A DNA stretch of 64,000 nucleotides, from IMG/VR virus record IMGVR_UViG_3300023115_001125, positions 53,516 through 117,515 of that record. One strand, written 5' to 3'. The position numbers and the translations under genes are program-made. How positions within the stretch are numbered: position 1 is the first letter of the stretch; each line of letters begins with the position of its first letter. The stretch comes from a virus. Under the pieces are notes generated by a model. That model did no database searches, was not told where the DNA came from, and saw only the letters and a list, made by a program, of their open reading frames with translations. Positions 1 to 64,000 of this stretch are shown piece after piece.

Positions 1-3000
1 AGTTGTGTCGTTCATTAAGAACACATCCATCTCATCGTTGTTCTTAGGTGGATTATAATCACTATCAAATGCGTATAATATTGATGTAATAAAGTTACTT
101 ACGATTGTTTGTACTGCTGTCGAAGATGCAATAACATTAGTATTGATGTAAGTTGCAATGTGTTGCATACCAGAACGACAGTCTGCGTCAATACCTGTTT
201 GATTCCAGAACTTGCCTTGCATAGTAAGAACATTTTCTCTACCACCTTTGCGTAAGTCTGCAACAATAGCATCAACAATGTACCCTGTATCTCTTCTGCT
301 CTTTGTTTCTTCAGTACCTGTTAGAACTCCAAGTGCATTAATGTGTGTAACAACAGCGTCTTGGATATCTGATTTTGCTTCTGCAATAGCACTTGCTTCT
401 GTATTATATCCGCCAGCATTAGTATATGAAGGACCAATGTCTGTTACAGAAGTATGATCTCTTAAGTAATGATAACCATAACTAGTTGAATCGAGTGCAG
501 GTAAAACAGATAGACCATTTTGAATAACATTACTAATGATACCCATTAATGTATCTACTTGTGTAGACGCCGCCGCTTCGCCGTTTGTACCAGAAATTGT
601 TTGTGTAGTTTTAGACTGTAAAGATCCGTATGCAGTATTTGTTAAAATATAATCTGTTACTAAATCTCTTGTAAAGTCAATTGCCGCCGCAGTTTGCCCT
701 TCTTGTCCATTAATTAAACTTGAAGTACCTTCATAATAGCGTGAAGCATTAAAATGTGTCTTTTCATTTCCACCCCATTTTAGATCATAAATGATACCAT
801 CTAAAATAAGTCCTGTATCTCTTTCACATTTCTGTGCATCGTACGTAAACCCTGACCAAATTCCTGTGTTTAAAGATATTTGGTAATTAATCCAAGCAAT
901 AGTTTCGTCTTTAATATATTCTTTATTATCTTCTAATAGTGAAATAGCATCTGGATTGTAAGATGCTTTTAAATCCAATCCGTCAAACTCGGGCTCTCTA
1001 TAGAAGTATGTTTCTGCCCAACGTGACTGTGAAACACCATCTTTTGGTTTAACAATAACACGTCTAAATTCGTCACCTTTTAGTGAAACACCTACTGGAA
1101 CTTTAATTGGGAAGTGTTCAAAGTAAGTTCCACTTTCAATGTGGATACTAATATTCTTAATTGTTAATCTACTGCCATATTGTAATTCTTCACCAACAAC
1201 AAATTCTTTTGGTTCTAATAATTCAAGTTCAATAATATCAGCAACACCAACATCACCGTCTCTGTCAACAGACACAATTCTACCAACTGCACCTGACTGC
1301 TTACCAATAATAAGTTTACCTGGAATTAAGTCTTGGTTTGTAACAACGTTTTGATCAACATAACCTTGTCCGCCATGTGAAATGTGTATTGTCCAAGTAC
1401 TACCTTCAACAAGTTGTGGAGCCGCTGTTTTATAATCAGGACCAACAATAATAGTTTTAATAATATCCCATTTAGCACCAACTGATGTTTGACCAACTAG
1501 ATCGACAGTTTGGTTAGTGTCAACTTGTTGTGTATATGTAGATTGGTAAAGATTTGTTTCTAGTGTATTAGTAATAATTTTTGCGTGTAACTGTTTTGCA
1601 AAGTTAAGAGAAGCAATAGTTTCTGTTAACTGAGTTCTTCTTGCAATTTGACCACTTGCTGAACTGTAGTATCTTAAACCAGCATTTCTACTGTGGTAGT
1701 TTGCAAGTGTGCTATCAAGAACATCAAGAACAATACCATCTGCAATAAGTCCTAGGTCTCTGCGGCATAGTTCTCTATCATATAACAACGATGGATATGT
1801 TTCATCGAGATATGCAATAGTTTCTTCAATTAAGAATTTTCTGTTTAGGTCTGTTAGAATTTTAACTTCTTCGTAACCGCTTGATGTAGTAACACCCGAA
1901 TCTGTAACAAGACTTTTTCCTGCACCATTATTGTATGTAATGTCTTGTACATATGGTCCAACGCCCAATGGTGAAGTATCAATAATTTCTTCTGCTTTAG
2001 CACAGGCCGCCGCCAGTGTTTTGTAAGCATAGTTCCATGCTCTACCTTCTTGACCAACTGGAACATTAGCCATGCTGTCGTCACCACTTGTTGCAACATA
2101 TAAATTAGCAACGGATGGAAACGCACTATTGTCTACATAAAGTTTTGTAGCCGCTTGTAAATCTGTTTCACCATTTGGTGTACCTGCACCTGCAAATGAA
2201 CCTGGATGATCATGTAATGTTAATGCACCAACCATTGTGTCGCCTTGTCTACGAACAACACTTTGTCTTGGCATTGCTTCTGTACTAATAAAGAAGCCTT
2301 GTAAACTTGAATCATACTCGGCATCAGTCATTGACTGCGTACCAGTACCTGTTCCTGTAGTTAAACTAATTTTAACTCTAGTTTCGTCGTCGTTATTTTG
2401 TGCTTCATCAAGAGTTGTATGAACACTTAATTGTGTGTCACTTACAAAGCGTAAGTAATATGTATTACCACTAACTAAACCAGTTGCATCAGTTCCTGTT
2501 GAATTATACTTGTATGCAATACCATTTGATGTAGAAGTAAATCCGTGTCCACCATTAACAACAATATTACCATTTGCGTAACTGCTAATTACAAAAGTAT
2601 AACTTGAAGCATCGGCAGGCTCTGTACGTACACGAACTTGTCCTTCAGCACCTGGTGACCCAGCACTTCTTAAAAATCTACTATCTGCATACCCTTTGGT
2701 AATTACAAGATCATCAATATCAAAGTTAGTACCATGTGCAGAGTTTAACGAGTTTACAGCGGCTTGTGAAACTGCCGCGTTAGCAATAGCCTGGTTTGCC
2801 GCATTTAGAGGACCACCTAAACTTGGAACACCGTCTGTACTAACAACTGAACTTGTATTTGAAATAACAATCTGTTCTGGACTTGTTGTTTGGATTGTCA
2901 TACCTTGGCCAGCAACCAAAGTCTTCATTTCAATTGCACTACCTTGTGCGTTTGCCATTGGTACTGTATATGGTGTTAATACTGACGGAACATCACTTAA

Positions 3001-3144
3001 ACTTGTAAAGTTAATTTGTCCACCGATACCAAATACTGCGTATAGTTCTGTAAAGTTTTCGTTTACTTTATTAAACGCTTCACGTATCGCGTCACCGGTA
3101 TTATCGTTACCCTCTGTACCAATGTTAATAATCTGTTTTGCCAT
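1..3144 (-). CDS. Giant phage tail/fibre-type virion protein (C-terminal end outside window)
   Basis: The frame is open from an ATG at base 3144 to the window edge, giving 1,048 codons without a stop, so the protein is longer than shown. The N-terminus (MAKQIINIGTEGNDNTGD, then a segment with ENFTELYAVFG) matches the opening of long structural proteins of marine T4-like phages. Composition is rich in T, S, N, G and D, as in beta-structured fibres. A motif of the form R-D-x-G-x-I-x-D-x-I/V-x-x-D-L occurs three times, near residues 455, 770 and 948, each after aromatic and acidic residues, suggesting tandem domains. It probably belongs to the tail fibre or baseplate periphery. The exact role is inferred from composition and family resemblance. 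Confidence 0.8.
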   Translation of the reverse strand, partial: MAKQIINIGTEGNDNTGDAIREAFNKVNENFTELYAVFGIGGQINFTSLSDVPSVLTPYTVPMANAQGSAIEMKTLVAGQGMTIQTTSPEQIVISNTSSVVSTDGVPSLGGPLNAANQAIANAAVSQAAVNSLNSAHGTNFDIDDLVITKGYADSRFLRSAGSPGAEGQVRVRTEPADASSYTFVISSYANGNIVVNGGHGFTSTSNGIAYKYNSTGTDATGLVSGNTYYLRFVSDTQLSVHTTLDEAQNNDDETRVKISLTTGTGTGTQSMTDAEYDSSLQGFFISTEAMPRQSVVRRQGDTMVGALTLHDHPGSFAGAGTPNGETDLQAATKLYVDNSAFPSVANLYVATSGDDSMANVPVGQEGRAWNYAYKTLAAACAKAEEIIDTSPLGVGPYVQDITYNNGAGKSLVTDSGVTTSSGYEEVKILTDLNRKFLIEETIAYLDETYPSLLYDRELCRRDLGLIADGIVLDVLDSTLANYHSRNAGLRYYSSASGQIARRTQLTETIASLNFAKQLHAKIITNTLETNLYQSTYTQQVDTNQTVDLVGQTSVGAKWDIIKTIIVGPDYKTAAPQLVEGSTWTIHISHGGQGYVDQNVVTNQDLIPGKLIIGKQSGAVGRIVSVDRDGDVGVADIIELELLEPKEFVVGEELQYGSRLTIKNISIHIESGTYFEHFPIKVPVGVSLKGDEFRRVIVKPKDGVSQSRWAETYFYREPEFDGLDLKASYNPDAISLLEDNKEYIKDETIAWINYQISLNTGIWSGFTYDAQKCERDTGLILDGIIYDLKWGGNEKTHFNASRYYEGTSSLINGQEGQTAAAIDFTRDLVTDYILTNTAYGSLQSKTTQTISGTNGEAAASTQVDTLMGIISNVIQNGLSVLPALDSTSYGYHYLRDHTSVTDIGPSYTNAGGYNTEASAIAEAKSDIQDAVVTHINALGVLTGTEETKSRRDTGYIVDAIVADLRKGGRENVLTMQGKFWNQTGIDADCRSGMQHIATYINTNVIASSTAVQTIVSNFITSILYAFDSDYNPPKNNDEMDVFLMNDTT

Positions 3145-3153
3145 TTGCTATTC

Positions 3154-3477
3154 CTAAAGTCCTATTGATTCCCCACAACCGCAACTTGATGTTGAAGCAG
3201 GATTTGTAATGTTGAAGTAAGATCCAAATAATTCTTTTTTGTAATCAACTGTTGATCCTATCAAATACATAATACTTGTACTATCTATAGCAAACTTGCC
3301 ATTTTCTAGATCAATTACTTCATCGTTATCTTCTAGCGTGTCCTCTAATGACCAATCATACATGAATCCTGCACAGCCACCACCTTTTAAGGATAGTTTT
3401 ACGGCTGGTTTTTGATGCTCTTTAAGCATACTGTTTAGATGTTCTTTTGCAGAATCAGTTAATGTTACTACTGTCAT
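3154..3477 (-). CDS. A-type iron-sulfur carrier (IscA/HesB family)
   Basis: This 107-residue protein has the size and layout of IscA/SufA/ErpA carriers, which receive Fe-S clusters from a scaffold and pass them to client proteins. The first conserved cysteine lies in GGGCAGFMYDW, near residue 35, and the C-terminal pair is in SSCGCGESIGL, matching the three-cysteine ligand set. It lies just downstream of a divergent zinc-ribbon gene and just upstream of the giant virion gene. HesB-like proteins occur in several marine myoviruses. An IscU scaffold also lies at the other end of the window, so both halves of a minimal Fe-S assembly route are present. Confidence 0.93.
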   Translation of the reverse strand: MTVVTLTDSAKEHLNSMLKEHQKPAVKLSLKGGGCAGFMYDWSLEDTLEDNDEVIDLENGKFAIDSTSIMYLIGSTVDYKKELFGSYFNITNPASTSSCGCGESIGL

Positions 3478-3545
3478 TTTTAAAACCTCTCATTGTTATT
3501 TACCTTTATTTCTATAATCTTAATGTAATTATAAATATATGTGTT

Positions 3546-3836
3546 ATGTTTTTAAGAACCGAGCAAAAAATTCAGTACTACCTACGTAAAGGTAAGAAGG
3601 GTCAGCACCATCCTTATAAACGTAAGAAGACGATTGTGTTCTTCGAATGTGATAATTGTCACGAAGAATTTACCCGTGACAAAGGACAAGTAGATCCTAA
3701 ACGTTTAAATGATGATTATTCACACGTTTGCCCTAAGTGTGATCCTAAAAGATTTGCACAGAAAAAAGGTGTGCAACAACGAAAGAAATTAAACTTGCCT
3801 GTAGATAGTATGGACGTTGACATTAGCAGTCTATAA
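3546..3836 (+). CDS. Small zinc-ribbon protein
   Basis: The chosen ATG gives 96 residues. An in-frame codon further upstream would add a hydrophobic leader that overlaps the divergent Fe-S carrier gene. Two cysteine pairs, CDNC and CPKC, about 33 residues apart, fit a zinc ribbon, and lysine and arginine are abundant. It could bind nucleic acid or act as a small transcription or translation factor. I recognise no specific family. It is one of few rightward genes in this part of the window. Confidence 0.75.
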   Translation: MFLRTEQKIQYYLRKGKKGQHHPYKRKKTIVFFECDNCHEEFTRDKGQVDPKRLNDDYSHVCPKCDPKRFAQKKGVQQRKKLNLPVDSMDVDISSL

Positions 3837-3864
3837 CTTTTTAATGCCAACTCCATTTAACTAA

Positions 3865-4029
3865 TTATTCGGACTTCCAAATAGTCCAAGCACCGTATGC
3901 GATTGCCCCGTATGCGAATAGAGCCGCGATAGGTTTAAAAATAAGAAAAGTTAGTCCGGCTACTACTAATACTACACCGTCTAATGTTGTACGCTCTTTT
4001 AAACGAGCATTAATCCATTTTTGTAACAT
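3865..4029 (-). CDS. Small membrane protein, 54 residues
   Basis: The ATG is preceded by AAGGAGATACTT, a strong ribosome binding site. The product has a basic, amphipathic N-terminus, then a hydrophobic stretch from about residue 19 to 47 (GVVLVVAGLTFLIF and AALFAYGAIAYGAW) that could form one or two membrane helices, and ends WKSE. A holin-like or other inner-membrane role is possible, but nothing specific can be recognised. Confidence 0.7.
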   Translation of the reverse strand: MLQKWINARLKERTTLDGVVLVVAGLTFLIFKPIAALFAYGAIAYGAWTIWKSE

Positions 4030-4060
4030 AAGTATCTCCTTTTGTGTAGAAATATTTATA

Positions 4061-5080
4061 TTAGATAGATTCGTACAATTTAATGCTGGCTAAGTTTTTG
4101 GCTTTAGATTCTACCATAATATCTGCACGATCACGGAATGAAAGAGCCCATTCGTTAACTGCCGAATTCCACATAAAGTCGGAGTGAGCACGTAGTTTCT
4201 GCTTCTTATAACCGTTCATAAGCAGATATTCCATATCAGGCATTTCATCTGTAGGCCATTCTGTAAGTAGATCTTCACGTGATACTGAGTAGTGAATAAC
4301 AGGACGCACACCACGCCAACTATCAATTATGCGATCAAATCTACGATCGGTGGGTTGAATGTATTCTCCACTAGCGACCCAGTGGTGGTGTATGTCAAGA
4401 ACGAGTGCGACGTGGTTGGCAAGTTCCAGGCTGGCGTCGATGCCCCAGGACATTTCGTCATTTTCAATTGTAATACAGTTTCGTGCTTCTGGAGACAGTC
4501 TTGGAAGGACGTCGATGATACCGGCTGGACCTTGTCTGCCTGAGATGTGGACGTTACACTTGAAGTCTTGCCAATTGTTACCGTAACCCATCCACCTGGC
4601 GATGTCAATGTGATACTCAAATTCTTCTATGCTCCGTTCAACGATATCAGGATTATCTGACGCAAGTACAGTAAACTGACCAGGATGCATAGAAAGCCTA
4701 ACATCCAGTTCACGAGCCTTTGCGCCGACGTGAGCCAAGTTCCTTTCACAATATTGTCGTACATCAGGCTTGCGCCAGAAGTAAGACCAAGTAGGCTCAG
4801 TATAAACAGGTAGGACGTCACTTCCCAACCTAACCATACGTAATTCATTCGGTAGTCCTCCTACATAGTTAACAAGGTTCCAATAACTTTGTATGTTATG
4901 AACCATAATGTCCCATAGACGCTGTTCAGCAACATCACGTGTTTGCCTATTCAACCAAGCAACAGTTGTTGCTTTTGTATTTAACGGTCGTTGAATCTCC
5001 TCTAGCAGTTTCTTCTTCTGCGTTTGATCAGGATGCATATATTTGCAGGCAAAGCCTATACGTTTCGTAGTCGATTCCAT
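4061..5080 (-). CDS. uvsE: UV DNA damage endonuclease (UvdE/UvsE family)
   Basis: The 339-residue product matches the full UvsE/UVDE family, a TIM-barrel metal-dependent endonuclease that nicks DNA 5' to UV photoproducts. Recognisable blocks are RIGFACKY at the N-terminus, RLGSDVLP near residue 105, LSMHPGQF near 155, CNVHISGRQG, TIENDEMSW and LDIHHHW. These supply the His, Glu and Asp metal ligands of the family. Its 3' neighbours are small membrane and zinc-ribbon genes. Its start overlaps the end of the HAD gene upstream by 25 bases. A light-independent repair gene suits a surface-ocean phage. Confidence 0.95.
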   Translation of the reverse strand: MESTTKRIGFACKYMHPDQTQKKKLLEEIQRPLNTKATTVAWLNRQTRDVAEQRLWDIMVHNIQSYWNLVNYVGGLPNELRMVRLGSDVLPVYTEPTWSYFWRKPDVRQYCERNLAHVGAKARELDVRLSMHPGQFTVLASDNPDIVERSIEEFEYHIDIARWMGYGNNWQDFKCNVHISGRQGPAGIIDVLPRLSPEARNCITIENDEMSWGIDASLELANHVALVLDIHHHWVASGEYIQPTDRRFDRIIDSWRGVRPVIHYSVSREDLLTEWPTDEMPDMEYLLMNGYKKQKLRAHSDFMWNSAVNEWALSFRDRADIMVESKAKNLASIKLYESI

Positions 5081-5757
5081 GTGTCTTCCCAGTTTTTAAT
5101 ATTATAGCAAATTCCTAGATCGTTGTCAATGATTTGTTTTTTCAAAGGATAGTCATTTCCTTCAGGATACATAGCATCACCAAAAAAGTGTAGTGTATCA
5201 TTTGGACTAAAATCTCTTAAGATTTGTGATTTGTCATTGCCTTTTGGAAAAACATCAATGCCTGTTTCACCGCCAACCTTAGCACTTATCTCTGGGAACA
5301 TAGTTTCGAACGCTCTTGCTATTCTATCTCGTTCGTTTATCCTTAAATCATGCTCTACATATAGTTTACGTTCACCTACAGTAGCATTACGTCCTACTAC
5401 ACTAAAATTACACATACCAGGTCTATGCTCAAAGTGTAGTCCTGTACGTAGTGGGAATTCGCTTTCGTTCATGCATTGTGTTAAAAACTGTTCTGCTATT
5501 TCAGGTAATTTCCAATCTGTTGTATAAACATTAGTTCCTGCTTCGTAAACATCACTGCCTGAACAGTTGTAAACTTTTTTAACATTTTCGCAAATGTCAG
5601 AACCAATTTGTTCAACAGTTTTTTCGTAATCACTGCCTGTTACAAGATATACATTATTTGAATATGTAAATTCTAAAAACCAACGTTGAAACTCAACGTT
5701 CATTTTTTGACGACTCGGAGTCAGAGTACCGTCCACGTCAAATATGAATCTTTCCAT
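5056..5757 (-). CDS. HAD-superfamily phosphatase resembling eukaryotic-type phosphomannomutase
   Basis: The N-terminal FDVDGTLTPSR carries the HAD nucleophile and acid/base aspartates (residues 7 and 9). The C-terminal block FFGDAMYPEGNDYP matches the conserved GD..PGGND loop of PMM-type enzymes, and a middle segment GIDVFPKGNDKSQ fits motif III with its lysine. At 233 residues it is near the family's usual length of about 245. It may act on a sugar phosphate and feed the glycosyltransferase-type genes nearby. The substrate cannot be read from sequence. Confidence 0.82.
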   Translation of the reverse strand: MERFIFDVDGTLTPSRQKMNVEFQRWFLEFTYSNNVYLVTGSDYEKTVEQIGSDICENVKKVYNCSGSDVYEAGTNVYTTDWKLPEIAEQFLTQCMNESEFPLRTGLHFEHRPGMCNFSVVGRNATVGERKLYVEHDLRINERDRIARAFETMFPEISAKVGGETGIDVFPKGNDKSQILRDFSPNDTLHFFGDAMYPEGNDYPLKKQIIDNDLGICYNIKNWEDTWNRLRNV

Positions 5758-5910
5758 TTACTGCTTTTTCCTTACTTGTGGCTTAGGTTTACGTTCTTGC
5801 GGTTTTTCTAAAATGTTACGAATTGTATAAAGTTGTTCAATAACATCTTCAACTAGGTCTATGTCACTTGGCTTGTCTGTATCAAGATCAAGTTCTATTT
5901 TAATTTTCAT
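5758..5910 (-). CDS. Small acidic protein, 50 residues
   Basis: A short frame begins MKIKIELDLDTDKPSDID and ends with a basic tail, PQERKPKPQVRKKQ. Its ATG overlaps the stop region of the upstream glucosaminidase gene, and its stop directly abuts the HAD gene start, so it fits exactly between two real genes. The function is unknown. Confidence 0.6.
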   Translation of the reverse strand: MKIKIELDLDTDKPSDIDLVEDVIEQLYTIRNILEKPQERKPKPQVRKKQ

Positions 5911-6565
5911 TTTGTTGTCCGTCTAAATATATATGAATTTTCTTTGCTCTATCTTTTACAAGTGTTGTATAATCAGGATTAGTACTCCACTTGTTTAAAA
6001 AATCTATTTGTTTATCTATATCAAAATTGTGATCGTTAAATTGTTTTACACGTTCTGCTCTAAATTCTGTGTAAGCCGGATGGGTGTTAATAATTCTAAT
6101 CATGTCTTTAACACTTGCACATTTACTTCTATACTTTTTAACACCAAAGTCGGCATCAGGTAAGTCAATCGGTTTTAATTGAGGTACGTTAGGATCCCAG
6201 GTTCTAATGCCAAAAAGGTTATTTCCATCTCTTGCAAATCTACTTTTGCCATAGCCTGTTTCAAGCACAGCCATTGCTATAATAATATCTCTATGAATTC
6301 TTTCTCTAGGTTCAATACCTAAGTTCCAAAAGTCAACACAACGAGCAACACCTTTAACAAATTGTTCGTCGGTAGTATAATCAATTGCAGGTTCTAAAAA
6401 TCCAAACTCAGACCATTCGTTTGCAAATGCTTTTTGCATTTTAGCAGTCCATTTGTCTGTAATCCAATGATTAGGAAACCAAGTGCCTAGCCCAAATGTA
6501 GAAATAATCACAACTACACCTGCAAGAAAATATGTTATTTGTTTTTTGACTTTTTTACTAATCAT
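5900..6565 (-). CDS. Membrane-anchored glucosaminidase-type lysin (Bax/FlgJ-like)
   Basis: Residues 1-30 form a signal anchor: a KKVKKQ basic start followed by a hydrophobic helix. The domain from about residue 85 carries the GH73-like signature AMAVLETGYGKSRFARDGNN then LFGIRTW, including the catalytic glutamate in LETG. This fold cleaves peptidoglycan between GlcNAc and MurNAc. The N-terminal helix suggests export by the host Sec route, as in signal-anchor-release endolysins, so it may be the lysis enzyme. A canonical sigma70-like promoter lies directly upstream, which is unusual for a purely late lysin. Confidence 0.85.
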   Translation of the reverse strand: MISKKVKKQITYFLAGVVVIISTFGLGTWFPNHWITDKWTAKMQKAFANEWSEFGFLEPAIDYTTDEQFVKGVARCVDFWNLGIEPRERIHRDIIIAMAVLETGYGKSRFARDGNNLFGIRTWDPNVPQLKPIDLPDADFGVKKYRSKCASVKDMIRIINTHPAYTEFRAERVKQFNDHNFDIDKQIDFLNKWSTNPDYTTLVKDRAKKIHIYLDGQQNEN

Positions 6566-6573
6566 ATGACTAT

Positions 6574-6602
6574 ATTATAACTAACTTTGTTTGAAAAGTC
6601 AA
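6574..6602 (-). promoter_or_regulatory. Sigma70-like promoter before the glucosaminidase gene
   Basis: On the minus strand, TTGACT and TATAAT are separated by 17 bases, followed directly by the gene start region. Confidence 0.8.
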
Positions 6603-6605
6603 GTC

Positions 6606-7307
6606 CTATTTCCAATTTTCTTTGCACCAAGGATCAATGCAATCTTTTGGATTCGGATCACCATGAAAAACTGCAACACTTGTTTCGGGTAGAATTTTTG
6701 GTACGCCAGGAGAGACAAAGTTGCGTTTACCTGTAATACGTGTCATTTCGGGTCTGCCACGCATTTCCCATTTATAACTTTGTATCCATTCGTCAGGCCA
6801 AAAGTTAAATTCTGAACGAACATTTTCATATAGCCAATCTTGATCTCCATGATATCTTTTTGAATGATATCCAGGCTGTTCCATAAACCTTTGATATACA
6901 ACCTTGTGTTGTCCTGTTTCTAATCTAAATATACTAGAGTTCATTCGAGACCATGTCGATTGCATTGATCTATTAAAATCTCTAATAACACAGAACTCAC
7001 CTGCCTTATATGTAAACAGTTTATCTATGTTATCAAAGATAATAACATCTAGATCAATATAAAGTACTGTACCATGTATTCCTAAATTAGGATTAAAGAA
7101 CATAGTCTTGTACCACCAACCATTAATTTCAGGATGCTTTTGAATAGGCATAACTTGTATGCCCGGGTTAATTCCTGTAGCATCTTCTGTAAAGCAGACA
7201 AAGGTATGAGGTACTGTTAGATTACGACTAACCATACTATGCAAAGTGTTTACATACTCAGCACTATATTTGTTACCGTATTTTAAGCAAACAACATAGT
7301 TAGCCAC
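6606..7307 (-). CDS. Glycosyltransferase, nucleotide-diphospho-sugar fold
   Basis: This 233-residue protein opens with a short strand (YVVCLKYGNKYS) and has a DxD motif in GTVLYIDLDVIIFDN near residue 85, the metal and nucleotide-sugar site of GT-A enzymes. Later blocks (HGDQDWLYE, VAVFHGDPNPKD) resemble the acceptor and base region of GT8-type and similar phage transferases. It may decorate host surface glycans or phage structures. The PMM-like phosphatase is close by. Donor and acceptor are unknown. Confidence 0.8.
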   Translation of the reverse strand: MANYVVCLKYGNKYSAEYVNTLHSMVSRNLTVPHTFVCFTEDATGINPGIQVMPIQKHPEINGWWYKTMFFNPNLGIHGTVLYIDLDVIIFDNIDKLFTYKAGEFCVIRDFNRSMQSTWSRMNSSIFRLETGQHKVVYQRFMEQPGYHSKRYHGDQDWLYENVRSEFNFWPDEWIQSYKWEMRGRPEMTRITGKRNFVSPGVPKILPETSVAVFHGDPNPKDCIDPWCKENWK

Positions 7308-7317
7308 TGTGCCCTCC

Positions 7318-7869
7318 TTACATTGATGTATTTACTGGACCGTATGATTTAGTATTCATTGCTTTCATAGGATTAGCACCCAAACTTAACGTTACCCTTG
7401 GACCTATAATCATAGGTTTGTGATTTGTTAGTCTTGGTAATAAAATTGCATCACCCGGATTTAGTGTGTAGATTGTTTTTTCTTGAGTATCTTTATCAGT
7501 TACTAAGTAAGCAACCTGTCCGTATCCTTGAATTAGTAATACAGTTTCATAGTCATTATGAAGCATTAAACTATTGTGTGTGTCACTCATGCTGTAAAAT
7601 AAACTAGCATTGAAGTGAGTTTCAGTTTCGTGTCGATCATAGTTTGATTGGAAGTCAAGCATATACTTTTGCAATCTCTTATCAGATCCAACATCGGGCA
7701 AGTGCGATCCGCCTCTTGCTAATTCATCGACATTAGTAATTGTTGCTTTGTATTGATTTACTTCTACAAGAGTTTCAAAATTAATATCGTTTTTTGCATC
7801 GGGAAAAGCATTACGATAAACAGCAACGTTTAGATTTTTACGATCTTCGTTTACTTGACTCCAATCCAT
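7318..7869 (-). CDS. Cupin-fold protein, possible oxygenase
   Basis: The start MDWSQVNEDRK is chosen because it lies one base past the stop of the QueD-like gene. The core reads HNDYETVLLIQGYGQ, then YTLNPGDAILLPRLTNHKP, the two cupin motifs with possible metal ligands H, D/E and H. It may be a metal-dependent oxygenase related to the JmjC or AraC-type cupins, or a sugar-binding cupin. It sits in a neighbourhood rich in 2OG-Fe(II) enzymes. The reaction is not known. Confidence 0.68.
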   Translation of the reverse strand: MDWSQVNEDRKNLNVAVYRNAFPDAKNDINFETLVEVNQYKATITNVDELARGGSHLPDVGSDKRLQKYMLDFQSNYDRHETETHFNASLFYSMSDTHNSLMLHNDYETVLLIQGYGQVAYLVTDKDTQEKTIYTLNPGDAILLPRLTNHKPMIIGPRVTLSLGANPMKAMNTKSYGPVNTSM

Positions 7870-7870
7870 C

Positions 7871-8320
7871 TTACGCCTCGTAGATTGCAGAGTTAGCACC
7901 GTGTTCTGCACATTCTACCTTAACGCAATAACAACGATTATCTGTCTTTTCTCTAATTAGTTTGTCTGCAAAATTAAATGCGTGTTCTGCAAACTTCTCT
8001 GCACCAACACCATCAAATATTCTTAGTTCTGCTAGACCCAGTGCTTCTAGTTTTTGTAATTCTTCTAAAAATGGATCTGCTCGATCTACTGCTACCTTGT
8101 GATCAAAACTATCTTCTAGCCAAGCCTTTAGTGGTTTTAGTCCTCCAAAGTCTACTGCCCAGTTTTTGTTATCTAGTTCATCACAACCAAATGTGAATGT
8201 AAATGCTAGACTGTAACCGTGTAGTAGATGGCAATGTGAATGATCTGCGTTTGGTTGTCTAAAGACTGCCGATAGGCCAATATTATGACCATAATGTTTT
8301 GTACTGTAATGTTTACCCAT
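7871..8320 (-). CDS. queD: 6-pyruvoyltetrahydropterin synthase / QueD-like enzyme
   Basis: At 149 residues it is a normal-length member of the T-fold PTPS/QueD family. Zinc-ligand histidines appear in NADHSHCHLLHGYS, with the active cysteine one residue before the HLLHGY block. AVDFGGLK, SFDHKVAVD and VECAEHGANSAIYE complete the family signature. QueD makes 6-carboxytetrahydropterin, the second intermediate of 7-deazaguanine synthesis, used for queuosine in tRNA or modified bases in phage DNA. No queC, queE or queF is seen in the window, so it may work with host enzymes or serve a different pterin step. Confidence 0.9.
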   Translation of the reverse strand: MGKHYSTKHYGHNIGLSAVFRQPNADHSHCHLLHGYSLAFTFTFGCDELDNKNWAVDFGGLKPLKAWLEDSFDHKVAVDRADPFLEELQKLEALGLAELRIFDGVGAEKFAEHAFNFADKLIREKTDNRCYCVKVECAEHGANSAIYEA

Positions 8321-8322
8321 TA

Positions 8323-8385
8323 TTAACTCCTATATATAATGGCGGCAGAATTAGAAGGGGTGACGCCAAGTCCTATATTAAACAT
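8323..8385 (-). CDS. 20-residue leader peptide candidate before queD
   Basis: A frame reading MFNIGLGVTPSNSAAIIYRS starts within a few bases of the predicted transcription start and ends in the queD ribosome binding region, one base before the queD ATG triplet. The GGAG that serves queD lies inside its last codons, a layout typical of translational coupling. No ribosome binding site precedes it, so it would be read leaderless. It may instead be an RNA element: GGCG and CGCC flank its centre. Confidence 0.4.
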   Translation of the reverse strand: MFNIGLGVTPSNSAAIIYRS

Positions 8386-8392
8386 ATTGTAT

Positions 8393-8421
8393 AGTATATA
8401 CAATTTATTTGCTTTTGTCAA
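8393..8421 (-). promoter_or_regulatory. Sigma70-like promoter before queD
   Basis: TTGACA and TATACT lie on the minus strand with a 17-base spacer. The expected start point falls next to the leader-peptide ATG. Confidence 0.8.
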
Positions 8422-9016
8422 GTCTTTTGTGGTACGTATTAAAACTTATAGTTACTCGTTTTGTAGTTGTGTTTGGTGTTGAATAGTGATACAACCAACT
8501 AGGAAACAGTATTAACAGTTCGCTTCTAGGTTGAAACTCCATATTATTAGTTGTATAATACGTAGCCTTGTTGTGTATTTCAGCCATTTTAGGTCCAAGT
8601 ATAGGACTTTCAAATACTAGTGGCGCACTACCTTCTTCAACAATTGGATAATATGCTCCGCTAATAATTGATAACTCGTGCCTGTGTTTGTTGATTACAC
8701 CTTGTTCCTCTTGTATGTTAAGCCAACTCTTTCCAAGTTCTACAATGTCAAGACCTGCATCTTCACAATACTCGTCAAGACAATCCTGAATGCCTGTTCT
8801 TACTTTTGTTAATTCTTTCGAATGTAGAAAGTTCATTTCATGTTGGCTAGAAGTTTTACCATTGCCAATATCATCAGGCCATACAGTTAGGTCTTTGTAG
8901 TTGTTTAGATATTCTTTTTCTTCAGTGCCAAAAGGAACTTGGTACACCTGTACTAGTGTAGGAAAGATATCATATGTTGCTTTTCTAAACGTTCCGTCAA
9001 CTATCGACGCTCTCAT
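8405..9016 (-). CDS. 2OG-Fe(II) oxygenase (PF13759-like)
   Basis: A 203-residue double-stranded beta-helix enzyme. The first metal-site segment is INKHRHELSIISGAYYP, the core strand is LVFESPILGP, and the distal histidine and 2OG-binding arginine lie in LILFPSWLYHYS and KRVTISFNTYH. These enzymes couple 2-oxoglutarate decarboxylation to substrate hydroxylation. It is a tandem paralog of the next upstream gene, with which it overlaps by 20 bases. The substrate is unknown. Confidence 0.87.
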   Translation of the reverse strand: MRASIVDGTFRKATYDIFPTLVQVYQVPFGTEEKEYLNNYKDLTVWPDDIGNGKTSSQHEMNFLHSKELTKVRTGIQDCLDEYCEDAGLDIVELGKSWLNIQEEQGVINKHRHELSIISGAYYPIVEEGSAPLVFESPILGPKMAEIHNKATYYTTNNMEFQPRSELLILFPSWLYHYSTPNTTTKRVTISFNTYHKRLDKSK

Positions 9017-9647
9017 GCTTTTCCATCCTATAATCTCTTAGAGTAGAGTAGTAATCTCTGTCCATGTGTCGAACTGTATTAAAACTAATTGTATATCTTT
9101 TTTGTGTAGGATTTCTAGGAACACTATGTCGCAACCAACTTGGGAAAATAACTAATAGTCCTGTCTTTGGCATACATTCAATTTCGTAACGATTATAATT
9201 TGTAAGGTTGATACTGTTAGTGTTCATAAAGTTTGCTTGAATAGGACTTTCAAGAATTAAAGGCGAACTGCCTGGATCAACATAAGGATAGTATGCTCCA
9301 CTAATAACACTTCTTTCGTGTCTGTGAGCATCAACTAAACCACCTTCATACAAACAATTAAACCAACTAGTACTAAGCAATGTATAATCAATACCTGCTT
9401 CTTGTGTATAAATGTCACAGCACTCTTGAATTGTTTTCCATAGGTCTGTTAGTCTTTTGTCATTTAGGAATTGTTCGTCACCTTTAATATAACTACTTTG
9501 GCCTTCGTGAACTAATCTATGATTTCCTGTTGCTTCGAACTTTTCGATTAATTCTAAAACTGTTTTTTCATCTTTGTGTCCTTCTAATTCAAAAGTTGAG
9601 ATTAGAGTAGGAAAAGCCTGATGATGAACAAAATCAATTGCTGACAT
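8997..9647 (-). CDS. 2OG-Fe(II) oxygenase (PF13759-like), tandem paralog
   Basis: A 216-residue relative of the downstream gene with the same landmarks: VDAHRHERSVISGAYYPYVD, LILESPIQ, LLVIFPSWLRHSV and KRYTISFNTVRH. A good ribosome binding site (AGGAGTT) precedes MSAIDFVHH. The pair looks like a local duplication, since motif order and spacing are kept while the intervening sequence has diverged. Function beyond hydroxylation or oxidation cannot be read. Confidence 0.87.
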   Translation of the reverse strand: MSAIDFVHHQAFPTLISTFELEGHKDEKTVLELIEKFEATGNHRLVHEGQSSYIKGDEQFLNDKRLTDLWKTIQECCDIYTQEAGIDYTLLSTSWFNCLYEGGLVDAHRHERSVISGAYYPYVDPGSSPLILESPIQANFMNTNSINLTNYNRYEIECMPKTGLLVIFPSWLRHSVPRNPTQKRYTISFNTVRHMDRDYYSTLRDYRMEKHESVDS

Positions 9648-10206
9648 TAAAAACTCCTATATCTAAATTCTTTAAGTTACTGTACTTATCGGGCCAGATT
9701 TTTTTATTGTAATTCCTGAACTTAATATTGGGAAAGTTCTCTATTACTTTGCCTATTTGGTAAATCCAATAACTTGGATCAACAGGCTTTTTGGTTTCGG
9801 CATCGTAGTTTTTAGTTCCTTTATAAATGTTGTTTACAAACTTTGTTTCGCTATAAAGATCAAATCCGATTAGATCTACAGTATCTTTGGTTAGCATAGC
9901 ACCAAGCAATACTGCATAAGGTCCGCTACCCCAATGCCACGGGTCATCTGGCCTAATCCATTCTGATCCACTATAAGGTAATTGCGGTAGTGTATGCACT
10001 TCATTAAATTGATTACTCCAGTCTTTCCTAGTCCAGATCACGCCTTTATAACCACCAGTTTGTGCTTCAATAACCATGCGTTTATCACAGCATACTAGAT
10101 GATCAACAGCATAGTCTCGATATACTGCATTACATCCTACTTTAATACCAGTATATTGTCCTATGTCAATACCTTTTCTAGACTCTCCGTTGCCAATTAC
10201 AAGCAT
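9634..10206 (-). CDS. Rossmann-like protein, possible glycan-related transferase
   Basis: The start chosen gives MLVIGNGESRKGIDIGQYTG. The IGNGES glycine loop followed by GCNAVYRDY and DHLVCCDKRM resembles DUF115/sialyltransferase-like proteins, where an N-terminal loop binds a nucleotide or nucleotide-sugar. WHWGSGPYAVLLGAM and VDLIGFDLYSE support a second alpha/beta half. It is conserved in marine T4-like phages as an uncharacterised protein. A glycosylation role is a guess supported by the nearby GT-A enzyme. Confidence 0.6.
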   Translation of the reverse strand: MLVIGNGESRKGIDIGQYTGIKVGCNAVYRDYAVDHLVCCDKRMVIEAQTGGYKGVIWTRKDWSNQFNEVHTLPQLPYSGSEWIRPDDPWHWGSGPYAVLLGAMLTKDTVDLIGFDLYSETKFVNNIYKGTKNYDAETKKPVDPSYWIYQIGKVIENFPNIKFRNYNKKIWPDKYSNLKNLDIGVFNVSN

Positions 10207-10215
10207 AGCAATATT

Positions 10216-10225
10216 TAATAAATAC
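10216..10225 (+). promoter_or_regulatory. Late-type promoter motif before the tail fibre gene
   Basis: TAATAAATAC lies about 26 bases before the fibre ATG and resembles the T4 late TATAAATA box. Confidence 0.55.
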
Positions 10226-10250
10226 AATAGTTACAAGGAATAATACTGAA

Positions 10251-12371
10251 ATGACAGCGGCATATTACGATTTTTTTAGACAAATAAGACTCTTTAGTCA
10301 AGATGGTACTCTACTGCATACTATGGAAGCAGATAGTACTACAGACTATGTAGATATCCTACCTGGTGAAGGTGTACGTTGGAACAACGTAAATGACTCA
10401 ACAGTTGATGGGTTTGTTCTTGATGTCCAGTATAACTTCGAAGTACCCCTTGCTTCAACTACTTTACGATTGTCAGATGTAAATGCAAATGCTAAAGATA
10501 TTGAATTAGTTGCAGGAACTAATATTAGTATTGTTCGTAACAATAGTGGTAGATTAACATTTTCAGCACTAGTTGGTGGTGTTAGTAAAAGTATTCAAAC
10601 TATTACCACAACAAATCCAGTTAGAATTACAACAGTTAATCAACACGACTTTGCGGAAGGTACTCCGGTAACTATTGTAGATGTTGTTGGTACAACAGAA
10701 TTGAACGGTAATGAATACTTTATGGACATTATCGATTCAACAACATTTGATTTATACACAGACGAAGATAGAACTGTTCCACTAGATGGTACAGCATTTA
10801 CAGCATACGTTTCGGGTGGTGTTGCTACTGCTGACTATGGTGGTGCAAAACAAGCATTTAAAACAATCGCTGTTACAGGGCAATCTCCTATAGTAGCAGA
10901 CAACGTTCAAGACACGTTAACAATCACTGGCGGCGGAGGTATTGATATTACAACATTCCCCGGTAGTGATGCAATGACTATCGAAATTGACACAAACGTT
11001 ATTACATCAACAGGTAGTCAAACACTAGTAAACAAAACACTAGCATTCCAAAACAACACGATTACAATGTTGTTAAGTGAATTAAACACGGCAGTTACTG
11101 ATACAGATGTTGTTGGTATTGATGAAACACAAACACTTACAAACAAAACACTAACAGCACCAGTTATTTCAAGTATTAGTAATACAGGTACGTTAACACT
11201 TCCAACAGATACTGATACACTAGTTGGTAGAGCAACAACAGATACACTTACAAATAAAAGTATTGACTTTAATGATAATACTGTTACAATGACGTTTGCT
11301 CAGTTGAATACTGCAATAAGTGATGCAACAGTTGTTGATCTAGATGATTCTCAAACACTTACAAATAAGTCAATTGATGCAAGTAACAATACACTTTCAA
11401 ACATTGCAAACTCGTCATTAACAAACAGCAGTATTACTTTTAGTGACGGTACTACTACAGACGCAACAGCATTAGGCGGAACATTTACAGTTACCGGAGG
11501 TACAGGACTTACGTCAACTGTAAGCACTGGTGCAGTAACACTTGCTATTGATACTACAGTTGTTACATTAACAGGAACACAAACACTGACAAACAAATCA
11601 ATTGATGCGAGTCAGTTAACAGGCACAGTTGATAATGCTAGACTTGACCAACAATTACAAGATGTTGCAGGAATGACTCCAACAGACAGTAATTTTATTG
11701 TTGGTGACGGTACAAACTTTGTATTAGAATCTGGTGCAACAGCAAGAACAAGTTTAGGTTTAACTATTGGTACAGATGTACAAGCCTGGGACGCAGACCT
11801 TGATGCACTTGCTGGGTTAACTTCTGCGGCAGATAAAGGAATTTATTGGACTGGTGCTAATACTGCTGGTACATTTGATTTTTATAACATTGGTAGAACA
11901 TTCTTAGGTGCAACTAACGTAGGTAATGCCGCTGGTTCACAGCGTAAGTTATTAGGTTTAGATAATGACGACAATGTTACACACGGTAGTTTAGGTGTTG
12001 GTACTACAGCAAGTGGTACAGCAGGTGAGATTAGAGCCACAGATAACATCACAGCATACTATTCATCAGACATGGCACTAAAAGAAAATGTAACAGTTAT
12101 TGATAATGCACTTGATAAACTTAAACAGTTAAACGGTGTGTTCTTTGACTGGACAAAAGAATATATGGATAAACGTGGAGGCGAAGATGGATACTTTGTC
12201 AAGAAGAAAGACACAGGTATTATTGCACAAGACGTAGAAAAAGTATTACCTGAAATTGTAAGAACCAAACAAGACGGGTTCAAAGGCGTACAATACGAAA
12301 AACTTGCTGGATTACTAATCGAAGCAATTAAAGAACTAAACGAAAAAGTAGATAATTTGAGGAAGTCATAA
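10251..12371 (+). CDS. Tail fibre with C-terminal S74 intramolecular chaperone
   Basis: A 706-residue fibre. The middle carries at least four repeats around QTLTNKTL / QTLTNKSID, each followed by a predicted beta segment, typical of trimeric fibre shafts. The last ~110 residues start at SSDMALKENVTVIDNALDKL and include FFDWTKEY, GIIAQDVEKVLPEIV and YEKLAGLLIEAIKELNEKV. These match the Peptidase_S74 chaperone of endosialidase, in which the S-D/K pair mediates self-cleavage after trimerisation. It probably forms the host-contacting fibre. The next gene starts in its last codon. Confidence 0.93.
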   Translation: MTAAYYDFFRQIRLFSQDGTLLHTMEADSTTDYVDILPGEGVRWNNVNDSTVDGFVLDVQYNFEVPLASTTLRLSDVNANAKDIELVAGTNISIVRNNSGRLTFSALVGGVSKSIQTITTTNPVRITTVNQHDFAEGTPVTIVDVVGTTELNGNEYFMDIIDSTTFDLYTDEDRTVPLDGTAFTAYVSGGVATADYGGAKQAFKTIAVTGQSPIVADNVQDTLTITGGGGIDITTFPGSDAMTIEIDTNVITSTGSQTLVNKTLAFQNNTITMLLSELNTAVTDTDVVGIDETQTLTNKTLTAPVISSISNTGTLTLPTDTDTLVGRATTDTLTNKSIDFNDNTVTMTFAQLNTAISDATVVDLDDSQTLTNKSIDASNNTLSNIANSSLTNSSITFSDGTTTDATALGGTFTVTGGTGLTSTVSTGAVTLAIDTTVVTLTGTQTLTNKSIDASQLTGTVDNARLDQQLQDVAGMTPTDSNFIVGDGTNFVLESGATARTSLGLTIGTDVQAWDADLDALAGLTSAADKGIYWTGANTAGTFDFYNIGRTFLGATNVGNAAGSQRKLLGLDNDDNVTHGSLGVGTTASGTAGEIRATDNITAYYSSDMALKENVTVIDNALDKLKQLNGVFFDWTKEYMDKRGGEDGYFVKKKDTGIIAQDVEKVLPEIVRTKQDGFKGVQYEKLAGLLIEAIKELNEKVDNLRKS

Positions 12372-13936
12372 TGCCCCTTCCTACCACCGGCGCACTATCA
12401 CTAGACGACATTCAACAAGAATATAAACAGGCCGCAAGTGGCACTGAAGTTGCTCTTAATGATTATAGAGCCTACTATGACACATCAAAAATCTTTGTAT
12501 TTTTAAGCCTTACAAATGGCAAACTAGCAATTGGTAGTTTTACCGCAGATCAAGATGTTTATTATCCATTTAATCGAATTGAAATAGTTATTAGAGCAGA
12601 TTCTACACTTACAGGCATTCCGGTCAGGATTAGCAGTAGTGACGAAAATGGCAATGCTGATCTAATAAGTTCTACAAATGGTGTAACAAATAACAATGCA
12701 GACACAGGAAATACTATGATTGCTGTTGACGGAACAAACAGTTATTTTGATAGTTTAACATCAGCCGGGCCAAGCACTAACTCTTTTTATGTAAAAACTG
12801 ATACTGCTAGTCACGGATCTTTTAAATTTAGATTTTATCCTGATGTTCCAAGTGGAAATTTAGTATATAGGCACTCACCTAGTTGTGTAATTAATATTCC
12901 AACAAACATTCTCGGAGGCAGTGAACTTACTTTAGCAAACAACGGTAATTATTTTGCTATTGATAGTAATACTAGTTTTGCTTCAATGTTAAAGAATGGA
13001 AGATCCTGGTCATTCCAGATGACGTGTGATCCTATTCCTAGTTTATATAGTGGGGGATCATATCTTGCAGTATACATTGGACCATTCTATCTTGCGACAG
13101 CAACTGGCGCGGCACCATACACATACTCATTTGGCACAGCATTTAATATGGCTTGGCGACAAACAGGCAGTTATGTTGGGGGCGGCGGATTAGCCAACAA
13201 CGCTAATAACGTAGCACAGGTTATTGCGGCTAACACAGGCCAGGCAACACTCGGTGGTGCTGTTACTGGAATAACGCTATCATGGACGCGAAGCAACTCT
13301 TTATTAACCGGCACTATTACAAACAACAGTGGAAGTGATTACTTGGTTGGAAAATATACAGGAGGCGGCACTAATAGATTTATGCCTTGTACTGTTGCTT
13401 ATACCGATGCAAACACAGCGAATACATTTACTAATAGTAGTACTACTTGGGGAGACCCTCATGTTAGACAAGCATACGGAAGTTCTTTAAGTTTTCAAGT
13501 CCAATTAACATATACCGATCAAGGTAGTCAACAAACTCAGTATGTTAGAACAGTTAATTGTCCCCATGGTGCAACATTTGGTACTGTTAGAACAACTATT
13601 AAAGAAGCCCTTAAAGAAGTTTATTATACCGGTGATCCTAGATCAATAAATCCGCCACAAGCAGATTATCCTATTTTTGATTTTGAAGATGTAGCAGGTG
13701 GATTAAAAGTAACAAGAGTTGGTGGTAGAGGAACACTAACAGGAACAATAACTTTTATTGATACAAGTCTTGCAACAGTACAACTTTCAAATGATGTAAC
13801 AACAGGCGCGGCAAATACCGGCATTACTTACACAGCCGCAGGAAGTCTACAAGCAGACGTTACCAATAACAATGTTGAAAGATCACTTTTAAATATGTCA
13901 GTTGAAGATTATAGGGGAGGTGCAATTGATGTATAA
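12371..13936 (+). CDS. Virion/tail-fibre-associated structural protein
   Basis: 521 residues, beginning MPLPTTGALSLDDIQQEYKQ with LNDYRAYYD soon after, an opening shared by many marine myovirus structural proteins. The rest is Ser/Thr/Gly/Asn-rich and predicted to be beta-structured, with several short glycine runs (YVGGGGLANN). Its start overlaps the fibre stop by one base, so the two are co-translated and probably belong to the same appendage. Confidence 0.75.
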   Translation: MPLPTTGALSLDDIQQEYKQAASGTEVALNDYRAYYDTSKIFVFLSLTNGKLAIGSFTADQDVYYPFNRIEIVIRADSTLTGIPVRISSSDENGNADLISSTNGVTNNNADTGNTMIAVDGTNSYFDSLTSAGPSTNSFYVKTDTASHGSFKFRFYPDVPSGNLVYRHSPSCVINIPTNILGGSELTLANNGNYFAIDSNTSFASMLKNGRSWSFQMTCDPIPSLYSGGSYLAVYIGPFYLATATGAAPYTYSFGTAFNMAWRQTGSYVGGGGLANNANNVAQVIAANTGQATLGGAVTGITLSWTRSNSLLTGTITNNSGSDYLVGKYTGGGTNRFMPCTVAYTDANTANTFTNSSTTWGDPHVRQAYGSSLSFQVQLTYTDQGSQQTQYVRTVNCPHGATFGTVRTTIKEALKEVYYTGDPRSINPPQADYPIFDFEDVAGGLKVTRVGGRGTLTGTITFIDTSLATVQLSNDVTTGAANTGITYTAAGSLQADVTNNNVERSLLNMSVEDYRGGAIDV

Positions 13937-14078
13937 CAAAGAGCATGAAGAATTTTTAAAAGAAAGAAAAAGAATAGCAGAAGAATCTAAAAGAAATCAA
14001 CCATTCCTTCCTCCATTGCTACTTCCTGATCAAGAAGAATCTACTTCTTCTGTTCCCGCTTCAGATCTCGACGAATAG
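13929..14078 (+). CDS. Small charged protein at the end of the fibre operon
   Basis: A 49-residue frame starts in ATGTATAA, overlapping the stop of the upstream structural gene by 8 bases. It begins MYNKEHEEFLKERKR, continues as a charged helix and ends PLLLPDQEESTSSVPASDL. It runs head-on into the membrane-protein gene on the other strand, overlapping it by about 38 bases. The coupling overlap supports it. The function is unknown. Confidence 0.5.
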   Translation: MYNKEHEEFLKERKRIAEESKRNQPFLPPLLLPDQEESTSSVPASDLDE

Positions 14079-14337
14079 TTTTAAGTTCTTTAACAACTTC
14101 AAGAAATTTTAATCTATTATCTTCAAGCATATCTGTTAAACTTTTTACAGCATAGATAACCCACCACCACCAAGTAAAGGCAGTAACGCCAAATCCAACT
14201 GCTATAATGAGTAATACCCAATCGTAAAAATGTGCTATGTCAAAGATTAGTACTAGTATTAGTGCGAAAAGTGCTGTTAAAGGAAGCACCCGTCCCATCC
14301 ACGCCCATATTTTGACGTGCTTTTCAAATTTGTTCAT
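14041..14337 (-). CDS. Two-helix membrane protein with coiled-coil tail
   Basis: 98 residues with membrane helices near 17-37 (LPLTALFALILVLIFDIAHF) and 40-65 (WVLLIIAVGFGVTAFTWWWW), then a basic coiled-coil tail (LKTIRRDLKREQKK). It follows a virion gene with a one-base gap. The fold is compatible with a holin or a membrane-remodelling role, but no family is recognised. Confidence 0.72.
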   Translation of the reverse strand: MNKFEKHVKIWAWMGRVLPLTALFALILVLIFDIAHFYDWVLLIIAVGFGVTAFTWWWWVIYAVKSLTDMLEDNRLKFLEVVKELKTIRRDLKREQKK

Positions 14338-14338
14338 T

Positions 14339-15457
14339 CTATGCTCCTATTGTGCCAAATGGTTTCCATTCGCCTGGGGTTCCTTCGCGAATGCAAACCC
14401 AACCAACATATCCTGTTGGGGTTGGATGTTCATTCCAAACAATATCGCCTCTTGCGTAGATACCAGTTGACGGAGCCTCATTTCCAATTTCGAATTTTTT
14501 ACCTTGAAATTTAATAGGTCCACCTACACTTAGTGGAGCATCAGGATTGTTTACGCCAATCCCTAGTTTACCTTTTACAGTAACCTGTGCTTCTACATCT
14601 GTTCCTAGTTCAATCTTTCCGTTAGCCTTAACTTTAATTCTAACTTGATCGTCTGTAACTATTTCCAGATCGTGTGTTGTGTATGTTCCTGTTTTTACAC
14701 TATTGTAATCAGGGTCGACAATGTATTCAACTTCATTGCTACAAACACTTAATTGACCGTTAGCGGCTTCAGTACCAATACCAAGACGCATACCATCTCC
14801 ATCATAGAAGATAAATTGATCAATTATTAAGTTGCCTTCAGTTCTTAAGTTTCTTAGTGTGCCTACTGATCTTAGGCTACTGTCTTGAATAGACTCACCT
14901 AATGCTGTTTCACTAATTGCTGTTTTATTGTTAATTTTGTATTCTTTACCCTCACGTAGATCAAAGTCTTCAGTAGACCATAATCTATCTGGGTGAGCCT
15001 GCATTACAAGTTGCCTAGTGTAATCTACTCCAGTCCACATAAGGCCCTTGCCGTATAAACTTTCTTCTTCACAGTTAAAAGTTAAAGGACTAGTTCTTTC
15101 ATTACGGACGTCTGCTTGGAGTTCGTTTACTATCATCTTCTGAGCGTGTACAGTACCTACAACGTTTAAGTTACGTTCTACTTGTACATCTCCAAGAAGT
15201 TTAACAGTATCAATACTGTCAACTGAAATCTTACCATTCTCAACAATCAATGACTGCTGACTAGCACGGTCCTGAATACCTACACTAGTAAAATGGCTGA
15301 TCATACCACCGTGTACCCAATCGCCACTAATTTCATCATTAGTGAACGTTGCCTTAGGTGGCTGTCTATTCGCTAGGGTGTCAATTGCTTGACCTAACTG
15401 CTGAAGGCCGTTTTTAACGGCTAGGATTTCTGTTTCTTGAAGATCATTATTGCTCAT
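14339..15457 (-). CDS. Virion structural protein (fibre/baseplate type)
   Basis: 372 residues opening with a short helical segment (LQQLGQAIDTLANRQ) and continuing with repeated short beta units (VQVERNLNVVGTVHAQ, GKLGIGVNNPDAPLSVGG). The latter resemble the pre-chaperone shafts of phage fibres. The C-terminus GYVGWVCIREGTPGEWKPFG is a motif common at fibre ends. No chaperone domain is present. It is convergent to the fibre operon across two small genes, so it probably builds the same appendage. Confidence 0.72.
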   Translation of the reverse strand: MSNNDLQETEILAVKNGLQQLGQAIDTLANRQPPKATFTNDEISGDWVHGGMISHFTSVGIQDRASQQSLIVENGKISVDSIDTVKLLGDVQVERNLNVVGTVHAQKMIVNELQADVRNERTSPLTFNCEEESLYGKGLMWTGVDYTRQLVMQAHPDRLWSTEDFDLREGKEYKINNKTAISETALGESIQDSSLRSVGTLRNLRTEGNLIIDQFIFYDGDGMRLGIGTEAANGQLSVCSNEVEYIVDPDYNSVKTGTYTTHDLEIVTDDQVRIKVKANGKIELGTDVEAQVTVKGKLGIGVNNPDAPLSVGGPIKFQGKKFEIGNEAPSTGIYARGDIVWNEHPTPTGYVGWVCIREGTPGEWKPFGTIGA

Positions 15458-15477
15458 ATTATTATTTATCTAGATTG

Positions 15478-16785
15478 CTACAGTATGGCTTTTAGCAAAA
15501 TAGTTTCAGCATTAATACGGCCGTTTAGTTTGATGTCTACTGCATTGATTTCATCTAAGAATGTAACTATTTTACGTTTACCAGCATCTTGAAACTCTTT
15601 AAGTTTCTCTTCTGGTTTACGTAGTGTTTTTTGAATACTCTTTTCTTCATCAAAGTCTTGTATAGTAGTACCTTTAACACTTAATCCACTACCTTCTCTT
15701 CCTTGGTGTAATGGATCAATAACTCTAGCAACATACTTGCCTAGTTTACGTGTTTTAATGTTAAACACCCACAACTCACTAGCACCAATAATATCCTGTG
15801 GATTGATACTTACTAGTTGGAACTTGTCATCATTAACTGCATACTTCATTTTAGCAACCATCTTTTCCTTACTACGGATACGTTTACGTGGTTTTCTATT
15901 TGCTTTAGCAGTATTGATAATAACATCTAAAGCACCGTTAAGTGAATCTAGTGCTTTAACTTTAACTTGAATTTGTTTTTTAGGATATACAGAGTATGCT
16001 TCACTAAGTTGATTCCAATCTTCTTGTTCATCTTCGCTTAGTTTAGCAATGGCCGCTTTGGTAGGAATATCTAATACTTTTTGTAATTCCTCTTGTTCAG
16101 GAATATAAAACTCTTTCATCTTACGAGCGTGTGCCTGTGTACAGTTTACTTCTCGCAAATGCTTGGCAATATCAAACCCTTTTGGATTAAACTTAGCAAA
16201 ATCTTCTAACCACACTTCTAGCCATTCGTCAATCTTTTCACTCATTTGATAAGACTGGAGTCGGATACGATCCTGTATGCTCATTTTTACAGGTGCTTCT
16301 TTCTTTTCTTTTTCTTCTTCTGCTTTTTTAACTTCTTCTACCATACTCTCCGCTTGTGTATATAACTCGCTAAGGAATTTATTTACCGATTCTGATAGCG
16401 GTTTAGGAGTACCCATAGTTCCTGCAAGGCTTTCCCAGTACTTATTGTATGCCTCGTGTACATCTGGACATCCTAATGTGAGCATATGACACAATCCACC
16501 AACTGTGGAACCAAAACGACTGTCAGGCAGTTTGGATAATGTTTTAGCCTTTGATTTCCATTGCTCGTTATTTTTACACCATTCAAGAACCCAACGTTTG
16601 TAGTCGCTACCCTTGTACTCCAAACGATAGTTGTCAAACGCAGATTGCTTTAGTCGACCATATGCTTCGCCACTAAGTTCGGCCGCACCAGAAAAATCAA
16701 TATCAAAATTCTTATTGGCTCCGCGACGTGCAACAGTTCTTTTTTTCTTCCTAGGGGATCCTTTTAATAGGTTCTTACCTGCCAT
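15478..16785 (-). CDS. Conserved phage protein, basic N-terminus, unknown function
   Basis: 435 residues. The N-terminus is strongly basic (GSPRKKKRTVARRGANK), followed by a helical region with a conserved-looking CHMLTLGCPDVHEAYNKYW, a charged coiled coil (VEEVKKAEEEKEKKE), and a C-terminal alpha/beta part (KLGKYVARVIDPLHQG). Similar proteins occur next to DNA-metabolism genes in marine T4-like phages without assigned function. A sigma70-like promoter precedes it, grouping it with non-virion genes. The basic start suggests nucleic-acid contact. Confidence 0.6.
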   Translation of the reverse strand: MAGKNLLKGSPRKKKRTVARRGANKNFDIDFSGAAELSGEAYGRLKQSAFDNYRLEYKGSDYKRWVLEWCKNNEQWKSKAKTLSKLPDSRFGSTVGGLCHMLTLGCPDVHEAYNKYWESLAGTMGTPKPLSESVNKFLSELYTQAESMVEEVKKAEEEKEKKEAPVKMSIQDRIRLQSYQMSEKIDEWLEVWLEDFAKFNPKGFDIAKHLREVNCTQAHARKMKEFYIPEQEELQKVLDIPTKAAIAKLSEDEQEDWNQLSEAYSVYPKKQIQVKVKALDSLNGALDVIINTAKANRKPRKRIRSKEKMVAKMKYAVNDDKFQLVSINPQDIIGASELWVFNIKTRKLGKYVARVIDPLHQGREGSGLSVKGTTIQDFDEEKSIQKTLRKPEEKLKEFQDAGKRKIVTFLDEINAVDIKLNGRINAETILLKAIL

Positions 16786-16815
16786 TTCATCTCCAATACT
16801 GTGTGATTAGTTAAA

Positions 16816-16843
16816 ACTATATAGCCTAATGTAAAAAAGTCAA
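16816..16843 (-). promoter_or_regulatory. Sigma70-like promoter
   Basis: TTGACT, 16-base spacer, TATAGT on the minus strand, upstream of the 435-residue gene and just after the DNA ligase stop. Confidence 0.75.
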
Positions 16844-16870
16844 GCAGAAAAAGAATGTTTTTTGTTCTTT

Positions 16871-18184
16871 TTATAATTTTTCACCTACATCAAAGCCGCG
16901 AAATGTTTTGAATCTTGGAAAACGCAAACTGTAAGTACCGTCCTGATTTTGTGTAATTGCGTCTGCTCGTACTTCTACAATATTGCCAATAAGTGTGCTA
17001 CGATCATTCCAAAAATTATCACGATCGCTGTCGCTAAACCCACTCCCAACATTAACTTTGATATCTCTTCCGTCATCAAGTCCTTCACAAACGAGTGCAC
17101 CAAGTTTACCAACATTCCGTCCTGTTCCTTCTTCGACATCTTTTACCTCCAATGATACCTCAATAAATGGTTTCATCTTTAACCAACTATGAGATCGTTT
17201 ACATTCATAAGGAGCATCAACGTCCTTAATCATAACTCCTTCATAACCACCGTCTACAGCCGCTTTATTTAGGTCTACAAAGCGTTTTTCGCCTTCAGGA
17301 GTACTTAGGTCTACCTCTTCCCAGTCCAACGCTTGTACGTGCTTTAAAACGCTACTATGCTGGTCTACCCAAGCCTTAACTGCTTGGCTTCTAAACGATT
17401 GTGGTTTGTCCCAGCCACCTTCCAAAAACTTATCCAAAGGACACATATCAAATAAATGGAGAACTGCGTCTGTGGCATTGCCTCCACTCTTTCTGTGTAC
17501 CTGCTTCATTAAGTCTTGGAAGTTAGCACTCATTACTTCTCCGTCTAGCACAAGATCGTATGGTGCAGGGTTATCCTTTAATACTGTTTCAAGTTCTTCA
17601 ATGATGTGTCCAAAGTTGTGAAACTGTTTACCATTACGGCTAAACGTTTCAACTTTACCATTCTTGCATACTGCAAGAACCCTAACACCATCTAGTTTGA
17701 TTTCGATCTGTTTCTTGCCAACCATTTTCTTTTCATGCTTGGCAGAGTCGTGTGCGAGTTGACAAGTAAACACAGGAACACAACCTGGTACTATTTTGTT
17801 TACTGTCTTTTCACTTACTCCACAACGTAAATCTTTGATAAGAATTCTACGATACCAACCATTCCATTGTTCTGCTGTTGCAACACTCATAGACAATTCA
17901 ATAGCATCACGTGCCGCATGACCGGTTAGTTCTCGATTTTGTAATTTTTCAGCAAGTTCTTTAAACACATTCCAAGCAAGTCCTTGTGCTGATAATACTT
18001 CGTTCTCTGCTTTTTCTGGAACTTGTTTCACACCAAATGTTACAAGTGCGTCAAGACACATACGTACACCATCAAAGAACTCTGGTAGTCCTTCATCGTG
18101 TGCTTTTTGTAGGATTGCTTCTTTGCCCAAACGTGAGTTGTCTGCTTCTAGTTGAGCGATAATATCTTGTGGTTGTGTTCTCAT
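16871..18184 (-). CDS. 30: ATP-dependent DNA ligase (T4 gp30 type)
   Basis: 437 residues. Motif I is IEIKLDGVRV, where the lysine accepts AMP. Then come FSRNGKQF (Ia), DLVLDGEVM (III), GYEGVMIKD (IV) and SWLKMKPF (V), in the order expected for covalent nucleotidyltransferases. An OB-fold follows, ending with FPRFKTFRG. The N-terminal ~140 residues form a DNA-binding domain as in T4 ligase. It seals nicks in replication and repair. It has its own canonical promoter. Confidence 0.95.
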   Translation of the reverse strand: MRTQPQDIIAQLEADNSRLGKEAILQKAHDEGLPEFFDGVRMCLDALVTFGVKQVPEKAENEVLSAQGLAWNVFKELAEKLQNRELTGHAARDAIELSMSVATAEQWNGWYRRILIKDLRCGVSEKTVNKIVPGCVPVFTCQLAHDSAKHEKKMVGKKQIEIKLDGVRVLAVCKNGKVETFSRNGKQFHNFGHIIEELETVLKDNPAPYDLVLDGEVMSANFQDLMKQVHRKSGGNATDAVLHLFDMCPLDKFLEGGWDKPQSFRSQAVKAWVDQHSSVLKHVQALDWEEVDLSTPEGEKRFVDLNKAAVDGGYEGVMIKDVDAPYECKRSHSWLKMKPFIEVSLEVKDVEEGTGRNVGKLGALVCEGLDDGRDIKVNVGSGFSDSDRDNFWNDRSTLIGNIVEVRADAITQNQDGTYSLRFPRFKTFRGFDVGEKL

Positions 18185-18217
18185 ACTTGCCTCTCAGTTG
18201 CCTTATTAATAGTTTAT

Positions 18218-18246
18218 ATTATATATTAAACACATCTAAAAGTCAA
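18218..18246 (-). promoter_or_regulatory. Sigma70-like promoter before DNA ligase
   Basis: TTGACT, 17-base spacer, TATAAT on the minus strand, one of the best matches in the window. Confidence 0.82.
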
Positions 18247-18819
18247 CTAAAAATTATCCAAAAATTGTTCTTGCATTTTTATTTTAGCCTCTTTGTAGGA
18301 TTCTACTTCTACATTTTGAATTTGGATATCACTTGGCAAAAACACATACGTAATAATTGAACTTGGTAATTTACTAGTTTTAAGTCCGTCACCTGCAGAT
18401 ATACAGTATTTGGTTAGTGTTTGTTTATCAATTACTGCGGCACTATTATTATCGCATATAAGCAAGAAGTCTGCATAACTTTCTGGTAAATCTCTACCCT
18501 CACTTGATCCTCTGCTATTCATAAGTTGTAGATCTGATACGTGCTTTTTTTGTTTCTGTGTTTTGCTGGTAAACAAACAATCTTGTGTGTATTTCATTTC
18601 AACTGTTGTACCGTCGGGCAATACATGATCAATACCTTCAACATTAATATAACGCATTTGACCATTGCTGAATTTTTCTAACGATTTTTCAAACAAGTCG
18701 CTTTTATCAAAACGTAACTTACGTTCATTTAGTTCATCACCGACTGTTGAAACAAGTGTGCAGAACCTACTCCACTCTATATTTGATCTAAGCCAATCTG
18801 CTAATTCATTAGTGTTCAT
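18247..18819 (-). CDS. Putative PD-(D/E)XK nuclease-like protein
   Basis: 190 residues with no clear named family. The segment GIDHVLPDGTTVEMKYTQD has the spacing of a restriction-type active site: an aspartate, then E-x-K on the next strand. A later DLPESYADFLLICDNNSAAV would be the following core strands. The product is mixed alpha/beta with a basic C-terminus. It could be a homing, repair or host-DNA-degrading nuclease. The call rests on one short motif and the predicted fold order. Confidence 0.5.
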   Translation of the reverse strand: MNTNELADWLRSNIEWSRFCTLVSTVGDELNERKLRFDKSDLFEKSLEKFSNGQMRYINVEGIDHVLPDGTTVEMKYTQDCLFTSKTQKQKKHVSDLQLMNSRGSSEGRDLPESYADFLLICDNNSAAVIDKQTLTKYCISAGDGLKTSKLPSSIITYVFLPSDIQIQNVEVESYKEAKIKMQEQFLDNF

Positions 18820-18847
18820 TAACTACTCCATCCACTAATTACTTATT

Positions 18848-18924
18848 TGGCGCACTCGAAGAGATTCGAACTCCTGGCCTCCAGTTCCGCAAACTGGCGT
18901 TCTATCCAACTGAACTACGAGTGC
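18848..18924 (-). tRNA. tRNA-Arg, anticodon GCG
   Basis: A full cloverleaf with encoded CCA: acceptor GCACTCG/CGAGTGC, D stem GTTC/GAAC, anticodon stem CCAGT/ACTGG around loop TTGCGGA, and T loop TTCGAAT. The anticodon GCG reads CGC and, by wobble, CGU. Bacteria normally use ACG (read as ICG) for this box, so GCG is unusual. The D loop keeps the adenine at position 20 used for arginine identity. Confidence 0.9.
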
Positions 18925-18930
18925 GTAATT

Positions 18931-18962
18931 ATTATACTACAATATTCTTTGGTGAAAGTCAA
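18931..18962 (-). promoter_or_regulatory. Promoter for tRNA-Arg
   Basis: TTGACT is followed after 17 bases by TAGTAT, and after 20 bases by TATAAT, directly before the tRNA. Confidence 0.65.
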
Positions 18963-18964
18963 GA

Positions 18965-18993
18965 GAAAAAAATAGGCGACATAAAGCCGCCTA
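18965..18993 (-). terminator. Intrinsic terminator after the small HTH-like gene
   Basis: An 8-bp stem (TAGGCGGC / GTCGCCTA with one G-T pair), 5-base loop and a run of seven T on the minus strand. Confidence 0.9.
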
Positions 18994-19023
18994 CTTTCTT
19001 TAAGATTGAAATAAGGATTTAGA

Positions 19024-19266
19024 TTATACTAAACCTTTTGCCATTGCTTTGTAACCAGCGGCTACAACTGCTCTTGACGGAGTACCTAATCTGTACTTCT
19101 TAACACCTTTTTTAGTGTTTAGGTACACAGGGTATCCTGCAAATCTTAGTGATTGAATAACTGCTTGTGGGTTACCAGCACCAAATTTAGAAGCAATTTG
19201 CTCTGAAGTTAGTTCTTTACCGTTTTGTAAAGCAGTTAATACGCTATCTTGAATAGTAGTTTTCAT
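19024..19266 (-). CDS. Small winged-helix-like DNA-binding protein
   Basis: 80 residues: a first helix (SVLTALQNGK), then LTSEQIASKFGAGNPQAVIQSLRFAG, which reads as a helix-turn-helix, and a wing (YPVYLNTKKGVKKYRLG). It stands alone as a transcription unit with its own promoter, a strong AAGGAG site and a strong terminator. That layout suggests high, independent expression of a small regulator. Confidence 0.75.
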   Translation of the reverse strand: MKTTIQDSVLTALQNGKELTSEQIASKFGAGNPQAVIQSLRFAGYPVYLNTKKGVKKYRLGTPSRAVVAAGYKAMAKGLV

Positions 19267-19330
19267 TAATTTTCTCCTTAATTAAGTTTCAATTAGCAAT
19301 GAACAGGGAAAGTCTCCATGTTCTTTATAT

Positions 19331-19359
19331 ATAATACACTAAAAATTTAATAAAGTCAA
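19331..19359 (-). promoter_or_regulatory. Sigma70-like promoter for the winged-helix gene
   Basis: TTGACT, 17-base spacer, TATTAT on the minus strand. Confidence 0.78.
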
Positions 19360-19374
19360 CGACTTATTTGCCAA

Positions 19375-19974
19375 TTACACAAAATCGGGTCCATGTACCC
19401 ATCCAACTAATGACTTTCGGATGCCTTTAGTTACAGGTGTTACTTTGTGTGGCAAATAACTTGGGAAGAAACAGATTTGATTGTATTGTAGATCACAGTT
19501 AATGCCTTTGTAGTCTACATCAAGAATTAGATCGCCACCTTCAAACTCGTTTGGATCGTTCAATAGCAAACTAAAACTTAGTTTTCGTGTATCACCATTT
19601 TGTCCTTTAAGGGCACCATCGCAATGTGTTACATAATGACCTTTCTTTTCTGCGGTATATACACTATACTGGCAAGGTTCTAAATAGGTAATAGCAAATT
19701 TGTATAATGTATTATTTGCATAATGCACAGCATCGCCTAACCTTGCATAAATTTCTGGAAAACGGTTTGTGTCAATCCAACTAATATCAGTTGATCGAAC
19801 AGTATCGTTTGAGCCTACTGCATTGTCATCCTCGATAAATCCAGCGGGTTCTAATGGGTTCTCTTTGTTCACATAGTCAGCCAATTCTTGTATTTGTTCT
19901 GGTATTAGAACATTGTCTAACTTAAAATGCGGAAATGGATTGCTGTTAATTAATGGTGGAACTAAATTATACAT
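19375..19974 (-). CDS. 2OG-Fe(II) oxygenase (prolyl-4-hydroxylase/PiuC-like)
   Basis: 199 residues. The facial triad is visible as HCDG (H-x-D) near residue 119 and LPHKV near 177, with the 2OG-binding arginine or lysine in KGIRKSLVGWVHG. LSFSLLLNDPNEFEGGDLIL is the hallmark core strand pair of P4Hc-type enzymes. Hydroxylation of a protein or small molecule is expected. It overlaps the next oxygenase by 8 bases. Spacing fits a co-expressed pair. Confidence 0.92.
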   Translation of the reverse strand: MYNLVPPLINSNPFPHFKLDNVLIPEQIQELADYVNKENPLEPAGFIEDDNAVGSNDTVRSTDISWIDTNRFPEIYARLGDAVHYANNTLYKFAITYLEPCQYSVYTAEKKGHYVTHCDGALKGQNGDTRKLSFSLLLNDPNEFEGGDLILDVDYKGINCDLQYNQICFFPSYLPHKVTPVTKGIRKSLVGWVHGPDFV

Positions 19975-20488
19975 TTGTTGCTCTAATCTGTAGTGTTACT
20001 CTTGTCTGTTTTGCCCACGGAGTAATACTAGTAACCGAGTGCATAACAGGCTTTTCCATTCTATTAATCAAGATCATTTTGTTGTAATTTGGTTCTTCGG
20101 CAATAATTTTTCCTAGTGTGCTATCTCTATATAAAAACAATCCACCATCGTTAAAATCCCAATCATGATTAAGATAAACTGTTGCACTAGCACCATACCC
20201 CATATCATCGTGCCAATCTAGCATACTGTTTCTATTCCAAAGGTACACGTATGATTTAAAATCGTAATCTTTTAATCTTGGATCTACTTCAACAATAAGT
20301 TTTTTAAGTTCTTCGTTAAACTCGTCAATTAAAGTCATATTAAAACTAGTTGAGCCTTCGTGAACAATGTTATCAACACTATGGCTTGTCATCCAAGCAA
20401 ATGAATTGCTTTGAATTTTTTCTTTGATATGAAGAGCAATATCTTCAATCATTTTTTGAGGTAGAAAGTTTTCTTTAATTGTAATCAT
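19967..20488 (-). CDS. 2OG-Fe(II) oxygenase (P4Hc-like)
   Basis: 173 residues. LDWHDDMGYGASATVYLN supplies H-x-D, NDGGLFLYRD is the central strand, and KPVMHSVTS with TRVTLQIRA gives the distal histidine and arginine. It differs from its downstream partner enough to have a separate substrate. A three-helix membrane-protein gene is coupled upstream by a 4-base overlap. Confidence 0.9.
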   Translation of the reverse strand: MITIKENFLPQKMIEDIALHIKEKIQSNSFAWMTSHSVDNIVHEGSTSFNMTLIDEFNEELKKLIVEVDPRLKDYDFKSYVYLWNRNSMLDWHDDMGYGASATVYLNHDWDFNDGGLFLYRDSTLGKIIAEEPNYNKMILINRMEKPVMHSVTSITPWAKQTRVTLQIRATNV

Positions 20489-20775
20489 ATTATTGTTTTT
20501 ATAAACCCTATTCCATCTATTCCTAAGTATATAACATACATTAGTGTGAAGCCGAACGATTTCCGGCTATATGCGGCGGTCATTAACAATACACTAGCCA
20601 GTATAAAAAACAAGTAGGCCCAAAACATAGGTGGGTTTGGTGAGTACCACATTAAGATTAAACTAGCAATTAAATTGCTAACCATACCTACAACTTCGTA
20701 GGCAAATCGTTTTGGGTTTGATCTAAAGTCTTTCTTGATCCAGTTTAATGTATCCTTACGACCTATACGACTCAC
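20485..20775 (-). CDS. Small three-helix membrane protein
   Basis: 96 residues with hydrophobic helices near 26-43 (VVGMVSNLIASLILMWY), 49-67 (MFWAYLFFILASVLLMTAA) and 73-95 (FGFTLMYVIYLGIDGIGFI), after a basic cytoplasmic start. Size and pattern recall phage relatives of small transporters, but no signature residues of a named family are visible. Start and stop overlap both neighbours by 4 bases, so it is embedded in the oxygenase operon. Confidence 0.72.
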   Translation of the reverse strand: MSRIGRKDTLNWIKKDFRSNPKRFAYEVVGMVSNLIASLILMWYSPNPPMFWAYLFFILASVLLMTAAYSRKSFGFTLMYVIYLGIDGIGFIKTII

Positions 20776-21494
20776 ACCTGCCTTTCTGCAATGTACTTGT
20801 TAGAGTTTACTTGAACAAAGTAACTTCTAGCAATCATATCGCAAAAACGTTGGAATTCTAATCCAAGACGAGCAGTAGCAGTCATGTATCCTGCTCTTGT
20901 TGTTTTACTTTCGTTAATAATTTGATATTTGTATCGAGGATTGATTAGATACACACCACCCTCAATCATTGGCATTGATCCGCAGTTTTCAACAACTAGT
21001 TTACAATCTTTGCCAGGCATTCTAACAGCACAAAGAATTGGTAATGCATCATCAAGAAAATCAAATGCATTGTTAATATTATATTCTTTATCCTGTCTTG
21101 GCTCTATTGAACTTTCAGCATCCAAAAATTCATATTTAATCCAACCAAATCTTTCAGATGGGAAACGTGTTTCCCACCATTCTCTTGTGTATGGAACTTC
21201 GTATGTTGTTGCAGGTCTATACTGTCCATTGGTTGCTAAGAACACTTCGTTTCGTCCTGGAAACTTTTGCTCAATCTTTTCTAGTTCAATACGTCCTCGG
21301 TAGTCTTGTCCTAATGGAATGAATTCTGGACTGTTAACAGATCGAACAGCAAGATTAATCCATCCAATGTCCTGCTTTATCATTTGTTCCAAATACCATT
21401 TAGCAACGTGAAATCCTTGATGTGGGTCAACGTCCTCAGGTAAAGGCGGAAAGATTATTTCTTTATCTTTATGTTCGTTATAAAAGTCTGTCAT
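20772..21494 (-). CDS. Unknown protein, possibly jelly-roll fold
   Basis: 240 residues from the ATG; a GTG four codons upstream is possible. YTREWWETRFPSERFGWIKYEF and the C-terminal MIEGGVYLINPRYKYQIINE then TARLGLEF look like the late strands of aspartyl/asparaginyl hydroxylase-type jelly rolls, but a clear H-x-D is not seen. It is coupled to the membrane gene below by 4 bases. I would not assign catalysis. Confidence 0.55.
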   Translation of the reverse strand: MTDFYNEHKDKEIIFPPLPEDVDPHQGFHVAKWYLEQMIKQDIGWINLAVRSVNSPEFIPLGQDYRGRIELEKIEQKFPGRNEVFLATNGQYRPATTYEVPYTREWWETRFPSERFGWIKYEFLDAESSIEPRQDKEYNINNAFDFLDDALPILCAVRMPGKDCKLVVENCGSMPMIEGGVYLINPRYKYQIINESKTTRAGYMTATARLGLEFQRFCDMIARSYFVQVNSNKYIAERQV

Positions 21495-21651
21495 TTTTTC
21501 TAGCACTTATAAGTTGCCTTTGCAACCTAAATATTTCTTCCTTAACTAACTGTTGCTTCTGAAACTTAACATTACGCTTTTGCATTTTAGTAAGTTCATT
21601 AATCTTTTCTTGAATCCTTTTTTCAAGAGCGTTTATTAAGTTCTGATCCAT
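21478..21651 (-). CDS. Short coiled-coil protein, 57 residues
   Basis: The frame begins MDQNLINALEKRIQEKINEL and is helical and highly charged throughout, ending ISARKNDRLL. It overlaps the start of the downstream gene by 17 bases and is preceded by a tRNA gene. The function is unknown; it could be an oligomerising adaptor. Confidence 0.55.
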   Translation of the reverse strand: MDQNLINALEKRIQEKINELTKMQKRNVKFQKQQLVKEEIFRLQRQLISARKNDRLL

Positions 21652-21671
21652 ACTATATTTAATACAATGTT

Positions 21672-21745
21672 TGGTGCCCAGTGACAGAATCGAACTGCCA
21701 ATAGATGATTACAAATCAACTGTTATACCATTTAACTAACCGGGC
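21672..21745 (-). tRNA. tRNA-Thr, anticodon TGT
   Basis: Acceptor GCCCGGT/ACTGGGC, D stem GTTA/TAAC, anticodon loop TTTGTAA flanked by GTTGA/TCATC with one mismatch, T loop TTCGATT, and encoded CCA. The first ten bases overlap the end of the upstream protein gene. Confidence 0.9.
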
Positions 21746-22104
21746 AAAATTTGAACTGCTGTAATACGATCGTAGCGGAAACTACGGAAACCTTTTGATT
21801 CAGTGGCCCATACAGCAATTACTTTATCTGAAATTTCTCGGACTTTCTTTTGAGTTAACGGCTCGTCTTTTTTAGCGGGTGGTAGCATACTAGGAATTAG
21901 TGTGCAAGGCATTACACGTTTATCGCCGTCTAGTTTAGTAAAGGTTACTTCAACTACGTTTTCCCTTAGCATTTTCAGAAGATCGTCCTTTGTCGGAATC
22001 CCCTTCATTTCTGCGATCTTTTTTTCCAAAGATTCTGTCGTATCCTTCTGCGTATTTTGCATCGTCTGCACCTTTTCTTCTTCCACTACCTTTGCCTCCG
22101 TCAC
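21736..22104 (-). CDS. Phage WYL_2/DUF2693-type Sm-like beta-barrel protein
   Basis: 122 residues. The C-terminal half has the conserved pattern VVEVTFTKLDGDKRVMPCTL, then VIAVWATESKGFRSFRYDRI, typical of small phage barrel proteins of this family that are thought to bind nucleic acid. The N-terminal ~40 residues are charged and helical. Its last codons (LPG-stop) run into the tRNA-Thr acceptor stem, so the tRNA is cut out of, or competes with, this message. Confidence 0.78.
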   Translation of the reverse strand: MTEAKVVEEEKVQTMQNTQKDTTESLEKKIAEMKGIPTKDDLLKMLRENVVEVTFTKLDGDKRVMPCTLIPSMLPPAKKDEPLTQKKVREISDKVIAVWATESKGFRSFRYDRITAVQILPG

Positions 22105-22365
22105 TCAATTCAACGTCCTCTTATTTTTAAGTTTATCTTCTTCTGGAATATCCCATGCCATCTGTTCTTCAATAGCATAACGAGCACCTTCGATATAATC
22201 TCGATCTTCGTCGTCTAACGCACTCCAAAACTTACTTACTGTTTGAATGTGTTCTTCAACAACTTCAGGACGTTTTAAATGATAATTATCCTCCATCCAC
22301 ATTTGGAGAATATCCATACGTTGTTTAATTTTTTCTCTTACACTCAAATCAAAATCCTCGACCAT
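22105..22365 (-). CDS. Conserved helical phage protein
   Basis: The start MVEDFDLSVREKIKQRMD gives 86 residues and overlaps the previous stop by 17 bases; longer upstream starts would overlap that gene fully. Helices include ILQMWMEDNYHLKRPEVVEEH and VSKFWSALDDEDRDYIEGARY. It ends next to the barrel-protein start, forming a three-gene run. The function is unknown. Confidence 0.7.
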   Translation of the reverse strand: MVEDFDLSVREKIKQRMDILQMWMEDNYHLKRPEVVEEHIQTVSKFWSALDDEDRDYIEGARYAIEEQMAWDIPEEDKLKNKRTLN

Positions 22366-22582
22366 TTGTGATCTTGTATTCCTGTGGTCCAGGTGTTGTA
22401 AACTCCATGCCCATTTTATTTCCGACATAAACTTTACCATTCCATTGCATCTTGATTTGATTTTGCACCATGAATACTTCGACAAACTTTCCTTTTTCAA
22501 ATCTGTCTACATCTGCTGTAATAGTCTTGTCATTATCTGTACAAGTTACTACACACGTTTTATCATGTTCTGTTCTAATCAT
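22349..22582 (-). CDS. Small conserved beta protein
   Basis: 77 residues, predicted all-beta (CVVTCTDNDKTITADVDRFE, KFVEVFMVQNQIKMQWNGKV, YVGNKMGMEFTTPGPQEY). It resembles small accessory proteins found beside nucleic-acid barrel proteins in T4-like marine phages. It has its own canonical promoter and a GGAG site. Function unknown. Confidence 0.72.
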   Translation of the reverse strand: MIRTEHDKTCVVTCTDNDKTITADVDRFEKGKFVEVFMVQNQIKMQWNGKVYVGNKMGMEFTTPGPQEYKITNGRGF

Positions 22583-22583
22583 G

Positions 22584-22769
22584 TTATCTCCTTTTTAAAT
22601 TATTATATTGTAAGTAGATCAAAAAGTCAACTATTAAAAAATTAAAAAACAATCCTGTAGTAGTAAGCATCACTCCAAAAAGCATAGGGATAATAATTAG
22701 GAACAATCCTAGTTTAATAAGATAATCAAAGGCTAATTCAACCGGAACTGTCCAAAACAACCAAGTCAT
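22584..22769 (-). CDS. Two-helix membrane protein, 61 residues
   Basis: MTWLFWTVPVELAFDYLI followed by LGLFLIIIPMLFGVMLTTTG and FFNFLIVDFLIYLQY, with a basic LKRR end. It starts inside the stop of the acetyltransferase-like gene (ATGA overlap), which supports translation. Possible membrane remodelling or exclusion role, not resolvable here. Confidence 0.65.
   Translation of the reverse strand: MTWLFWTVPVELAFDYLIKLGLFLIIIPMLFGVMLTTTGLFFNFLIVDFLIYLQYNNLKRR
22602..22630 (-). promoter_or_regulatory. Sigma70-like promoter
   Basis: TTGACT, 17-base spacer, TATAAT; drives the small beta-protein run and lies inside the two-helix gene. Confidence 0.78.
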
Positions 22770-23200
22770 ACAGTATACTCGAAATTATTTGATTCAGTGT
22801 TTTCACTGACCCATTCAGCACCATTGCGTAGATGAAACTTCATTGCCATTTCAGTCTTAGGACTAAGAGTAACATATCGTTTAACATTCTTAGTGTTCTT
22901 AATATGATCCGCGGCACGTAATACCATGTCACGCCCTGCACCTTTTGCATAACTCCATACTGTATAGAATATTGCAATATCACCATCAACTGTACTAAAC
23001 TCTGTTAGTTCTTGTTCATTAGTTGGAACTTTGTTTGCATAGGCAACACAAATAACCGCTTGTATTACACTATCTTCGTTTTCGAGTGCATAAACTTCTC
23101 TACCATTACTAATTCGATATGCTAACGGTAAGTGGCCTCGAACAGGATCGTCGGAACAGTGACCAATGTTCCAGTCATCTTGAATTTGAATTAATTCCAT
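22766..23200 (-). CDS. GNAT-like acetyltransferase
   Basis: 144 residues with GNAT order: a strand pair (EDSVIQAVICVAYANKV), a beta-4-like strand (DIAIFYTVWSYAKGAGRDMV) where the acetyl-CoA loop would be, then a helix and RYVTLSPKTEMAMKFHLRNG. The last segment matches the phage GNAT subgroup in which an N/K-rich helix precedes a final strand. A protein or small-molecule acceptor is not evident. It abuts the GIY-YIG gene stop and overlaps the next gene by 4 bases. Confidence 0.72.
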   Translation of the reverse strand: MELIQIQDDWNIGHCSDDPVRGHLPLAYRISNGREVYALENEDSVIQAVICVAYANKVPTNEQELTEFSTVDGDIAIFYTVWSYAKGAGRDMVLRAADHIKNTKNVKRYVTLSPKTEMAMKFHLRNGAEWVSENTESNNFEYTV

Positions 23201-23844
23201 TATTTGATTCCTAATATCAGTTTGACCCTGCGTAAATCACTTTCTGGATTGCACACAGGAATTCTATTGTACTTTTCGTAGTACTTAACCATCAAAGCCA
23301 TCTCATGATCTTTGACCTGACTGCTATGCATTGGCAAGTATGCTTGATAGCAATGATCGATATCTGCTTTATCAAAGTTTTCTTTAAATGCTGTACCACA
23401 ACCGTAAGGCGAAAGCCTTTCGTTTCGTACTGTGCCTTTAAAGTCTGTACGGCGACCGAGCATACAATTACGTGTTACTGCTCTACTTTCGCCAATATAA
23501 ATTACACCTTCATGTAGGAAGTCTGCAGGACCAGTTGGAGGACCGTCCTTATATAATCCGTAAACATAACAACCAGCATCTTTTTTATCAAAACCCCAAT
23601 TAGCACTCCAAGATTCGTCGATGTGATGCCATTTAGTAAACTCTAAACTCCAAGGGTCAACAAGTGTCATTTCTTGGGTACTAAATGCATCTAGGCCACT
23701 AGTTGTGAAAACTTTCTTGAACGTATAACATAGTTCTTCAAGTTTATCTTCGTGTTGTGTAAAAATGGACTCTAGTACTTCTTGTTTGAGTCCATGTCCT
23801 CCACTAGCCTTTGCAATGTTTTCTGCGAGTATCTTCGCTTTCAT
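23200..23844 (-). CDS. GIY-YIG-type nuclease-like protein
   Basis: 214 residues. Around residue 91, GCYVYGLYKDG forms the first strand of the GIY motif and GVIYIGESRAV the YIG strand, separated by 20 residues. The helix CMLGRRTDFKG supplies the conserved arginine, and HEMALMVKYYEKYNRIPVCN carries the usual glutamate and asparagine. Catalytic residues therefore look complete. It could be a homing or debranching nuclease, or a conserved phage replication-repair nuclease. The N-terminal ~85 residues are helical and unassigned. Confidence 0.75.
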   Translation of the reverse strand: MKAKILAENIAKASGGHGLKQEVLESIFTQHEDKLEELCYTFKKVFTTSGLDAFSTQEMTLVDPWSLEFTKWHHIDESWSANWGFDKKDAGCYVYGLYKDGPPTGPADFLHEGVIYIGESRAVTRNCMLGRRTDFKGTVRNERLSPYGCGTAFKENFDKADIDHCYQAYLPMHSSQVKDHEMALMVKYYEKYNRIPVCNPESDLRRVKLILGIK

Positions 23845-23852
23845 GTTACACC

Positions 23853-24050
23853 TTACATCTTTGCTTCGCGTTCTTTACGAGCCTTGTTTGCTCTAGCAAT
23901 ACCACGCTTCTTGTCAAGTCTTTTTTGCTCACTTGGCTTAGTATAGTATTGACGTTCTTTAAGTTCAACTAGTAATCCGCTTTTTTTAATTTTACGTTTA
24001 AGTTGTCTTAATGCTTTTTCAACGTTATTATTTTTTACTATTACTTGCAT
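23853..24050 (-). CDS. rpsU: Ribosomal protein bS21 homolog
   Basis: 65 residues with the bS21 pattern: VIVKNNNVEKALRQLKRKIK, then ELKERQYYTKPSEQKRLDK and an arginine- and lysine-rich tail. bS21 sits at the 30S platform near the anti-Shine-Dalgarno and is often the last protein to join. Phage bS21 genes are known from pelagiphages, where they are thought to replace host bS21. A GGAG site precedes the start. Confidence 0.93.
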   Translation of the reverse strand: MQVIVKNNNVEKALRQLKRKIKKSGLLVELKERQYYTKPSEQKRLDKKRGIARANKARKEREAKM

Positions 24051-24066
24051 ACTCCTCCTTTCCGTG

Positions 24067-24276
24067 TTAATGGAGCGTTCTCATTGCTCCTTCATCATTT
24101 AAATCAATTCCAAAGTATTCTTCACAAATTGTAACGATACTTTCTGGAACTAAATCTTCTTCTTTACCTGCTGGTATATACAAGCCTTTCAAATCTCCAT
24201 CAGCACTAATAATTAGTGCCCAGTCATCATCTTCCATGGCTTCACCAAGTTCAAAATATTCTTGGTTGTCTTGCAT
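24067..24276 (-). CDS. Small acidic conserved protein
   Basis: The ATG six bases after a GGAG site gives 69 residues: MQDNQEYFELGEAMEDDDWA, then LIISADGDLKGLYIPAGKEE and a short helix with CEEYFGIDLNDEG. It is strongly acidic and may bind a basic partner. Its promoter is separate from the bS21 gene, which follows 16 bases after its stop. The function is not known. Confidence 0.65.
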   Translation of the reverse strand: MQDNQEYFELGEAMEDDDWALIISADGDLKGLYIPAGKEEDLVPESIVTICEEYFGIDLNDEGAMRTLH

Positions 24277-24294
24277 TGTACACTCCATAACTAA

Positions 24295-24322
24295 ATTATA
24301 TACTATTACTATTTAATGTCAA
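24295..24322 (-). promoter_or_regulatory. Sigma70-like promoter
   Basis: TTGACA, 16-base spacer, TATAAT on the minus strand, driving the acidic protein and bS21. Confidence 0.78.
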
Positions 24323-25113
24323 CCTATTTTTACATAATTGATCATTGTTTCGGGGTATTTGGTAATAAAGTTTTTACCGTGGCCTTTTACTTTGCCTTTT
24401 ATTTTGAACGTAGTATCTACTTTTGGCAGTTGCTTAGTTTGATCAAAGTTTTTAAAGAAACTGACAAGGTTACCATCAAGTGATCCATTTAATACATGGC
24501 AACCGAAACGTTCTACAAAACGAATTTCATTAAGTGTAAACATACCAAACACTTGTTCACCAATACGCCCAATGTGTTTACTTTCACTAAAGTCGTTTTT
24601 AATCTTTTTCTTTAGTTCTTTCTTTTCGAAACTATCAAAATATACTTTTGGAAGAACTGCTACAACACCAAAGTCGGAACGTTTCAAAGTACTTTTAGTA
24701 ATAGATTCAAGTAGTGACTTCATAAAGTCGTTTAACGAATCAGCAATTACGGCAAATGCGTTTTCTTTGTGCAAATACTCTACACTTTTACGAGCATTCT
24801 CACGGTCTTCATCAATTACTGTAATAGGCTGGAAGTCCGGAGGGTTCATACCGTACGGTGCTAATTGGCATAACATTGATTCTTTATTAGAGAAAAGTGT
24901 AGGATTGTCTTCTGAAAACCTACGTGTATCTCTATAATAGCCACCGTTGTGTCGATGTGTTGCAAATGCAACAGACAATACTTCTAGAGTATCGTATTCT
25001 TTTTTCTTTGTATTCGCCACGGGTTTTACCTTGCCTTCGTTTCTAAGTTCAAATGCTAGTTCTTGTGTTTTGAACTCTTTCTTTGTCATATCGCCTATCA
25101 TTAGAAGCCTCAT
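24319..25113 (-). CDS. Conserved phage protein of unknown function
   Basis: 264 residues; MTKKEFKTQELAFEL eight codons further in is an alternative start with a closer AGG site. Segments HRHNGGYYRDTRRFSED, APYGMNPPDFQPITVI and HIGRIGEQVFGMFTLNEIRF give a distinctive pattern, and the C-terminus YKIKG-like strand pair (FKIKGKVKGHGKNF) suggests a small beta barrel that could contact nucleic acid. It is led by a promoter carrying a perfect palindrome over the -10. Function unknown. Confidence 0.6.
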   Translation of the reverse strand: MRLLMIGDMTKKEFKTQELAFELRNEGKVKPVANTKKKEYDTLEVLSVAFATHRHNGGYYRDTRRFSEDNPTLFSNKESMLCQLAPYGMNPPDFQPITVIDEDRENARKSVEYLHKENAFAVIADSLNDFMKSLLESITKSTLKRSDFGVVAVLPKVYFDSFEKKELKKKIKNDFSESKHIGRIGEQVFGMFTLNEIRFVERFGCHVLNGSLDGNLVSFFKNFDQTKQLPKVDTTFKIKGKVKGHGKNFITKYPETMINYVKIG

Positions 25114-25133
25114 TACCTAAGTGTTATAGTGTT

Positions 25134-25162
25134 ATAATAACACAAAGTATTATATTTGTCAA
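25134..25162 (-). promoter_or_regulatory. Sigma70-like promoter with operator-like palindrome
   Basis: TTGACA, 17-base spacer, TATTAT on the minus strand. A perfect 15-base palindrome, GTGTTATAATAACAC, at 25129-25143 covers the -10 box, and a GTGTTATA half copy follows. This is a plausible repressor site. Confidence 0.6.
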
Positions 25163-25173
25163 CCAAAAAAATA

Positions 25174-25740
25174 TTAAAATATGTGATCTGCAATACCTAA
25201 ATCAACCATTTGTTTGGCTGTGTAATATTGATCACTTGGGTTCTTAATAAATTTGTTACGTACTTCTTGGATTGTCATTCCGCTGGCATCTTTTAATATT
25301 TGTAAACAACGCATTTCACAGTTTTGGTTTTCTTTCATCTGTGCTTTCATGTCGTGTACTTTGGCTTCCATTGAGTCGGAATGTTGATGATTCATTGAAC
25401 CTGCATTTTTACCAACATAACGCTCACCCTGTTTGCCACTAGCAAAAATTAAAAAGCCAGCACTCATAACAGCACCAATACCGATAGTGCTAATGTTATG
25501 ATAACTGTTCTTCATTACATCAATCAAAGCAAATGCTTCGTATAGGTCTCCGCCATATGTGTTAATGTAAAGTTTAAGGGTACGTTTTGGTTTCTTGTTT
25601 AAGTTTGCAGAAAGAATCCATTTGATTGCTTCACCTACATTTTCACTAGCAATGTCGCCGTGCAGATAATGGATATCACTGTCCAACAGACTTTTATCAA
25701 TGGCGTCACTTGCAGTCCAATTATCGTATTTTGTAGGCAT
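25174..25740 (-). CDS. clpP: ClpP-like serine protease
   Basis: 188 residues. Family landmarks include YINTYGGDLYEAFALIDVM, the nucleophile Ser93 in GAVMSAGFLIFASGKQGER, His118 in SMNHQHS (family: MIHQP) and Asp169 in NPSDQYYTAKQMVDLGIADH. Ser-His-Asp is therefore complete. Unfoldase-contact residues cannot be judged by eye. It may be used to redirect host Clp proteolysis, or as a prohead-type protease. A ClpS adaptor is encoded nearby. Confidence 0.9.
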   Translation of the reverse strand: MPTKYDNWTASDAIDKSLLDSDIHYLHGDIASENVGEAIKWILSANLNKKPKRTLKLYINTYGGDLYEAFALIDVMKNSYHNISTIGIGAVMSAGFLIFASGKQGERYVGKNAGSMNHQHSDSMEAKVHDMKAQMKENQNCEMRCLQILKDASGMTIQEVRNKFIKNPSDQYYTAKQMVDLGIADHIF

Positions 25741-25769
25741 ATTTTATTCTATTAGTTATGTACGTATAT

Positions 25770-26246
25770 TTATTCGATTGCCCAGGCTTTGTGACCAAGA
25801 TCGTTTTGCTCGGCCCATCTAACAAATAGGCCTATTTCACGACCCATTGCTTCAATTTCCCATGGATAATCCCAGTAACTCATTTTGTCACGGTTGTATT
25901 CTACTCCGTCAAATTTAACATATTGACGTCCTTTCATCAGATCCTTCATTTGACCTGTTGCGAACTGTTTGACGTGTACCATTTCGTGACACACTGATTC
26001 TAGTGCTTTACGTAGTGGTTGTGATTTGTCAATTTCTATAGTAAATTCCTTAGGACGAGTATTATCATCTTCCCACATACAAGTACCGCACTCGTTGTGT
26101 TTTTCATACATATCTTTTGTGTATCGTACTGTAACTTCTAGTGAGTTTGTCATTCGCTTAGACATAAGCATATATGCACAGAAATGAACTAGGCTTTCTG
26201 TGTATTTCTTTTGACTGCGATTAGCATTTACTACGGTAACTTGCAC
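25770..26246 (-). CDS. SprT-like zinc metallopeptidase
   Basis: 158 residues with VCHEMVHVKQFATGQMKDL (HExxH, with the glutamate and downstream helix of the SprT/MPN-like group). MWEDDNTRPKEFTIEIDKS before it matches the phage branch of these small metalloproteins. Single-domain length fits. It could process virion or host proteins or help repair DNA-protein crosslinks. Upstream is a small helical gene, downstream ClpP. Confidence 0.75.
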   Translation of the reverse strand: MQVTVVNANRSQKKYTESLVHFCAYMLMSKRMTNSLEVTVRYTKDMYEKHNECGTCMWEDDNTRPKEFTIEIDKSQPLRKALESVCHEMVHVKQFATGQMKDLMKGRQYVKFDGVEYNRDKMSYWDYPWEIEAMGREIGLFVRWAEQNDLGHKAWAIE

Positions 26247-26248
26247 TA

Positions 26249-26443
26249 TTACTTTTCCTCTTGTTTAGTGTATGCACTTCTGTCTTGTGAAACCAGATAA
26301 CAATCGGCTTGTATCTGTGCAATTAGATTATCAATTTCTAAATTTGAACCCTTGACTGCACCATATTTTAGTTCTCTTAATCTGTCGGCATCTTTTTTAA
26401 TACCATCAATCTTGTCGCACATTTGGCTAATTTTATGAAGCAT
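26249..26443 (-). CDS. Small helical protein, 64 residues
   Basis: MLHKISQMCDKIDGIKKDAD, continuing as charged helices to YTKQEEK, after a GGAGGG site. It ends two bases before the metallopeptidase start, so the pair is co-translated. Two cysteines (positions 9 and 48) are present but not in a metal motif. No family recognised. Confidence 0.6.
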   Translation of the reverse strand: MLHKISQMCDKIDGIKKDADRLRELKYGAVKGSNLEIDNLIAQIQADCYLVSQDRSAYTKQEEK

Positions 26444-26472
26444 TGATCCCTCCTTATTTTTAAACTATAAAT

Positions 26473-26501
26473 AGTTTAACAGAACGAAAGGCAAAAGTCA
26501 A
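26473..26501 (-). promoter_or_regulatory. Promoter for the metallopeptidase run
   Basis: TTGACT, 17-base spacer, TAAACT on the minus strand, ending one base before the divergent membrane-protein start. Confidence 0.65.
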
Positions 26502-26864
26502 GTGGAAATTTTCCTATTTTTAATGATAAAACACGCTATTGTTGACCTTGGTTTTCAACCATTTGGTCTCGGTAGTTCCAAAAAATATTATTTTGGTTGG
26601 CCCGCTCACAAACAACATTATGTCCCACACGGACTCTTAACCGTGCTTGTAATGGCGTCTTACACGCACATAAACGTCGCTGTAGCGTTGGGAATACTAG
26701 ATTATATACTACACTGGCATACAGACTTTACTAAGACTAAAATACGTAATTATTTTGAATGGACTAGCAAAGACAGACAGTTTTGGATTTTGAATGCTGT
26801 AGATCAAATACTACACTTTACTGGATACTATATAATTGTGTTGATTGCTACTTCACAAATTTAA
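26502..26864 (+). CDS. DUF3307-like membrane protein
   Basis: 120 residues from a GTG (MEIFLFLMIKHAIVDLGFQP); the ATG seven codons later is an alternative but would remove the first hydrophobic helix. HxxxD in the first helix, YFGWPAHKQHYVPHGLLT, and ILDYILHWHTDFTKTKI carry the conserved histidines and aspartates of DUF3307. Four membrane helices are likely, and the polar motifs suggest metal or headgroup contact. It is a lone rightward gene. The family is uncharacterised but recurrent in marine phages. Confidence 0.72.
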   Translation: MEIFLFLMIKHAIVDLGFQPFGLGSSKKYYFGWPAHKQHYVPHGLLTVLVMASYTHINVAVALGILDYILHWHTDFTKTKIRNYFEWTSKDRQFWILNAVDQILHFTGYYIIVLIATSQI

Positions 26865-28215
26865 ACGCAAACTTACCGCCAATACGTGAACTATAATAAT
26901 TCTTAGAACCATCTAGTGCAACAGTACCTTGGAAGTTTGGAGGGTAAACAGCCTGGAAGCCAGTTACACGAATGTCGTCACCCTTCTTACCAACTTTGGT
27001 ATAAAGTTGTATAATACTTGCTGTGTTTAATAATGAAATTGCTTCTGTAGAAAATTTTGGATTTTCGTTTACCTTGAGTGCAACCTTTTTAGCCAACGCA
27101 CTTGTGATAGCATATCCGGTATTAAACCCTTGAACAGTCATATCAAAGTTAACACCTTCAACCATTTTAGTTGCTTCGTCACTCATGTTTTCAAAGTCTT
27201 GTTTACCTTGCTTCATATACTCGTCTGCTTCTTTTCTTAGTGCAGGAGTTGATAACTGAAACTTTTCGCCTAAATCAAAAGGTGCTTCTTTTGCACTCTT
27301 AGTTGCAATAGTTGTAACTATGTCTGCAACAAACTTTGTATTTGACATTAGTTCGGCATTGTCTTTGTTCTTTTGTAAAGAGTCATACAAGTTCTTTGCA
27401 CTAGCAGATGCACCAGCGCCACCTTTAGAACTAATACCAATCTCTTTGCCGTCTGGAGCAAGGAACACGCTATCGACTAAGTTGTAGTTCATTGCCATAG
27501 GCCAAAAGATATTAAGGTCTTTCCAGTTAGCGCCACCGGCTAACTCTTGTCTTGCCTGTTCGGCGTCACCTTGTACAAGGCCACCCATCATAGCAACCGG
27601 ACCCATAATTTCACCAAAGTAATCTCTAATAGATTCTAGTTTTTCAATCTGCCCTGGGAACTCAGGCATTTGTCCATTAGATGCTGATTCAAGTGCAGTT
27701 ACAAGAACTTCACCTTCCTGGCCAGCATTAGTTCTTACAGTTTGAATAATCTGTTCTGGACCTTTAAATTTGTTTTGAGATTTAATTAGTGTTTGTGGAT
27801 CTAAACCAGTATCAATCTTTAACGCACCCTTGGTACCTAATTTCCAACCTGATGGAATTTGACTGTTACCCCAAACACCCATTAGGTCTGCACCTACTTG
27901 TCTAAGATATCTACCCCAGTAAATGTCTTTACCATCGCTAGTTCTAATCTGTGCAATACCAAATGCTAGTGTTCCTGCGTTAGCAGTATTAACCCATTCA
28001 ATTTTAGCATTGTTATTTTTTTCAAACTCTGCAATGGCTTCGTCACGTTCTTCTGCTGTAGCAAATTTACCACCTTGTGAAAGATCTGGAATTGCAATCG
28101 CTTGTACGAACTCTGCCTTTTCGCCATTGTCGTGGATATATGGCTCTCCAGGTTTACGCCCGAAAATGCCTTTAGACTCTATTACTTGTGTTTGTTTAAA
28201 TTCGAAAAACCTCAT
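26848..28215 (-). CDS. Large conserved phage protein, likely virion-associated
   Basis: 455 residues starting MRFFEFKQTQVIES, an opening shared with several head-cluster proteins in the window (see findings). No enzyme motif stands out; DGKDIYWGRYLRQVGADLMG and a long helical middle with QGDAEQARQELAGG are notable. A GCATAAATAC late-type promoter lies directly upstream, supporting a virion role. VIES at residues 11-14 fits the phage prohead-protease cut pattern. Confidence 0.6.
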   Translation of the reverse strand: MRFFEFKQTQVIESKGIFGRKPGEPYIHDNGEKAEFVQAIAIPDLSQGGKFATAEERDEAIAEFEKNNNAKIEWVNTANAGTLAFGIAQIRTSDGKDIYWGRYLRQVGADLMGVWGNSQIPSGWKLGTKGALKIDTGLDPQTLIKSQNKFKGPEQIIQTVRTNAGQEGEVLVTALESASNGQMPEFPGQIEKLESIRDYFGEIMGPVAMMGGLVQGDAEQARQELAGGANWKDLNIFWPMAMNYNLVDSVFLAPDGKEIGISSKGGAGASASAKNLYDSLQKNKDNAELMSNTKFVADIVTTIATKSAKEAPFDLGEKFQLSTPALRKEADEYMKQGKQDFENMSDEATKMVEGVNFDMTVQGFNTGYAITSALAKKVALKVNENPKFSTEAISLLNTASIIQLYTKVGKKGDDIRVTGFQAVYPPNFQGTVALDGSKNYYSSRIGGKFAFKFVK

Positions 28216-28222
28216 AGCACTA

Positions 28223-28232
28223 GTATTTATGC
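28223..28232 (-). promoter_or_regulatory. Late-type promoter motif
   Basis: GCATAAATAC on the minus strand, 8 bases before the ATG; identical to the motifs before the basic head protein and the tailspike-like gene. Confidence 0.6.
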
Positions 28233-28922
28233 TATTTTTGGAAATAATGCGTTAGTGCAGAATTCGTCAACATCTGCTTCATTAAGTCCTAATGACTTCA
28301 TAACTCTAGGTGTATGTGGATTTTGTTGCTGGTTATGGCAGTAGTAGTTTTGAGCACCTGCTGTAATATCTACACTAGCATTGCCTGTATACTCAGGAAC
28401 ACTATCAAACCATACACGCAGGTTTTCTAAAGCAAGATCTACAATAGCAGTTGCTTCTTCTTCTGTGCGAACATTACCTGCGGCAACCATTCCTGGTGAA
28501 AAGATGTTCTGTGCCCATTCGGGTAGTTCACGTTGTTTACTAGGAATAAAATCTTTAACAGCATCTAAGTACCATTCTACAAGAGGATGTTCTTCACCGC
28601 CTGAACTTGCTGAAAAATCATGAAATGCACCTGTCATTTTATTCTTACCTGCAATAACATCAAAGCCGTAAATAGGACCATCATTTGATAACACAGGAAA
28701 ACAACATACGTGCATCATCCACAGTCCGTGCGAGTCTCTTGCGTCTACAACATCAATGTGTGCTCTGCGTACATGATCATTTGCCCATACTCTGTTGATC
28801 CAACCGTTCTCAGGCTGATTAAATTTGTTTAATCCTTTTTCTTCTATTTCAGTGGCTTTCTCATCAAAGATGTTTAATATTTCATTTTGGCATTCAATTA
28901 GTTTATCCCAAATGACACTCAT
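28227..28922 (-). CDS. pcyX: Ferredoxin-dependent bilin reductase (PcyA/PcyX type)
   Basis: 231 residues from an ATG that overlaps the halogenase stop (ATGA). MHVCCFPVLSNDGPIYGFDV and AGKNKMTGAFHDFSAS are the FDBR core. His71 and Asp88 have the same 17-residue spacing as PcyA His88/Asp105, the proton-donor pair for biliverdin reduction. The C-terminus AGAQNYYCHNQQQNPHTPRV matches PcyA's YC..QQ.N motif. It probably reduces biliverdin to a phycobilin using host or phage ferredoxin. PebS and PcyX relatives are known from marine phages; PcyX was found in non-cyanobacterial viral contigs. The PcyX label is tentative. Confidence 0.9.
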   Translation of the reverse strand: MSVIWDKLIECQNEILNIFDEKATEIEEKGLNKFNQPENGWINRVWANDHVRRAHIDVVDARDSHGLWMMHVCCFPVLSNDGPIYGFDVIAGKNKMTGAFHDFSASSGGEEHPLVEWYLDAVKDFIPSKQRELPEWAQNIFSPGMVAAGNVRTEEEATAIVDLALENLRVWFDSVPEYTGNASVDITAGAQNYYCHNQQQNPHTPRVMKSLGLNEADVDEFCTNALFPKIA

Positions 28923-30439
28923 GATCTGTTTCCCCAATCTCTATTATACATACCAGGTGTTGTCCAATCAACATCGTCTTTGTTCATCTTTTCTAAAAGT
29001 TCCATGGCTTTGTCTTTTTCTAATCCTGGTGATGCTGTTTTAATTCCTGTTGTGTTAAGCCATAGTTTCCAATTCATCTCAGCAAAGATTTCTGTATTAC
29101 GGGGGAAAAACTGATAGTCATCGTCCCACATAACTGTAGGTGTATAGTTATGTTTAAAGTTTGTTGCAATCTCTGTAAGTTTATCTGTTTCCTTAAAGTT
29201 TTTATAAACGTGTTCCCAAAACTTACCTTTACGTGGATTATTAAAATAATGTAGTGCTACAAAGTTCATAGTATCTTCATAGACTGCTGTCATATCTTCG
29301 TTAAACTTTAATCTATCTTCTTCAGTATAACTTAGTTTTTCTAAAACTTTTAGGCCACTAGCACCAATTGTAAGTAATGCAAGTCCTGTTGATTCTAACG
29401 GTTCAATAAATCCACTAGCAAGTCCTACACTAAAACAGTTGCCTCTCCAGTTGTTTGCATTATATTCTGGCTTGAAAGGAACATGATTAAACTGTCCTGT
29501 TCTTAGTCTGTGTTCACCCCAATGCTGTACAAAGAAATCTTCTGCTTCTTGTTTAGTGGTAAGTTCACTGTTGTAACATAGTCCACTACCAATACGATCT
29601 TTAACAGGTGTTTTCCAAATCCAACCTAGGTCACACGCCTGTGCAGTAACGTATGGAAGTTGTACTTCATCTTCTGTTTCGTAATCTATTTGACTTGCTA
29701 CTGCGGCATTAGTAAACAGCATATGACTTCTGTCAATCCATTTACTGTCGGGCAATGCATTTGAAAGTAAACGTTTAAAGCCAGTACAGTCTACAAAAAA
29801 ATCTGCTGTAACTTTTGTACCGTCATCTAATGTTACATATTCAATAACACCATCAGTAACCTTTGGAGCATCAATGTGTTTTTGAATATGTGTTAGTCTT
29901 GGATACTTCTTATTAAGATAATCAGATAAGAAGTTTGCTAGTTTAACAGCATCTAAATGATATCCTACATGAGCAGTACCACCGCAAGGTGTTGTGTTAT
30001 TTGGAATCTTTTTATCTACAACAGAAACTTTATGCCAAGCAATATATTTTTCTAATTCAACCTCATTAATGCCGCCGTCACGAGCAAGGTCAATGCTATC
30101 AAGTGTTCCGTGTTCTGTATGTGTTACAGGAAAAAAGAATGGTTGCCAAATGTTAATGCCGTCGCCCTTCCAGTTTGGAAAGTAAGTCCCTGTTTTAATA
30201 GTTGCGTCACAAGCCTTTGTCCATAGTTCTCTAGGAATATTACAATCGTCTAAAAAATGATCAAACCCTAAAATAGTTGCTTCACCTACGCCAACAATAG
30301 GAACATTAGGACTTTCAATAAGTGTGATTTGTGTTTCGGGTAAGTTTGATAATGCATAAGCGGCCGTAAGCCAACCAGCACTTCCTCCACCTACAATACA
30401 AATGGACCTAGCACGGCTACGACCTACTACTTCAGTCAT
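28919..30439 (-). CDS. FAD-dependent halogenase (tryptophan-halogenase family)
   Basis: 506 residues. The FAD loop IVGGGSAGWLTAAYAL is at 14-30, and VGVGEATILGFDHFL and CDLGWIWKTPVKDRIG match the GEAT and WxWxIP signatures. FIEPLESTGLALLTIG is the substrate and flavin-tunnel motif. Lys82, in the segment before FPNW, sits where the catalytic lysine of PrnA-type enzymes is found. These enzymes use FADH2, O2 and halide to halogenate indoles or other aromatics; a cyanophage relative, VirX1, can iodinate. Flanking heme oxygenase and bilin reductase overlap it by 8 and 4 bases. Confidence 0.93.
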   Translation of the reverse strand: MTEVVGRSRARSICIVGGGSAGWLTAAYALSNLPETQITLIESPNVPIVGVGEATILGFDHFLDDCNIPRELWTKACDATIKTGTYFPNWKGDGINIWQPFFFPVTHTEHGTLDSIDLARDGGINEVELEKYIAWHKVSVVDKKIPNNTTPCGGTAHVGYHLDAVKLANFLSDYLNKKYPRLTHIQKHIDAPKVTDGVIEYVTLDDGTKVTADFFVDCTGFKRLLSNALPDSKWIDRSHMLFTNAAVASQIDYETEDEVQLPYVTAQACDLGWIWKTPVKDRIGSGLCYNSELTTKQEAEDFFVQHWGEHRLRTGQFNHVPFKPEYNANNWRGNCFSVGLASGFIEPLESTGLALLTIGASGLKVLEKLSYTEEDRLKFNEDMTAVYEDTMNFVALHYFNNPRKGKFWEHVYKNFKETDKLTEIATNFKHNYTPTVMWDDDYQFFPRNTEIFAEMNWKLWLNTTGIKTASPGLEKDKAMELLEKMNKDDVDWTTPGMYNRDWGNRS

Positions 30440-30971
30440 TATCGACCTCCATCATTTCTTTGAATGTTTCTGTAGCAAAGTCAAAACATATCTTTGCTTC
30501 TTCAGCCATATCATCGTTCAACTGTTCTCTTATGGCTGTTTTCAGTTCGTCAACAGGAGCATCAAATTGATACAATCTTCCTTCTCCTGGAATTTTCTTT
30601 TTAATCATTTGTCCACCGCTTAGGTCACCCATGTGTCTAACATATACGTGAGCCATGACTTTATCTGGATCTCCCATAATTGTTCTCATATGTTCTAGAT
30701 ACTTTTCTGTTACTTTTAAAGTTTTAGGCATTTCTTGTTTAGGCCATAACTCTTTAAAATCATCTAGTATGCTCGGGGAACGTCTAATAGCAGGATGAGG
30801 CAATAAGCCATGTGTCATTGCTATTGCTTCTAAAATATTGTATTGAATATGTTGATTATATAAAAATGTTGCATAAAGTTCTTTGTCAATTTTACCTGAC
30901 ATTAAAACTTTTACAAATGCTTGGCGTTCTGCGTTCTTATGGTGTTCCCACGTTGCTTCTTTTAAGTTCAT
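30432..30971 (-). CDS. ho1: Heme oxygenase (HO1 type)
   Basis: 179 residues. The proximal histidine lies in EATWEHHKNAER at residues 10-11, LYNQHIQYNILEAIA follows, and the distal-helix glycine motif is HVYVRHMGDLSGGQMI. The enzyme opens heme to biliverdin, CO and iron using ferredoxin. It is about 60 residues shorter than typical cyanobacterial HO1, but all landmarks are present. Overlaps with ClpS and the halogenase show one translated unit. Biliverdin would feed the bilin reductase two genes on. Confidence 0.95.
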   Translation of the reverse strand: MNLKEATWEHHKNAERQAFVKVLMSGKIDKELYATFLYNQHIQYNILEAIAMTHGLLPHPAIRRSPSILDDFKELWPKQEMPKTLKVTEKYLEHMRTIMGDPDKVMAHVYVRHMGDLSGGQMIKKKIPGEGRLYQFDAPVDELKTAIREQLNDDMAEEAKICFDFATETFKEMMEVDND

Positions 30972-31276
30972 TCTTTTTCCACTTTGATCTGCAATGGGAA
31001 TCCGTTTGCTCTGCTCAAAGTGGTTGCTTCTACGCTTTTTTGTTCTGCAATTTCAAATGCGTAAACGCCAACTACTGCACTTCCATCTTCATGAATTTGT
31101 AGAGTTAGATTTTTTGCTGTGTCAACAGAATGCTTAAAAGTAGTTACTAGCACATCGATCACGAAATCCATTGGTGTTTGGTCATCATTAATAAAAATAA
31201 CTGAGTACCTTTCGGGCTCAGCAATTTTTATCTTAATCTTTTCGTCAATTTGTACATCCATATTATTACTTATCAT
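30968..31276 (-). CDS. clpS: ClpS N-degron adaptor
   Basis: The start chosen follows a GGAG site by eight bases and gives 102 residues. YSVIFINDDQTPMDFVIDVL has the DD-x-T-P-M/D-F motif that binds N-end-rule residues, and FKHSVDTAKNLTLQIHEDGS and VEATTLSRANGFPLQIKVEKE complete the fold. ClpS presents such substrates to ClpA. A phage ClpS could redirect proteolysis during infection, and a phage ClpP lies about 5 kb downstream. Confidence 0.93.
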   Translation of the reverse strand: MISNNMDVQIDEKIKIKIAEPERYSVIFINDDQTPMDFVIDVLVTTFKHSVDTAKNLTLQIHEDGSAVVGVYAFEIAEQKSVEATTLSRANGFPLQIKVEKE

Positions 31277-31304
31277 TGTATGATCTCCTACCAGTAAATA
31301 ATGA

Positions 31305-31326
31305 TAGTGGGGATTGCTCCCCACTA
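31305..31326 (-). other. Strong hairpin between hsp20 and clpS
   Basis: A 9-bp stem (TAGTGGGGA / TCCCCACTA) capped by a GCAA tetraloop. No T run follows, so it more likely stabilises or separates messages than terminates. Confidence 0.7.
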
Positions 31327-31343
31327 CCGACCTTTTAAGTGTA

Positions 31344-31793
31344 TTACTTAACTTCGATTGATCTTGCTTTTTTAGCCTCTGGAATAATTCTTTCCAAAGC
31401 AATTCTAAGCAAGCCATCTTTTAGTTCAGCACCTTGTACTACTACATCGTCTGCAATAGTAAATGATTTAGTAAAGTGCCTTTTACTAATACCTCTGTAT
31501 TGTACACCATCCGCTTCATCGTCAGTTTTTGACTCTTGGATTGATTTAACAGTTACCACACCGTCTTCGTATGATACGTCAATATCCTTTTTGCCAAAAC
31601 CAGCAAGTGCTAATTCAATATCGTAAGTATAGTCGCCTGTTTTTACAATATTGTATGGCGGATAGTTAGTGTTAAAAGTAGGTGCATTGAAGAAGTCGTC
31701 TTCAATCATTCTTTCGAATCTATCAAAGATAGGATCGAACCCTACTGATACGGGTCTTAGTTGGTTAAAGATTGATAGTGATTTGTTTGTCAT
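31344..31793 (-). CDS. hsp20: Small heat-shock protein Hsp20 (IbpA-like)
   Basis: 149 residues with the alpha-crystallin domain from about 45: YDIELALAGFGKKDIDVSYE, RHFTKSFTIADDV and LLRIALERIIPEAKKARSIEV, including the C-terminal I-x-V/I type anchor region. Marine T4-like phages commonly encode Hsp20. It binds unfolding proteins for later refolding by DnaK, encoded next to it. Its leader shares a ROSE-like element with dnaK (see that entry). Confidence 0.95.
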   Translation of the reverse strand: MTNKSLSIFNQLRPVSVGFDPIFDRFERMIEDDFFNAPTFNTNYPPYNIVKTGDYTYDIELALAGFGKKDIDVSYEDGVVTVKSIQESKTDDEADGVQYRGISKRHFTKSFTIADDVVVQGAELKDGLLRIALERIIPEAKKARSIEVK

Positions 31794-31850
31794 TTGTTTT
31801 CTCCTTATTAAGCAAGTTGTTTGTCATGTAAGACCTATCAAGCATCTTAC
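31794..31850 (-). promoter_or_regulatory. ROSE-like leader of hsp20 (candidate RNA thermometer)
   Basis: Hairpin GTAAGA/TCTTAC with loop TGCTTGATAGG is followed by TTGCTTAATAAGGAGAAAA before the ATG. TTGCT can pair with the AGGAG ribosome binding site with a G-G opposition, as in ROSE elements. The same layout precedes dnaK. Confidence 0.55.
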
Positions 31851-31854
31851 AATC

Positions 31855-33747
31855 TTATTTATCTACCTCTTCAAACTCGGCGTCTACAACGTTTTCATCT
31901 TTCTTAGATGTTGTTTCTGCTTCTTCTGAAGTGTTAGATTCTTGTTGTGCCTTGTAAACTGCTTCACCTAACTTCATTGCCACTTGTGATAGTGCTTCTG
32001 TTTTAGATTTAATATCTTCAACATTGTCACCTTTAAGTGCTTCTTGTAAGTTAGTCTTAGCATCTTCAATTGATGTTTTAATATCTTCCGATACTTTATC
32101 ACCGTGTTCTTTTAACTGTGATTCAACTGAGTGTACAAGACCGTCAGCATTGTTTCTAGCATCTACGGCTTCTCTCTTTTGTTTGTCAGCCTCTTTATTT
32201 GCTTCTGCATCTTTGACCATTTGTTCAATTTCTGCATCACTCAAACCGCCGTCTGATTTAATAGAGATTGTTTGTTCTTTGCCTGTGCCTTTATCTTTTG
32301 CTGATACGTTAACAATACCGTTTGCGTCAATATCAAATGTTACTTCAATTTGAGGCATACCTTTTGGTGCTGGTGCAATACCTTCTAGATTAAAGAGACC
32401 AAGTTCTTTATTATCTACAGCCATTTCACGCTCACCTTGTAATACCTTAATAGTAACTGCTGATTGATTATCTTCCGCAGTACTAAACACTTGTGATTGT
32501 TTAGTTGGGATTGTTGTATTCTTTTCAATTAGTTTAGTAGTAACACCGCCTAGTGTTTCAATACCCAATGAAAGCGGAGTAACGTCAAGTAGCAATACAT
32601 CTTTAACATCACCACTTAATACACCTGCTTGAATTGCGGCACCTAGTGCTACAACTTCATCTGGGTTAACACCTTTGTTTGGATCTTTACCAAAGAATGT
32701 TTTAACAGTTTCTTGTACCTTAGGCATACGTGTCATACCACCTACTAGTACAACGTCTGTAATATCACCTTTGCTTACACCTGCGTCTTTAAGAGCAGTT
32801 TCACAAGGTTTAATTGAACGTTGGATTAGTTCGTCTACAAGACTTTCAAACTTAGCACGAGTAATTTTTAAATTCAAGTGCTTAGGTCCAGAAGCATCTG
32901 CTGTAATAAATGGTAGACTGATGTCAGTTTGTGTTGTGCTTGACAATTCAATCTTTGTTTTTTCAGCCGCTTCACGTACACGTTGTAGTGCTAGTTTGTC
33001 TGTTGAAATATCTACACCAGACTCTTTCTTAAACTCGTCTACAATGTATTGTGTAAGAACAGCATCAAAGTCTTCACCACCTAATGCTGTGTCACCGTTT
33101 GTTGAAAGTACTTCAAATACTCCGTCACCGAGGTCAAGTACTGATACGTCAAATGTACCACCACCTAAGTCATACACAACAATCTTGCCTGACTCTTTTT
33201 TATCTAGTCCGTAAGCAAGTGCCGCCGCTGTTGGTTCATTTACAATACGTAAAACTTCTAGTCCTGCAATTTTACCTGCATCTTTAGTTGCTTGACGTTG
33301 TGCATCGTTAAAGTATGCTGGTACTGTAATAACTGCTTGTGTTACAGTTGAGCCTGTATACTTTTCAGCAGTTTCTTTCATCTTGGTTAATACTTCTGCT
33401 GATACTTGTTGTGGGGAAAGTTCTTTACCTTTTGTTTCTACCCACGCATCACCGTTCTTTGCTTCTACAATTTTGTATGGAAGCGTTTTAGCATCACGTG
33501 TGATTTCTTTTGATTTAAACTTACGTCCAATTAGACGCTTTGACGCATAGATTGTGTTCTCTGCGTTAGTAACTGCTTGACGCTTTGCTGATACACCTAC
33601 AAGTGTACCATCGTCAGTATAGGCTACAATACTAGGTGTAGTTCTATTACCTTCTACGTTTTCAATTACTTGGGGATCTTTGCCGCTTAGTATAGCAACA
33701 CATGAATTTGTGGTACCCAAATCGATACCAATAACTTTATTAGCCAT
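31855..33747 (-). CDS. dnaK: DnaK (Hsp70) chaperone, full length
   Basis: 630 residues, the normal bacterial length. Phosphate-1 loop [43 protein letters not shown], the linker [19 protein letters not shown] and a full substrate and lid domain ending EEVDK are present. The start with AAGGAG seven bases upstream is preferred over a TTG upstream. Nearest relatives by eye are bacterial, so it looks captured from a host. No dnaJ or grpE is seen in the window, so it would use host co-chaperones or act with phage proteins such as IscU (LPPVK). Phage Hsp70 is rare. Confidence 0.97.
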
Positions 33748-33802
33748 TTTTTTCTCCTTATTAAGCAAGTTTTAATTACAAAACCTATTCAGCATTTTGT
33801 AA
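33748..33802 (-). promoter_or_regulatory. ROSE-like leader of dnaK (candidate RNA thermometer)
   Basis: Hairpin TTACAAAA/TTTTGTAA with loop TGCTGAATAGG, then the same TTGCTTAATAAGGAGAAAA as the hsp20 leader. Stem bases differ between the two copies while pairing and loop are kept. Confidence 0.55.
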
Positions 33803-33809
33803 CATATAA

Positions 33810-33859
33810 GTATTTATCACTTATATAGTATATATAGTGTTAAATCGACTATTTTTCAA
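33810..33859 (-). promoter_or_regulatory. Tandem promoters of dnaK
   Basis: TTGAAA and TATATA with a 17-base spacer (33831-33859) resemble the early sigma70 type, and GATAAATAC (33810-33818) resembles the late type. Both are upstream of the leader. Confidence 0.55.
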
Positions 33860-33868
33860 GTCTAAATG

Positions 33869-34429
33869 TTACCGATTTATAAAATAAAACTGATTGATAC
33901 TATATCTACCACTTCCTATACACCTAGATACACTATGTTGTAAAAAACTTGGAAATAATATAGTTGTATTATTTTTTAATGTAGGCTTATATCCAAAGTC
34001 TGTAAACTCTAAATCTCCACCTTCAAATGCTTTTGGTTCTTTCCATAAAACTGTCACGGCAGATAATGTGCCATGATCAGCATGATGATCATATACTGCT
34101 CCGTTTCCATAATAGTTTACCTGTGTTACATCATGGTTAGTGTAAGGTAAGTATCCTGCAAACGGATTGTCTTTTAGTTGCTCTTGCAAATAAAATAGTT
34201 TCCTATTAAAGTTCAAGACGTAACTTTTTTCTCTGTTATCTTTATAGTGTGTATCCATGTGAATAGCACACATTTTATCATTTGCTCTAGGGTCGCCAGT
34301 TTCTGCTGACGGTCTAAAGTATGCGTCTAGTGAATTAATCTCTACAAGGATTTCTTTTAGTTCCCACGGTTCGTAAAAATCGTAGATGATACTATGATGA
34401 AAAGGTTCATGTAGATTCTTAACAAGCAC
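33869..34429 (-). CDS. 2OG-Fe(II) oxygenase (P4Hc-like)
   Basis: 186 residues. YDHHADHGTLSAVTVLW provides H-x-D (HAD), FEGGDLEFTDFGY the central strand, LQHSVSRCIG the distal histidine, and GRYSINQFYFINR the 2OG arginine. ILFPSFLQHSV is typical of the family. Its start overlaps the GMP reductase stop by one base. Substrate unknown. Confidence 0.9.
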   Translation of the reverse strand: MLVKNLHEPFHHSIIYDFYEPWELKEILVEINSLDAYFRPSAETGDPRANDKMCAIHMDTHYKDNREKSYVLNFNRKLFYLQEQLKDNPFAGYLPYTNHDVTQVNYYGNGAVYDHHADHGTLSAVTVLWKEPKAFEGGDLEFTDFGYKPTLKNNTTILFPSFLQHSVSRCIGSGRYSINQFYFINR

Positions 34430-35580
34430 TAGTTACCTATTGTGTTTTTTTCGTATACAGTATTGTGTGTTTGTGTACAACGTACAAATGTAGCACATCT
34501 ACTTAGATGTTTAAGTCTTATTGCGCCAGCATAAGTACAAGCAGAACGCAACCCACCCAAGATATCTTGAACAGTAGTAGCCACTGCTCCTCGGTAAGGC
34601 ACAAGAATTTCTCTTCCTTCACTGCTTCTATACTCCTTAAGGCCTCCAAAGTGTTTGTCGTTCGCGGCCTTCGAACTCATTCCGTAGAATTGTACAAACT
34701 TTTTTTCTTCAATTTTATTTTGTATACCACCTTGATCAAAAGTAACTTCATCTGTAGTATACATTTTAGTAATTACTTCTCCACCACCTTCATCGTGCCC
34801 GGCGAGCATTCCTCCAAGCATAACAAAATCTGCTCCTGCGGCAAAAGCCTTTGCAACATCTCCAGGCGATACGCATCCTCCATCGGCAATAATGTGTCCA
34901 CCGAGACCGTGTGCGGCGTCGGCACATTCAATGACTGCGGAGAGTTGTGGGAATCCAACCCCAGTTTGAATCCTAGTAGTACACACGCTCCCGGGACCAA
35001 TACCCACCTTAACAATATCCGCTCCACTTAAAATTAACTCCTCTGTCATTTCTCCGGTAACTACATTACCTGCAATAATTACAATATGTGGATATAAACG
35101 TCTAAACTCTGCAACAAAGTCACGGAAACGATTTGAATATCCGTTAGCAACATCGATACAAACATAACGTAACTTATCACCTGTTTGTTCATATACTTGA
35201 CGAAACTTTTCATGATCGTGATCAGTAATACCAATGCTCATTGCTACATACTGGGTACGTTCATCGTATTCACTATCAAAGTAACATACTAGATCATTTA
35301 CACTATATGTCTTTTTAAGACAGGTAAACATTTTTACTTCAGCAAGTTTGTCTGCAACTTCAAATGTTCCTACACCATCCATGTTAGCGGCCATAATAGG
35401 AATACCCCGCCAGTGTCTATGATCAGGTCGGATTTGCTCCATGCTCATATCTTGTGGCTTCCAGTTACGCCAAGTAAATCCTCTTTCAAGATCTACTTCT
35501 TTACGACTTCCTAAAGTTGAACGTTTAGGACGTAGTAATACATCTTTGTAGTCAAGTTTAATGTCTTGGTCGATTCGCAC
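34429..35580 (-). CDS. guaC: GMP reductase
   Basis: The GTG start, six bases after GGAG, gives 383 residues. VGIGPGSVCTTRIQTGVGFP contains the catalytic cysteine loop, GLGGHIIADGGCVSPGDVAK the phosphate site, and QFYGMSSKAANDKHFGGL with VPYRGAV and DILGGLRSACTYAGA match GuaC rather than IMP dehydrogenase; no CBS insertion is seen. It converts GMP to IMP with NADPH, which could rebalance purines for AT-rich phage DNA. It overlaps the upstream oxygenase gene by 23 bases. Confidence 0.92.
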   Translation of the reverse strand: MRIDQDIKLDYKDVLLRPKRSTLGSRKEVDLERGFTWRNWKPQDMSMEQIRPDHRHWRGIPIMAANMDGVGTFEVADKLAEVKMFTCLKKTYSVNDLVCYFDSEYDERTQYVAMSIGITDHDHEKFRQVYEQTGDKLRYVCIDVANGYSNRFRDFVAEFRRLYPHIVIIAGNVVTGEMTEELILSGADIVKVGIGPGSVCTTRIQTGVGFPQLSAVIECADAAHGLGGHIIADGGCVSPGDVAKAFAAGADFVMLGGMLAGHDEGGGEVITKMYTTDEVTFDQGGIQNKIEEKKFVQFYGMSSKAANDKHFGGLKEYRSSEGREILVPYRGAVATTVQDILGGLRSACTYAGAIRLKHLSRCATFVRCTQTHNTVYEKNTIGN

Positions 35581-36178
35581 TTTTAACTCCGTAGTTAAAC
35601 GATACTGCAATACGTTCGTTGTTGCTTTTGTTTTGTGTTACTTCATGTTTTGCCCAGCCAGGAAATATTGCTACCATGCCAGGTTTAGGCGGATATGTTG
35701 CCATTGTGCTTGTGATAGTATTATACTGACTTAGATTATCAGGGATATAATACTGTGCATCATCAGGACGATAAAATCTTAAATCACCCATATTCTCATC
35801 TGGTACATCAATGTAGAATACTCCACTTAGTAATGCATCTTGATGATTGTGTAACGTGTGATATGCTCCCGGTCCATTAATGTTAATCCAAAAGTTTTGA
35901 AATTCAACTTCTGGTAATCCGCAGACTTTAGTTACATACGCCATAGCCTCATCTAATTCTGTTAAAAATTTTCTAAGTACTGGAACGTACTGTGGATCTA
36001 CTAGATCAACATTTTCAATACTACGACTGTGCCACCCACCTTGATTGCTGTTACCATGCAAGTCTGGTTCTTTAGTTCTCCAGTCATGTGCAATATGTTT
36101 CATAGCATTTCTGTCTACCTTTTCTAAATAGCCGGCAAACACAAATTGCGGAAACCATAAGTCTGCTTTAAATTCCAT
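35558..36178 (-). CDS. 2OG-Fe(II) oxygenase (TIGR02466-like)
   Basis: 206 residues. HTLHNHQDALLSGVFYID gives the first ligands (H-x-H/Q-D), LRFYRPDDAQY the mid strand, and AIFPGWAKHEVTQN with RIAVSFNYGVK the distal histidine and arginine. It belongs to the same family as the 8-9.6 kb pair. The bS21 gene ends where this one begins. Substrate unknown. Confidence 0.88.
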   Translation of the reverse strand: MEFKADLWFPQFVFAGYLEKVDRNAMKHIAHDWRTKEPDLHGNSNQGGWHSRSIENVDLVDPQYVPVLRKFLTELDEAMAYVTKVCGLPEVEFQNFWININGPGAYHTLHNHQDALLSGVFYIDVPDENMGDLRFYRPDDAQYYIPDNLSQYNTITSTMATYPPKPGMVAIFPGWAKHEVTQNKSNNERIAVSFNYGVKSANRPRH

Positions 36179-36423
36179 TAATAACCAAATTCCCTTTCTT
36201 TACGGCGAACTTCTTTAAGCCAACGGGCACGACCTGCCGCTTTTGCTTTCTTACGTCTTTCACTAGGTTTAATATAGTGTTGACGTTCACGTAGTTCTTG
36301 GAGTACTCCATCTTGTGAAACTTTTCTTTTGAATGTTCGTAGTGCTTTATTAAAGTCGCCATTTTTTACTTCGACGGTTAACCCTTTGAAATGGTTATCG
36401 TCTTTCTTCCGTTGTCTTGACAA
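36178..36423 (-). CDS. rpsU: Second ribosomal protein bS21 homolog
   Basis: 81 residues. After a variable start, LTVEVKNGDFNKALRTFKRK, ELRERQHYIKPSERRKKAKA and a basic RWLKEVRRKEREFGY tail give the bS21 fold. It differs from the other copy (ERQYYTKPSEQKR) in most positions outside the motif, and its N-terminus is longer. Two phage bS21 types could make specialised ribosome pools or act at different times. It overlaps its upstream neighbour by 29 bases. Confidence 0.9.
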   Translation of the reverse strand: MSRQRKKDDNHFKGLTVEVKNGDFNKALRTFKRKVSQDGVLQELRERQHYIKPSERRKKAKAAGRARWLKEVRRKEREFGY

Positions 36424-36799
36424 AATACTGTTCTCCTTCTGCTATCTGTCGAAGATCGTAGACTCTATTATTACTAATTAAATTATATGGTCTTTCGTTG
36501 TTACTTGTCAAGTAAAAAGTTTTAGATAATGGAAGAAGATATCCAATAAGCCAAACACAACTACTAGGCACATTATCTACATCAATAATAATGTAATCTA
36601 CGTAATTAGAAACCTCAATAACCCAATCCTGTTCTTCTTTGCTATCAAAAAGGTACAGATTAATATCCGCTTTAATATTCTTTGCAACTTCATTAAACTG
36701 TTCTTTTATATTGTCGCTAGGATTAACCAAAAGAAAACTTAAATTATTATTCATAAGTTTATCTGGAGGTGTGATCAGATTAATAATAGGTTCACTCAT
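36395..36799 (-). CDS. Unknown small alpha/beta protein
   Basis: 134 residues with short strands INLITPPDKL, LSFLLVNPS, INLYLFDS and VDYIIIDVDN spaced by helices, reminiscent of a receiver or toprim-like alpha/beta fold, but without a clear active site. It is coupled to the second bS21 gene. No further assignment is possible. Confidence 0.5.
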   Translation of the reverse strand: MSEPIINLITPPDKLMNNNLSFLLVNPSDNIKEQFNEVAKNIKADINLYLFDSKEEQDWVIEVSNYVDYIIIDVDNVPSSCVWLIGYLLPLSKTFYLTSNNERPYNLISNNRVYDLRQIAEGEQYFVKTTEERR

Positions 36800-36889
36800 A
36801 ACAAAATTACTTATTTAATTATTTGTGGATCTTGTGCCAAACTGAATTATCAGTTTGTTCGGAATTTTGAACGTATGTGTCTGGTTCAA

Positions 36890-38590
36890 TTACTGTTGTG
36901 AAGTTGGGTCTTGTTCTTCCGGCTGTGTTTTCTTGCGGATTTGTTTGTTTTCTACTTTGGTTATGTACGAGGTTGCGTTCGCTCTTTTTTTTTGAAACTC
37001 TGGTGTTAACTCTTCTGCGTAAAAAATTCTATTCTTAGTATCTGGAATATCACTTTCTTCTGTTTCTTTTTCTGCTTCTTTGTTTGCGGCGTCAACCCAT
37101 TCATTCCATTTGTCTAAGTCTGATGTCATATTAACTTCAGGTTCAAGTTCTTTTTGTTCTTCTTCAAAGTTAGGTGGTTCGTTAACTGCTATCTTTTCAG
37201 CACGAATTTTTTCATACTCGTCAAAGTTTACTTCTTTATTGTCATCATCTTGTACTTCAACTTGTTCCATTCGCTGATCATGTTCAGTTGTGTTGGAAGT
37301 ATCATCCTCTGGTACCACAGTTCCGTCATCTGCATCTGCATCATAACTAGGGTCTTGTAAATCTCTATCATCGTCATTATCCTTGTTTGGACCTTCTGGG
37401 TCTGACTTTGGGGGCAAACTACCTCCTTTGTCCTCACGGTACCAATTGAATGTGTACTGTGATGCAATTAGAAGCAATACTGCTAATGGGTCAAACACAA
37501 AGATAATAATAATGATTACCCAACGTACTGCCGCTTCTAATAATGTTTGATCTGCTTGTTCACCGTAGATAAATTCTGCAATATACTTAATAGGTCCTAC
37601 TTCTGCTTCTAGTTTACGATATTCGCCTTCAATTTTATATTTCTGTTCTACTAGTGTATCTATTTCTGTATTAGCATTTTTAATTCTTAATGTTTGTGTA
37701 TCTATTTCTGCGTCAATGCTATCTGCTTTATCTGTATTACCTAACTGCTTACGTAATCTGTCAATAAGAGCATTTGATTGTTTAACTTGATCTTCAGCAG
37801 TCTTACGTAGACGTTTAATTTCTTCAGCGGCCGCTTTAGCCTGTGGATTATTTGTTGCTTCTTCAATCTTTTTAATTAGTGCTAAACGTTCTTTCTGTTT
37901 TTCGTCTTGCCAGTCGCCAATTTTATCTGCTGTCTTTTTACCAAAGATGCCATCTGCACTAGCACCAATCATTTGTTGTGCTTTTTTAGTTTCGCCGTTG
38001 TCAATATAACCTTGTAGTGTTTCAATTTCGGCATCTATTTTAGCAAGTTCACTACGCCATAATGATGCTTGGCTATCAATTATAGCCTGTTGTTCATCGA
38101 TGGCAGGTTGAATTCTTTTATAAGCATTGTCGATACGTTCTTGTTCTTTGTCAATTTGTGATTGTATGTTAGCGTCAGAACCTGTACCGCTTGATTCTAG
38201 TTTTTTAATTTGATTTTCTGCACGAACAATAATATCTTCGTTTCGTTTAATTTCGTTCTCAATACGTTCTACTTGTGCAATACTTTCTGTACCTGCACTA
38301 GTTTGTTCAATATGTGCTTTAGATAGGAATCCAAAAATACCCATACTTGTAATAAACATTAATACGAGTACTGCTATAGATAGATACGTCTTAAGCCACC
38401 ATGCGGCTCTTTCCCAGTTTCGGTGTAACCATACTGCTGTAACTAGTTTACCTACTTCTAAAGATACACCCATTACAATAATGGGAATTGCGGCCGCGGC
38501 AAATATAGCCACTAAGCCTGCGACACTATAATATATTGCTACTGCTGAAATTGTCAGAGCAGAAAAGAATGTTAAAAAACCTAATACCAT
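36890..38590 (-). CDS. Membrane protein with long coiled coil
   Basis: The chosen ATG follows AAGGA; a longer start seven codons upstream is possible. 566 residues: helices near 3-25 (VLGFLTFFSALTISAVAIYY), 27-50 and 70-92 (LSIAVLVLMFITSMGIF), then a coiled coil from ~105 to ~320, another helix near 345-365 (WVIIIIIFVFDPLAVLLLI), and an acidic tail with DDDDRDLQDPSYDADADD. Such architecture is seen in uncharacterised T4-like marine phage proteins. It probably spans the inner membrane. Function unknown. Confidence 0.7.
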   Translation of the reverse strand: MVLGFLTFFSALTISAVAIYYSVAGLVAIFAAAAIPIIVMGVSLEVGKLVTAVWLHRNWERAAWWLKTYLSIAVLVLMFITSMGIFGFLSKAHIEQTSAGTESIAQVERIENEIKRNEDIIVRAENQIKKLESSGTGSDANIQSQIDKEQERIDNAYKRIQPAIDEQQAIIDSQASLWRSELAKIDAEIETLQGYIDNGETKKAQQMIGASADGIFGKKTADKIGDWQDEKQKERLALIKKIEEATNNPQAKAAAEEIKRLRKTAEDQVKQSNALIDRLRKQLGNTDKADSIDAEIDTQTLRIKNANTEIDTLVEQKYKIEGEYRKLEAEVGPIKYIAEFIYGEQADQTLLEAAVRWVIIIIIFVFDPLAVLLLIASQYTFNWYREDKGGSLPPKSDPEGPNKDNDDDRDLQDPSYDADADDGTVVPEDDTSNTTEHDQRMEQVEVQDDDNKEVNFDEYEKIRAEKIAVNEPPNFEEEQKELEPEVNMTSDLDKWNEWVDAANKEAEKETEESDIPDTKNRIFYAEELTPEFQKKRANATSYITKVENKQIRKKTQPEEQDPTSQQ

Positions 38591-38651
38591 GCTGTTCCTT
38601 TTTATATACATTATATTTATCGACGCTTTTGATATTAGATAAGTGCTATTT

Positions 38652-39092
38652 TTATCGAATAAAACGCCAACCCTTATGTCCTGACTCTTTACAAGCCGTT
38701 TCTTTAAAGTTTCTAGTTTTGCCTTTATATAACAATGTACTTGCTAGGGTACGACAATACCCGCTACCTTGCGGATAAGTGGATAGAACTAACACTTTGC
38801 CGTTAGTTCCTGTTTGATTATTGTACCATGATGACTCTTCGCCATTCTCTAGTGTGTTAAGAGCAAAAAAGATAGATTGTTCTTGTTTTAATCTATCTTC
38901 TTGTGGAAGTCTATACCAATGCCACTTACCTAGATTAACTAGGATACCTACATACCCGTTGGACGGTTGATATGTTGACTCTACACTAGATAGTGTGCTA
39001 TCACTTCTATGATATGTATCTTGTGATGTTGTTGAACACGCCCCTAAAAAACTAGTAAGGACTATTAACAATATACCATCGCGAAGTTTCAT
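38652..39092 (-). CDS. Lipoprotein of unknown function
   Basis: 146 residues with a lipobox: MKLRDGILLIVLTSFLGAC, lipidation expected at Cys19. The mature part has several cysteines, a GYVGILVNLGKWHWYRLP strand region and a short basic C-terminus. It is the last of three adjacent lipoprotein genes and overlaps the previous one by 41 bases. It could coat the outer membrane against superinfection or help lysis. Confidence 0.7.
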   Translation of the reverse strand: MKLRDGILLIVLTSFLGACSTTSQDTYHRSDSTLSSVESTYQPSNGYVGILVNLGKWHWYRLPQEDRLKQEQSIFFALNTLENGEESSWYNNQTGTNGKVLVLSTYPQGSGYCRTLASTLLYKGKTRNFKETACKESGHKGWRFIR

Positions 39093-39390
39093 AACTGTTA
39101 CCCTTTACTAGACAAGCATAGCCTTTACGTTCGACCATTTGTCCATTAATGTTAACTTCATACCAATGTTCTCTACAACTTTCTGCTAGACCCATTTTAG
39201 GCGGTAGCATCTTTTTAACTACATTGTCACTACATTGGACAATAGTATTACTAGATACTGTCTTACCATCCTTTATTTGGATTGTTTCGTCTGTTTGGCA
39301 GTATTGTGGTATATGACTTTTTGTTGCCACTTGACCTGTACTGCTACACGCCGACATCAGAATTACAGATAGTAGAAGAACATACTTCAT
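39052..39390 (-). CDS. Second lipoprotein
   Basis: 112 residues: MKYVLLLSVILMSACSSTG is a signal peptide with lipobox LMSAC. The mature part has four further cysteines (YCQTDE, VQCSDN, SCREHW, ACLVKG) that could form two disulfides in the periplasm. It ends inside the next gene. No known domain. Confidence 0.72.
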   Translation of the reverse strand: MKYVLLLSVILMSACSSTGQVATKSHIPQYCQTDETIQIKDGKTVSSNTIVQCSDNVVKKMLPPKMGLAESCREHWYEVNINGQMVERKGYACLVKGNSYETSRWYIVNSPY

Positions 39391-39391
39391 A

Positions 39392-39883
39392 TTACTGAGC
39401 CTGCTTTGATTCTAGAATCAGTCTATCAAATACCTCTAAAGGCATTTTAATACGAACGTATGTATGAACCCTATTAGTACTTGCTAACTGATAAGAGTAC
39501 TTCTTAACTTCAAGATGTTCTCTAATAGTTGTGTCCTTAACAAGGTGTTCAACTCTTGTTGAATCGTTTCGTGTGTCGTTTTTAATGTCAACAACTGTAG
39601 ATGAATTTACAGTTCCGTTGATTCTTTCTGCAAAGCCTTTTACTGCGAATGCATAAGCCTGTGATTCACTTGCTTGTTCGTATAGACTTTCGCCCATACC
39701 ACACGCATAAGCATAATCAGTTTTCCAGAATAAAAATCCTTCTGCACCAATTTGCTCACAGTCAGCATACCAATTTGGATTTGCCTTTGTTTCTCTAACT
39801 TCGAGTGTCTTCATCGATGTACAAGCACCTAACATAGATGCAACTACACCAATTAGTAACACATTCTTTAATGTGCCTTTCAT
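39392..39883 (-). CDS. LPP20-like lipoprotein
   Basis: 163 residues with signal MKGTLKNVLLIGVVASMLGAC. The mature domain, WYADCEQIGAEGFLFWKTDY then ASESQAYAFAVKGFAERING and VDIKNDTRNDSTRVEHLVKD, resembles the LPP20/LpoB-like fold of Gram-negative lipoproteins, where the Ala-rich helix follows a GxG turn. First gene of the lipoprotein trio, with its own promoter. A periplasmic or surface role is likely. Confidence 0.75.
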   Translation of the reverse strand: MKGTLKNVLLIGVVASMLGACTSMKTLEVRETKANPNWYADCEQIGAEGFLFWKTDYAYACGMGESLYEQASESQAYAFAVKGFAERINGTVNSSTVVDIKNDTRNDSTRVEHLVKDTTIREHLEVKKYSYQLASTNRVHTYVRIKMPLEVFDRLILESKQAQ

Positions 39884-39925
39884 AAATTTAAGCCTCCTTA
39901 GCCTATTCGTTTAATTTACTATTAC

Positions 39926-39954
39926 AGTATATACAAATATAAATCAAAAGTCAA
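39926..39954 (-). promoter_or_regulatory. Promoter for the three lipoproteins
   Basis: TTGACT, 17-base spacer, TATACT on the minus strand. Confidence 0.78.
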
Positions 39955-39970
39955 GTGGAAATTTGCCAAT

Positions 39971-40429
39971 TTAATTTCGACGCATTTGTGCGATTTCTGT
40001 GGCTTGTTTCTTACCATTACCGCTATCGTCTTCAAAAATTGGAACCATATTACTTTTGTGCATTGTAGCAATGCCCAAAAGTTTTCTTTCACCTGTGTAC
40101 TGCATTGGTTCCTTTTTAGTACAGGGTGAAAAACTTGCTGACGTTTGTAAACTTGGAATGTGTTTTGTTTCACGGGTAACAGTTGGGCCACTATAGTGCC
40201 ACGGTGTATTGATAACAGTTTCTGTTTTGGTTTTTGGTTTGTATTCTCCGTGAATGTAATCAATGTACTCGTCCAAAGTCATCATTAGTTTATGAAGTCC
40301 TTGTTTCTTGTATTCTTTATTTCGAATACGTAAATCTTCTTTCCAACGATCTAACTTTGCCTGTGTAATTTTACGCTTCTTCTTAGTTGTGTTAAGAGTA
40401 GTTAAGCCTCGAGCCAAATGCATTGTCAT
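39971..40429 (-). CDS. Conserved basic phage protein
   Basis: 152 residues beginning MTMHLARGLTTLNTTKKKRK, with a helical WKEDLRIRNKEYKKQGL and ending TGERKLLGIATMHKSNMVPI plus a short tail. This start and end pattern recurs in marine T4-like phages as an unassigned protein. Basic residues suggest contact with nucleic acid or ribosome. It is a single gene with its own promoter. Confidence 0.65.
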   Translation of the reverse strand: MTMHLARGLTTLNTTKKKRKITQAKLDRWKEDLRIRNKEYKKQGLHKLMMTLDEYIDYIHGEYKPKTKTETVINTPWHYSGPTVTRETKHIPSLQTSASFSPCTKKEPMQYTGERKLLGIATMHKSNMVPIFEDDSGNGKKQATEIAQMRRN

Positions 40430-40460
40430 ATTGTCACCTTTATGTTACATTAACACACTT

Positions 40461-40489
40461 ATTGTAGTATATAGATGACAAAAAGTCAA
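40461..40489 (-). promoter_or_regulatory. Promoter for the basic protein
   Basis: TTGACT, 17-base spacer, TACAAT on the minus strand. Confidence 0.65.
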
Positions 40490-40502
40490 GTGAAATTTAG
40501 CC

Positions 40503-40527
40503 AAAAAAATAGGGCCCGAAGGCCCCA
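40503..40527 (-). terminator. Intrinsic terminator after the porin gene
   Basis: GGGGCC-TTCG-GGCCCT stem-loop with a stable UUCG tetraloop, then seven T on the minus strand. Confidence 0.92.
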
Positions 40528-40542
40528 TCTTTTATTTTAGTA

Positions 40543-41592
40543 TTAGAATTTGTATTTGACGCTTGCCAATACTTGCTGTGTTTCAGCGTGTTCGGCACCA
40601 GTAAATACGGAACGTCCACCTTTATCGTGGTAGTAAAGTCCCATTTCCAACCCGTCCTGTTTGTCAGAACGTTTTGAAGGATCGTAGTTTGTTGCTAGGT
40701 TATATACTACACCGTAGTAGTTACCATCATATCCTAAGTCATCATTTTCAGTTCTGTGTGCTGTAACATAAACGTTTTTGTTTACGTTATACATTACACC
40801 GTAATCTAAACGATCGTCTTTTGTATATGTGCCTGTATTCTTATCGTCCCACAGTTCAACACCCCAAACTAATGGAACGTTCCATCTGTATAAACTACCA
40901 CCAATTGAATAACCTTCTTGGTCACCTTTGCCTGAATCTTCAGGAGAAGTAATACGCATATAAGATACATCTGCATAACCCATTAAACTAATTGTACCTG
41001 TTGCATAACCTACGTTTCCGTCGTTATCCCAACCAAGTGAAACACCCCAAGGCTGTTCTTTCTTTAGTCTATATGAATCAAAATCAAATTCGTTGTCATA
41101 TTCCCAACCACCAAATGTTAACACAGTTTTTTCTCTGTGATCAATTCTGTAGTTTGTTTCTGTATAGATTAGTGGAACAGAAATTTTAGGAGTCTTTGCG
41201 AATCCCATTCTTTGTGCGTCAGTTTCACCAATGTACCATCTTGCTACATCATTACCAAAACCTAATTGCTTTTCTTGAACAGTATTGTTTAATGTTGTAT
41301 CTAATGAATAGTGAGTGTCGTACTTCATTGATGCCCCAATCCAATCCACTGAAAGTGTTTCAGGAATGTTTGTTGAAATACCTAGTTGCAATTCTGCACG
41401 TGAGTCCCAACCTGAATCATAGGTTTTGTCATCATAGTAACCTTCTACTTCACCATTTACAAAAAAGCCTTGCGGCAAGTTTGGAATATTATTTTCTAAA
41501 GCCTCTACTCTTTCTTCAAGACTTTTGTCATTAGCCAATGCACCTGTTGCAAATCCAAACAGGATGGCTAACACTAATGTTAGTTGTTTCAT
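40543..41592 (-). CDS. Outer-membrane porin
   Basis: 349 residues. The signal peptide MKQLTLVLAILFGFATGALA would be cut before ND, followed by a short coiled coil SLEERVEALENN as in alphaproteobacterial and other porins with a trimer-stabilising start. The rest alternates amphipathic strands (YATGTISLMGYADVSYMRIT, LDYGVMYNVNKNVYVTAHRT) and ends ASVKYKF, the Bam-recognised terminal phenylalanine. A complete porin in a phage is rare. It could change host nutrient uptake or block the receptor for rivals. The gene is a single unit with its own strong terminator. Confidence 0.88.
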   Translation of the reverse strand: MKQLTLVLAILFGFATGALANDKSLEERVEALENNIPNLPQGFFVNGEVEGYYDDKTYDSGWDSRAELQLGISTNIPETLSVDWIGASMKYDTHYSLDTTLNNTVQEKQLGFGNDVARWYIGETDAQRMGFAKTPKISVPLIYTETNYRIDHREKTVLTFGGWEYDNEFDFDSYRLKKEQPWGVSLGWDNDGNVGYATGTISLMGYADVSYMRITSPEDSGKGDQEGYSIGGSLYRWNVPLVWGVELWDDKNTGTYTKDDRLDYGVMYNVNKNVYVTAHRTENDDLGYDGNYYGVVYNLATNYDPSKRSDKQDGLEMGLYYHDKGGRSVFTGAEHAETQQVLASVKYKF

Positions 41593-41620
41593 TTTATTTG
41601 TTTTTCCTTATCTTTATTCG

Positions 41621-41645
41621 AATAAAAAAGACACCTAGAGTGTCT
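41621..41645 (-). terminator. Intrinsic terminator upstream of the porin gene
   Basis: AGACAC/GTGTCT stem with loop TCTAG, then TTTTTT on the minus strand; ends the run of small genes from 43.3 kb. Confidence 0.8.
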
Positions 41646-41659
41646 TCTGCTTTTATTTA

Positions 41660-41676
41660 TGCACTCAAAGAGTGCA
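41660..41676 (-). other. Hairpin after the 152-residue gene
   Basis: TGCACTC-TTT-GAGTGCA, 7-bp stem, just after the stop codon, followed by ATAAATAAAA, a possible late promoter for the porin. Confidence 0.5.
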
Positions 41677-41691
41677 GTTGTTTATTTCTGG

Positions 41692-42150
41692 CTAATCCCA
41701 CAAATTTTCGTAGTACTTGCCAAAAAGTCGGAAGCCATTTGAAATACGTTTCTGTTCTTTATCTATTTCTTTTTTATCTTCAAGACGCATCCATACATCG
41801 TCTTTGTTTGCTTTACAATCGAACGCATATATCATTTCGTCAAGGACCCAATCCCAACGCTTAAAATGATTGTCATCTGTTTGGCCTTGATACATTGCAC
41901 TAATCTGTTCTTTCGGTGGCCACAGTTCTTTTGGAACATCTTTTTCATCTACATAAGGAGCGCCGTGTTTTGTTTCCTTTAATTGTTTGAGCATAGGTAA
42001 GATAATTGGAGCAAGTGTATGATCCATACTCCAAGTATCCCACTTGTCAATATGTACTTTTACTTTTTGTTCTGGACTGTATCCAAACTTGTCATACAGC
42101 CAATTGCTCCACGGCCAATGATCCGGGTACTTTCCAATTTTAACCTTCAT
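41692..42150 (-). CDS. Conserved phage protein, unknown function
   Basis: 152 residues starting MKVKIGKYPDHWPWSNWLYD, with KVKVHIDKWDTWSMDHTLAP and a C-terminal DDNHFKRWDWVLDEMIYAFD. The Trp-rich pattern is widespread in marine T4-like phages, where it has no assigned role. It is the last gene of a run of overlapping small genes. Confidence 0.75.
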   Translation of the reverse strand: MKVKIGKYPDHWPWSNWLYDKFGYSPEQKVKVHIDKWDTWSMDHTLAPIILPMLKQLKETKHGAPYVDEKDVPKELWPPKEQISAMYQGQTDDNHFKRWDWVLDEMIYAFDCKANKDDVWMRLEDKKEIDKEQKRISNGFRLFGKYYENLWD

Positions 42151-42328
42151 AACTTACCACCTTTACGTTTTGTTCTTTGCCGGGCAAAGTAAATCCTCCT
42201 GCATATTCAAATGCTGTTTCTACATCTTCAAATAGAACAGGCTTAAGATTCCAATCGCATTTACCTGTATTCTCTGTTACAAAAATCCAATCGTCTTTAC
42301 CATCAAGGCAAATCATTATAGCGTACAC
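42140..42328 (-). CDS. Small conserved protein, 62 residues
   Basis: MYAIMICLDGKDDWIFVTEN, then FEDVETAFEYAGGFTLPGKE. Compact beta-alpha pattern resembling small phage accessory proteins. Overlaps both neighbours by 1-11 bases. Function unknown. Confidence 0.65.
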   Translation of the reverse strand: MYAIMICLDGKDDWIFVTENTGKCDWNLKPVLFEDVETAFEYAGGFTLPGKEQNVKVVSYEG

Positions 42329-42519
42329 TAGTAATCTACCTCTTCAAAACTTTCCTTAATATATGCCATATTGTATTTGGAGGGATAATGTTTTAACAAT
42401 CTACTTGCTTCTTCTCTAACTGCTCGTGGCACCCGTGGATACTTCTTAGGATCTCGCAGGTCCATTAGAAATCGTTCTACGTTTAATACTGCATTTGTTC
42501 TTTCAATTGGTAATGTCAT
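42328..42519 (-). CDS. BPSL0761-like small protein
   Basis: 63 residues: MTLPIERTNAVLNVERFLMD, then LRDPKKYPRVPRAVREEASR and LLKHYPSKYNM. This matches a small family found in bacteria and phages, named BPSL0761, of unknown function. The pattern and length agree with the whole family. Confidence 0.72.
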   Translation of the reverse strand: MTLPIERTNAVLNVERFLMDLRDPKKYPRVPRAVREEASRLLKHYPSKYNMAYIKESFEEVDY

Positions 42520-42830
42520 AGTTCTACAATCTCTACACCGTCGCCAAACTTTTCTTTAAGTTCGTTGTAAACGCCAGCATTGCTCATACGCAATCCTTGA
42601 TAATCTTTACGCAGATTATACACACTTCCGCTGTCAGTTTCAACTGTGATGTAGTCTTTTTCAACATCAATGTTCATTGTTTTAATAGGACTGCTCATAC
42701 GCCAACTGTCACCGTATAGATACGAACCACTCCAGCCTGCGAGAATTTTTTGAAACTGTTCGCCGTTGTGTTTGATTTCTAATACTACCCAAGTATCTGG
42801 GGATATACCTTGTTCTGGTTCTAGTTTCAT
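42516..42830 (-). CDS. Small beta protein, 104 residues
   Basis: All-beta pattern: TWVVLEIKHNGEQFQKILAG, SYLYGDSWRMSSPIK and DYITVETDSGSVYNLRKDYQ, ending with a short helix. It is coupled by 4 bases to the genes on either side. No family recognised. Confidence 0.65.
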   Translation of the reverse strand: MKLEPEQGISPDTWVVLEIKHNGEQFQKILAGWSGSYLYGDSWRMSSPIKTMNIDVEKDYITVETDSGSVYNLRKDYQGLRMSNAGVYNELKEKFGDGVEIVEL

Positions 42831-43102
42831 TCTATCTCTGCTCCAAAGCCATTTTCAGTAGCGTACAACTTCTTAATTTTTCTACCATCAATTTCCATTC
42901 CTAATGCTACAAATGGTCCACCACTTGGATCAAACATTCCTAAGTCTAAAGTGTCTATACCTTCAACACCTTCTCGTCCACCATAACGGCAGTATTTCAA
43001 ACTATCGCCTTCCATAGTAAATTCATATGTGCTTTCTGATACTTTTGTCCAAGTATAAGAATCACTATATCTATTTGTATATTTTACATCAGATTTAAAC
43101 AT
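42827..43102 (-). CDS. Small beta protein, 91 residues
   Basis: YTWTKVSESTYEFTMEGDS, GMFDPSGGPFVALGMEIDGR and a final KKLYATENGFGAEIE. It forms a coupled run with the following genes. No family recognised. Confidence 0.62.
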   Translation of the reverse strand: MFKSDVKYTNRYSDSYTWTKVSESTYEFTMEGDSLKYCRYGGREGVEGIDTLDLGMFDPSGGPFVALGMEIDGRKIKKLYATENGFGAEIE

Positions 43103-43289
43103 CGTCTTTTTTCTTTAGGCTCCAATTACCATTGTCTAATTCTTCCCAGATAAGTGTATCGCCAATGTCCCAACCTACTTGGGCTAATGCTTCTGGGGGG
43201 AGTTCTAAATATAATTCTTTTGTCTTGCCATCTTCTTGAACTTGAACAGTCCAAGAATTTTCACCGGTCTGTATTGGATTTCGTATCAT
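43095..43289 (-). CDS. AbrB/MazE-like small protein
   Basis: The ATG following AAAGG gives 64 residues. SWTVQVQEDGKTKELYLELP then LAQVGWDIGDTLIWEELDNG and WSLKKK has the swapped-hairpin look of AbrB/SpoVT proteins (the G-W-x-x-G-D-x-L/I motif). Such proteins bind DNA as dimers or act as antitoxins; similar small proteins are widespread in cyanophages. No toxin partner is next to it. First gene in its run, right after the tmRNA terminator. Confidence 0.65.
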   Translation of the reverse strand: MIRNPIQTGENSWTVQVQEDGKTKELYLELPPEALAQVGWDIGDTLIWEELDNGNWSLKKKDDV

Positions 43290-43308
43290 TGCTGTCACCT
43301 TTGATAAT

Positions 43309-43630
43309 TAAAAAGTGCAACTTTTCTGTTGCTAGGGAAGTTGCCACCCCCGAGTGATTATGCCGCTAGGGCAAAATCCTCAGAAAGACGAACGTCTTTT
43401 TGCTCACCGAAGTTTACAAAAGAAACGTTGTCCAATGCTTTATCGTTTGCATCTATAACGTTTGCTTGATTTACGGTCATCGCCTACCGGTAACTCCACG
43501 TTCTCTAGTACATCAGTCGATCCCGATCACCCCCTCAAAGCACACTCTGTGAATGTGTTTTAAGTGAATGGTGGAGGTGGGGGGAATTGAACCCCCGTCC
43601 TGCCTGTGTTCGATTGGCTTCATCGTTACA
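43309..43630 (-). ncRNA. ssrA: Circularly permuted (two-piece) tmRNA
   Basis: On the minus strand the acceptor piece comes first: GGACGGGGGTTCAATTCCCC, ending CACCTCCACCA (3' end at base 43569). After a 34-base spacer with a small hairpin comes the coding piece, which starts GGGGGTGATCGGGATCGAC (5' end at 43534). GGGGGTG pairs with CACCTCC to form the tRNA-like acceptor. The tag frame ends LSEDFALAA-stop at 43358. Resume GCA candidates are at 43465 (35-residue tag, ANVIDANDK...) and 43450 (30 residues). A stem GCAACTT/AAGTTGC and TTTTT close the gene. Permuted tmRNA is typical of alphaproteobacteria, so it probably came from that host group. It rescues stalled ribosomes. Confidence 0.9.
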
Positions 43631-43636
43631 ATACTT

Positions 43637-43665
43637 ATTTAACTACATTTTAACGCACTTGTCAA
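43637..43665 (-). promoter_or_regulatory. Promoter for the tmRNA
   Basis: TTGACA, 17-base spacer, TTAAAT on the minus strand, placing transcription start near base 43630. Confidence 0.65.
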
Positions 43666-43759
43666 CCGATATGACTTCATTAAGTGCTACTTTTTTAAAT
43701 TTTGGATAAGTAAAATATATTTCAAACCATAATTCTAACAATGCGAAAGGATTAATGTT

Positions 43760-43906
43760 ATGGCGAAGTTAGCAAAATCATACGTAAAACACGTAAGAAC
43801 TCCAAAGAAAACAAGTCAAAGTTCTAGACGTAAATCATGTAAAATGAGTTCTATGAACAAACACAAAAAACGTAATCATAAGTTTAATGTGGGACAAGGA
43901 CGTTAA
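43760..43906 (+). CDS. Small very basic protein, 48 residues
   Basis: MAKLAKSYVKHVRTPKKTSQ followed by a lysine- and arginine-rich tail. It recalls a short conserved basic protein of cyanophages and pelagiphages with no role assigned. The next gene starts in its stop (TAATG). It could bind RNA or ribosomes. Confidence 0.6.
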   Translation: MAKLAKSYVKHVRTPKKTSQSSRRKSCKMSSMNKHKKRNHKFNVGQGR

Positions 43907-44100
43907 TGGCGGTTAAAAAAATAAAAGGTGTAAAATCACACAATTACAAAAGATATATTAATGATGTAGAAGTTAAACCAATTAGGTTTGTATTTACTGG
44001 TGGTCGTAATTTACTTGCAGGAGCAGTTGATGGCGAGATAGTTATGGATCAAAATGGAAACCCAGTTCCTTTTCATAATATAGATTGTGATTTTAGATAA
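43906..44100 (+). CDS. Small conserved protein, 64 residues
   Basis: MAVKKIKGVKSHNYKRYIND, then VKPIRFVFTGGRNLLAGAVD and GEIVMDQNGNPVPFHNIDCD. Coupled to the basic-protein gene and convergent to the cold-shock gene. Predicted beta hairpins; function unknown. Confidence 0.62.
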   Translation: MAVKKIKGVKSHNYKRYINDVEVKPIRFVFTGGRNLLAGAVDGEIVMDQNGNPVPFHNIDCDFR

Positions 44101-44102
44101 AA

Positions 44103-44330
44103 TTACTTATTAAAGTTTTCAGGGCGAGTTAAATTGCCTGCAATCATTCTGCCTCTATTGTCAACAAGTTCATACTCAAGCATCATCTTATTTTGAATTG
44201 CTGTTATATGAGCATCGTTAAAGGCACTGATATGAACAAAAACGTCCTGACCACCTTCGACAGGTGTTATAAAGCCATAACCCTTCTTCGAGTCAAACCA
44301 TTTAAGTTTACCAGTATGTCGTTCTGCCAT
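44103..44330 (-). CDS. csp: Cold-shock domain protein
   Basis: 75 residues with RNP1 (KGYGFITP) and RNP2 (DVFVHISAF) in the right order, after GKLKWFDSK. This OB-fold melts RNA structure and binds single strands. A phage copy may aid transcription antitermination or translation at low temperature. Single gene with its own start site; no promoter could be assigned with confidence. Confidence 0.92.
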   Translation of the reverse strand: MAERHTGKLKWFDSKKGYGFITPVEGGQDVFVHISAFNDAHITAIQNKMMLEYELVDNRGRMIAGNLTRPENFNK

Positions 44331-44454
44331 TTATATATTCCTAATTCTCTGTTAAATTATTTAACAAAGTATTTATGCTCTATGCTGGACATTTAAATGC
44401 GTAGATACGGCACAGGACGAGCCTGTGCAGTAACTACAATTAATAAAGATTGAA

Positions 44455-44634
44455 TTAAAGTGCGTTCTTACGCTCTTGAATTTCAGCACGTCTAGACTTC
44501 GCAAGTTTACCAATATTACCTAGTGCTTTTCTTGCTCTTGCCGCCGCGGCTTTCACGTTTTTTGAATCAAACGCTTCTGCTTCTTTTAAGTAAGCCTCAT
44601 ATTCGGCTACGATTTGTTCATGAATTGAAGACAT
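44455..44634 (-). CDS. Histone-like basic helical protein
   Basis: The ATG after AAGGAG gives 59 residues: MSSIHEQIVAEYEAYLKEAE, then NVKAAAARARKALGNIGKLA and KSRRAEIQERKNAL. The alanine-arginine-lysine helix resembles Hc1-type histone-like proteins. It may condense DNA or act with the ribosome. A 7-bp hairpin (GCACAGG/CCTGTGC, 44410-44428) lies downstream without a T run. Confidence 0.68.
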   Translation of the reverse strand: MSSIHEQIVAEYEAYLKEAEAFDSKNVKAAAARARKALGNIGKLAKSRRAEIQERKNAL

Positions 44635-44722
44635 AATTTTCTCCTTGTCTATTATAATTATCGCCATATTAAAATCATACTCGCAGATCTGGCGTTACGA
44701 TGTCTAAAATGGTGAAATTGTT

Positions 44723-45046
44723 TTATTTGGTTTTTAACATATCGCCTAGTCCTGCTGGTGCAGTTACTAAGCCACTCATCTGCTGTGAGTATCCGTCAGC
44801 AAATTCTTTTTTGGTAATTGTAACTAACGTGATAGCAGATTGTTTAATACGATATGACTTTTCTAGTTCAGCAGTAAACAAGAATGGCTGTAAGCCAATG
44901 CCTTGCTGACTAGCAACAAGAGTCAACGGTGTTTTAACTTTAATATGCTGATCGTTTTCTTCTTCAAGTTTACCAACTAACTCTTCTCCAGATACCATTT
45001 TAATAGTAATAATATCTCCAACTTTGTATGGTGCTTCGATTAACAT
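44723..45046 (-). CDS. Sm-like (LSm) beta-barrel protein
   Basis: 107 residues: YKVGDIITIKMVSGEELVGK, then LEEENDQHIKVKTPLTL and AELEKSYRIKQSAITLVTIT, an Sm1-like fold of the phage type. It has no Hfq K-H motif visible, so RNA-binding mode is uncertain. It overlaps the glutaredoxin gene stop by one base. It may be an Hfq analogue for phage or host small RNAs. Confidence 0.72.
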   Translation of the reverse strand: MLIEAPYKVGDIITIKMVSGEELVGKLEEENDQHIKVKTPLTLVASQQGIGLQPFLFTAELEKSYRIKQSAITLVTITKKEFADGYSQQMSGLVTAPAGLGDMLKTK

Positions 45047-45318
45047 TATATTGTATGTCCTGTTCCGTTAAATCCTGTATCTTCGATATATTTGACTAAC
45101 TCTTGATAGCCGCCAATATATTTTCCTTGTAGAATAATCTGTGGTACTGACCTTGGTTGTGGTAAGCCATTTACTTCAAATTCTTCTGTAAGTTTCTGTA
45201 CTGAAATGTCAGTACCAACTTGAATTGTTTCAAATTTTACATCTAAGTTTTTCAATACTGCCTTTGCTTTGTCGCAATAAGGACACATTGGTTTTGAGTA
45301 TACTACTGTTCTGCTCAT
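45046..45318 (-). CDS. grx: Glutaredoxin
   Basis: 90 residues with active site CPYC at 12-15 and the GSH-site motif RSVPQIILQGKYIGGYQELV. It is the electron donor expected for NrdAB; in T4 the equivalent is NrdC. It overlaps the nrdB stop by 4 bases, so the reductase and its partner are made together. Confidence 0.95.
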   Translation of the reverse strand: MSRTVVYSKPMCPYCDKAKAVLKNLDVKFETIQVGTDISVQKLTEEFEVNGLPQPRSVPQIILQGKYIGGYQELVKYIEDTGFNGTGHTI

Positions 45319-46418
45319 AGTTTAAATCCTTTAAGTGATTCTTTATTAACGTCTTGCTTGATGCCTCCAACAATATAACTTTCAACTTCTGTTTCCTGTG
45401 GAGCAACTTGCAATCCACTACTACTTAACCAGTGCTGGGTCCATGGTAGCGGGTTCTGAGTTGATGATGCGTCAAAAATAGGATCGTAACCTAAAGCCTT
45501 TAATCTTCTATTTGCGATGTACTCGACGTAGTCACCTAACAATCTTTCGTTAAGTCCAATAATTGATCCGTCCTTCATCAAGTGTTTTGCCCATGCTTTT
45601 TCTTCTTCTACACAATTACGCCACATATCATAAACTTCGTCTGTACATGATTTTGCGATCTTTGCCATTTCGGCATCGTCATCACCACGTAGCCAGTTTT
45701 TAATAACGTGAGAACTAAGTGCTAAATGTTGTGCTTCGTCACGAGCAATAAGTGAAATAATTTTAGCAGAACCTTCCATTAGTTTCAATTCACCAAACGC
45801 AAACGTACAAGCAAATGAAACATAGAAACGTAGTCCTTCTAAAATATTAACATTCATCATAGCAAGGAACATTTGCTTTTTAACATCTTGTAGTGTTCCT
45901 TTCTTATGATGGAAGTACTGTTCAGCAGTTTCTGTAAAACTATCATAGTTTTTAGTTACAGAAGTTGCTCTTTTAATAATTTCTTTATCGTCTAAAATTT
46001 TGTCTAATACTTCACTTGGATCTGGATACACGTTTTTCATAATGTGTGTATAAGAACGTGAGTGAATAGTTTCAAAGAAGTCCCAAGTAACAATACAGCC
46101 TTCTAGTTCAGGTAGTGAACAATAAGGCAAGAAAGCCAAACAAGGTCCGCGACCCTGTACACTATCTAATAGTGTTTGATACTTTAGGTTAGAAGTAAAA
46201 ATATGTTTTTGCTCTGGACGGAAATTAGCATAATCTGCTCTGTCTTTTTGTAGACTTACTTCTTCTGGTCTCCAGAAATATCCAAGCATGGTTTGATTTA
46301 ATTTATCAAACACAGGGAACTTGAATACATCATATCGTTGTGTATTCTGATCTGCTCCAAAAAACATATTCTGTTTTGTGAAGTCTACTTTATCTTTATT
46401 AAAGACAGTTTTTGCCAT
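45315..46418 (-). CDS. nrdB: Ribonucleotide reductase class Ia, beta subunit
   Basis: 367 residues. Iron ligands and radical tyrosine are seen as LKYQTLLDSVQGR (Asp), WDFFETIHSRSYTHI (Glu, His, Tyr), NILEGLRFYVSFACTF (Glu) and ARDEAQHLALSSHV (Glu, His). The extreme C-terminus interacts with NrdA. It supplies the tyrosyl radical for deoxyribonucleotide synthesis. It has a promoter of its own between it and nrdA. Confidence 0.97.
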   Translation of the reverse strand: MAKTVFNKDKVDFTKQNMFFGADQNTQRYDVFKFPVFDKLNQTMLGYFWRPEEVSLQKDRADYANFRPEQKHIFTSNLKYQTLLDSVQGRGPCLAFLPYCSLPELEGCIVTWDFFETIHSRSYTHIMKNVYPDPSEVLDKILDDKEIIKRATSVTKNYDSFTETAEQYFHHKKGTLQDVKKQMFLAMMNVNILEGLRFYVSFACTFAFGELKLMEGSAKIISLIARDEAQHLALSSHVIKNWLRGDDDAEMAKIAKSCTDEVYDMWRNCVEEEKAWAKHLMKDGSIIGLNERLLGDYVEYIANRRLKALGYDPIFDASSTQNPLPWTQHWLSSSGLQVAPQETEVESYIVGGIKQDVNKESLKGFKL

Positions 46419-46462
46419 TTTCCTTTATACCTCTTTCATAACCCAAGTATTATAGTTATCTT

Positions 46463-46490
46463 ATTATACTTGAGAATTAATTTTTGTCAA
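46463..46490 (-). promoter_or_regulatory. Promoter for nrdB and glutaredoxin
   Basis: TTGACA, 16-base spacer, TATAAT on the minus strand, overlapping the end of the upstream gene region. Confidence 0.8.
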
Positions 46491-46491
46491 C

Positions 46492-48822
46492 CTAAATTGT
46501 ACAACTTTCGCAATGCTCTTCGTCCAAATCTCCATTAACCTGAAGTTCTGGTTCAAAACCATTTGGTGTACCTTCAACTCTTGGCTCTTCTTCAATCTCA
46601 CTTGGATCAGTTTTAAAGTCGTAAGTGTTTTGGTAGTAACTTGTTTTCCAACCTAGTTTATATGTGGTTAGCATATCTTGTAACATAACACTCATAGGAA
46701 CTTCATTGTTCTCAAAGTGTGTTGGATTGTATGACCAATTACCACTAATTGCTTGATCAAAGAACTTTTGCATAACAGCAACAACATTAATATAACCTTC
46801 GTTGCTTGGCATATCCCAAAGCAATGTGTAATAGTTTTTTAGAGTTTGGTACTGCGGAACAATCTGCTTAAGAGGCCCTTTCTTTGACTTCTTAACGGAC
46901 AAGTAACCTCTAGGTGGCTCGATGCCATTTGTTGCGTTCGACACAATGGAACTGCTCTCTGAAGGCATCTGTGCGGACAACGTTGAGTGCCGTAATCCGT
47001 GTTCCTTAATATATCTTCTAAGATCTTCCCAATCATATTTTAATGTAATATTACATACCTCGTCTAAATCTTTCTTATAATGATCAATTGGAAGTAAGCC
47101 GTCTGCATACTTTGTTCTTTCAAAATACTCACACTGACCTTTTTCTTTAGCAAGTGTTGCCGAAGCATGAAGCAAGTAATATTGAAATGCTTCTGTTAAC
47201 TCGTGTACTTTAGTTAGTGCTTTTTTGTCACTATATTTAACTTGATTCTTTGCAAGGTAATGTGCTAATCCAATGTATCCAATACCTAATGAACGTCTTG
47301 CTTTAGTAGATTTTTCAGCCGCTTCTACTGGATAACGTTGATAGTCAATAATTTCATCTAGTGAACGTACAGCAAGATCACATAGGTCTTCTAAGTCATC
47401 TAAATTTTTCAATACACCAACGTTAATAGCACTAAGAATACATAATGCAATTTCACCTTCCTTGTCATCAATATGCTGTAAAGGTTTGGTTGGTAGTGTA
47501 ATTTCTTGACATAGGTTACTCATGTAAACTGTGTCTTTAAATGAACTATGTGTGTTAGCATGGTCGACATTCATGATGTAGATACGTCCTGTTTCTGCAC
47601 GTTCTTTAATCAATGCAGAAAATAAATCCATTGCTGAAATCTTCTTTTTGCGAAGTGATGTTTTACGCTCATACTTTTCGTATAGTTCTTTAAACTTGTC
47701 TTGGTCTGCAAAAAATGCTTCGTACAAATCAGGTACTTCATGTGGCGAGAAAAGAGTAATATCGCCGTCGGACAATAACCTTTCGTACATTAATTTGTTA
47801 AGTTGAATTGAATAATCTAATCTACGTACACGGTTATCTTCTGTACCTTTGTTATTTTTTAGCACTAGAATATCTTCAATTTCATAATGCCAAATAGGGA
47901 AGTGGGTAGTTGCATTACCGCCACGCACTCCGTTCTGTGTACAACATCTTACAGTTGATTCAAACTTCTTTAGGAACGGAACTACTCCCGTATGTGCAAC
48001 TTCGCCTCCTCTGATCTTCGAATTGATCGCTCTAATTCTTCCTGCGTTGATTCCAATACCTGCTCTTTGGGCAGTATAACGTCCAATAGCCATATCACTG
48101 CTAAAAATGGAATTGAGAGTATCATCGCTGTCAACAAGAACACAAGAAGCAAACTGACGAAGAGGAGTTCGTACACCTGCCATAACAGGGGTGGGGATGT
48201 TGATTTTAAAAAGTGAGGTCGCATCGTAATATCTCCTTACATATGATAGCCTTGTTTCCTTAGGGTATTCAGCAAATAGTGTTGCCGCAATCATCATATA
48301 CATCATTTGTGGAGATTCAAAAATTTCACCACTACTTCTATCTTGTACTAGATACTTGTCAACTACTTGACGCAAACCTGCATAGGTAAAGTTTTCATCA
48401 CGTTTGTGTTTGATGTATTTGTTAAGTTGTTTAATTTCATCTTCAGAATACTTTTCAAGGATAGCAGGATCATACACACCTCTTTCAATATTTTTGTTAA
48501 TCATTTCTTGTAAAGTGATTGCATTGTATTGACCAAAAGATTCTTTATAGATAGGATATAATAAAAGTCTTGCCGCCGCAAATTGATAGTTAGGTGCGTC
48601 TAACGAAATAAGATCGTTAGCACTCTTGATTAAAATTTCTTGAATTTCCGCAGTACTCATACCATCGTAAAACTGAATATTTGCATTCATTTCAATTTGT
48701 GAACTACTTACATGAGCAAGTCCTTCACAAGCCTCTTCCACTACAAAATGAATTTTATTCACGTCGAGTGGCATTAACGATCCATCACGCTTACGAATGT
48801 GGATACCTGCGCCGTTTGACAT
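46492..48822 (-). CDS. nrdA: Ribonucleotide reductase class Ia, alpha subunit
   Basis: 776 residues. An N-terminal ATP-cone (IHIRKRDGSLMPLDVNKIH) precedes the barrel, with FASCVLVDSDDTLNSIF (redox cysteine), NLCQEITLPTKPL (active-site Asn, Cys and Glu) and QMPSESSSIVSNATNGIEPP. The C-terminal EEHCESCTI is the swinging dithiol that would be reduced by the adjacent glutaredoxin. It reduces NDPs for phage DNA. Full length, with no inserted intein or intron seen. Confidence 0.97.
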   Translation of the reverse strand: MSNGAGIHIRKRDGSLMPLDVNKIHFVVEEACEGLAHVSSSQIEMNANIQFYDGMSTAEIQEILIKSANDLISLDAPNYQFAAARLLLYPIYKESFGQYNAITLQEMINKNIERGVYDPAILEKYSEDEIKQLNKYIKHKRDENFTYAGLRQVVDKYLVQDRSSGEIFESPQMMYMMIAATLFAEYPKETRLSYVRRYYDATSLFKINIPTPVMAGVRTPLRQFASCVLVDSDDTLNSIFSSDMAIGRYTAQRAGIGINAGRIRAINSKIRGGEVAHTGVVPFLKKFESTVRCCTQNGVRGGNATTHFPIWHYEIEDILVLKNNKGTEDNRVRRLDYSIQLNKLMYERLLSDGDITLFSPHEVPDLYEAFFADQDKFKELYEKYERKTSLRKKKISAMDLFSALIKERAETGRIYIMNVDHANTHSSFKDTVYMSNLCQEITLPTKPLQHIDDKEGEIALCILSAINVGVLKNLDDLEDLCDLAVRSLDEIIDYQRYPVEAAEKSTKARRSLGIGYIGLAHYLAKNQVKYSDKKALTKVHELTEAFQYYLLHASATLAKEKGQCEYFERTKYADGLLPIDHYKKDLDEVCNITLKYDWEDLRRYIKEHGLRHSTLSAQMPSESSSIVSNATNGIEPPRGYLSVKKSKKGPLKQIVPQYQTLKNYYTLLWDMPSNEGYINVVAVMQKFFDQAISGNWSYNPTHFENNEVPMSVMLQDMLTTYKLGWKTSYYQNTYDFKTDPSEIEEEPRVEGTPNGFEPELQVNGDLDEEHCESCTI

Positions 48823-48874
48823 CTATCTTCTCCTTAAATTTAATCCTGTTAATCTTTATGATGTTGTAGTGTAT

Positions 48875-49303
48875 TTATTGTAGTGGTATCATTGGATATA
48901 TGCGTTGTGAAACAATATTAGAGGGTAAATCCGTCTTTTGGCAAACCTCATTTAGTTTGTAACATAATACATATTGATCGTCAATAATGACCGGGTACAT
49001 TACCTCATCGTTTATTGTATCTGTACAGATATGTATCTCAAATTTGCTTTGAGAAAACCTATCAGTTAATTGTAAACTATAACACACTCCAAGGCTATTT
49101 GTAAAGTCACAAATTTTATTTTGGCAAAGTAGTTCCCAAGGATCAGGCCAAGTCTTTTGATCCCAAGGATCAACACTTAATTTACACTTATTAAGTGTGT
49201 TATAATGTTTTATCACATCTTCAAAGGGAGTCGCACTTGTTTCTAAACGTTTTCTAAAGTTTATCCAACTGGAGAGTTTGGTTTCGAAATTTTCTTCTTG
49301 CAT
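48875..49303 (-). CDS. Unknown protein coupled to tailspike-like gene
   Basis: 142 residues with W-rich strands (WDQKTWPDPWELLCQNKICD) and a beta C-terminus (KFEIHICTDTINDEVMYPVI). It starts just after the tailspike-like stop, so it may be a chaperone or small structural partner. No family recognised. Confidence 0.6.
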   Translation of the reverse strand: MQEENFETKLSSWINFRKRLETSATPFEDVIKHYNTLNKCKLSVDPWDQKTWPDPWELLCQNKICDFTNSLGVCYSLQLTDRFSQSKFEIHICTDTINDEVMYPVIIDDQYVLCYKLNEVCQKTDLPSNIVSQRIYPMIPLQ

Positions 49304-50932
49304 TTACGACTTATATTTTACTTTAAAAAGGATTGAACCAGTATCACTAGTTGTAGTGTTAATCATTTCGATAACGATTGTATCAGTATTACCATCGCCA
49401 TCTTCATCCGAAAGAACAGATCTAAACTGTAGATTATTTCGAACTGTATCATCACCTAAGAAAGTAAAGTCGTCGCTTGTAGTTGTTGTTCCGTCTGCTC
49501 TGTTAACCAAAATGTCCAAGACACCTTCACGTAGTGCATTCACGTGTGTTGATTTATAAATGTATTCAACTTCAATATTTTTAGATACTTCACCGGATGC
49601 TCTTAAAATTCTTACATAACTGTTCTGTTGTGTAATAGGAATTCTATAAGAAAATCCGTTTTCAAACACCCCTGGACCTTCAATGTCTGGAGTATATTTG
49701 TAACCTGAAATTAATGTTTGGTTAAATGACAAGTCACTTGTTCTATCAAAGAAGTCATTGTTACTGCTGTTCGAAAGAGCAGTACCTTCTGTAAACTTGA
49801 TAGTTGAATGAATAGCGTTTGCATTAGCGCCACCTAAGTTACCAACATTTACAAAACTATTGTTTGAACTAGTATTGTAATTACCAATATTAACTAGGAT
49901 ACCGTGTTGGTCAATATCTCTAAATTTACTATTTGTTATAAGGTTACGTTGTGGACCATGTAGTTGTCCTTGTGATCCAATAATTGTATTCAAGCCAAGT
50001 ACAACACCGTGACCTAATGTAACAAAGTCGACATTTGAAAATGTATTGTCTACAACATCAAAGTCGGAAAACACACCATAAGCAAAACCTTCGATTAAAA
50101 CATTATTAATATAGTTGTCGTTAGTGCTTACACTTGTCGATAAACTGTTTAACCTAATGCCAATTTGGTCTGCGCCAAGAGCATTGTTTGCTTCCCAGAT
50201 ACCTTTAATTGCTAAATCTTCAAAATGACTGCTACGACAACTTTGCAATTTTAATCCTGTGTTAGTCGTTTGTTGTAGTAGTGTTAATCCTTTAATTGTA
50301 ATCTTTTTTGCTTGATTATTAAATGTACTTGTTGCATCAAGAGCATAACTGTTTGGACTACTTGCTTCATTAACTGTTTCCATGATAGGAGCATTTGCTG
50401 TTTGTACAATAACAGTCTTTTCACTACCTTCACCAATAATGTTTGCATTAGGTGGAATTCTTAATGGAGAAGAAAGGTTATATGTTCCTGCTGGAATCAC
50501 TAACGCAATTCTACTAGGTACACTACCTTTACTTGCTGGGTTTAAATATAATTCATCAATTGCTCTTTGAAGAAATACTGTTTGATCTGACCCGTCGCCT
50601 GTTGCGCCAAAACTTTTAACACTAACTGACTCGTCTAATCTTTCTTGTAAGGAACGTGTAACAGGATTTGTAATCGTTGGTCCTGTTTGGATAGTATCAA
50701 TTTCTGCTTTATATTCATAAGTGTCTGCAAAGTTAAAAAGATTGTCATGTTCAGTAATAACTTTAGTATTACCAACTGCTGGCGATCCTTCTGAAACAGA
50801 GCCATTACCAATGTAAAGTTCTCTTGTGTCTACTGCCCAACCAAACTCGCCACCTGCTAATTGCGGTACTCCCGAGCCTTGGTTCTTTTGTCCTCTACGG
50901 ACTTGAATACGTGATATTTGTACTATTGCCAC
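49304..50932 (-). CDS. Parallel beta-helix virion protein (tailspike-like)
   Basis: 542 residues. The N-terminal ISRIQVRRGQKNQGSGVPQL, then GEFGWAVDTRELYIGNGSV, is a common attachment or hub domain of marine phage virion proteins. From about 95, VSVKSFGATGDGSDQTVFLQ begins a pectate-lyase-3 type helix with repeated rungs, ending in a beta domain. Such spikes bind or cut polysaccharide. A GCATAAATAC late promoter lies upstream. Catalytic residues cannot be judged by eye. Confidence 0.85.
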   Translation of the reverse strand: MAIVQISRIQVRRGQKNQGSGVPQLAGGEFGWAVDTRELYIGNGSVSEGSPAVGNTKVITEHDNLFNFADTYEYKAEIDTIQTGPTITNPVTRSLQERLDESVSVKSFGATGDGSDQTVFLQRAIDELYLNPASKGSVPSRIALVIPAGTYNLSSPLRIPPNANIIGEGSEKTVIVQTANAPIMETVNEASSPNSYALDATSTFNNQAKKITIKGLTLLQQTTNTGLKLQSCRSSHFEDLAIKGIWEANNALGADQIGIRLNSLSTSVSTNDNYINNVLIEGFAYGVFSDFDVVDNTFSNVDFVTLGHGVVLGLNTIIGSQGQLHGPQRNLITNSKFRDIDQHGILVNIGNYNTSSNNSFVNVGNLGGANANAIHSTIKFTEGTALSNSSNNDFFDRTSDLSFNQTLISGYKYTPDIEGPGVFENGFSYRIPITQQNSYVRILRASGEVSKNIEVEYIYKSTHVNALREGVLDILVNRADGTTTTSDDFTFLGDDTVRNNLQFRSVLSDEDGDGNTDTIVIEMINTTTSDTGSILFKVKYKS

Positions 50933-50952
50933 TTTGCTATACTCCTTACATA

Positions 50953-50962
50953 GTATTTATGC
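50953..50962 (-). promoter_or_regulatory. Late-type promoter motif before the tailspike-like gene
   Basis: GCATAAATAC on the minus strand, about 20 bases before the ATG, with a TAAGGAG site between. Confidence 0.6.
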
Positions 50963-51637
50963 AAAACGGTCATAGTACATATATACCCTATCCCACCATT
51001 TTGATTCCCAGTGTTTAAATTCGTCTGGTGTTAGATCAAACTGCTGGTATTGTAGGTCTCTACTGCACATAAACACATGGCCTTCTTTAATGTCGGTGCC
51101 ATACACTTCGTTGTGTGCAAGAGCATAGGCTACAAGTTGTAGGTAATAATCTTCAACCCATTCTTTTTTCTTGGGTTTGTTAGTTTGTTTAAAGTCCATG
51201 ATAGCCGGCTGGCCTTTGTATGTTCCTACAAGATCAGTCGTTCCTGCGTAAATTTGAGGGTGATACAGGTTGATTTCACTACCCCATATTTCGTCTACAT
51301 CTACCATAGCATTTTCTTTAACTTGCTCAGCCATCTTATGTGCTTGTTGCGAATAAGGATTACTTCCTGGGTGTCCCCATTCACCTGTGTCAATATAATC
51401 TTCTAAAAATTTGTGCATACGTGTTCCAACACTTGCGGCTTCAGTAACAATCTCTTGTGCTTTTTGTTCGCCTACACGTTTCTTCCAAGCAATTAGATGT
51501 GTCTTGTCTTTTGTTTTATCAAGTATAGTTGTAACACTTGCAACAGCATTGCCGTCTGGACAAGCATACAATCGTTTGCCGTCTACTTGCTGTCGTTTGA
51601 TTTCTTGGTAATCGTATCTATTAGTAATTAAACTCAT
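50957..51637 (-). CDS. RecB-like PD-(D/E)XK exonuclease
   Basis: 226 residues: motif I helix VGTRMHKFLEDYI, motif II AGTTDLVGTYKGQPAIMDFK (Asp and E/D-x-K positions), then YYLQLVAYALAHNEVYG (motif III Q-x-x-x-Y). Complete active site of the phage exonuclease/Cas4-RecB group. Probably degrades or trims DNA during recombination or repair. Its tail overlaps the tailspike promoter. Confidence 0.87.
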   Translation of the reverse strand: MSLITNRYDYQEIKRQQVDGKRLYACPDGNAVASVTTILDKTKDKTHLIAWKKRVGEQKAQEIVTEAASVGTRMHKFLEDYIDTGEWGHPGSNPYSQQAHKMAEQVKENAMVDVDEIWGSEINLYHPQIYAGTTDLVGTYKGQPAIMDFKQTNKPKKKEWVEDYYLQLVAYALAHNEVYGTDIKEGHVFMCSRDLQYQQFDLTPDEFKHWESKWWDRVYMYYDRFA

Positions 51638-51645
51638 AATTTATC

Positions 51646-52179
51646 CTATTGGGCAGGTTTCCACTTTGCTTCAAAATTAATAACCAAACAACGCCTCTTG
51701 TGTTTATAAGGATAAGTTCCGTGATTAACATTACCATTCATGATAATTGTTTTGCCAGGTGCTGGTGGAAATTCGTGGAATTCTATTTGTGTATTCGGGT
51801 GTGCCATCATGGTATATAGACACCCATCTTGTTTGAACATTTCATCCTGTTCTTTATGATCAAAGTACATAACTGTACTAATTAGATTTTCTTTGCCTGT
51901 ATGATTATGAATGCCTTGGTAGCCATAAGGTTTGTATTCAATATACCAAGATTGATCTGGTTTAATTGATTCTATTGGAATATTTAGGTTTTGTACTTTG
52001 TCTAACACCCAGGAAATATATTCAGATGATATCGAATTAAGATCAATGTCGTGCTGTATTCTATCTGGGTATGTTACAGTTTCTTTAAAACTATCAATCA
52101 TAATCCTATGCATAATTTCATAGTTATGATATTCAGTTTCAATTAAAAACTGTCCTTCAGCAAAGTAGTTATTATCCAT
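51646..52179 (-). CDS. 2OG-Fe(II) oxygenase, HxH variant
   Basis: 177 residues. YQGIHNHTGKENLISTVMYF has H-x-H where other members have H-x-D; PAPGKTIIMNGNVNHGTYPY and RRCLVINFEAKW supply the distal histidine and arginine. Closely similar in motif order to the next gene upstream, with which it overlaps by 8 bases. It may oxidise a substrate shared with its partner. Confidence 0.82.
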   Translation of the reverse strand: MDNNYFAEGQFLIETEYHNYEIMHRIMIDSFKETVTYPDRIQHDIDLNSISSEYISWVLDKVQNLNIPIESIKPDQSWYIEYKPYGYQGIHNHTGKENLISTVMYFDHKEQDEMFKQDGCLYTMMAHPNTQIEFHEFPPAPGKTIIMNGNVNHGTYPYKHKRRCLVINFEAKWKPAQ

Positions 52180-52993
52180 TCGGAGTGTCCGGATTTAGTT
52201 GAGTTTGCATTCCTGGAATTGCTTCGTCTGGTTTGTAGTATTCAAAATCAAAATCAACAACAAAACTTCTTCTAGGTGCTTTACATGGATATACTCCATG
52301 CCATACTCTGCCATCCATTAAGATAGTACGTCCTGGATACGGACCAAATTGATTGTATAACATAGTACCATCTGGATGTGGCATTAGTGTATAAAGCATT
52401 CCGTTCTGAGGAGTCATGCCGTTCTGTGTGCCTGACACTTCTTGTTGGTCATCCATAAACATAACCATACTAATACATAACGGTCCATGATGATGTATTG
52501 CTTGATATCCGTAATCATAATAATCAACACACCAAGTCTTACTTACTTTAATACTTTTAATAGGTAGCATATATTTACGGATATTTTTCATAACCCATTC
52601 ACCTAGTTTATTCCAATTAATATCGTCAAACTTTTCTTTATCAATTGGCGGAAAGTTAGATGCTACTGAAGGTTCAAATTTTGTTTCTTTAAGTGTTTCA
52701 CTGCTAGGAAAGCCTGCAACCTCTGGACTGTCAGGATTTAGTTTGTCTGAGCGTACTACTGAACCGCCAAACTGTGGAAGTATAGCAGGTGTAATATCGT
52801 ATTGGTAACCATTAAACGTTGTTTTGATTTCACTTTCATCTTCGCCTCTAAACTTTTCATTTTCAAACAACGGCAAAAACTCTTCGTAGAAAGGACACTT
52901 TGCATCAATAATCCACTGATTATTTGCACTATGGAAATTAGGATCAATACTAAAATCTCTTTGTATATTCTGTCCAACTTTTTTAAATGTCAT
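52172..52993 (-). CDS. 2OG-Fe(II) oxygenase, HxH variant, with N-terminal extension
   Basis: 273 residues. GYQAIHHHGPLCISMVMFMD, YPGRTILMDGRVWHGVYPC and RRSFVVDFDFEY mirror the neighbouring paralog. The first ~120 residues are extra (FDINWNKLGEWVMKNIRKYM region) and may bind substrate. A duplicated pair with the gene downstream. The HxH triad is seen in some related families, but metal use should not be assumed. Confidence 0.82.
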   Translation of the reverse strand: MTFKKVGQNIQRDFSIDPNFHSANNQWIIDAKCPFYEEFLPLFENEKFRGEDESEIKTTFNGYQYDITPAILPQFGGSVVRSDKLNPDSPEVAGFPSSETLKETKFEPSVASNFPPIDKEKFDDINWNKLGEWVMKNIRKYMLPIKSIKVSKTWCVDYYDYGYQAIHHHGPLCISMVMFMDDQQEVSGTQNGMTPQNGMLYTLMPHPDGTMLYNQFGPYPGRTILMDGRVWHGVYPCKAPRRSFVVDFDFEYYKPDEAIPGMQTQLNPDTPNG

Positions 52994-53005
52994 TAACTTA
53001 ACTCC

Positions 53006-53599
53006 TTAAATGCGGAAATAACTTCTGTTCCGTCCTTCTAGATTAATAGTAAACACAATTCTATCTTCATCTGTTTCATTCTTTTGGGTTTGGTGTGTAA
53101 GCCATCCAGGGAAGATTAAAACGTCATTTGTTTTTACACTAACTTCTCGCCAGTAGTCGTGTATAGTGCTTTTAGGAATACGACTGTATGCTACCCACTT
53201 ATCTCTTAATAGTTGTTCAAACTCAATATTACCACCATTAGGAGGATTAACAACGTATGTGCTTACTACCAAACTTGACGATCCATGATCGTGTGGCATA
53301 GTCCATGCACCTTGTTTATGTAGGTTAGTCCAACTACCTGTAATAACAATGTCTGAAAAATCAACGTCCCATTCACGTAGAGCAATTTCTAACTTTGGAT
53401 ATAACCATCTAATAAAGTCTTGGTTACATTCCCATTCGTGTGGAGGGTTTAGATGTCCTGCTGATGAACGTCCGCCATCTGCTTCAGTCTGATGTAGTTC
53501 TGCTTCTTTATCAATATAGGATTTGAACTGTTCGATGTCGAATCCTGGTTCATAATGATATTTGTATACCAAATTTGGTACTATTGAAACTTCTGACAT
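53006..53599 (-). CDS. 2OG-Fe(II) oxygenase
   Basis: 197 residues: WTMPHDHGSSSLVVSTYVVN (H-x-H), GNIEFEQLLRDKW, VLIFPGWLTHQTQKN and RIVFTINLEGRN. It is preceded by a canonical promoter and heads a three-oxygenase run, so all three are likely transcribed together and are non-virion. Substrate unknown. Confidence 0.87.
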   Translation of the reverse strand: MSEVSIVPNLVYKYHYEPGFDIEQFKSYIDKEAELHQTEADGGRSSAGHLNPPHEWECNQDFIRWLYPKLEIALREWDVDFSDIVITGSWTNLHKQGAWTMPHDHGSSSLVVSTYVVNPPNGGNIEFEQLLRDKWVAYSRIPKSTIHDYWREVSVKTNDVLIFPGWLTHQTQKNETDEDRIVFTINLEGRNRSYFRI

Positions 53600-53618
53600 T
53601 CTTTACTCCTTGTGCTAT

Positions 53619-53647
53619 AGTATATAACAAAAGTTACAAGTTGTCAA
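53619..53647 (-). promoter_or_regulatory. Promoter for the three-oxygenase run
   Basis: TTGACA, 17-base spacer, TATACT on the minus strand. Confidence 0.8.
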
Positions 53648-53652
53648 GTAAA

Positions 53653-53937
53653 TTATGAGAGTGCGTTATCTGTTGCTCTTTGAGCCATTTGGTCAACTTC
53701 GCCGTCTGCAGGCTCTTCACCACCTGTCATTGGTTCTTCGGAGTCTGTTTTAGTTGCAAGTGTTAATCCCTTATCGTCAAAGTTTTTGATAAGTGGTTGA
53801 ATATCTGGATTAGCATCATAAATCATTTTGAAACCATCAAAGTCAAACTGTGGTGCTTTCATATTACGCATGATTTGGTTTAGTGCGTCCCAAGATAGAT
53901 AGGCAGGCTGATCTTGATTGTCAGCACTACCTATCAT
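53653..53937 (-). CDS. C-terminal part of a probable frameshifted head protein
   Basis: 94 residues if read alone: MIGSADNQDQPAYLSWDALN, then acidic EEPMTGGEEPADGEVDQMAQ. No good ribosome binding site precedes the ATG. The frame is open upstream without a stop to an A9 run in the 3' end of the 299-residue gene, so it is better read as the -1 extension of that protein. As a separate gene it would be an unassigned small virion protein. Confidence 0.6.
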   Translation of the reverse strand: MIGSADNQDQPAYLSWDALNQIMRNMKAPQFDFDGFKMIYDANPDIQPLIKNFDDKGLTLATKTDSEEPMTGGEEPADGEVDQMAQRATDNALS

Positions 53938-53993
53938 GTTTCTTAAAACTTTAATGAGAATGTTTTTGGAAGGTTCTTCTTCCTCAGATAACG

Positions 53994-54893
53994 TTAGGCC
54001 TTTTTTTTTGAATCAGTTAATAACTGACCTAATCTTCTGCTTCTTAGTACGCTTTCTCGTTTGGCCCTGTCTGCCGTTTCTTCTCCGCCTGTTGCTGGTT
54101 CACTTGCGGCAAATTCGTCTGCTACTGGTTCTTCAGCACCGGCTTCTTGATCAACTGTAGGTTCCATTGCTGGTTCCTCTGCTGGAGCCTCACCTTCTGC
54201 TCCTGGCATAGTTTCTGGTCCGCCTTCGCCTGTTACAATGGCTACGCCACTTGTTAGTGCATCACGAGTTGTTTCGAATGTTGTGTAAAGAGATTCAAGT
54301 GCTGGTTTTACAGTATTAACAAATTGCTCACTTACTTCTGAACCTAGTTCGTCTCTAATCTTGTCGCCTAGTTCTAGCATTGATTCTGTTTGCATTTCTG
54401 CTGTATCTTCCATCCAGCCTGTAATTCTGTCAACCATGTCCTTAGCGGCCATGACCAAAGTTGCTTCTTCTTCAGCACCTTCTTTTACTACAGACTCATC
54501 TTTCTTGCCAAAGTATTTCTTTTGCTTGTCTGACATACCTGAGTCTTTGCCTGATTCTTTATCTTTGATAGCCTTCTTCATAGGCTCTTTTTTGTCACCA
54601 TCTTTGTCCATATCAAGGAAGTCTGGTTTTGCTTCATTAGTTTCACGTTCAGAAATTTCAGCGTTAATAACATCAAGGAACATTTTTGCTTTCTGATAAG
54701 TGTCGCTAGTGTTTACAGATTCAAACTTTTCACTCATTTCAACTTGACTAAGTTGTGTACGTAATCTATTACGTGCATCTTCGAGTTGTTCATTAGTAAA
54801 CTTCTCTATTGCAATACGTTGTCCAAAGGTCTTAGCAAGGCTCTCATTTAGCGCCTTTGCTGTTAATGGTTTTCTAAGTTCTTTTAATTTCAT
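53994..54893 (-). CDS. Head-cluster protein with probable -1 frameshift extension
   Basis: 299 residues in the zero frame. The N-terminus MKLKELRKPLTAKALNES resembles a capsid-targeting segment with an L-x-E/S cut pattern. Middle regions are charged, with FLDMDKDGDKKEPMKK, which recalls a calcium-binding loop. The end is acidic and proline-rich (GAEGEAPAEEPAMEPT). At the end, TCA AAA AAA AAG GCC TAA contains the slippery A AAA AAG, and -1 reading continues without a stop into the next frame, adding roughly 118 residues. Late promoter GATAAATAAC lies upstream. Scaffold or internal head protein is likely. Confidence 0.68.
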   Translation of the reverse strand: MKLKELRKPLTAKALNESLAKTFGQRIAIEKFTNEQLEDARNRLRTQLSQVEMSEKFESVNTSDTYQKAKMFLDVINAEISERETNEAKPDFLDMDKDGDKKEPMKKAIKDKESGKDSGMSDKQKKYFGKKDESVVKEGAEEEATLVMAAKDMVDRITGWMEDTAEMQTESMLELGDKIRDELGSEVSEQFVNTVKPALESLYTTFETTRDALTSGVAIVTGEGGPETMPGAEGEAPAEEPAMEPTVDQEAGAEEPVADEFAASEPATGGEETADRAKRESVLRSRRLGQLLTDSKKKA

Positions 54894-54916
54894 AGTTTTT
54901 GTTCCTTACGCTTAAT

Positions 54917-54926
54917 GTTATTTATC
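54917..54926 (-). promoter_or_regulatory. Late-type promoter motif before the head-cluster protein
   Basis: GATAAATAAC on the minus strand, about 24 bases before the ATG. Confidence 0.55.
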
Positions 54927-54927
54927 A

Positions 54928-55353
54928 TTATTCATCAAATATATAGTGATCAATCTGGTCCATAGTATCGAACGTTTTGTCCTTAGCAATCTCAAATCGT
55001 GTAATAATTGCTTCTTTACGCCATTCATCTTCTGTTTTTTCGATAACATTCTTATGAAACAGGCTATCCATATAGTGTTTACATAGCAAATTATCCAAAC
55101 TTAATATGTGATCGCAGTCGTGATCACGGTTCTTTTCACGTGCTTTTGCGTATGCTATAGCACCCCTTTTACTAAAGGTTTCTGCTACCCTTTGATGTGT
55201 TTTAACATCAAATACTAAAAAGCCATCTCTCGACTTGCGTATAACAGTATTACGTATTCTAATGCTTTTACCTTTTGCATAAGGCAAATGTACTTCTTGC
55301 AATCCTTTTTCCATGATTGCATTAAGTTCTTTAATTATTTCGTGGTTTTTCAT
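54928..55353 (-). CDS. Conserved phage protein, head region
   Basis: 141 residues: KGLQEVHLPYAKGKSIRIRN, SRDGFLVFDVKTHQRVAETF and DDCDHILSLDN-like acidic helix regions; mixed alpha/beta. Conserved beside capsid genes in marine T4-like phages but unassigned. It overlaps the next gene by 23 bases. Confidence 0.68.
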   Translation of the reverse strand: MKNHEIIKELNAIMEKGLQEVHLPYAKGKSIRIRNTVIRKSRDGFLVFDVKTHQRVAETFSKRGAIAYAKAREKNRDHDCDHILSLDNLLCKHYMDSLFHKNVIEKTEDEWRKEAIITRFEIAKDKTFDTMDQIDHYIFDE

Positions 55354-55546
55354 TTGCGATCACCATAGTCATACCGTTATTGCGTATTTTAGTTACCAAA
55401 GCCTTGCGGATAAGGTTTTCAATAATGAACTGTTCATTCTCTGGAAATGCTATTAAAGGAGTAACGTTTTGTAGTCTTTCTAATATTCGAAATTCATCGT
55501 TACTCATTTGCATAGTAAAACCTTTAAAGATTTCTTTAATCTTCAT
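55331..55546 (-). CDS. Small protein, head region
   Basis: 71 residues, beginning MKIKEIFKGFTMQMSNDEFR, an opening similar to the other head-cluster proteins, and continuing as one helix and a strand pair (RKALVTKIRNNGMTMVIANE). Overlaps both neighbours. Role unknown. Confidence 0.62.
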   Translation of the reverse strand: MKIKEIFKGFTMQMSNDEFRILERLQNVTPLIAFPENEQFIIENLIRKALVTKIRNNGMTMVIANEKPRNN

Positions 55547-56001
55547 TATACTACCTTCTTTGCCGCTGGTGTACCAACTGCCTGATCTGCTTTTTGTTTT
55601 ACTACACTATCTAAATCTTTTTTAGTGTATACAAATGCATTAGGCTCGCCTGGTCCTGGTTTTGGATTCTTCAATATAACTTGATCGCCCTTGACATCAT
55701 CAATGTCGAATTCTTCTTCGCCTGCCCCTCCTTGTTTAGGCAAAGATAATTTATTTCCTTTTTTGAGAACACTTTGAGCAATATTATTTTGTGATTTTTG
55801 TATTGCTTTAACTGCTTGTTTCCCTAAGCCTTGTGCAACATTGGCCGCTTTGCCCATTGCTTTAGTACCTAACTTAGCACCTGCTTTAGCCGCCGCACTT
55901 CCCATTGAAGCACCAACACGACCAACAGCCGCCGCAATAGCAGGAACCACTTCTACTACTACTTCTTCTTCTACTGGCTTAGTAAAGTCTTTTGCTCTCA
56001 T
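55546..56001 (-). CDS. Alanine-rich head/virion protein
   Basis: 151 residues: MRAKDFTKPVEEEVVVEVVP, then AIAAAVGRVGASMGSAAAKA and more Ala/Gly-rich amphipathic helix with a few lysines, and a C-terminal acidic part. It probably inserts in membranes or packs with DNA. It lies between the head genes and has the shared short N-terminal pattern. Confidence 0.65.
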   Translation of the reverse strand: MRAKDFTKPVEEEVVVEVVPAIAAAVGRVGASMGSAAAKAGAKLGTKAMGKAANVAQGLGKQAVKAIQKSQNNIAQSVLKKGNKLSLPKQGGAGEEEFDIDDVKGDQVILKNPKPGPGEPNAFVYTKKDLDSVVKQKADQAVGTPAAKKVV

Positions 56002-56339
56002 TATTTTTTAGTCCTTTTTCCAGATCTAAAGTTTTTCTTTAAGTGAGACTTTTTATAACGTCTCTGTGTTAATGGCTTATTCGCTTTAGTCAAACGTTTT
56101 GTTAAACCGCCTGCTCTCTTAGTACGAGCAGTTTTAACTTTCATTACACTACTGCGTCTTGCTTTTGCTCTCTTAATATTTAACGAACTTCCAACTTTTT
56201 TAGTTGCTGAACAAGTGCTAGGTTTTGCAACAATACGTCCTTTACGTGTACCAGAGGTGCAACGATACTTACGAGTAAGTTTACCTTTGTCTCTCCCCCA
56301 AATTTGAACAACACCTTCTGTAAGTTCAGCAAATCTCAT
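56001..56339 (-). CDS. Highly basic internal head protein candidate
   Basis: 112 residues, strongly basic with lysine and arginine throughout. The N-terminus MRFAELTEGVVQIWGRDKG has LTE-G, the cut pattern of the T4 prohead protease gp21. The rest has a KYRCTSGTRKGRIVAKPSTC motif that is shared with the 95-residue protein nearby. It is probably packaged with DNA inside the head, like T4 internal proteins. Confidence 0.65.
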   Translation of the reverse strand: MRFAELTEGVVQIWGRDKGKLTRKYRCTSGTRKGRIVAKPSTCSATKKVGSSLNIKRAKARRSSVMKVKTARTKRAGGLTKRLTKANKPLTQRRYKKSHLKKNFRSGKRTKK

Positions 56340-56340
56340 T

Positions 56341-56520
56341 TTACATCTTCACACAATTATCAACGGTCTTGCCGTTTTTCTTTTTGGTGCCCATTCTTTT
56401 GTAGCCTTTCCAGCATACTTTGCCGTCAACACCTTTTTGCTTTTCTTCTGAAACAAAACGCCAATTTGGATTTCCGCATTCGGAACAAACATAGTTGCTA
56501 TCTACTTCATAAATTTTCAT
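56341..56520 (-). CDS. Small CxxC protein, head region
   Basis: 59 residues: MKIYEVDSNYVCSECGNPNW, then KGVDGKVCWKGYKRMGTKKK and NGKTVDNCVKM. CSEC resembles half a zinc ribbon, and the KGYKRMGTKKKNGKTVDNC end is a repeated element in marine phage virion proteins. It lies exactly between the two basic proteins. Confidence 0.68.
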   Translation of the reverse strand: MKIYEVDSNYVCSECGNPNWRFVSEEKQKGVDGKVCWKGYKRMGTKKKNGKTVDNCVKM

Positions 56521-56521
56521 A

Positions 56522-56809
56522 CTATCTTCCTCTTGATGCTTTATTTAATGCTTGTACTCTGCGTGAAGCAGGGTTAATACGTTTTGTTCTACGTGCTTTA
56601 CGCATCATCTTACCGCCTATTCTTGCACGAGTCTTTTTCATAGTAATACGTGCTTTCATATTAGGTGCGGCAAAACACTGAGCCATGCTTTTAACAATAC
56701 GACCTTTGCGTCTTCCAGTTGTACAACGAAACTTGCGTACAACCTTCTTGCCAGATCTTGCCCAAATCTGCTTTTCTGATAATGATTCTGTGATTTCTCG
56801 TACTAGCAT
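56522..56809 (-). CDS. Highly basic internal head protein candidate, paralog
   Basis: 95 residues with N-terminus MLVREITESLSEKQIWARSG; ITE-S fits the gp21 cut rule. The core KKVVRKFRCTTGRRKGRIVK and later lysine-arginine stretch parallels the 112-residue protein (RKYRCTSGTRKGRIV), so the two are duplicates. A GCATAAATAC late promoter lies directly upstream. Confidence 0.68.
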   Translation of the reverse strand: MLVREITESLSEKQIWARSGKKVVRKFRCTTGRRKGRIVKSMAQCFAAPNMKARITMKKTRARIGGKMMRKARRTKRINPASRRVQALNKASRGR

Positions 56810-56813
56810 AACA

Positions 56814-56823
56814 GTATTTATGC
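56814..56823 (-). promoter_or_regulatory. Late-type promoter motif before the basic head proteins
   Basis: GCATAAATAC on the minus strand, just before the ATG. Confidence 0.6.
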
Positions 56824-56833
56824 CAGTTAAACG

Positions 56834-57070
56834 TTAGTTTGCGTTCATTAGGATGACAACAATAGTGGAAAGTAGTCCTGCTACGATAGTGCCAGTTGCA
56901 CCAATTAGTACTTTAATCATGGACTTGTTGCCGTGTGTAATATCTTCGTGGAGATGCTCGACCTTTTCTTCGATCTTCGCTAAACGTCCTTCTAGGACTT
57001 CATATCTTTGAGCACATAAATCAACGTGTGCTTCTAAGTTTTCTTTTTCTAAGTCAGTGGCTCTTGCCAT
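56834..57070 (-). CDS. XhlA-like protein (coiled coil plus C-terminal membrane helix)
   Basis: 78 residues: a helical region MARATDLEKENLEAHVDLC, then RLAKIEEKVEHLHEDITHGN and a C-terminal membrane helix VLIGATGTIVAGLLSTIVVI. This layout matches haemolysin XhlA-type proteins, which help lysis in some phages, and is common in T4-like marine phages. The late promoter AATAAATAAT lies 84 bases upstream. Confidence 0.7.
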   Translation of the reverse strand: MARATDLEKENLEAHVDLCAQRYEVLEGRLAKIEEKVEHLHEDITHGNKSMIKVLIGATGTIVAGLLSTIVVILMNAN

Positions 57071-57153
57071 CTTTATCTCTCCGTTCCTTAGTTTATCGTG
57101 GAAGGGGCCTAATAATTGTAACCTATGTTAAGATGTAATGTTTGCCTTATACT

Positions 57154-57163
57154 ATTATTTATT
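57154..57163 (-). promoter_or_regulatory. Late-type promoter motif before the XhlA-like gene
   Basis: AATAAATAAT on the minus strand, overlapping the preceding stop. Confidence 0.45.
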
Positions 57164-57578
57164 ATACATCCAGGCTAATATTATCTGCTAACATAAAAAC
57201 TATGTTAGTTGCTTCACTATCTTTAGTTCTGAATGCACTATTATTTATCGTGATTGTCTCTGTTAACCCAGCAATTACAGGTATTAAATTGAAATCCTCT
57301 TTTAGAGCATCAACACTTGTAGCACCTTCTTGTTCAACAGTAAACTCAAAAGTCCAAATACGTTGCTTACCTGTAAAGTTTGTACCAAACCCTAGTCCGT
57401 CTATATCTGCGTCTACTGAAACAGGATCATTTTGAAAGTATGGGTTTGCTCTCATACCTAACACTTGTAGAAATGTATTCCAATTTGCCTGTTGATTAAT
57501 TGCTTGTCTATCCTCAGACTTAAATTTGGTTAGGCCAGTTTTGGTAATGTCAATTAATGTAATAACTTTGAAGTTCAT
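57162..57578 (-). CDS. Conserved virion-region protein
   Basis: 138 residues starting MNFKVITLIDITKTGLTKFK; this opening and the following QQANWNTFLQVLGMRANPYF match a protein conserved in T4-like cyanophages. Mostly beta with a WTFEFTVEQEGATSVDALKE segment. Position suggests a tail or head accessory protein. Confidence 0.7.
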   Translation of the reverse strand: MNFKVITLIDITKTGLTKFKSEDRQAINQQANWNTFLQVLGMRANPYFQNDPVSVDADIDGLGFGTNFTGKQRIWTFEFTVEQEGATSVDALKEDFNLIPVIAGLTETITINNSAFRTKDSEATNIVFMLADNISLDV

Positions 57579-57596
57579 ACACTTACTTATAGTCAT

Positions 57597-57625
57597 AAAA
57601 AAAGGGCCCGAATAAATCCGAGCCC
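57597..57625 (-). terminator. Intrinsic terminator after the 113-residue structural gene
   Basis: GGGCTCG/CGGGCCC stem (one G-T) with an 8-base loop and seven T on the minus strand. Confidence 0.9.
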
Positions 57626-57653
57626 TTTTCGATAGTTTCTTCTAAACTATTAA

Positions 57654-57995
57654 TTAAGCAACAGTTACTGAAGAAGCCGCTGTTACAGTAGCCGCTGAAA
57701 GGTCAAAGTTATTTGGACCAACTGCGTCACCTAATGCACGGATTCTAGCCTGTAAAGAAGCCGCGTCATCTTTGTGACCGTCTACGATTACAGAAACTGT
57801 TTGTGCTGAACCTGCTGAGTAGTACATTAAAGGTGCTACTTCGCGGATGATTGCTTCCATTGCTTCGTTAGCGCCATCGTCTTCAGTTGTTAATGCCGCT
57901 TGTGCGTCGATTACGAACGCCGCAATTTGTGCTGTTGAATACACAGTACCCTGTGCATATTGGCCGAAGCCATTTACTCTTGTTACGCCTGCCAT
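57654..57995 (-). CDS. Small, probably abundant virion protein
   Basis: 113 residues, Ala/Val/Thr-rich: MAGVTRVNGFGQYAQGTVYS, then FVIDAQAALTTEDDGANEAM and AATVTAASSVTVA. A strong AGGAGA site, its own terminator and late promoter suggest high expression, typical of minor capsid, neck or outer head proteins. Not assignable more closely. Confidence 0.72.
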   Translation of the reverse strand: MAGVTRVNGFGQYAQGTVYSTAQIAAFVIDAQAALTTEDDGANEAMEAIIREVAPLMYYSAGSAQTVSVIVDGHKDDAASLQARIRALGDAVGPNNFDLSAATVTAASSVTVA

Positions 57996-58087
57996 TTTAT
58001 TTCTCCTATAAATGTGAGTAAAAATAAACGTTATTCTTACTCGGCTCTAATGGCCACGCATCGTTCTCTTGATGCTTTGTGGTTACT

Positions 58088-58097
58088 ATTATTTAGT
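58088..58097 (-). promoter_or_regulatory. Late-type promoter motif before the abundant virion protein
   Basis: ACTAAATAAT on the minus strand, about 90 bases before the ATG; the region between has no gene. Confidence 0.45.
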
Positions 58098-58118
58098 CTT
58101 TTTTGGAAAAATATAGGA

Positions 58119-59060
58119 TTAACGGCTCTTTTTGGCTCGATTATGTAATGCTCTTAGCATTTGAACAAATCCCGGTCCTGCTTTAACAATATCATCTACC
58201 ATTTTAACTACAGGTGCGTATGCTTGAACGTAAGGTGCTGGTACAGCCTTGCCGTCTTTTGCTTGGTCTAAAAACTTCTTAGTTCCTACTAGACCTTTTG
58301 CACCAACTAGGTATCTATAATATTGTAACTCAGGACCGGTTGGAGTAGCCAAGTCAGGTAAACTTACAGTTGGCTCGTTGTCTTTAATTCTTGCATTTTC
58401 TAAATCTTTAGTACGAGCAAGTTCTTCAATGTAAACAATAATATCACTGCTTCTTAGTTTTGCTCTAACAGCAAGTAACAATCGTGTAACTGTATTTTGT
58501 TTTTCTTGTGTGCTAAGGGAGTTGTAGTTAAACAAATTACGTCTAATTGCTTTGTAGTCAGTGTTAGTAATGTTTAGTCCGCCTTCTAAACGGATAAGTG
58601 TTTCAGTAGGTCTTATTGCTGTGTTGTTACCTACTGCACTCAAATATCTATTTAAACCCATTGTAGGCAAGTTAGTTCTCATACGTACTGCTTTTGCACT
58701 TTCAGGGTCTTTAAGTTTTGCTAAGGCTTTGTCGTCACCTATAACAAAATAGATAAAGTTATATAGATCTGTACCAACCATTCTAAACTGTTGGTATGGA
58801 CCATATGATGTTGTTTTCTTTGCGTAGCCTGCCGCATAACCTCTAGTGCTAGGAAATAGTCTTAGAAGTTCTAAACTTAATACAATTAAGTATAGTCGTT
58901 CACAACAATCTGTATAAGACAACTTGGCCTGATCAGATGAGTTGCGAGTCATTCTCGCTTCTGCTAGGTCATTAAGGAATGAAAACTTTTCTTCCGTAAC
59001 TGGAAGTTCGTGTCCACCTTCCATGGTTGCCCACTCCATTGCTGTAAACTTTTCTGCCAT
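58119..59060 (-). CDS. Conserved helical virion-region protein
   Basis: 313 residues, mostly helical: FSFLNDLAEARMTRNSSDQA, YTDCCERLYLIVLSLELLRL and FQMVG-like turns, with a Gly/Pro-rich PTGPELQYYRYLVGAKGLVG near 240. Starts one base before the previous gene's stop. It is conserved in marine myoviruses without role. Confidence 0.68.
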   Translation of the reverse strand: MAEKFTAMEWATMEGGHELPVTEEKFSFLNDLAEARMTRNSSDQAKLSYTDCCERLYLIVLSLELLRLFPSTRGYAAGYAKKTTSYGPYQQFRMVGTDLYNFIYFVIGDDKALAKLKDPESAKAVRMRTNLPTMGLNRYLSAVGNNTAIRPTETLIRLEGGLNITNTDYKAIRRNLFNYNSLSTQEKQNTVTRLLLAVRAKLRSSDIIVYIEELARTKDLENARIKDNEPTVSLPDLATPTGPELQYYRYLVGAKGLVGTKKFLDQAKDGKAVPAPYVQAYAPVVKMVDDIVKAGPGFVQMLRALHNRAKKSR

Positions 59061-60610
59061 TATGCGTAGTTACTCTTTTCAACACTTTGTGGTTGATACT
59101 TTTTCAAAAATGCGGCGACCATTTCTTTTTGTCCGCCTGCACCTAGTAGCATACCTAGTGTATCTGCGTTTTGTACATCTTTAGTAAACTGACGTTTAAT
59201 ATCAGGCTTAACTCTGTCTGTAGTTAATAGCATTTTAATAACAGTGGCTTGTTCAGCATTAATTTCATGCTGTTTGCCATCGTCTGTTGTTACAGCCTTA
59301 ACTGGATTTGGATTGCCTCTTGAGTCAAGTACTTTACCTACTTGTACAATCATAGGTGTTTGTTTGAAGTCTGGATCAAGACCAGCGTCATCGCTGTCTG
59401 CTGGATCCATTTGTTTCTTCATATCTGCAAAATCATCGTCCATATCTGAATCAATGATAAAGTCTGTTGCTTTCATAGTATTCTCCCTTTTTACTGCTCT
59501 GTTTGCTTTACTAAAACCTGAGCGATTTACTAGTTTAATATCACCACCAGGGTGTGCCAACACATAACCTTCACCACCTGGGGTATCACCAATACTTGCT
59601 TTAATGTCTGTGTCTTGCTGTTCTAGTTGATTAATAATATCATCTTTAACTGACATTATACTTGAAACAGTTTCCCACATAACTGAAAACGCTTTAATGT
59701 TTTCTTTAACGTATTGAGTAATCTTTTCTTGTTTAGGCTTACTAACTTTACTACTGCTTAACCATTGAATAAAGTCTTTACCTAAATTAGTTAATCCCGA
59801 GTCAACTTTGCTGTTCATATACGTATAAAGTATTTTGTCAAAGTCTGACACTTTCATTGCTGTTAGTTTATTTCTATCTAATAAACTATCAATAGCACCT
59901 GCATTTTGAGTTACAAGATTTTTAAGTTTATCAATTCTTGTAGTATCAATCTGTGGTGATTCTTGTGGTGTTATTGGAGGAAACACTAACAAGTTATTTC
60001 CTTCAAACATACCGTAATCTTTTAATGGTGTTTCACTACCATCTTCGTCTACTTCTCTATGAATAACTACACCAACTTTACTTGCACCAATACGCTTACC
60101 AATGTCGCTCTTAGCGTCAACTGTATAAGTTACAAGTTGTGGTTTAAAAACGTAACGTCCGTCTTTAACAGGCGGTGTGTCAAAATATAACATATCACCT
60201 TTAAAGTATCCTTTGTGTGATAAAGGAACAGCCTTCTCAGCAACAGTATAAGCATTTTTCATATTAGCCGCTAACTGAGCAAAGCCTTCTGGATTCTTTT
60301 GTGCGCCTGGACGATTTAAAAACATTTTTTCAACATCATCTGCTGATTTAGTTTTGCCGTCATATCCTTTTGCACTAAAGCCTGACTTGTCGGTAAACAC
60401 AAAGTCGCCATCTTCATTGCGTCCAAAGATAACTGCTGGCGAGCCGTCCCACTTAATAGTAGTAGCACCACGTCCTTCGTCATTAGCCATACTAGCCAAT
60501 GCATCAACAACACGTAGAGCACCTTTACTACCATTAAAGAATATTTCATCTTCTGCGTGTTGAATACGTGCTGGCGCTTCTGTAACTATTTTTATTTCGT
60601 CAAATCTCAT
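59060..60610 (-). CDS. Ligase-fold nucleotidyltransferase-like protein
   Basis: 516 residues. TIKWDGSPAVIFGRNEDG has K-x-DG (Lys53), motif I of covalent nucleotidyltransferases. YFKGDMLYF looks like motif III, GEGYVLAHPGG like IV, and DIKLVNRSGFSKANR like V. The start MRFDEIKIVTEAP fits the head-targeting pattern (VTE-A). Capsid-targeted ligase-like proteins could be injected to repair nucleic acid. The C-terminal ~140 residues are charged and unassigned. Activity is inferred from motifs only. Confidence 0.65.
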   Translation of the reverse strand: MRFDEIKIVTEAPARIQHAEDEIFFNGSKGALRVVDALASMANDEGRGATTIKWDGSPAVIFGRNEDGDFVFTDKSGFSAKGYDGKTKSADDVEKMFLNRPGAQKNPEGFAQLAANMKNAYTVAEKAVPLSHKGYFKGDMLYFDTPPVKDGRYVFKPQLVTYTVDAKSDIGKRIGASKVGVVIHREVDEDGSETPLKDYGMFEGNNLLVFPPITPQESPQIDTTRIDKLKNLVTQNAGAIDSLLDRNKLTAMKVSDFDKILYTYMNSKVDSGLTNLGKDFIQWLSSSKVSKPKQEKITQYVKENIKAFSVMWETVSSIMSVKDDIINQLEQQDTDIKASIGDTPGGEGYVLAHPGGDIKLVNRSGFSKANRAVKRENTMKATDFIIDSDMDDDFADMKKQMDPADSDDAGLDPDFKQTPMIVQVGKVLDSRGNPNPVKAVTTDDGKQHEINAEQATVIKMLLTTDRVKPDIKRQFTKDVQNADTLGMLLGAGGQKEMVAAFLKKYQPQSVEKSNYA

Positions 60611-61305
60611 TGTGGTAGTACCAATCCTTCTTTTTCAAAAAAGTCTTTAGCATCTTTTACAAGTGCTTCATAGTTTGGATCGCTTTTAATTTTTGCATTG
60701 ATAGTTTCAACACTTTTTAAATCACCAGCGTTTGAACCATCACCTAATAAAATCTTAGCAACTTCATCAGGGTCTTTAGTAACTTCTTTGTTTGTTAATC
60801 TATCAACTAGTCCATTAGTCGGAGACCATTTGTAACCTAATGCTTTTGCAATAGATGCCATCATGATCATTCTATGTTGTCCTTTAAATTCGCTCTTCTC
60901 ATCACCTCTTAAAGCAAACTGCATAAACTTAGGATCACCAAACATTAAATCAGTTTGTACAAACCCAAGTTTCTCATTGCCGTTAATAGGAGTTTTAAAA
61001 TGTACACTTATACCACTCTTTGCAATCCATTGTTTAGTATCATCGTCTGGGTGATTCTTTTGTACCCATGCACTTAATTTTGATACAAGTCCGTCTTTGT
61101 CAACACTTGCTTTATCAACAGCAACATCAAGGTCACCACTAGTTGGTTTAAGTCCTGTACTACCGAGCATATTGTTTACATGATCAAGACCTGTAATTTT
61201 TTCAAGCCATTTAAGTGTAGGCTCAACATCTGCTTTGTTAATACGTTGTGTTGCTGGTTCACCTTCTGGTGACTTAAAAACGTTTCCACCCTCGTTTAAG
61301 ATCAT
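60607..61305 (-). CDS. Pol-beta superfamily nucleotidyltransferase
   Basis: 232 residues. LGSTGLKPTSGDLDVAVD has the GS(x9)DxD signature (Gly48, Ser49, Asp58, Asp60), and FVQTDLMFGD would give the third carboxylate. GQHRMIMMASIAKALGYKWS then supports the helical half, as in CCA-adding and minimal nucleotidyltransferases. It overlaps the ligase-like gene by 4 bases, so the two probably act on the same end. Substrate unknown (RNA 3' end or protein). Confidence 0.75.
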   Translation of the reverse strand: MILNEGGNVFKSPEGEPATQRINKADVEPTLKWLEKITGLDHVNNMLGSTGLKPTSGDLDVAVDKASVDKDGLVSKLSAWVQKNHPDDDTKQWIAKSGISVHFKTPINGNEKLGFVQTDLMFGDPKFMQFALRGDEKSEFKGQHRMIMMASIAKALGYKWSPTNGLVDRLTNKEVTKDPDEVAKILLGDGSNAGDLKSVETINAKIKSDPNYEALVKDAKDFFEKEGLVLPQ

Positions 61306-61559
61306 TTCTTTTCCTTGGATTCAATTATTTTATCAACGCCACGTTTGAATTTACGAGGATCGCCACTTCGGATACTATTAATAAACCTGCGTTCAAGTTC
61401 ATTAGCCGTTTCGGTATCATAACTTTCAGCAATACGATTAAGCAAATTAATACTGCTTTCAATAAGATTATTACCAGTGGTCTGGATCAGATGGTCGTTG
61501 TTACCAGTCTGCCTAAAACTACTAAGTTCCTCTAGGATTGATCGTGTACGTTTTCTCAT
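61302..61559 (-). CDS. Small helical conserved protein
   Basis: 85 residues: MRKRTRSILEELSSFRQTGN, then LIESSINLLNRIAESYDTET and ANELERRFINSIRSGDPRKF. Conserved beside the nucleotidyltransferase in T4-like phages. Late motif ACTAAATAC (61577-61585) lies upstream. Possibly head-associated. Confidence 0.68.
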   Translation of the reverse strand: MRKRTRSILEELSSFRQTGNNDHLIQTTGNNLIESSINLLNRIAESYDTETANELERRFINSIRSGDPRKFKRGVDKIIESKEKK

Positions 61560-61616
61560 TTTCTTTTCCTTATGTTGTATTTAGTGTATTAAATAACTTT
61601 GTTGTCGTCAAATAGG

Positions 61617-61645
61617 TTGACAGCCATTATAATAGGTTGTATACT
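61617..61645 (+). promoter_or_regulatory. Promoter for tRNA-Gly and tRNA-Trp
   Basis: TTGACA, 17-base spacer, TATACT on the plus strand, directly before the tRNAs. Confidence 0.85.
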
Positions 61646-61663
61646 AAGCAAACAATATAAAAA

Positions 61664-61737
61664 GCGGGTGTAGCATAATGGTAATGCACTGGCCTTCCAA
61701 GCCATGTATGGGAGTTCGATTCTCCTCACCCGCTCCA
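61664..61737 (+). tRNA. tRNA-Gly, anticodon TCC
   Basis: Acceptor GCGGGTG/CACCCGC, D stem GCAT/ATGC, anticodon loop CTTCCAA, encoded CCA. Reads GGA and GGG; GGA fits AT-rich phage genes. Confidence 0.95.
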
Positions 61738-61743
61738 AACAAT

Positions 61744-61817
61744 GCAGGAATGGTGTAGTGGTAACACGACAGTCTCCAAAACTGTAAACTGAGGTTCGAT
61801 TCCTTGTTCCTGTGCCA
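61744..61817 (+). tRNA. tRNA-Trp, anticodon CCA
   Basis: Acceptor GCAGGAA/TTCCTGT with a G-T first pair, D stem GTGT/ACAC, anticodon stem ACAGT/ACTGT with loop CTCCAAA, encoded CCA. Six bases separate it from tRNA-Gly. Confidence 0.93.
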
Positions 61818-61840
61818 ACCCTCTTTTTGCCTCCATAATA

Positions 61841-61850
61841 TAATAAATAC
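61841..61850 (+). promoter_or_regulatory. Late-type promoter motif before the lipase gene
   Basis: TAATAAATAC on the plus strand, about 21 bases before the ATG, with AGGAGGG between. Confidence 0.6.
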
Positions 61851-61871
61851 ACATATTATAGGAGGGCAAAA

Positions 61872-62654
61872 ATGGGTATTTCTGCATTTAATTTTAAAGA
61901 GCGTAGTCTTTTATTTGCTAGACTGGCGCAAATAGCATATTCTAATATAGATGTTGCTAAGAAACAAGCAAAGAAGTTAGGGTTTACTACAGTAGAGTTT
62001 TACGAAAAAGACGGAGCACAAGCATATCGCTTTATGAATAAAGAGGATCTTGTTATTGCTTGTAGAGGAACAGAACCAACAGAGTTTAACGATATTAAAG
62101 CAGATGCAAATGCCCTTCCTGTTATTGCTGAAACTATTTCAAGAGTACACAGAGGATTTAAAGCAGAAGTAGATGAACTATGGCCAATGGTGCTAGAAGA
62201 TTTACAACGTAAAGCCAATGACAAGAAAAAGATTTGGTTCTGTGGACACTCACTTGGAGCGGCAATGGCTACTATTATGTCAAGTCGTTGCCACTTATAC
62301 CCAGACGTAGAACCTGTGCAGGAACTTTACACATACGGATCACCAAGAGTAGGCTGGCCTGGATATGTAAAGAGTCTTGGTGTAACACACCATCGTTGGG
62401 TTAACAATAACGACATTGTAACAAGAGTTCCACTTGCTATTATGGGTTACAAGCATCACGGTGAACAACACTATCTAAATGCATACGGCAATGTTCGTAA
62501 ACCTACAGGGTGGCAACTTGTTAAAGATCGATTCCGTGGAATGTGGATGGGGTTAAAGCAAGGCAAGATTGATAACTTTTCAGATCACAGTATGGTAAAC
62601 TATTGTAACTATCTTGAAATGTACGTTTCAGGAAAAGAAAACAGTCAAAGTTAA
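61872..62654 (+). CDS. Class 3 lipase-type alpha/beta hydrolase
   Basis: 260 residues. Ser127 in WFCGHSLGAAMATIMSS is the nucleophile. NNNDIVTRVP holds the aspartate and FSDHSMVNY the histidine; CRGTEPTEFNDIKADAN is the oxyanion region. Same fold as fungal lipases. No signal peptide is visible, so it may act inside the cell or be released on lysis, breaking host phospholipids or feeding phage membranes. Preceded by a late-type motif. Convergent with the dehydrogenase-like gene. Confidence 0.92.
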   Translation: MGISAFNFKERSLLFARLAQIAYSNIDVAKKQAKKLGFTTVEFYEKDGAQAYRFMNKEDLVIACRGTEPTEFNDIKADANALPVIAETISRVHRGFKAEVDELWPMVLEDLQRKANDKKKIWFCGHSLGAAMATIMSSRCHLYPDVEPVQELYTYGSPRVGWPGYVKSLGVTHHRWVNNNDIVTRVPLAIMGYKHHGEQHYLNAYGNVRKPTGWQLVKDRFRGMWMGLKQGKIDNFSDHSMVNYCNYLEMYVSGKENSQS

Positions 62655-63388
62655 TCTTTACGAATACGTTTATTATATTCAACTGCTTCTTTTAAAATAG
62701 ACAGGTCAACATCATCACGTTGGCCTGTTTTTATGAGTGCATTTATATCTTTAGGAAAACAATGTCCACCAAAGCCACGTTCTTCTGTGATGAAACTATG
62801 ACTATCTCCTATACGTTCGTCCATTGTTGTATAGTGTGCTACAGCGTCATATTCGATGTCTAATGCATCACATAGATCATACATCTGATTAAAGAAACTA
62901 ACCTTTAGTGCAAGGAAACTATTGCGAACATACTTAGCAAGTATAAGTTCTCTAGGTTCTGCAATTTCGATGCCTACTCCAAACACATTTCCCCAGAAGC
63001 AGGTACTGGTACCACCGATTAACATTAGATCCATTTTTGCTAGATCTTCTACTGCTGTTTTTGCCCTAAGAAACTCTGGAGAGAAGTTTAACATACGATT
63101 AGGAAATGTGTCTACCAACATATCCCAACCTTCTACCGAGATTGTGCTTTTGATTAGAATAGGTACATCAGGAGATGATTCAATTACTTCGTAAACATTT
63201 TCCATTTCACAACTGCCATCAGGTCTTTCAGGCGTTGAAACACAAATAATAACTGCATCTGTGTCTTGCGGAATTGGTTTATTGTATTCTGGCCAAGCAG
63301 GATCTACAATAGTAATGTCATGCTTGTCTTTTAATACTTCTCGATGTGCTTTGCCTACAAAGCCATACCCTGCAATAGTAATTTTCAT
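62651..63388 (-). CDS. Short UDP-glucose/GDP-mannose dehydrogenase-like protein
   Basis: 245 residues, about half the family length (~430). ITIAGYGFVGKAHREVL is the NAD loop, RMLNFSPEFLRAKTAVED follows, and the catalytic Cys210 lies in ERGFGGHCFPKDINALI. The C-terminal UDP-binding domain is absent. Truncated forms with the same end are seen in marine phages. It may still oxidise a sugar nucleotide or another C4/C6 alcohol. Confidence 0.85.
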   Translation of the reverse strand: MKITIAGYGFVGKAHREVLKDKHDITIVDPAWPEYNKPIPQDTDAVIICVSTPERPDGSCEMENVYEVIESSPDVPILIKSTISVEGWDMLVDTFPNRMLNFSPEFLRAKTAVEDLAKMDLMLIGGTSTCFWGNVFGVGIEIAEPRELILAKYVRNSFLALKVSFFNQMYDLCDALDIEYDAVAHYTTMDERIGDSHSFITEERGFGGHCFPKDINALIKTGQRDDVDLSILKEAVEYNKRIRKD

Positions 63389-63396
63389 AACTGTAG

Positions 63397-63777
63397 TTAT
63401 TTTGCTTTGCTTTGTAAGTCTGCGATTGCGGCTTTTATGGCATCCTCTGCCAATACTGAGCAGTGAATCTTAACTGGCGGTAAAGCCAATTCTTCAGCGA
63501 TGTCAGTGTTTTTAATTTGCTGTGCTTCTTCAAGCGTTCTACCTTTAACCCATTCGGTAAGTAGACTACTTGATGCAATGGCCGACCCACAACCGTATGT
63601 TTTAAATTTCGCATCACTAATCACTCCATCTTCGCCTACTTGAATTTGTAGACGCATAACATCTCCACAGGCAGGTGCTCCTACCATTCCTGTTCCTACG
63701 TTTTCTTTCTTGGGATCAAAACTACCTACGTTGCGAGGATTCTCATAATGATCCATTACCTTGTCGCTGTATGCCAT
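63397..63777 (-). CDS. iscU: IscU-type Fe-S cluster scaffold
   Basis: 126 residues. Cluster ligands are Cys37, Asp39, Cys63, His105 and Cys106, in the same numbering as E. coli IscU (APACGDVM, TYGCGSAIA and KIHCSVL). LPPVK at 99-103 is the Hsp70 (HscA) recognition motif. The protein builds Fe-S clusters for transfer to carriers such as the A-type protein at 3.2-3.5 kb. It is a complete scaffold, not a fragment. Confidence 0.96.
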   Translation of the reverse strand: MAYSDKVMDHYENPRNVGSFDPKKENVGTGMVGAPACGDVMRLQIQVGEDGVISDAKFKTYGCGSAIASSSLLTEWVKGRTLEEAQQIKNTDIAEELALPPVKIHCSVLAEDAIKAAIADLQSKAK

Positions 63778-64000
63778 CTTTCTCTCCTATTTCACAATAC
63801 TTTTCTTGTTGGGTGAAGAAGTCTTCTTCTTCCCAGTCGGGTGCCAATCTAAACTGTAAGGGATTGCCAGTGCGTTTTGAATACGCTCCACTGTATTTAA
63901 CAACGATTGTATCATCTTCATATAGTATTTCCTCTGCGTAGGCCGGGTGTAATGCAAACGTGTTCAGGACAAACGCATATATCAATACTGCAATCAGTAC
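63743..64000 (-). CDS. Exported protein, N-terminus outside window
   Basis: The C-terminal 85 codons are in view. The visible part starts in a hydrophobic signal peptide ending AYA-EE, then ILYEDDTIVVKYSGAYSKRT and an acidic EEEDFFTQQEKYCEIGEKDG. The start codon may be just before base 64000. It overlaps iscU by 35 bases. Role unknown; periplasmic location expected. Confidence 0.6.
   Translation of the reverse strand, partial: VLIAVLIYAFVLNTFALHPAYAEEILYEDDTIVVKYSGAYSKRTGNPLQFRLAPDWEEEDFFTQQEKYCEIGEKDGIQRQGNGSL

Follow-up and report, generated by a model that had tools for sequence, protein, structure and literature searches.

The window, a 64,000-nucleotide (nt) stretch of viral DNA, corresponds to bases 53516-117515 of a virus record 117,515 bases long. 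The record holds genes for a DNA ligase, both ribonucleotide reductase subunits (including NrdA), a T4-like tail fibre and a T4-type DNA polymerase; the phage is T4-like and probably marine. No close cultured relative was found with two proteins searched, the ligase matches all lying below 60% identity; in a protein search with L361:5744-7300 the matches were likewise all less than 60% identical. The phage record contains four tRNAs (Arg, Thr, Gly and Trp), and ARAGORN places no tRNA-Arg(ACG) among them. The arginine tRNA and the features that bear on it are as follows.

16871..18184, minus strand: ATP-dependent DNA ligase, anchor gene of a tRNA-rich neighbourhood in relatives (PHROG 114, E 2e-99; synteny)
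18848..18924, minus strand: tRNA-Arg(GCG), 77 nt including an encoded CCA (ARAGORN, Rfam RF00005, stem pairing)
18934..18962, minus strand: sigma70-like promoter, TTGACT-17-TAGTAT (sequence scan; motif enriched in the window)
18966..18998, minus strand: terminator-like hairpin plus T tract, separating the tRNA promoter from the upstream gene at 19024-19266 (fold)
21672..21745, minus strand: tRNA-Thr(TGT), upstream companion tRNA (tRNA search with ARAGORN and Rfam; synteny)
43267-43663, minus strand: permuted tmRNA of alphaproteobacterial type, tag ANDKALDNVSFVNFGEQKDVRLSEDFALAA (ARAGORN; alphaproteobacterial model match)
6574-6602, 18218-18246, 18934-18962, 19331-19359, 22602-22630 and 40461-40489, minus strand: copies of the promoter motif TTGACTTT-N15-TANNAT (motif count)

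In relatives that bear the ligase, the DNA upstream of its gene is rich in tRNAs, and a tRNA-Thr(TGT) also accompanies tRNA-Arg(GCG) in L081, L087 and L088. The model match of the tmRNA hints at an alphaproteobacterial host, which is a guess; tmRNAs like this one are found close to nrdA in several related contigs. Elsewhere in the window are a tryptophan halogenase-like protein (28919-30439, minus strand; Pfam PF04820, E 1.7e-89), a UV endonuclease UvdE beside a eukaryotic-type phosphomannomutase-like protein (4061-5757, minus strand) and a protein with an IMP dehydrogenase/GMP reductase domain (34429-35610, minus strand; Pfam PF00478). The T4 RNA ligase 1 family gave no match in the record, and its positive control gave no signal either, so this negative carries no weight.

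The sequence-only reading had placed a tRNA-Arg with a GCG anticodon at 18848-18924, and ARAGORN returns exactly these coordinates, adding the minus strand. The RNA reads GCACTCG-TA-GTTC-AGTTGGATA-GAAC-G-CCAGT-TTGCGGA-ACTGG-AGGCC-AGGAG-TTCGAAT-CTCTT-CGAGTGC-G-CCA; all 21 of its 21 stem pairs are standard, and the cloverleaf without CCA scores 67.8 bits against RF00005 (E 1.3e-12). The anticodon loop is TTGCGGA (U32 U33 G34 C35 G36 G37 A38). Arginine tRNAs are recognized through A20, C35, G36 (or U36) and G or A at position 73, and A20, C35, G36 and G73 can all be read directly off the sequence. In the 142 genomes of an alphaproteobacterial class sample, tRNA-Arg(ACG) and tRNA-Arg(CCG) make up most of the nearest genes, at no more than 81% identity, and the 30 best genome loci comprise 28 tRNA-Arg genes and two tRNA-His genes, the latter at lower identity. 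We therefore reject an isotype other than arginine, one of two ways in which the original assignment might have failed. The other, a sequencing error at base 34, is rejected because the same tRNA stands on an independent, near-identical contig: L081/L164 (contig 3300023172_000031, from a different assembly) carries an identical tRNA-Arg(GCG) and a 100% identical ligase. L087/L215 has the same 77 bases, while its ligase is only 88% identical. The predicted minimum free energy fold of the unmodified RNA is not a cloverleaf and is no more stable than shuffled sequences, so it lends no support to function; such folds are common among tRNAs.

A strict pattern of the TTGCGGA loop with its flanks matched 82 viral contigs. 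Together, pattern matches and ligase loci yield 41 distinct tRNA-Arg(GCG) sequences; among the 40 that are 77 nt long, the acceptor, anticodon and T stems carry compensatory substitutions, and 37 keep all 21 pairs while the remainder keep 20 of 21. When the tRNA of the window was compared with a phage collection by blastn, only eight weak matches were returned, five on other isotypes (His, Ala, Pro twice and Thr) and three without a named gene. We found no literature report of tRNA-Arg(GCG) in phages, in a search that was thin on subscription papers. By these comparisons the tRNA is real, intact and conserved, and it is widespread in related environmental phages.

The gene also seems to have its own promoter. 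The -10 element ends 9 nt upstream of the tRNA, which puts the predicted transcript start at most a few nt from the mature 5' end. Six copies of the motif TTGACTTT-N15-TANNAT stand in the window against 0.07 expected, always on the main coding strand, and the five copies away from the tRNA stand upstream of open reading frames. By a statistic that was devised post hoc, from this locus and its relatives, and on contigs that are phylogenetically non-independent, a promoter -10 falls in a 4-12 nt slot before the tRNA in 25 of 40 distinct GCG tRNA upstreams, ending at a distance of 6-11 nt, against 0.65% of 50-mers drawn at random from these loci, and a promoter precedes 22 of 29 solitary or first-in-array GCG tRNAs versus 8 of 77 other phage tRNAs in such positions (Fisher p 1.5e-10). 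A promoter of its own thus appears to be usual for phage tRNA-Arg(GCG). The hairpin at 18966..18998 folds at -17.6 kcal/mol (z -6.4) and is kept in L081 and L087; it is absent from the list produced by a separate terminator scan of the window. By a simple rule, an upstream terminator-like hairpin is found at just 7 of 40 GCG tRNA upstreams, and the terminator part is therefore not general.

Ten ligase loci carry tRNA-Arg(GCG), each with the loop TTGCGGA, and five carry tRNA-Arg(ACG), each with the loop CTACGAA. Four of the five ACG genes lie in the same upstream neighbourhood; the fifth, in L125, lies 7 kb downstream. In the ligase tree L128 (GCG) and L145 (ACG) form a pair with support 86; both have the Arg tRNA at the same position of a Trp-Pro-Cys-Arg run, with an extra Ser tRNA in L128, and the tree rows that bear either form need three changes. 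Since relatives carry GCG or ACG in a like place, the lineage does not strictly require G34, and the G34 form is a recurrent alternative for which there is no fixed need.

We next consider what this tRNA may decode. Its anticodon is predicted to serve CGU and CGC, with CGA and CGG left to the host. Among the 34,589 codons of the record, arginine is written as CGU 464 times, CGC 58, CGA 108, CGG 16, AGA 643 and AGG 90, making CGU the commonest CGN codon of the phage and 34% of its arginine codons. Relatives show about equal arginine codon proportions whether the region seen holds GCG, ACG or neither. Lower CGA use would be expected in GCG phages because G34 cannot read CGA, and it is not seen (11.3% versus 10.5% of arginine codons). 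GCG and ACG phages are thus alike in arginine codon use, to which the sequence-only reading had looked through CGU and CGC counts; it bears no codon-level signature of tRNA-Arg(GCG) and does not explain which form is carried. The suggestion that a genomic G34 avoids TadA editing holds, as G34 needs none and the phage record contains no TadA match (the control was positive in 12 of 14 genomes).

We consider it probable that tRNA-Arg(GCG) is a functional, phage-encoded and independently transcribed decoder of CGU and CGC that secures the supply of CGU with no need for TadA editing. The sequence itself shows an intact cloverleaf, the arginine identity bases, an encoded CCA, purifying selection, covariation, and a dedicated promoter-like site preceded by a terminator-like hairpin. 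Host RNA polymerase would transcribe the gene alone, host RNases would trim the transcript and host ArgRS would charge it; once made, the tRNA would read CGC by Watson-Crick pairing and CGU by G:U wobble, and A-to-I editing by TadA would be dispensable. It could then raise or secure CGU supply when the CGN-decoding tRNA of the host is limiting, through low abundance, limiting editing or degradation. Against this account, besides the missing codon-level signature, most of the codons served are CGU, with which G34 pairs solely by wobble; a host tRNA-Arg(ICG) would already decode this codon.

How unusual the anticodon is depends on the bacteria considered. In the alphaproteobacterial class sample, the ACG pattern was found in 119 of 142 genomes, the CCG pattern in 41 of 58 and the GCG pattern in 2 of 289. 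In that sample, then, ACG is the usual reader of CGU and CGC and genomic G34 is rare, as had been proposed for bacteria at large; across bacteria, the rarity does not hold. A scan of GTDB genomes gave at least 118 loci with the GCG pattern, the matches listed including Spirochaetes, Chloroflexi, Patescibacteria, SAR324, Nitrospinota and others, plus archaea, and a GCG decoding strategy has been described in Borrelia, Campylobacter, Helicobacter, Treponema and Thermotoga as well as in some Mollicutes, and in the Mollicutes concerned GCG takes the place of ACG (PMC3711424). One of the two alphaproteobacterial matches, L364 on a short contig of genome G170, sits in a Ser-Arg(GCG)-Ser(CGA) run without an encoded CCA, and is possibly foreign to that genome, either contamination or a phage contig.

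The G34 loop of TTGCGGA type is the usual form in bacteria that use GCG, and the CTACGAA and CTACGGA loops of alphaproteobacterial tRNA-Arg(ACG) are two to three positions away from it. Origin by a simple A34-to-G change in a host tRNA-Arg(ACG) is unlikely because the loop also differs at position 32, and often at 37, and because single-step CTGCGAA loops are scarce (10 viral stretches, compared with the 82 that hold TTGCGGA, although the flank pattern was stricter for the latter).

These loop differences are also the starting point for a reading as counter-defence, in which tRNA-Arg(ICG) is cleaved or otherwise inactivated by the host or a toxin in the course of infection, while the phage tRNA escapes, so that CGN translation continues. 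The sequence-only reading had likewise suggested a host that modifies or destroys tRNA-Arg(ICG); this part of it gains no backing from the related phages that carry tRNA-Arg(ACG) instead, or from arginine codon use, in which GCG and ACG phages agree. Escape would rest on U32, G34 and G37 in the phage loop against C32, I34 and A or G37 in that of the host. A like hypothesis of tRNase evasion, which names colicin D as one of the tRNases, has been published for phage tRNAs generally (PMC10264068), and a stand-alone promoter would suit rescue amid shut-off. However, where relatives have a tRNA-Arg(ACG) in this neighbourhood, its loop is still the host-type CTACGAA, and TTGCGGA, being standard for its anticodon, need not be an escape mutation. 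We regard this possibility as unlikely.

Alternatively, the tRNA may be a passenger from, or a match to, a host that itself uses GCG, such as marine SAR324, in which case G34 would be the host's own reader of CGY codons. Several phyla commonly use GCG, and of the 39 distinct phage GCG tRNAs compared, 35 are nearer to cellular tRNA-Arg(GCG) than to the sampled alphaproteobacterial Arg tRNAs. The tRNA of the window ties at 58/73 between a SAR324 GCG tRNA (L247) and an alphaproteobacterial ACG tRNA, and the best-matching class shifts when loop positions are masked; for both reasons, the tRNA body alone leaves the origin ambiguous. Against a passenger or host match, the phage tmRNA fits the model of a class in which GCG is nearly absent and no cellular tRNA is near-identical (81% at best for the window tRNA), and conservation over many phages argues for selection rather than passage. 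We hold this explanation to be doubtful.

A broader proposal sees host tRNA-Arg(ICG), or the editing of it by TadA, as a target of attack in infection, and for that reason environmental phages would maintain a tRNA-Arg(GCG) with a promoter of its own, G34 giving an editing-independent and cleavage-resistant CGN backup; this strikes us as decidedly unlikely. That the gene is a remnant or neutral tRNA retained by chance would fit its frequent gain and loss in the clade (11 state changes among the 39 rows of the ligase tree), but is very improbable given the intact structure, the covariation, the identical copy in L087 and the dedicated promoter.

The favoured reading, a functional CGU/CGC decoder, makes tRNA-Arg(GCG) a variation on ordinary phage-encoded tRNAs, and a mildly interesting one, its novelty being an editing-free anticodon together with a dedicated promoter. 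Like the tRNAs of T4-like and other large phages, these are intact host-type genes with CCA, few per genome and varying between relatives; unlike them, they have the Arg anticodon GCG and frequently a stand-alone promoter. The anticodon, the TTGCGGA loop type and TadA-free reading of CGU and CGC are shared with cellular tRNA-Arg(GCG) of Pneumoniae-group Mollicutes, Borrelia, Treponema and Helicobacter (PMC3711424). The cellular tRNA, however, is part of its genome's own decoding set, accompanied in Mollicutes by UCG and loss of TadA (PMC3711424), whereas the phage tRNA comes as an additional copy, and the class to which the host probably belongs uses ACG. As in the phage tRNAs proposed to evade tRNases (PMC10264068), the anticodon loop differs from that of the host tRNA, but here it is standard for its anticodon.

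If phages do prefer a G34 tRNA-Arg where their hosts use an edited A34, this would offer a natural test of what phage tRNAs are for: whether they add to codon supply, get round modification bottlenecks or evade defences that destroy tRNAs. Ready comparisons would come from related phages such as L145 and L128, which have ACG and GCG respectively in the same neighbourhood.
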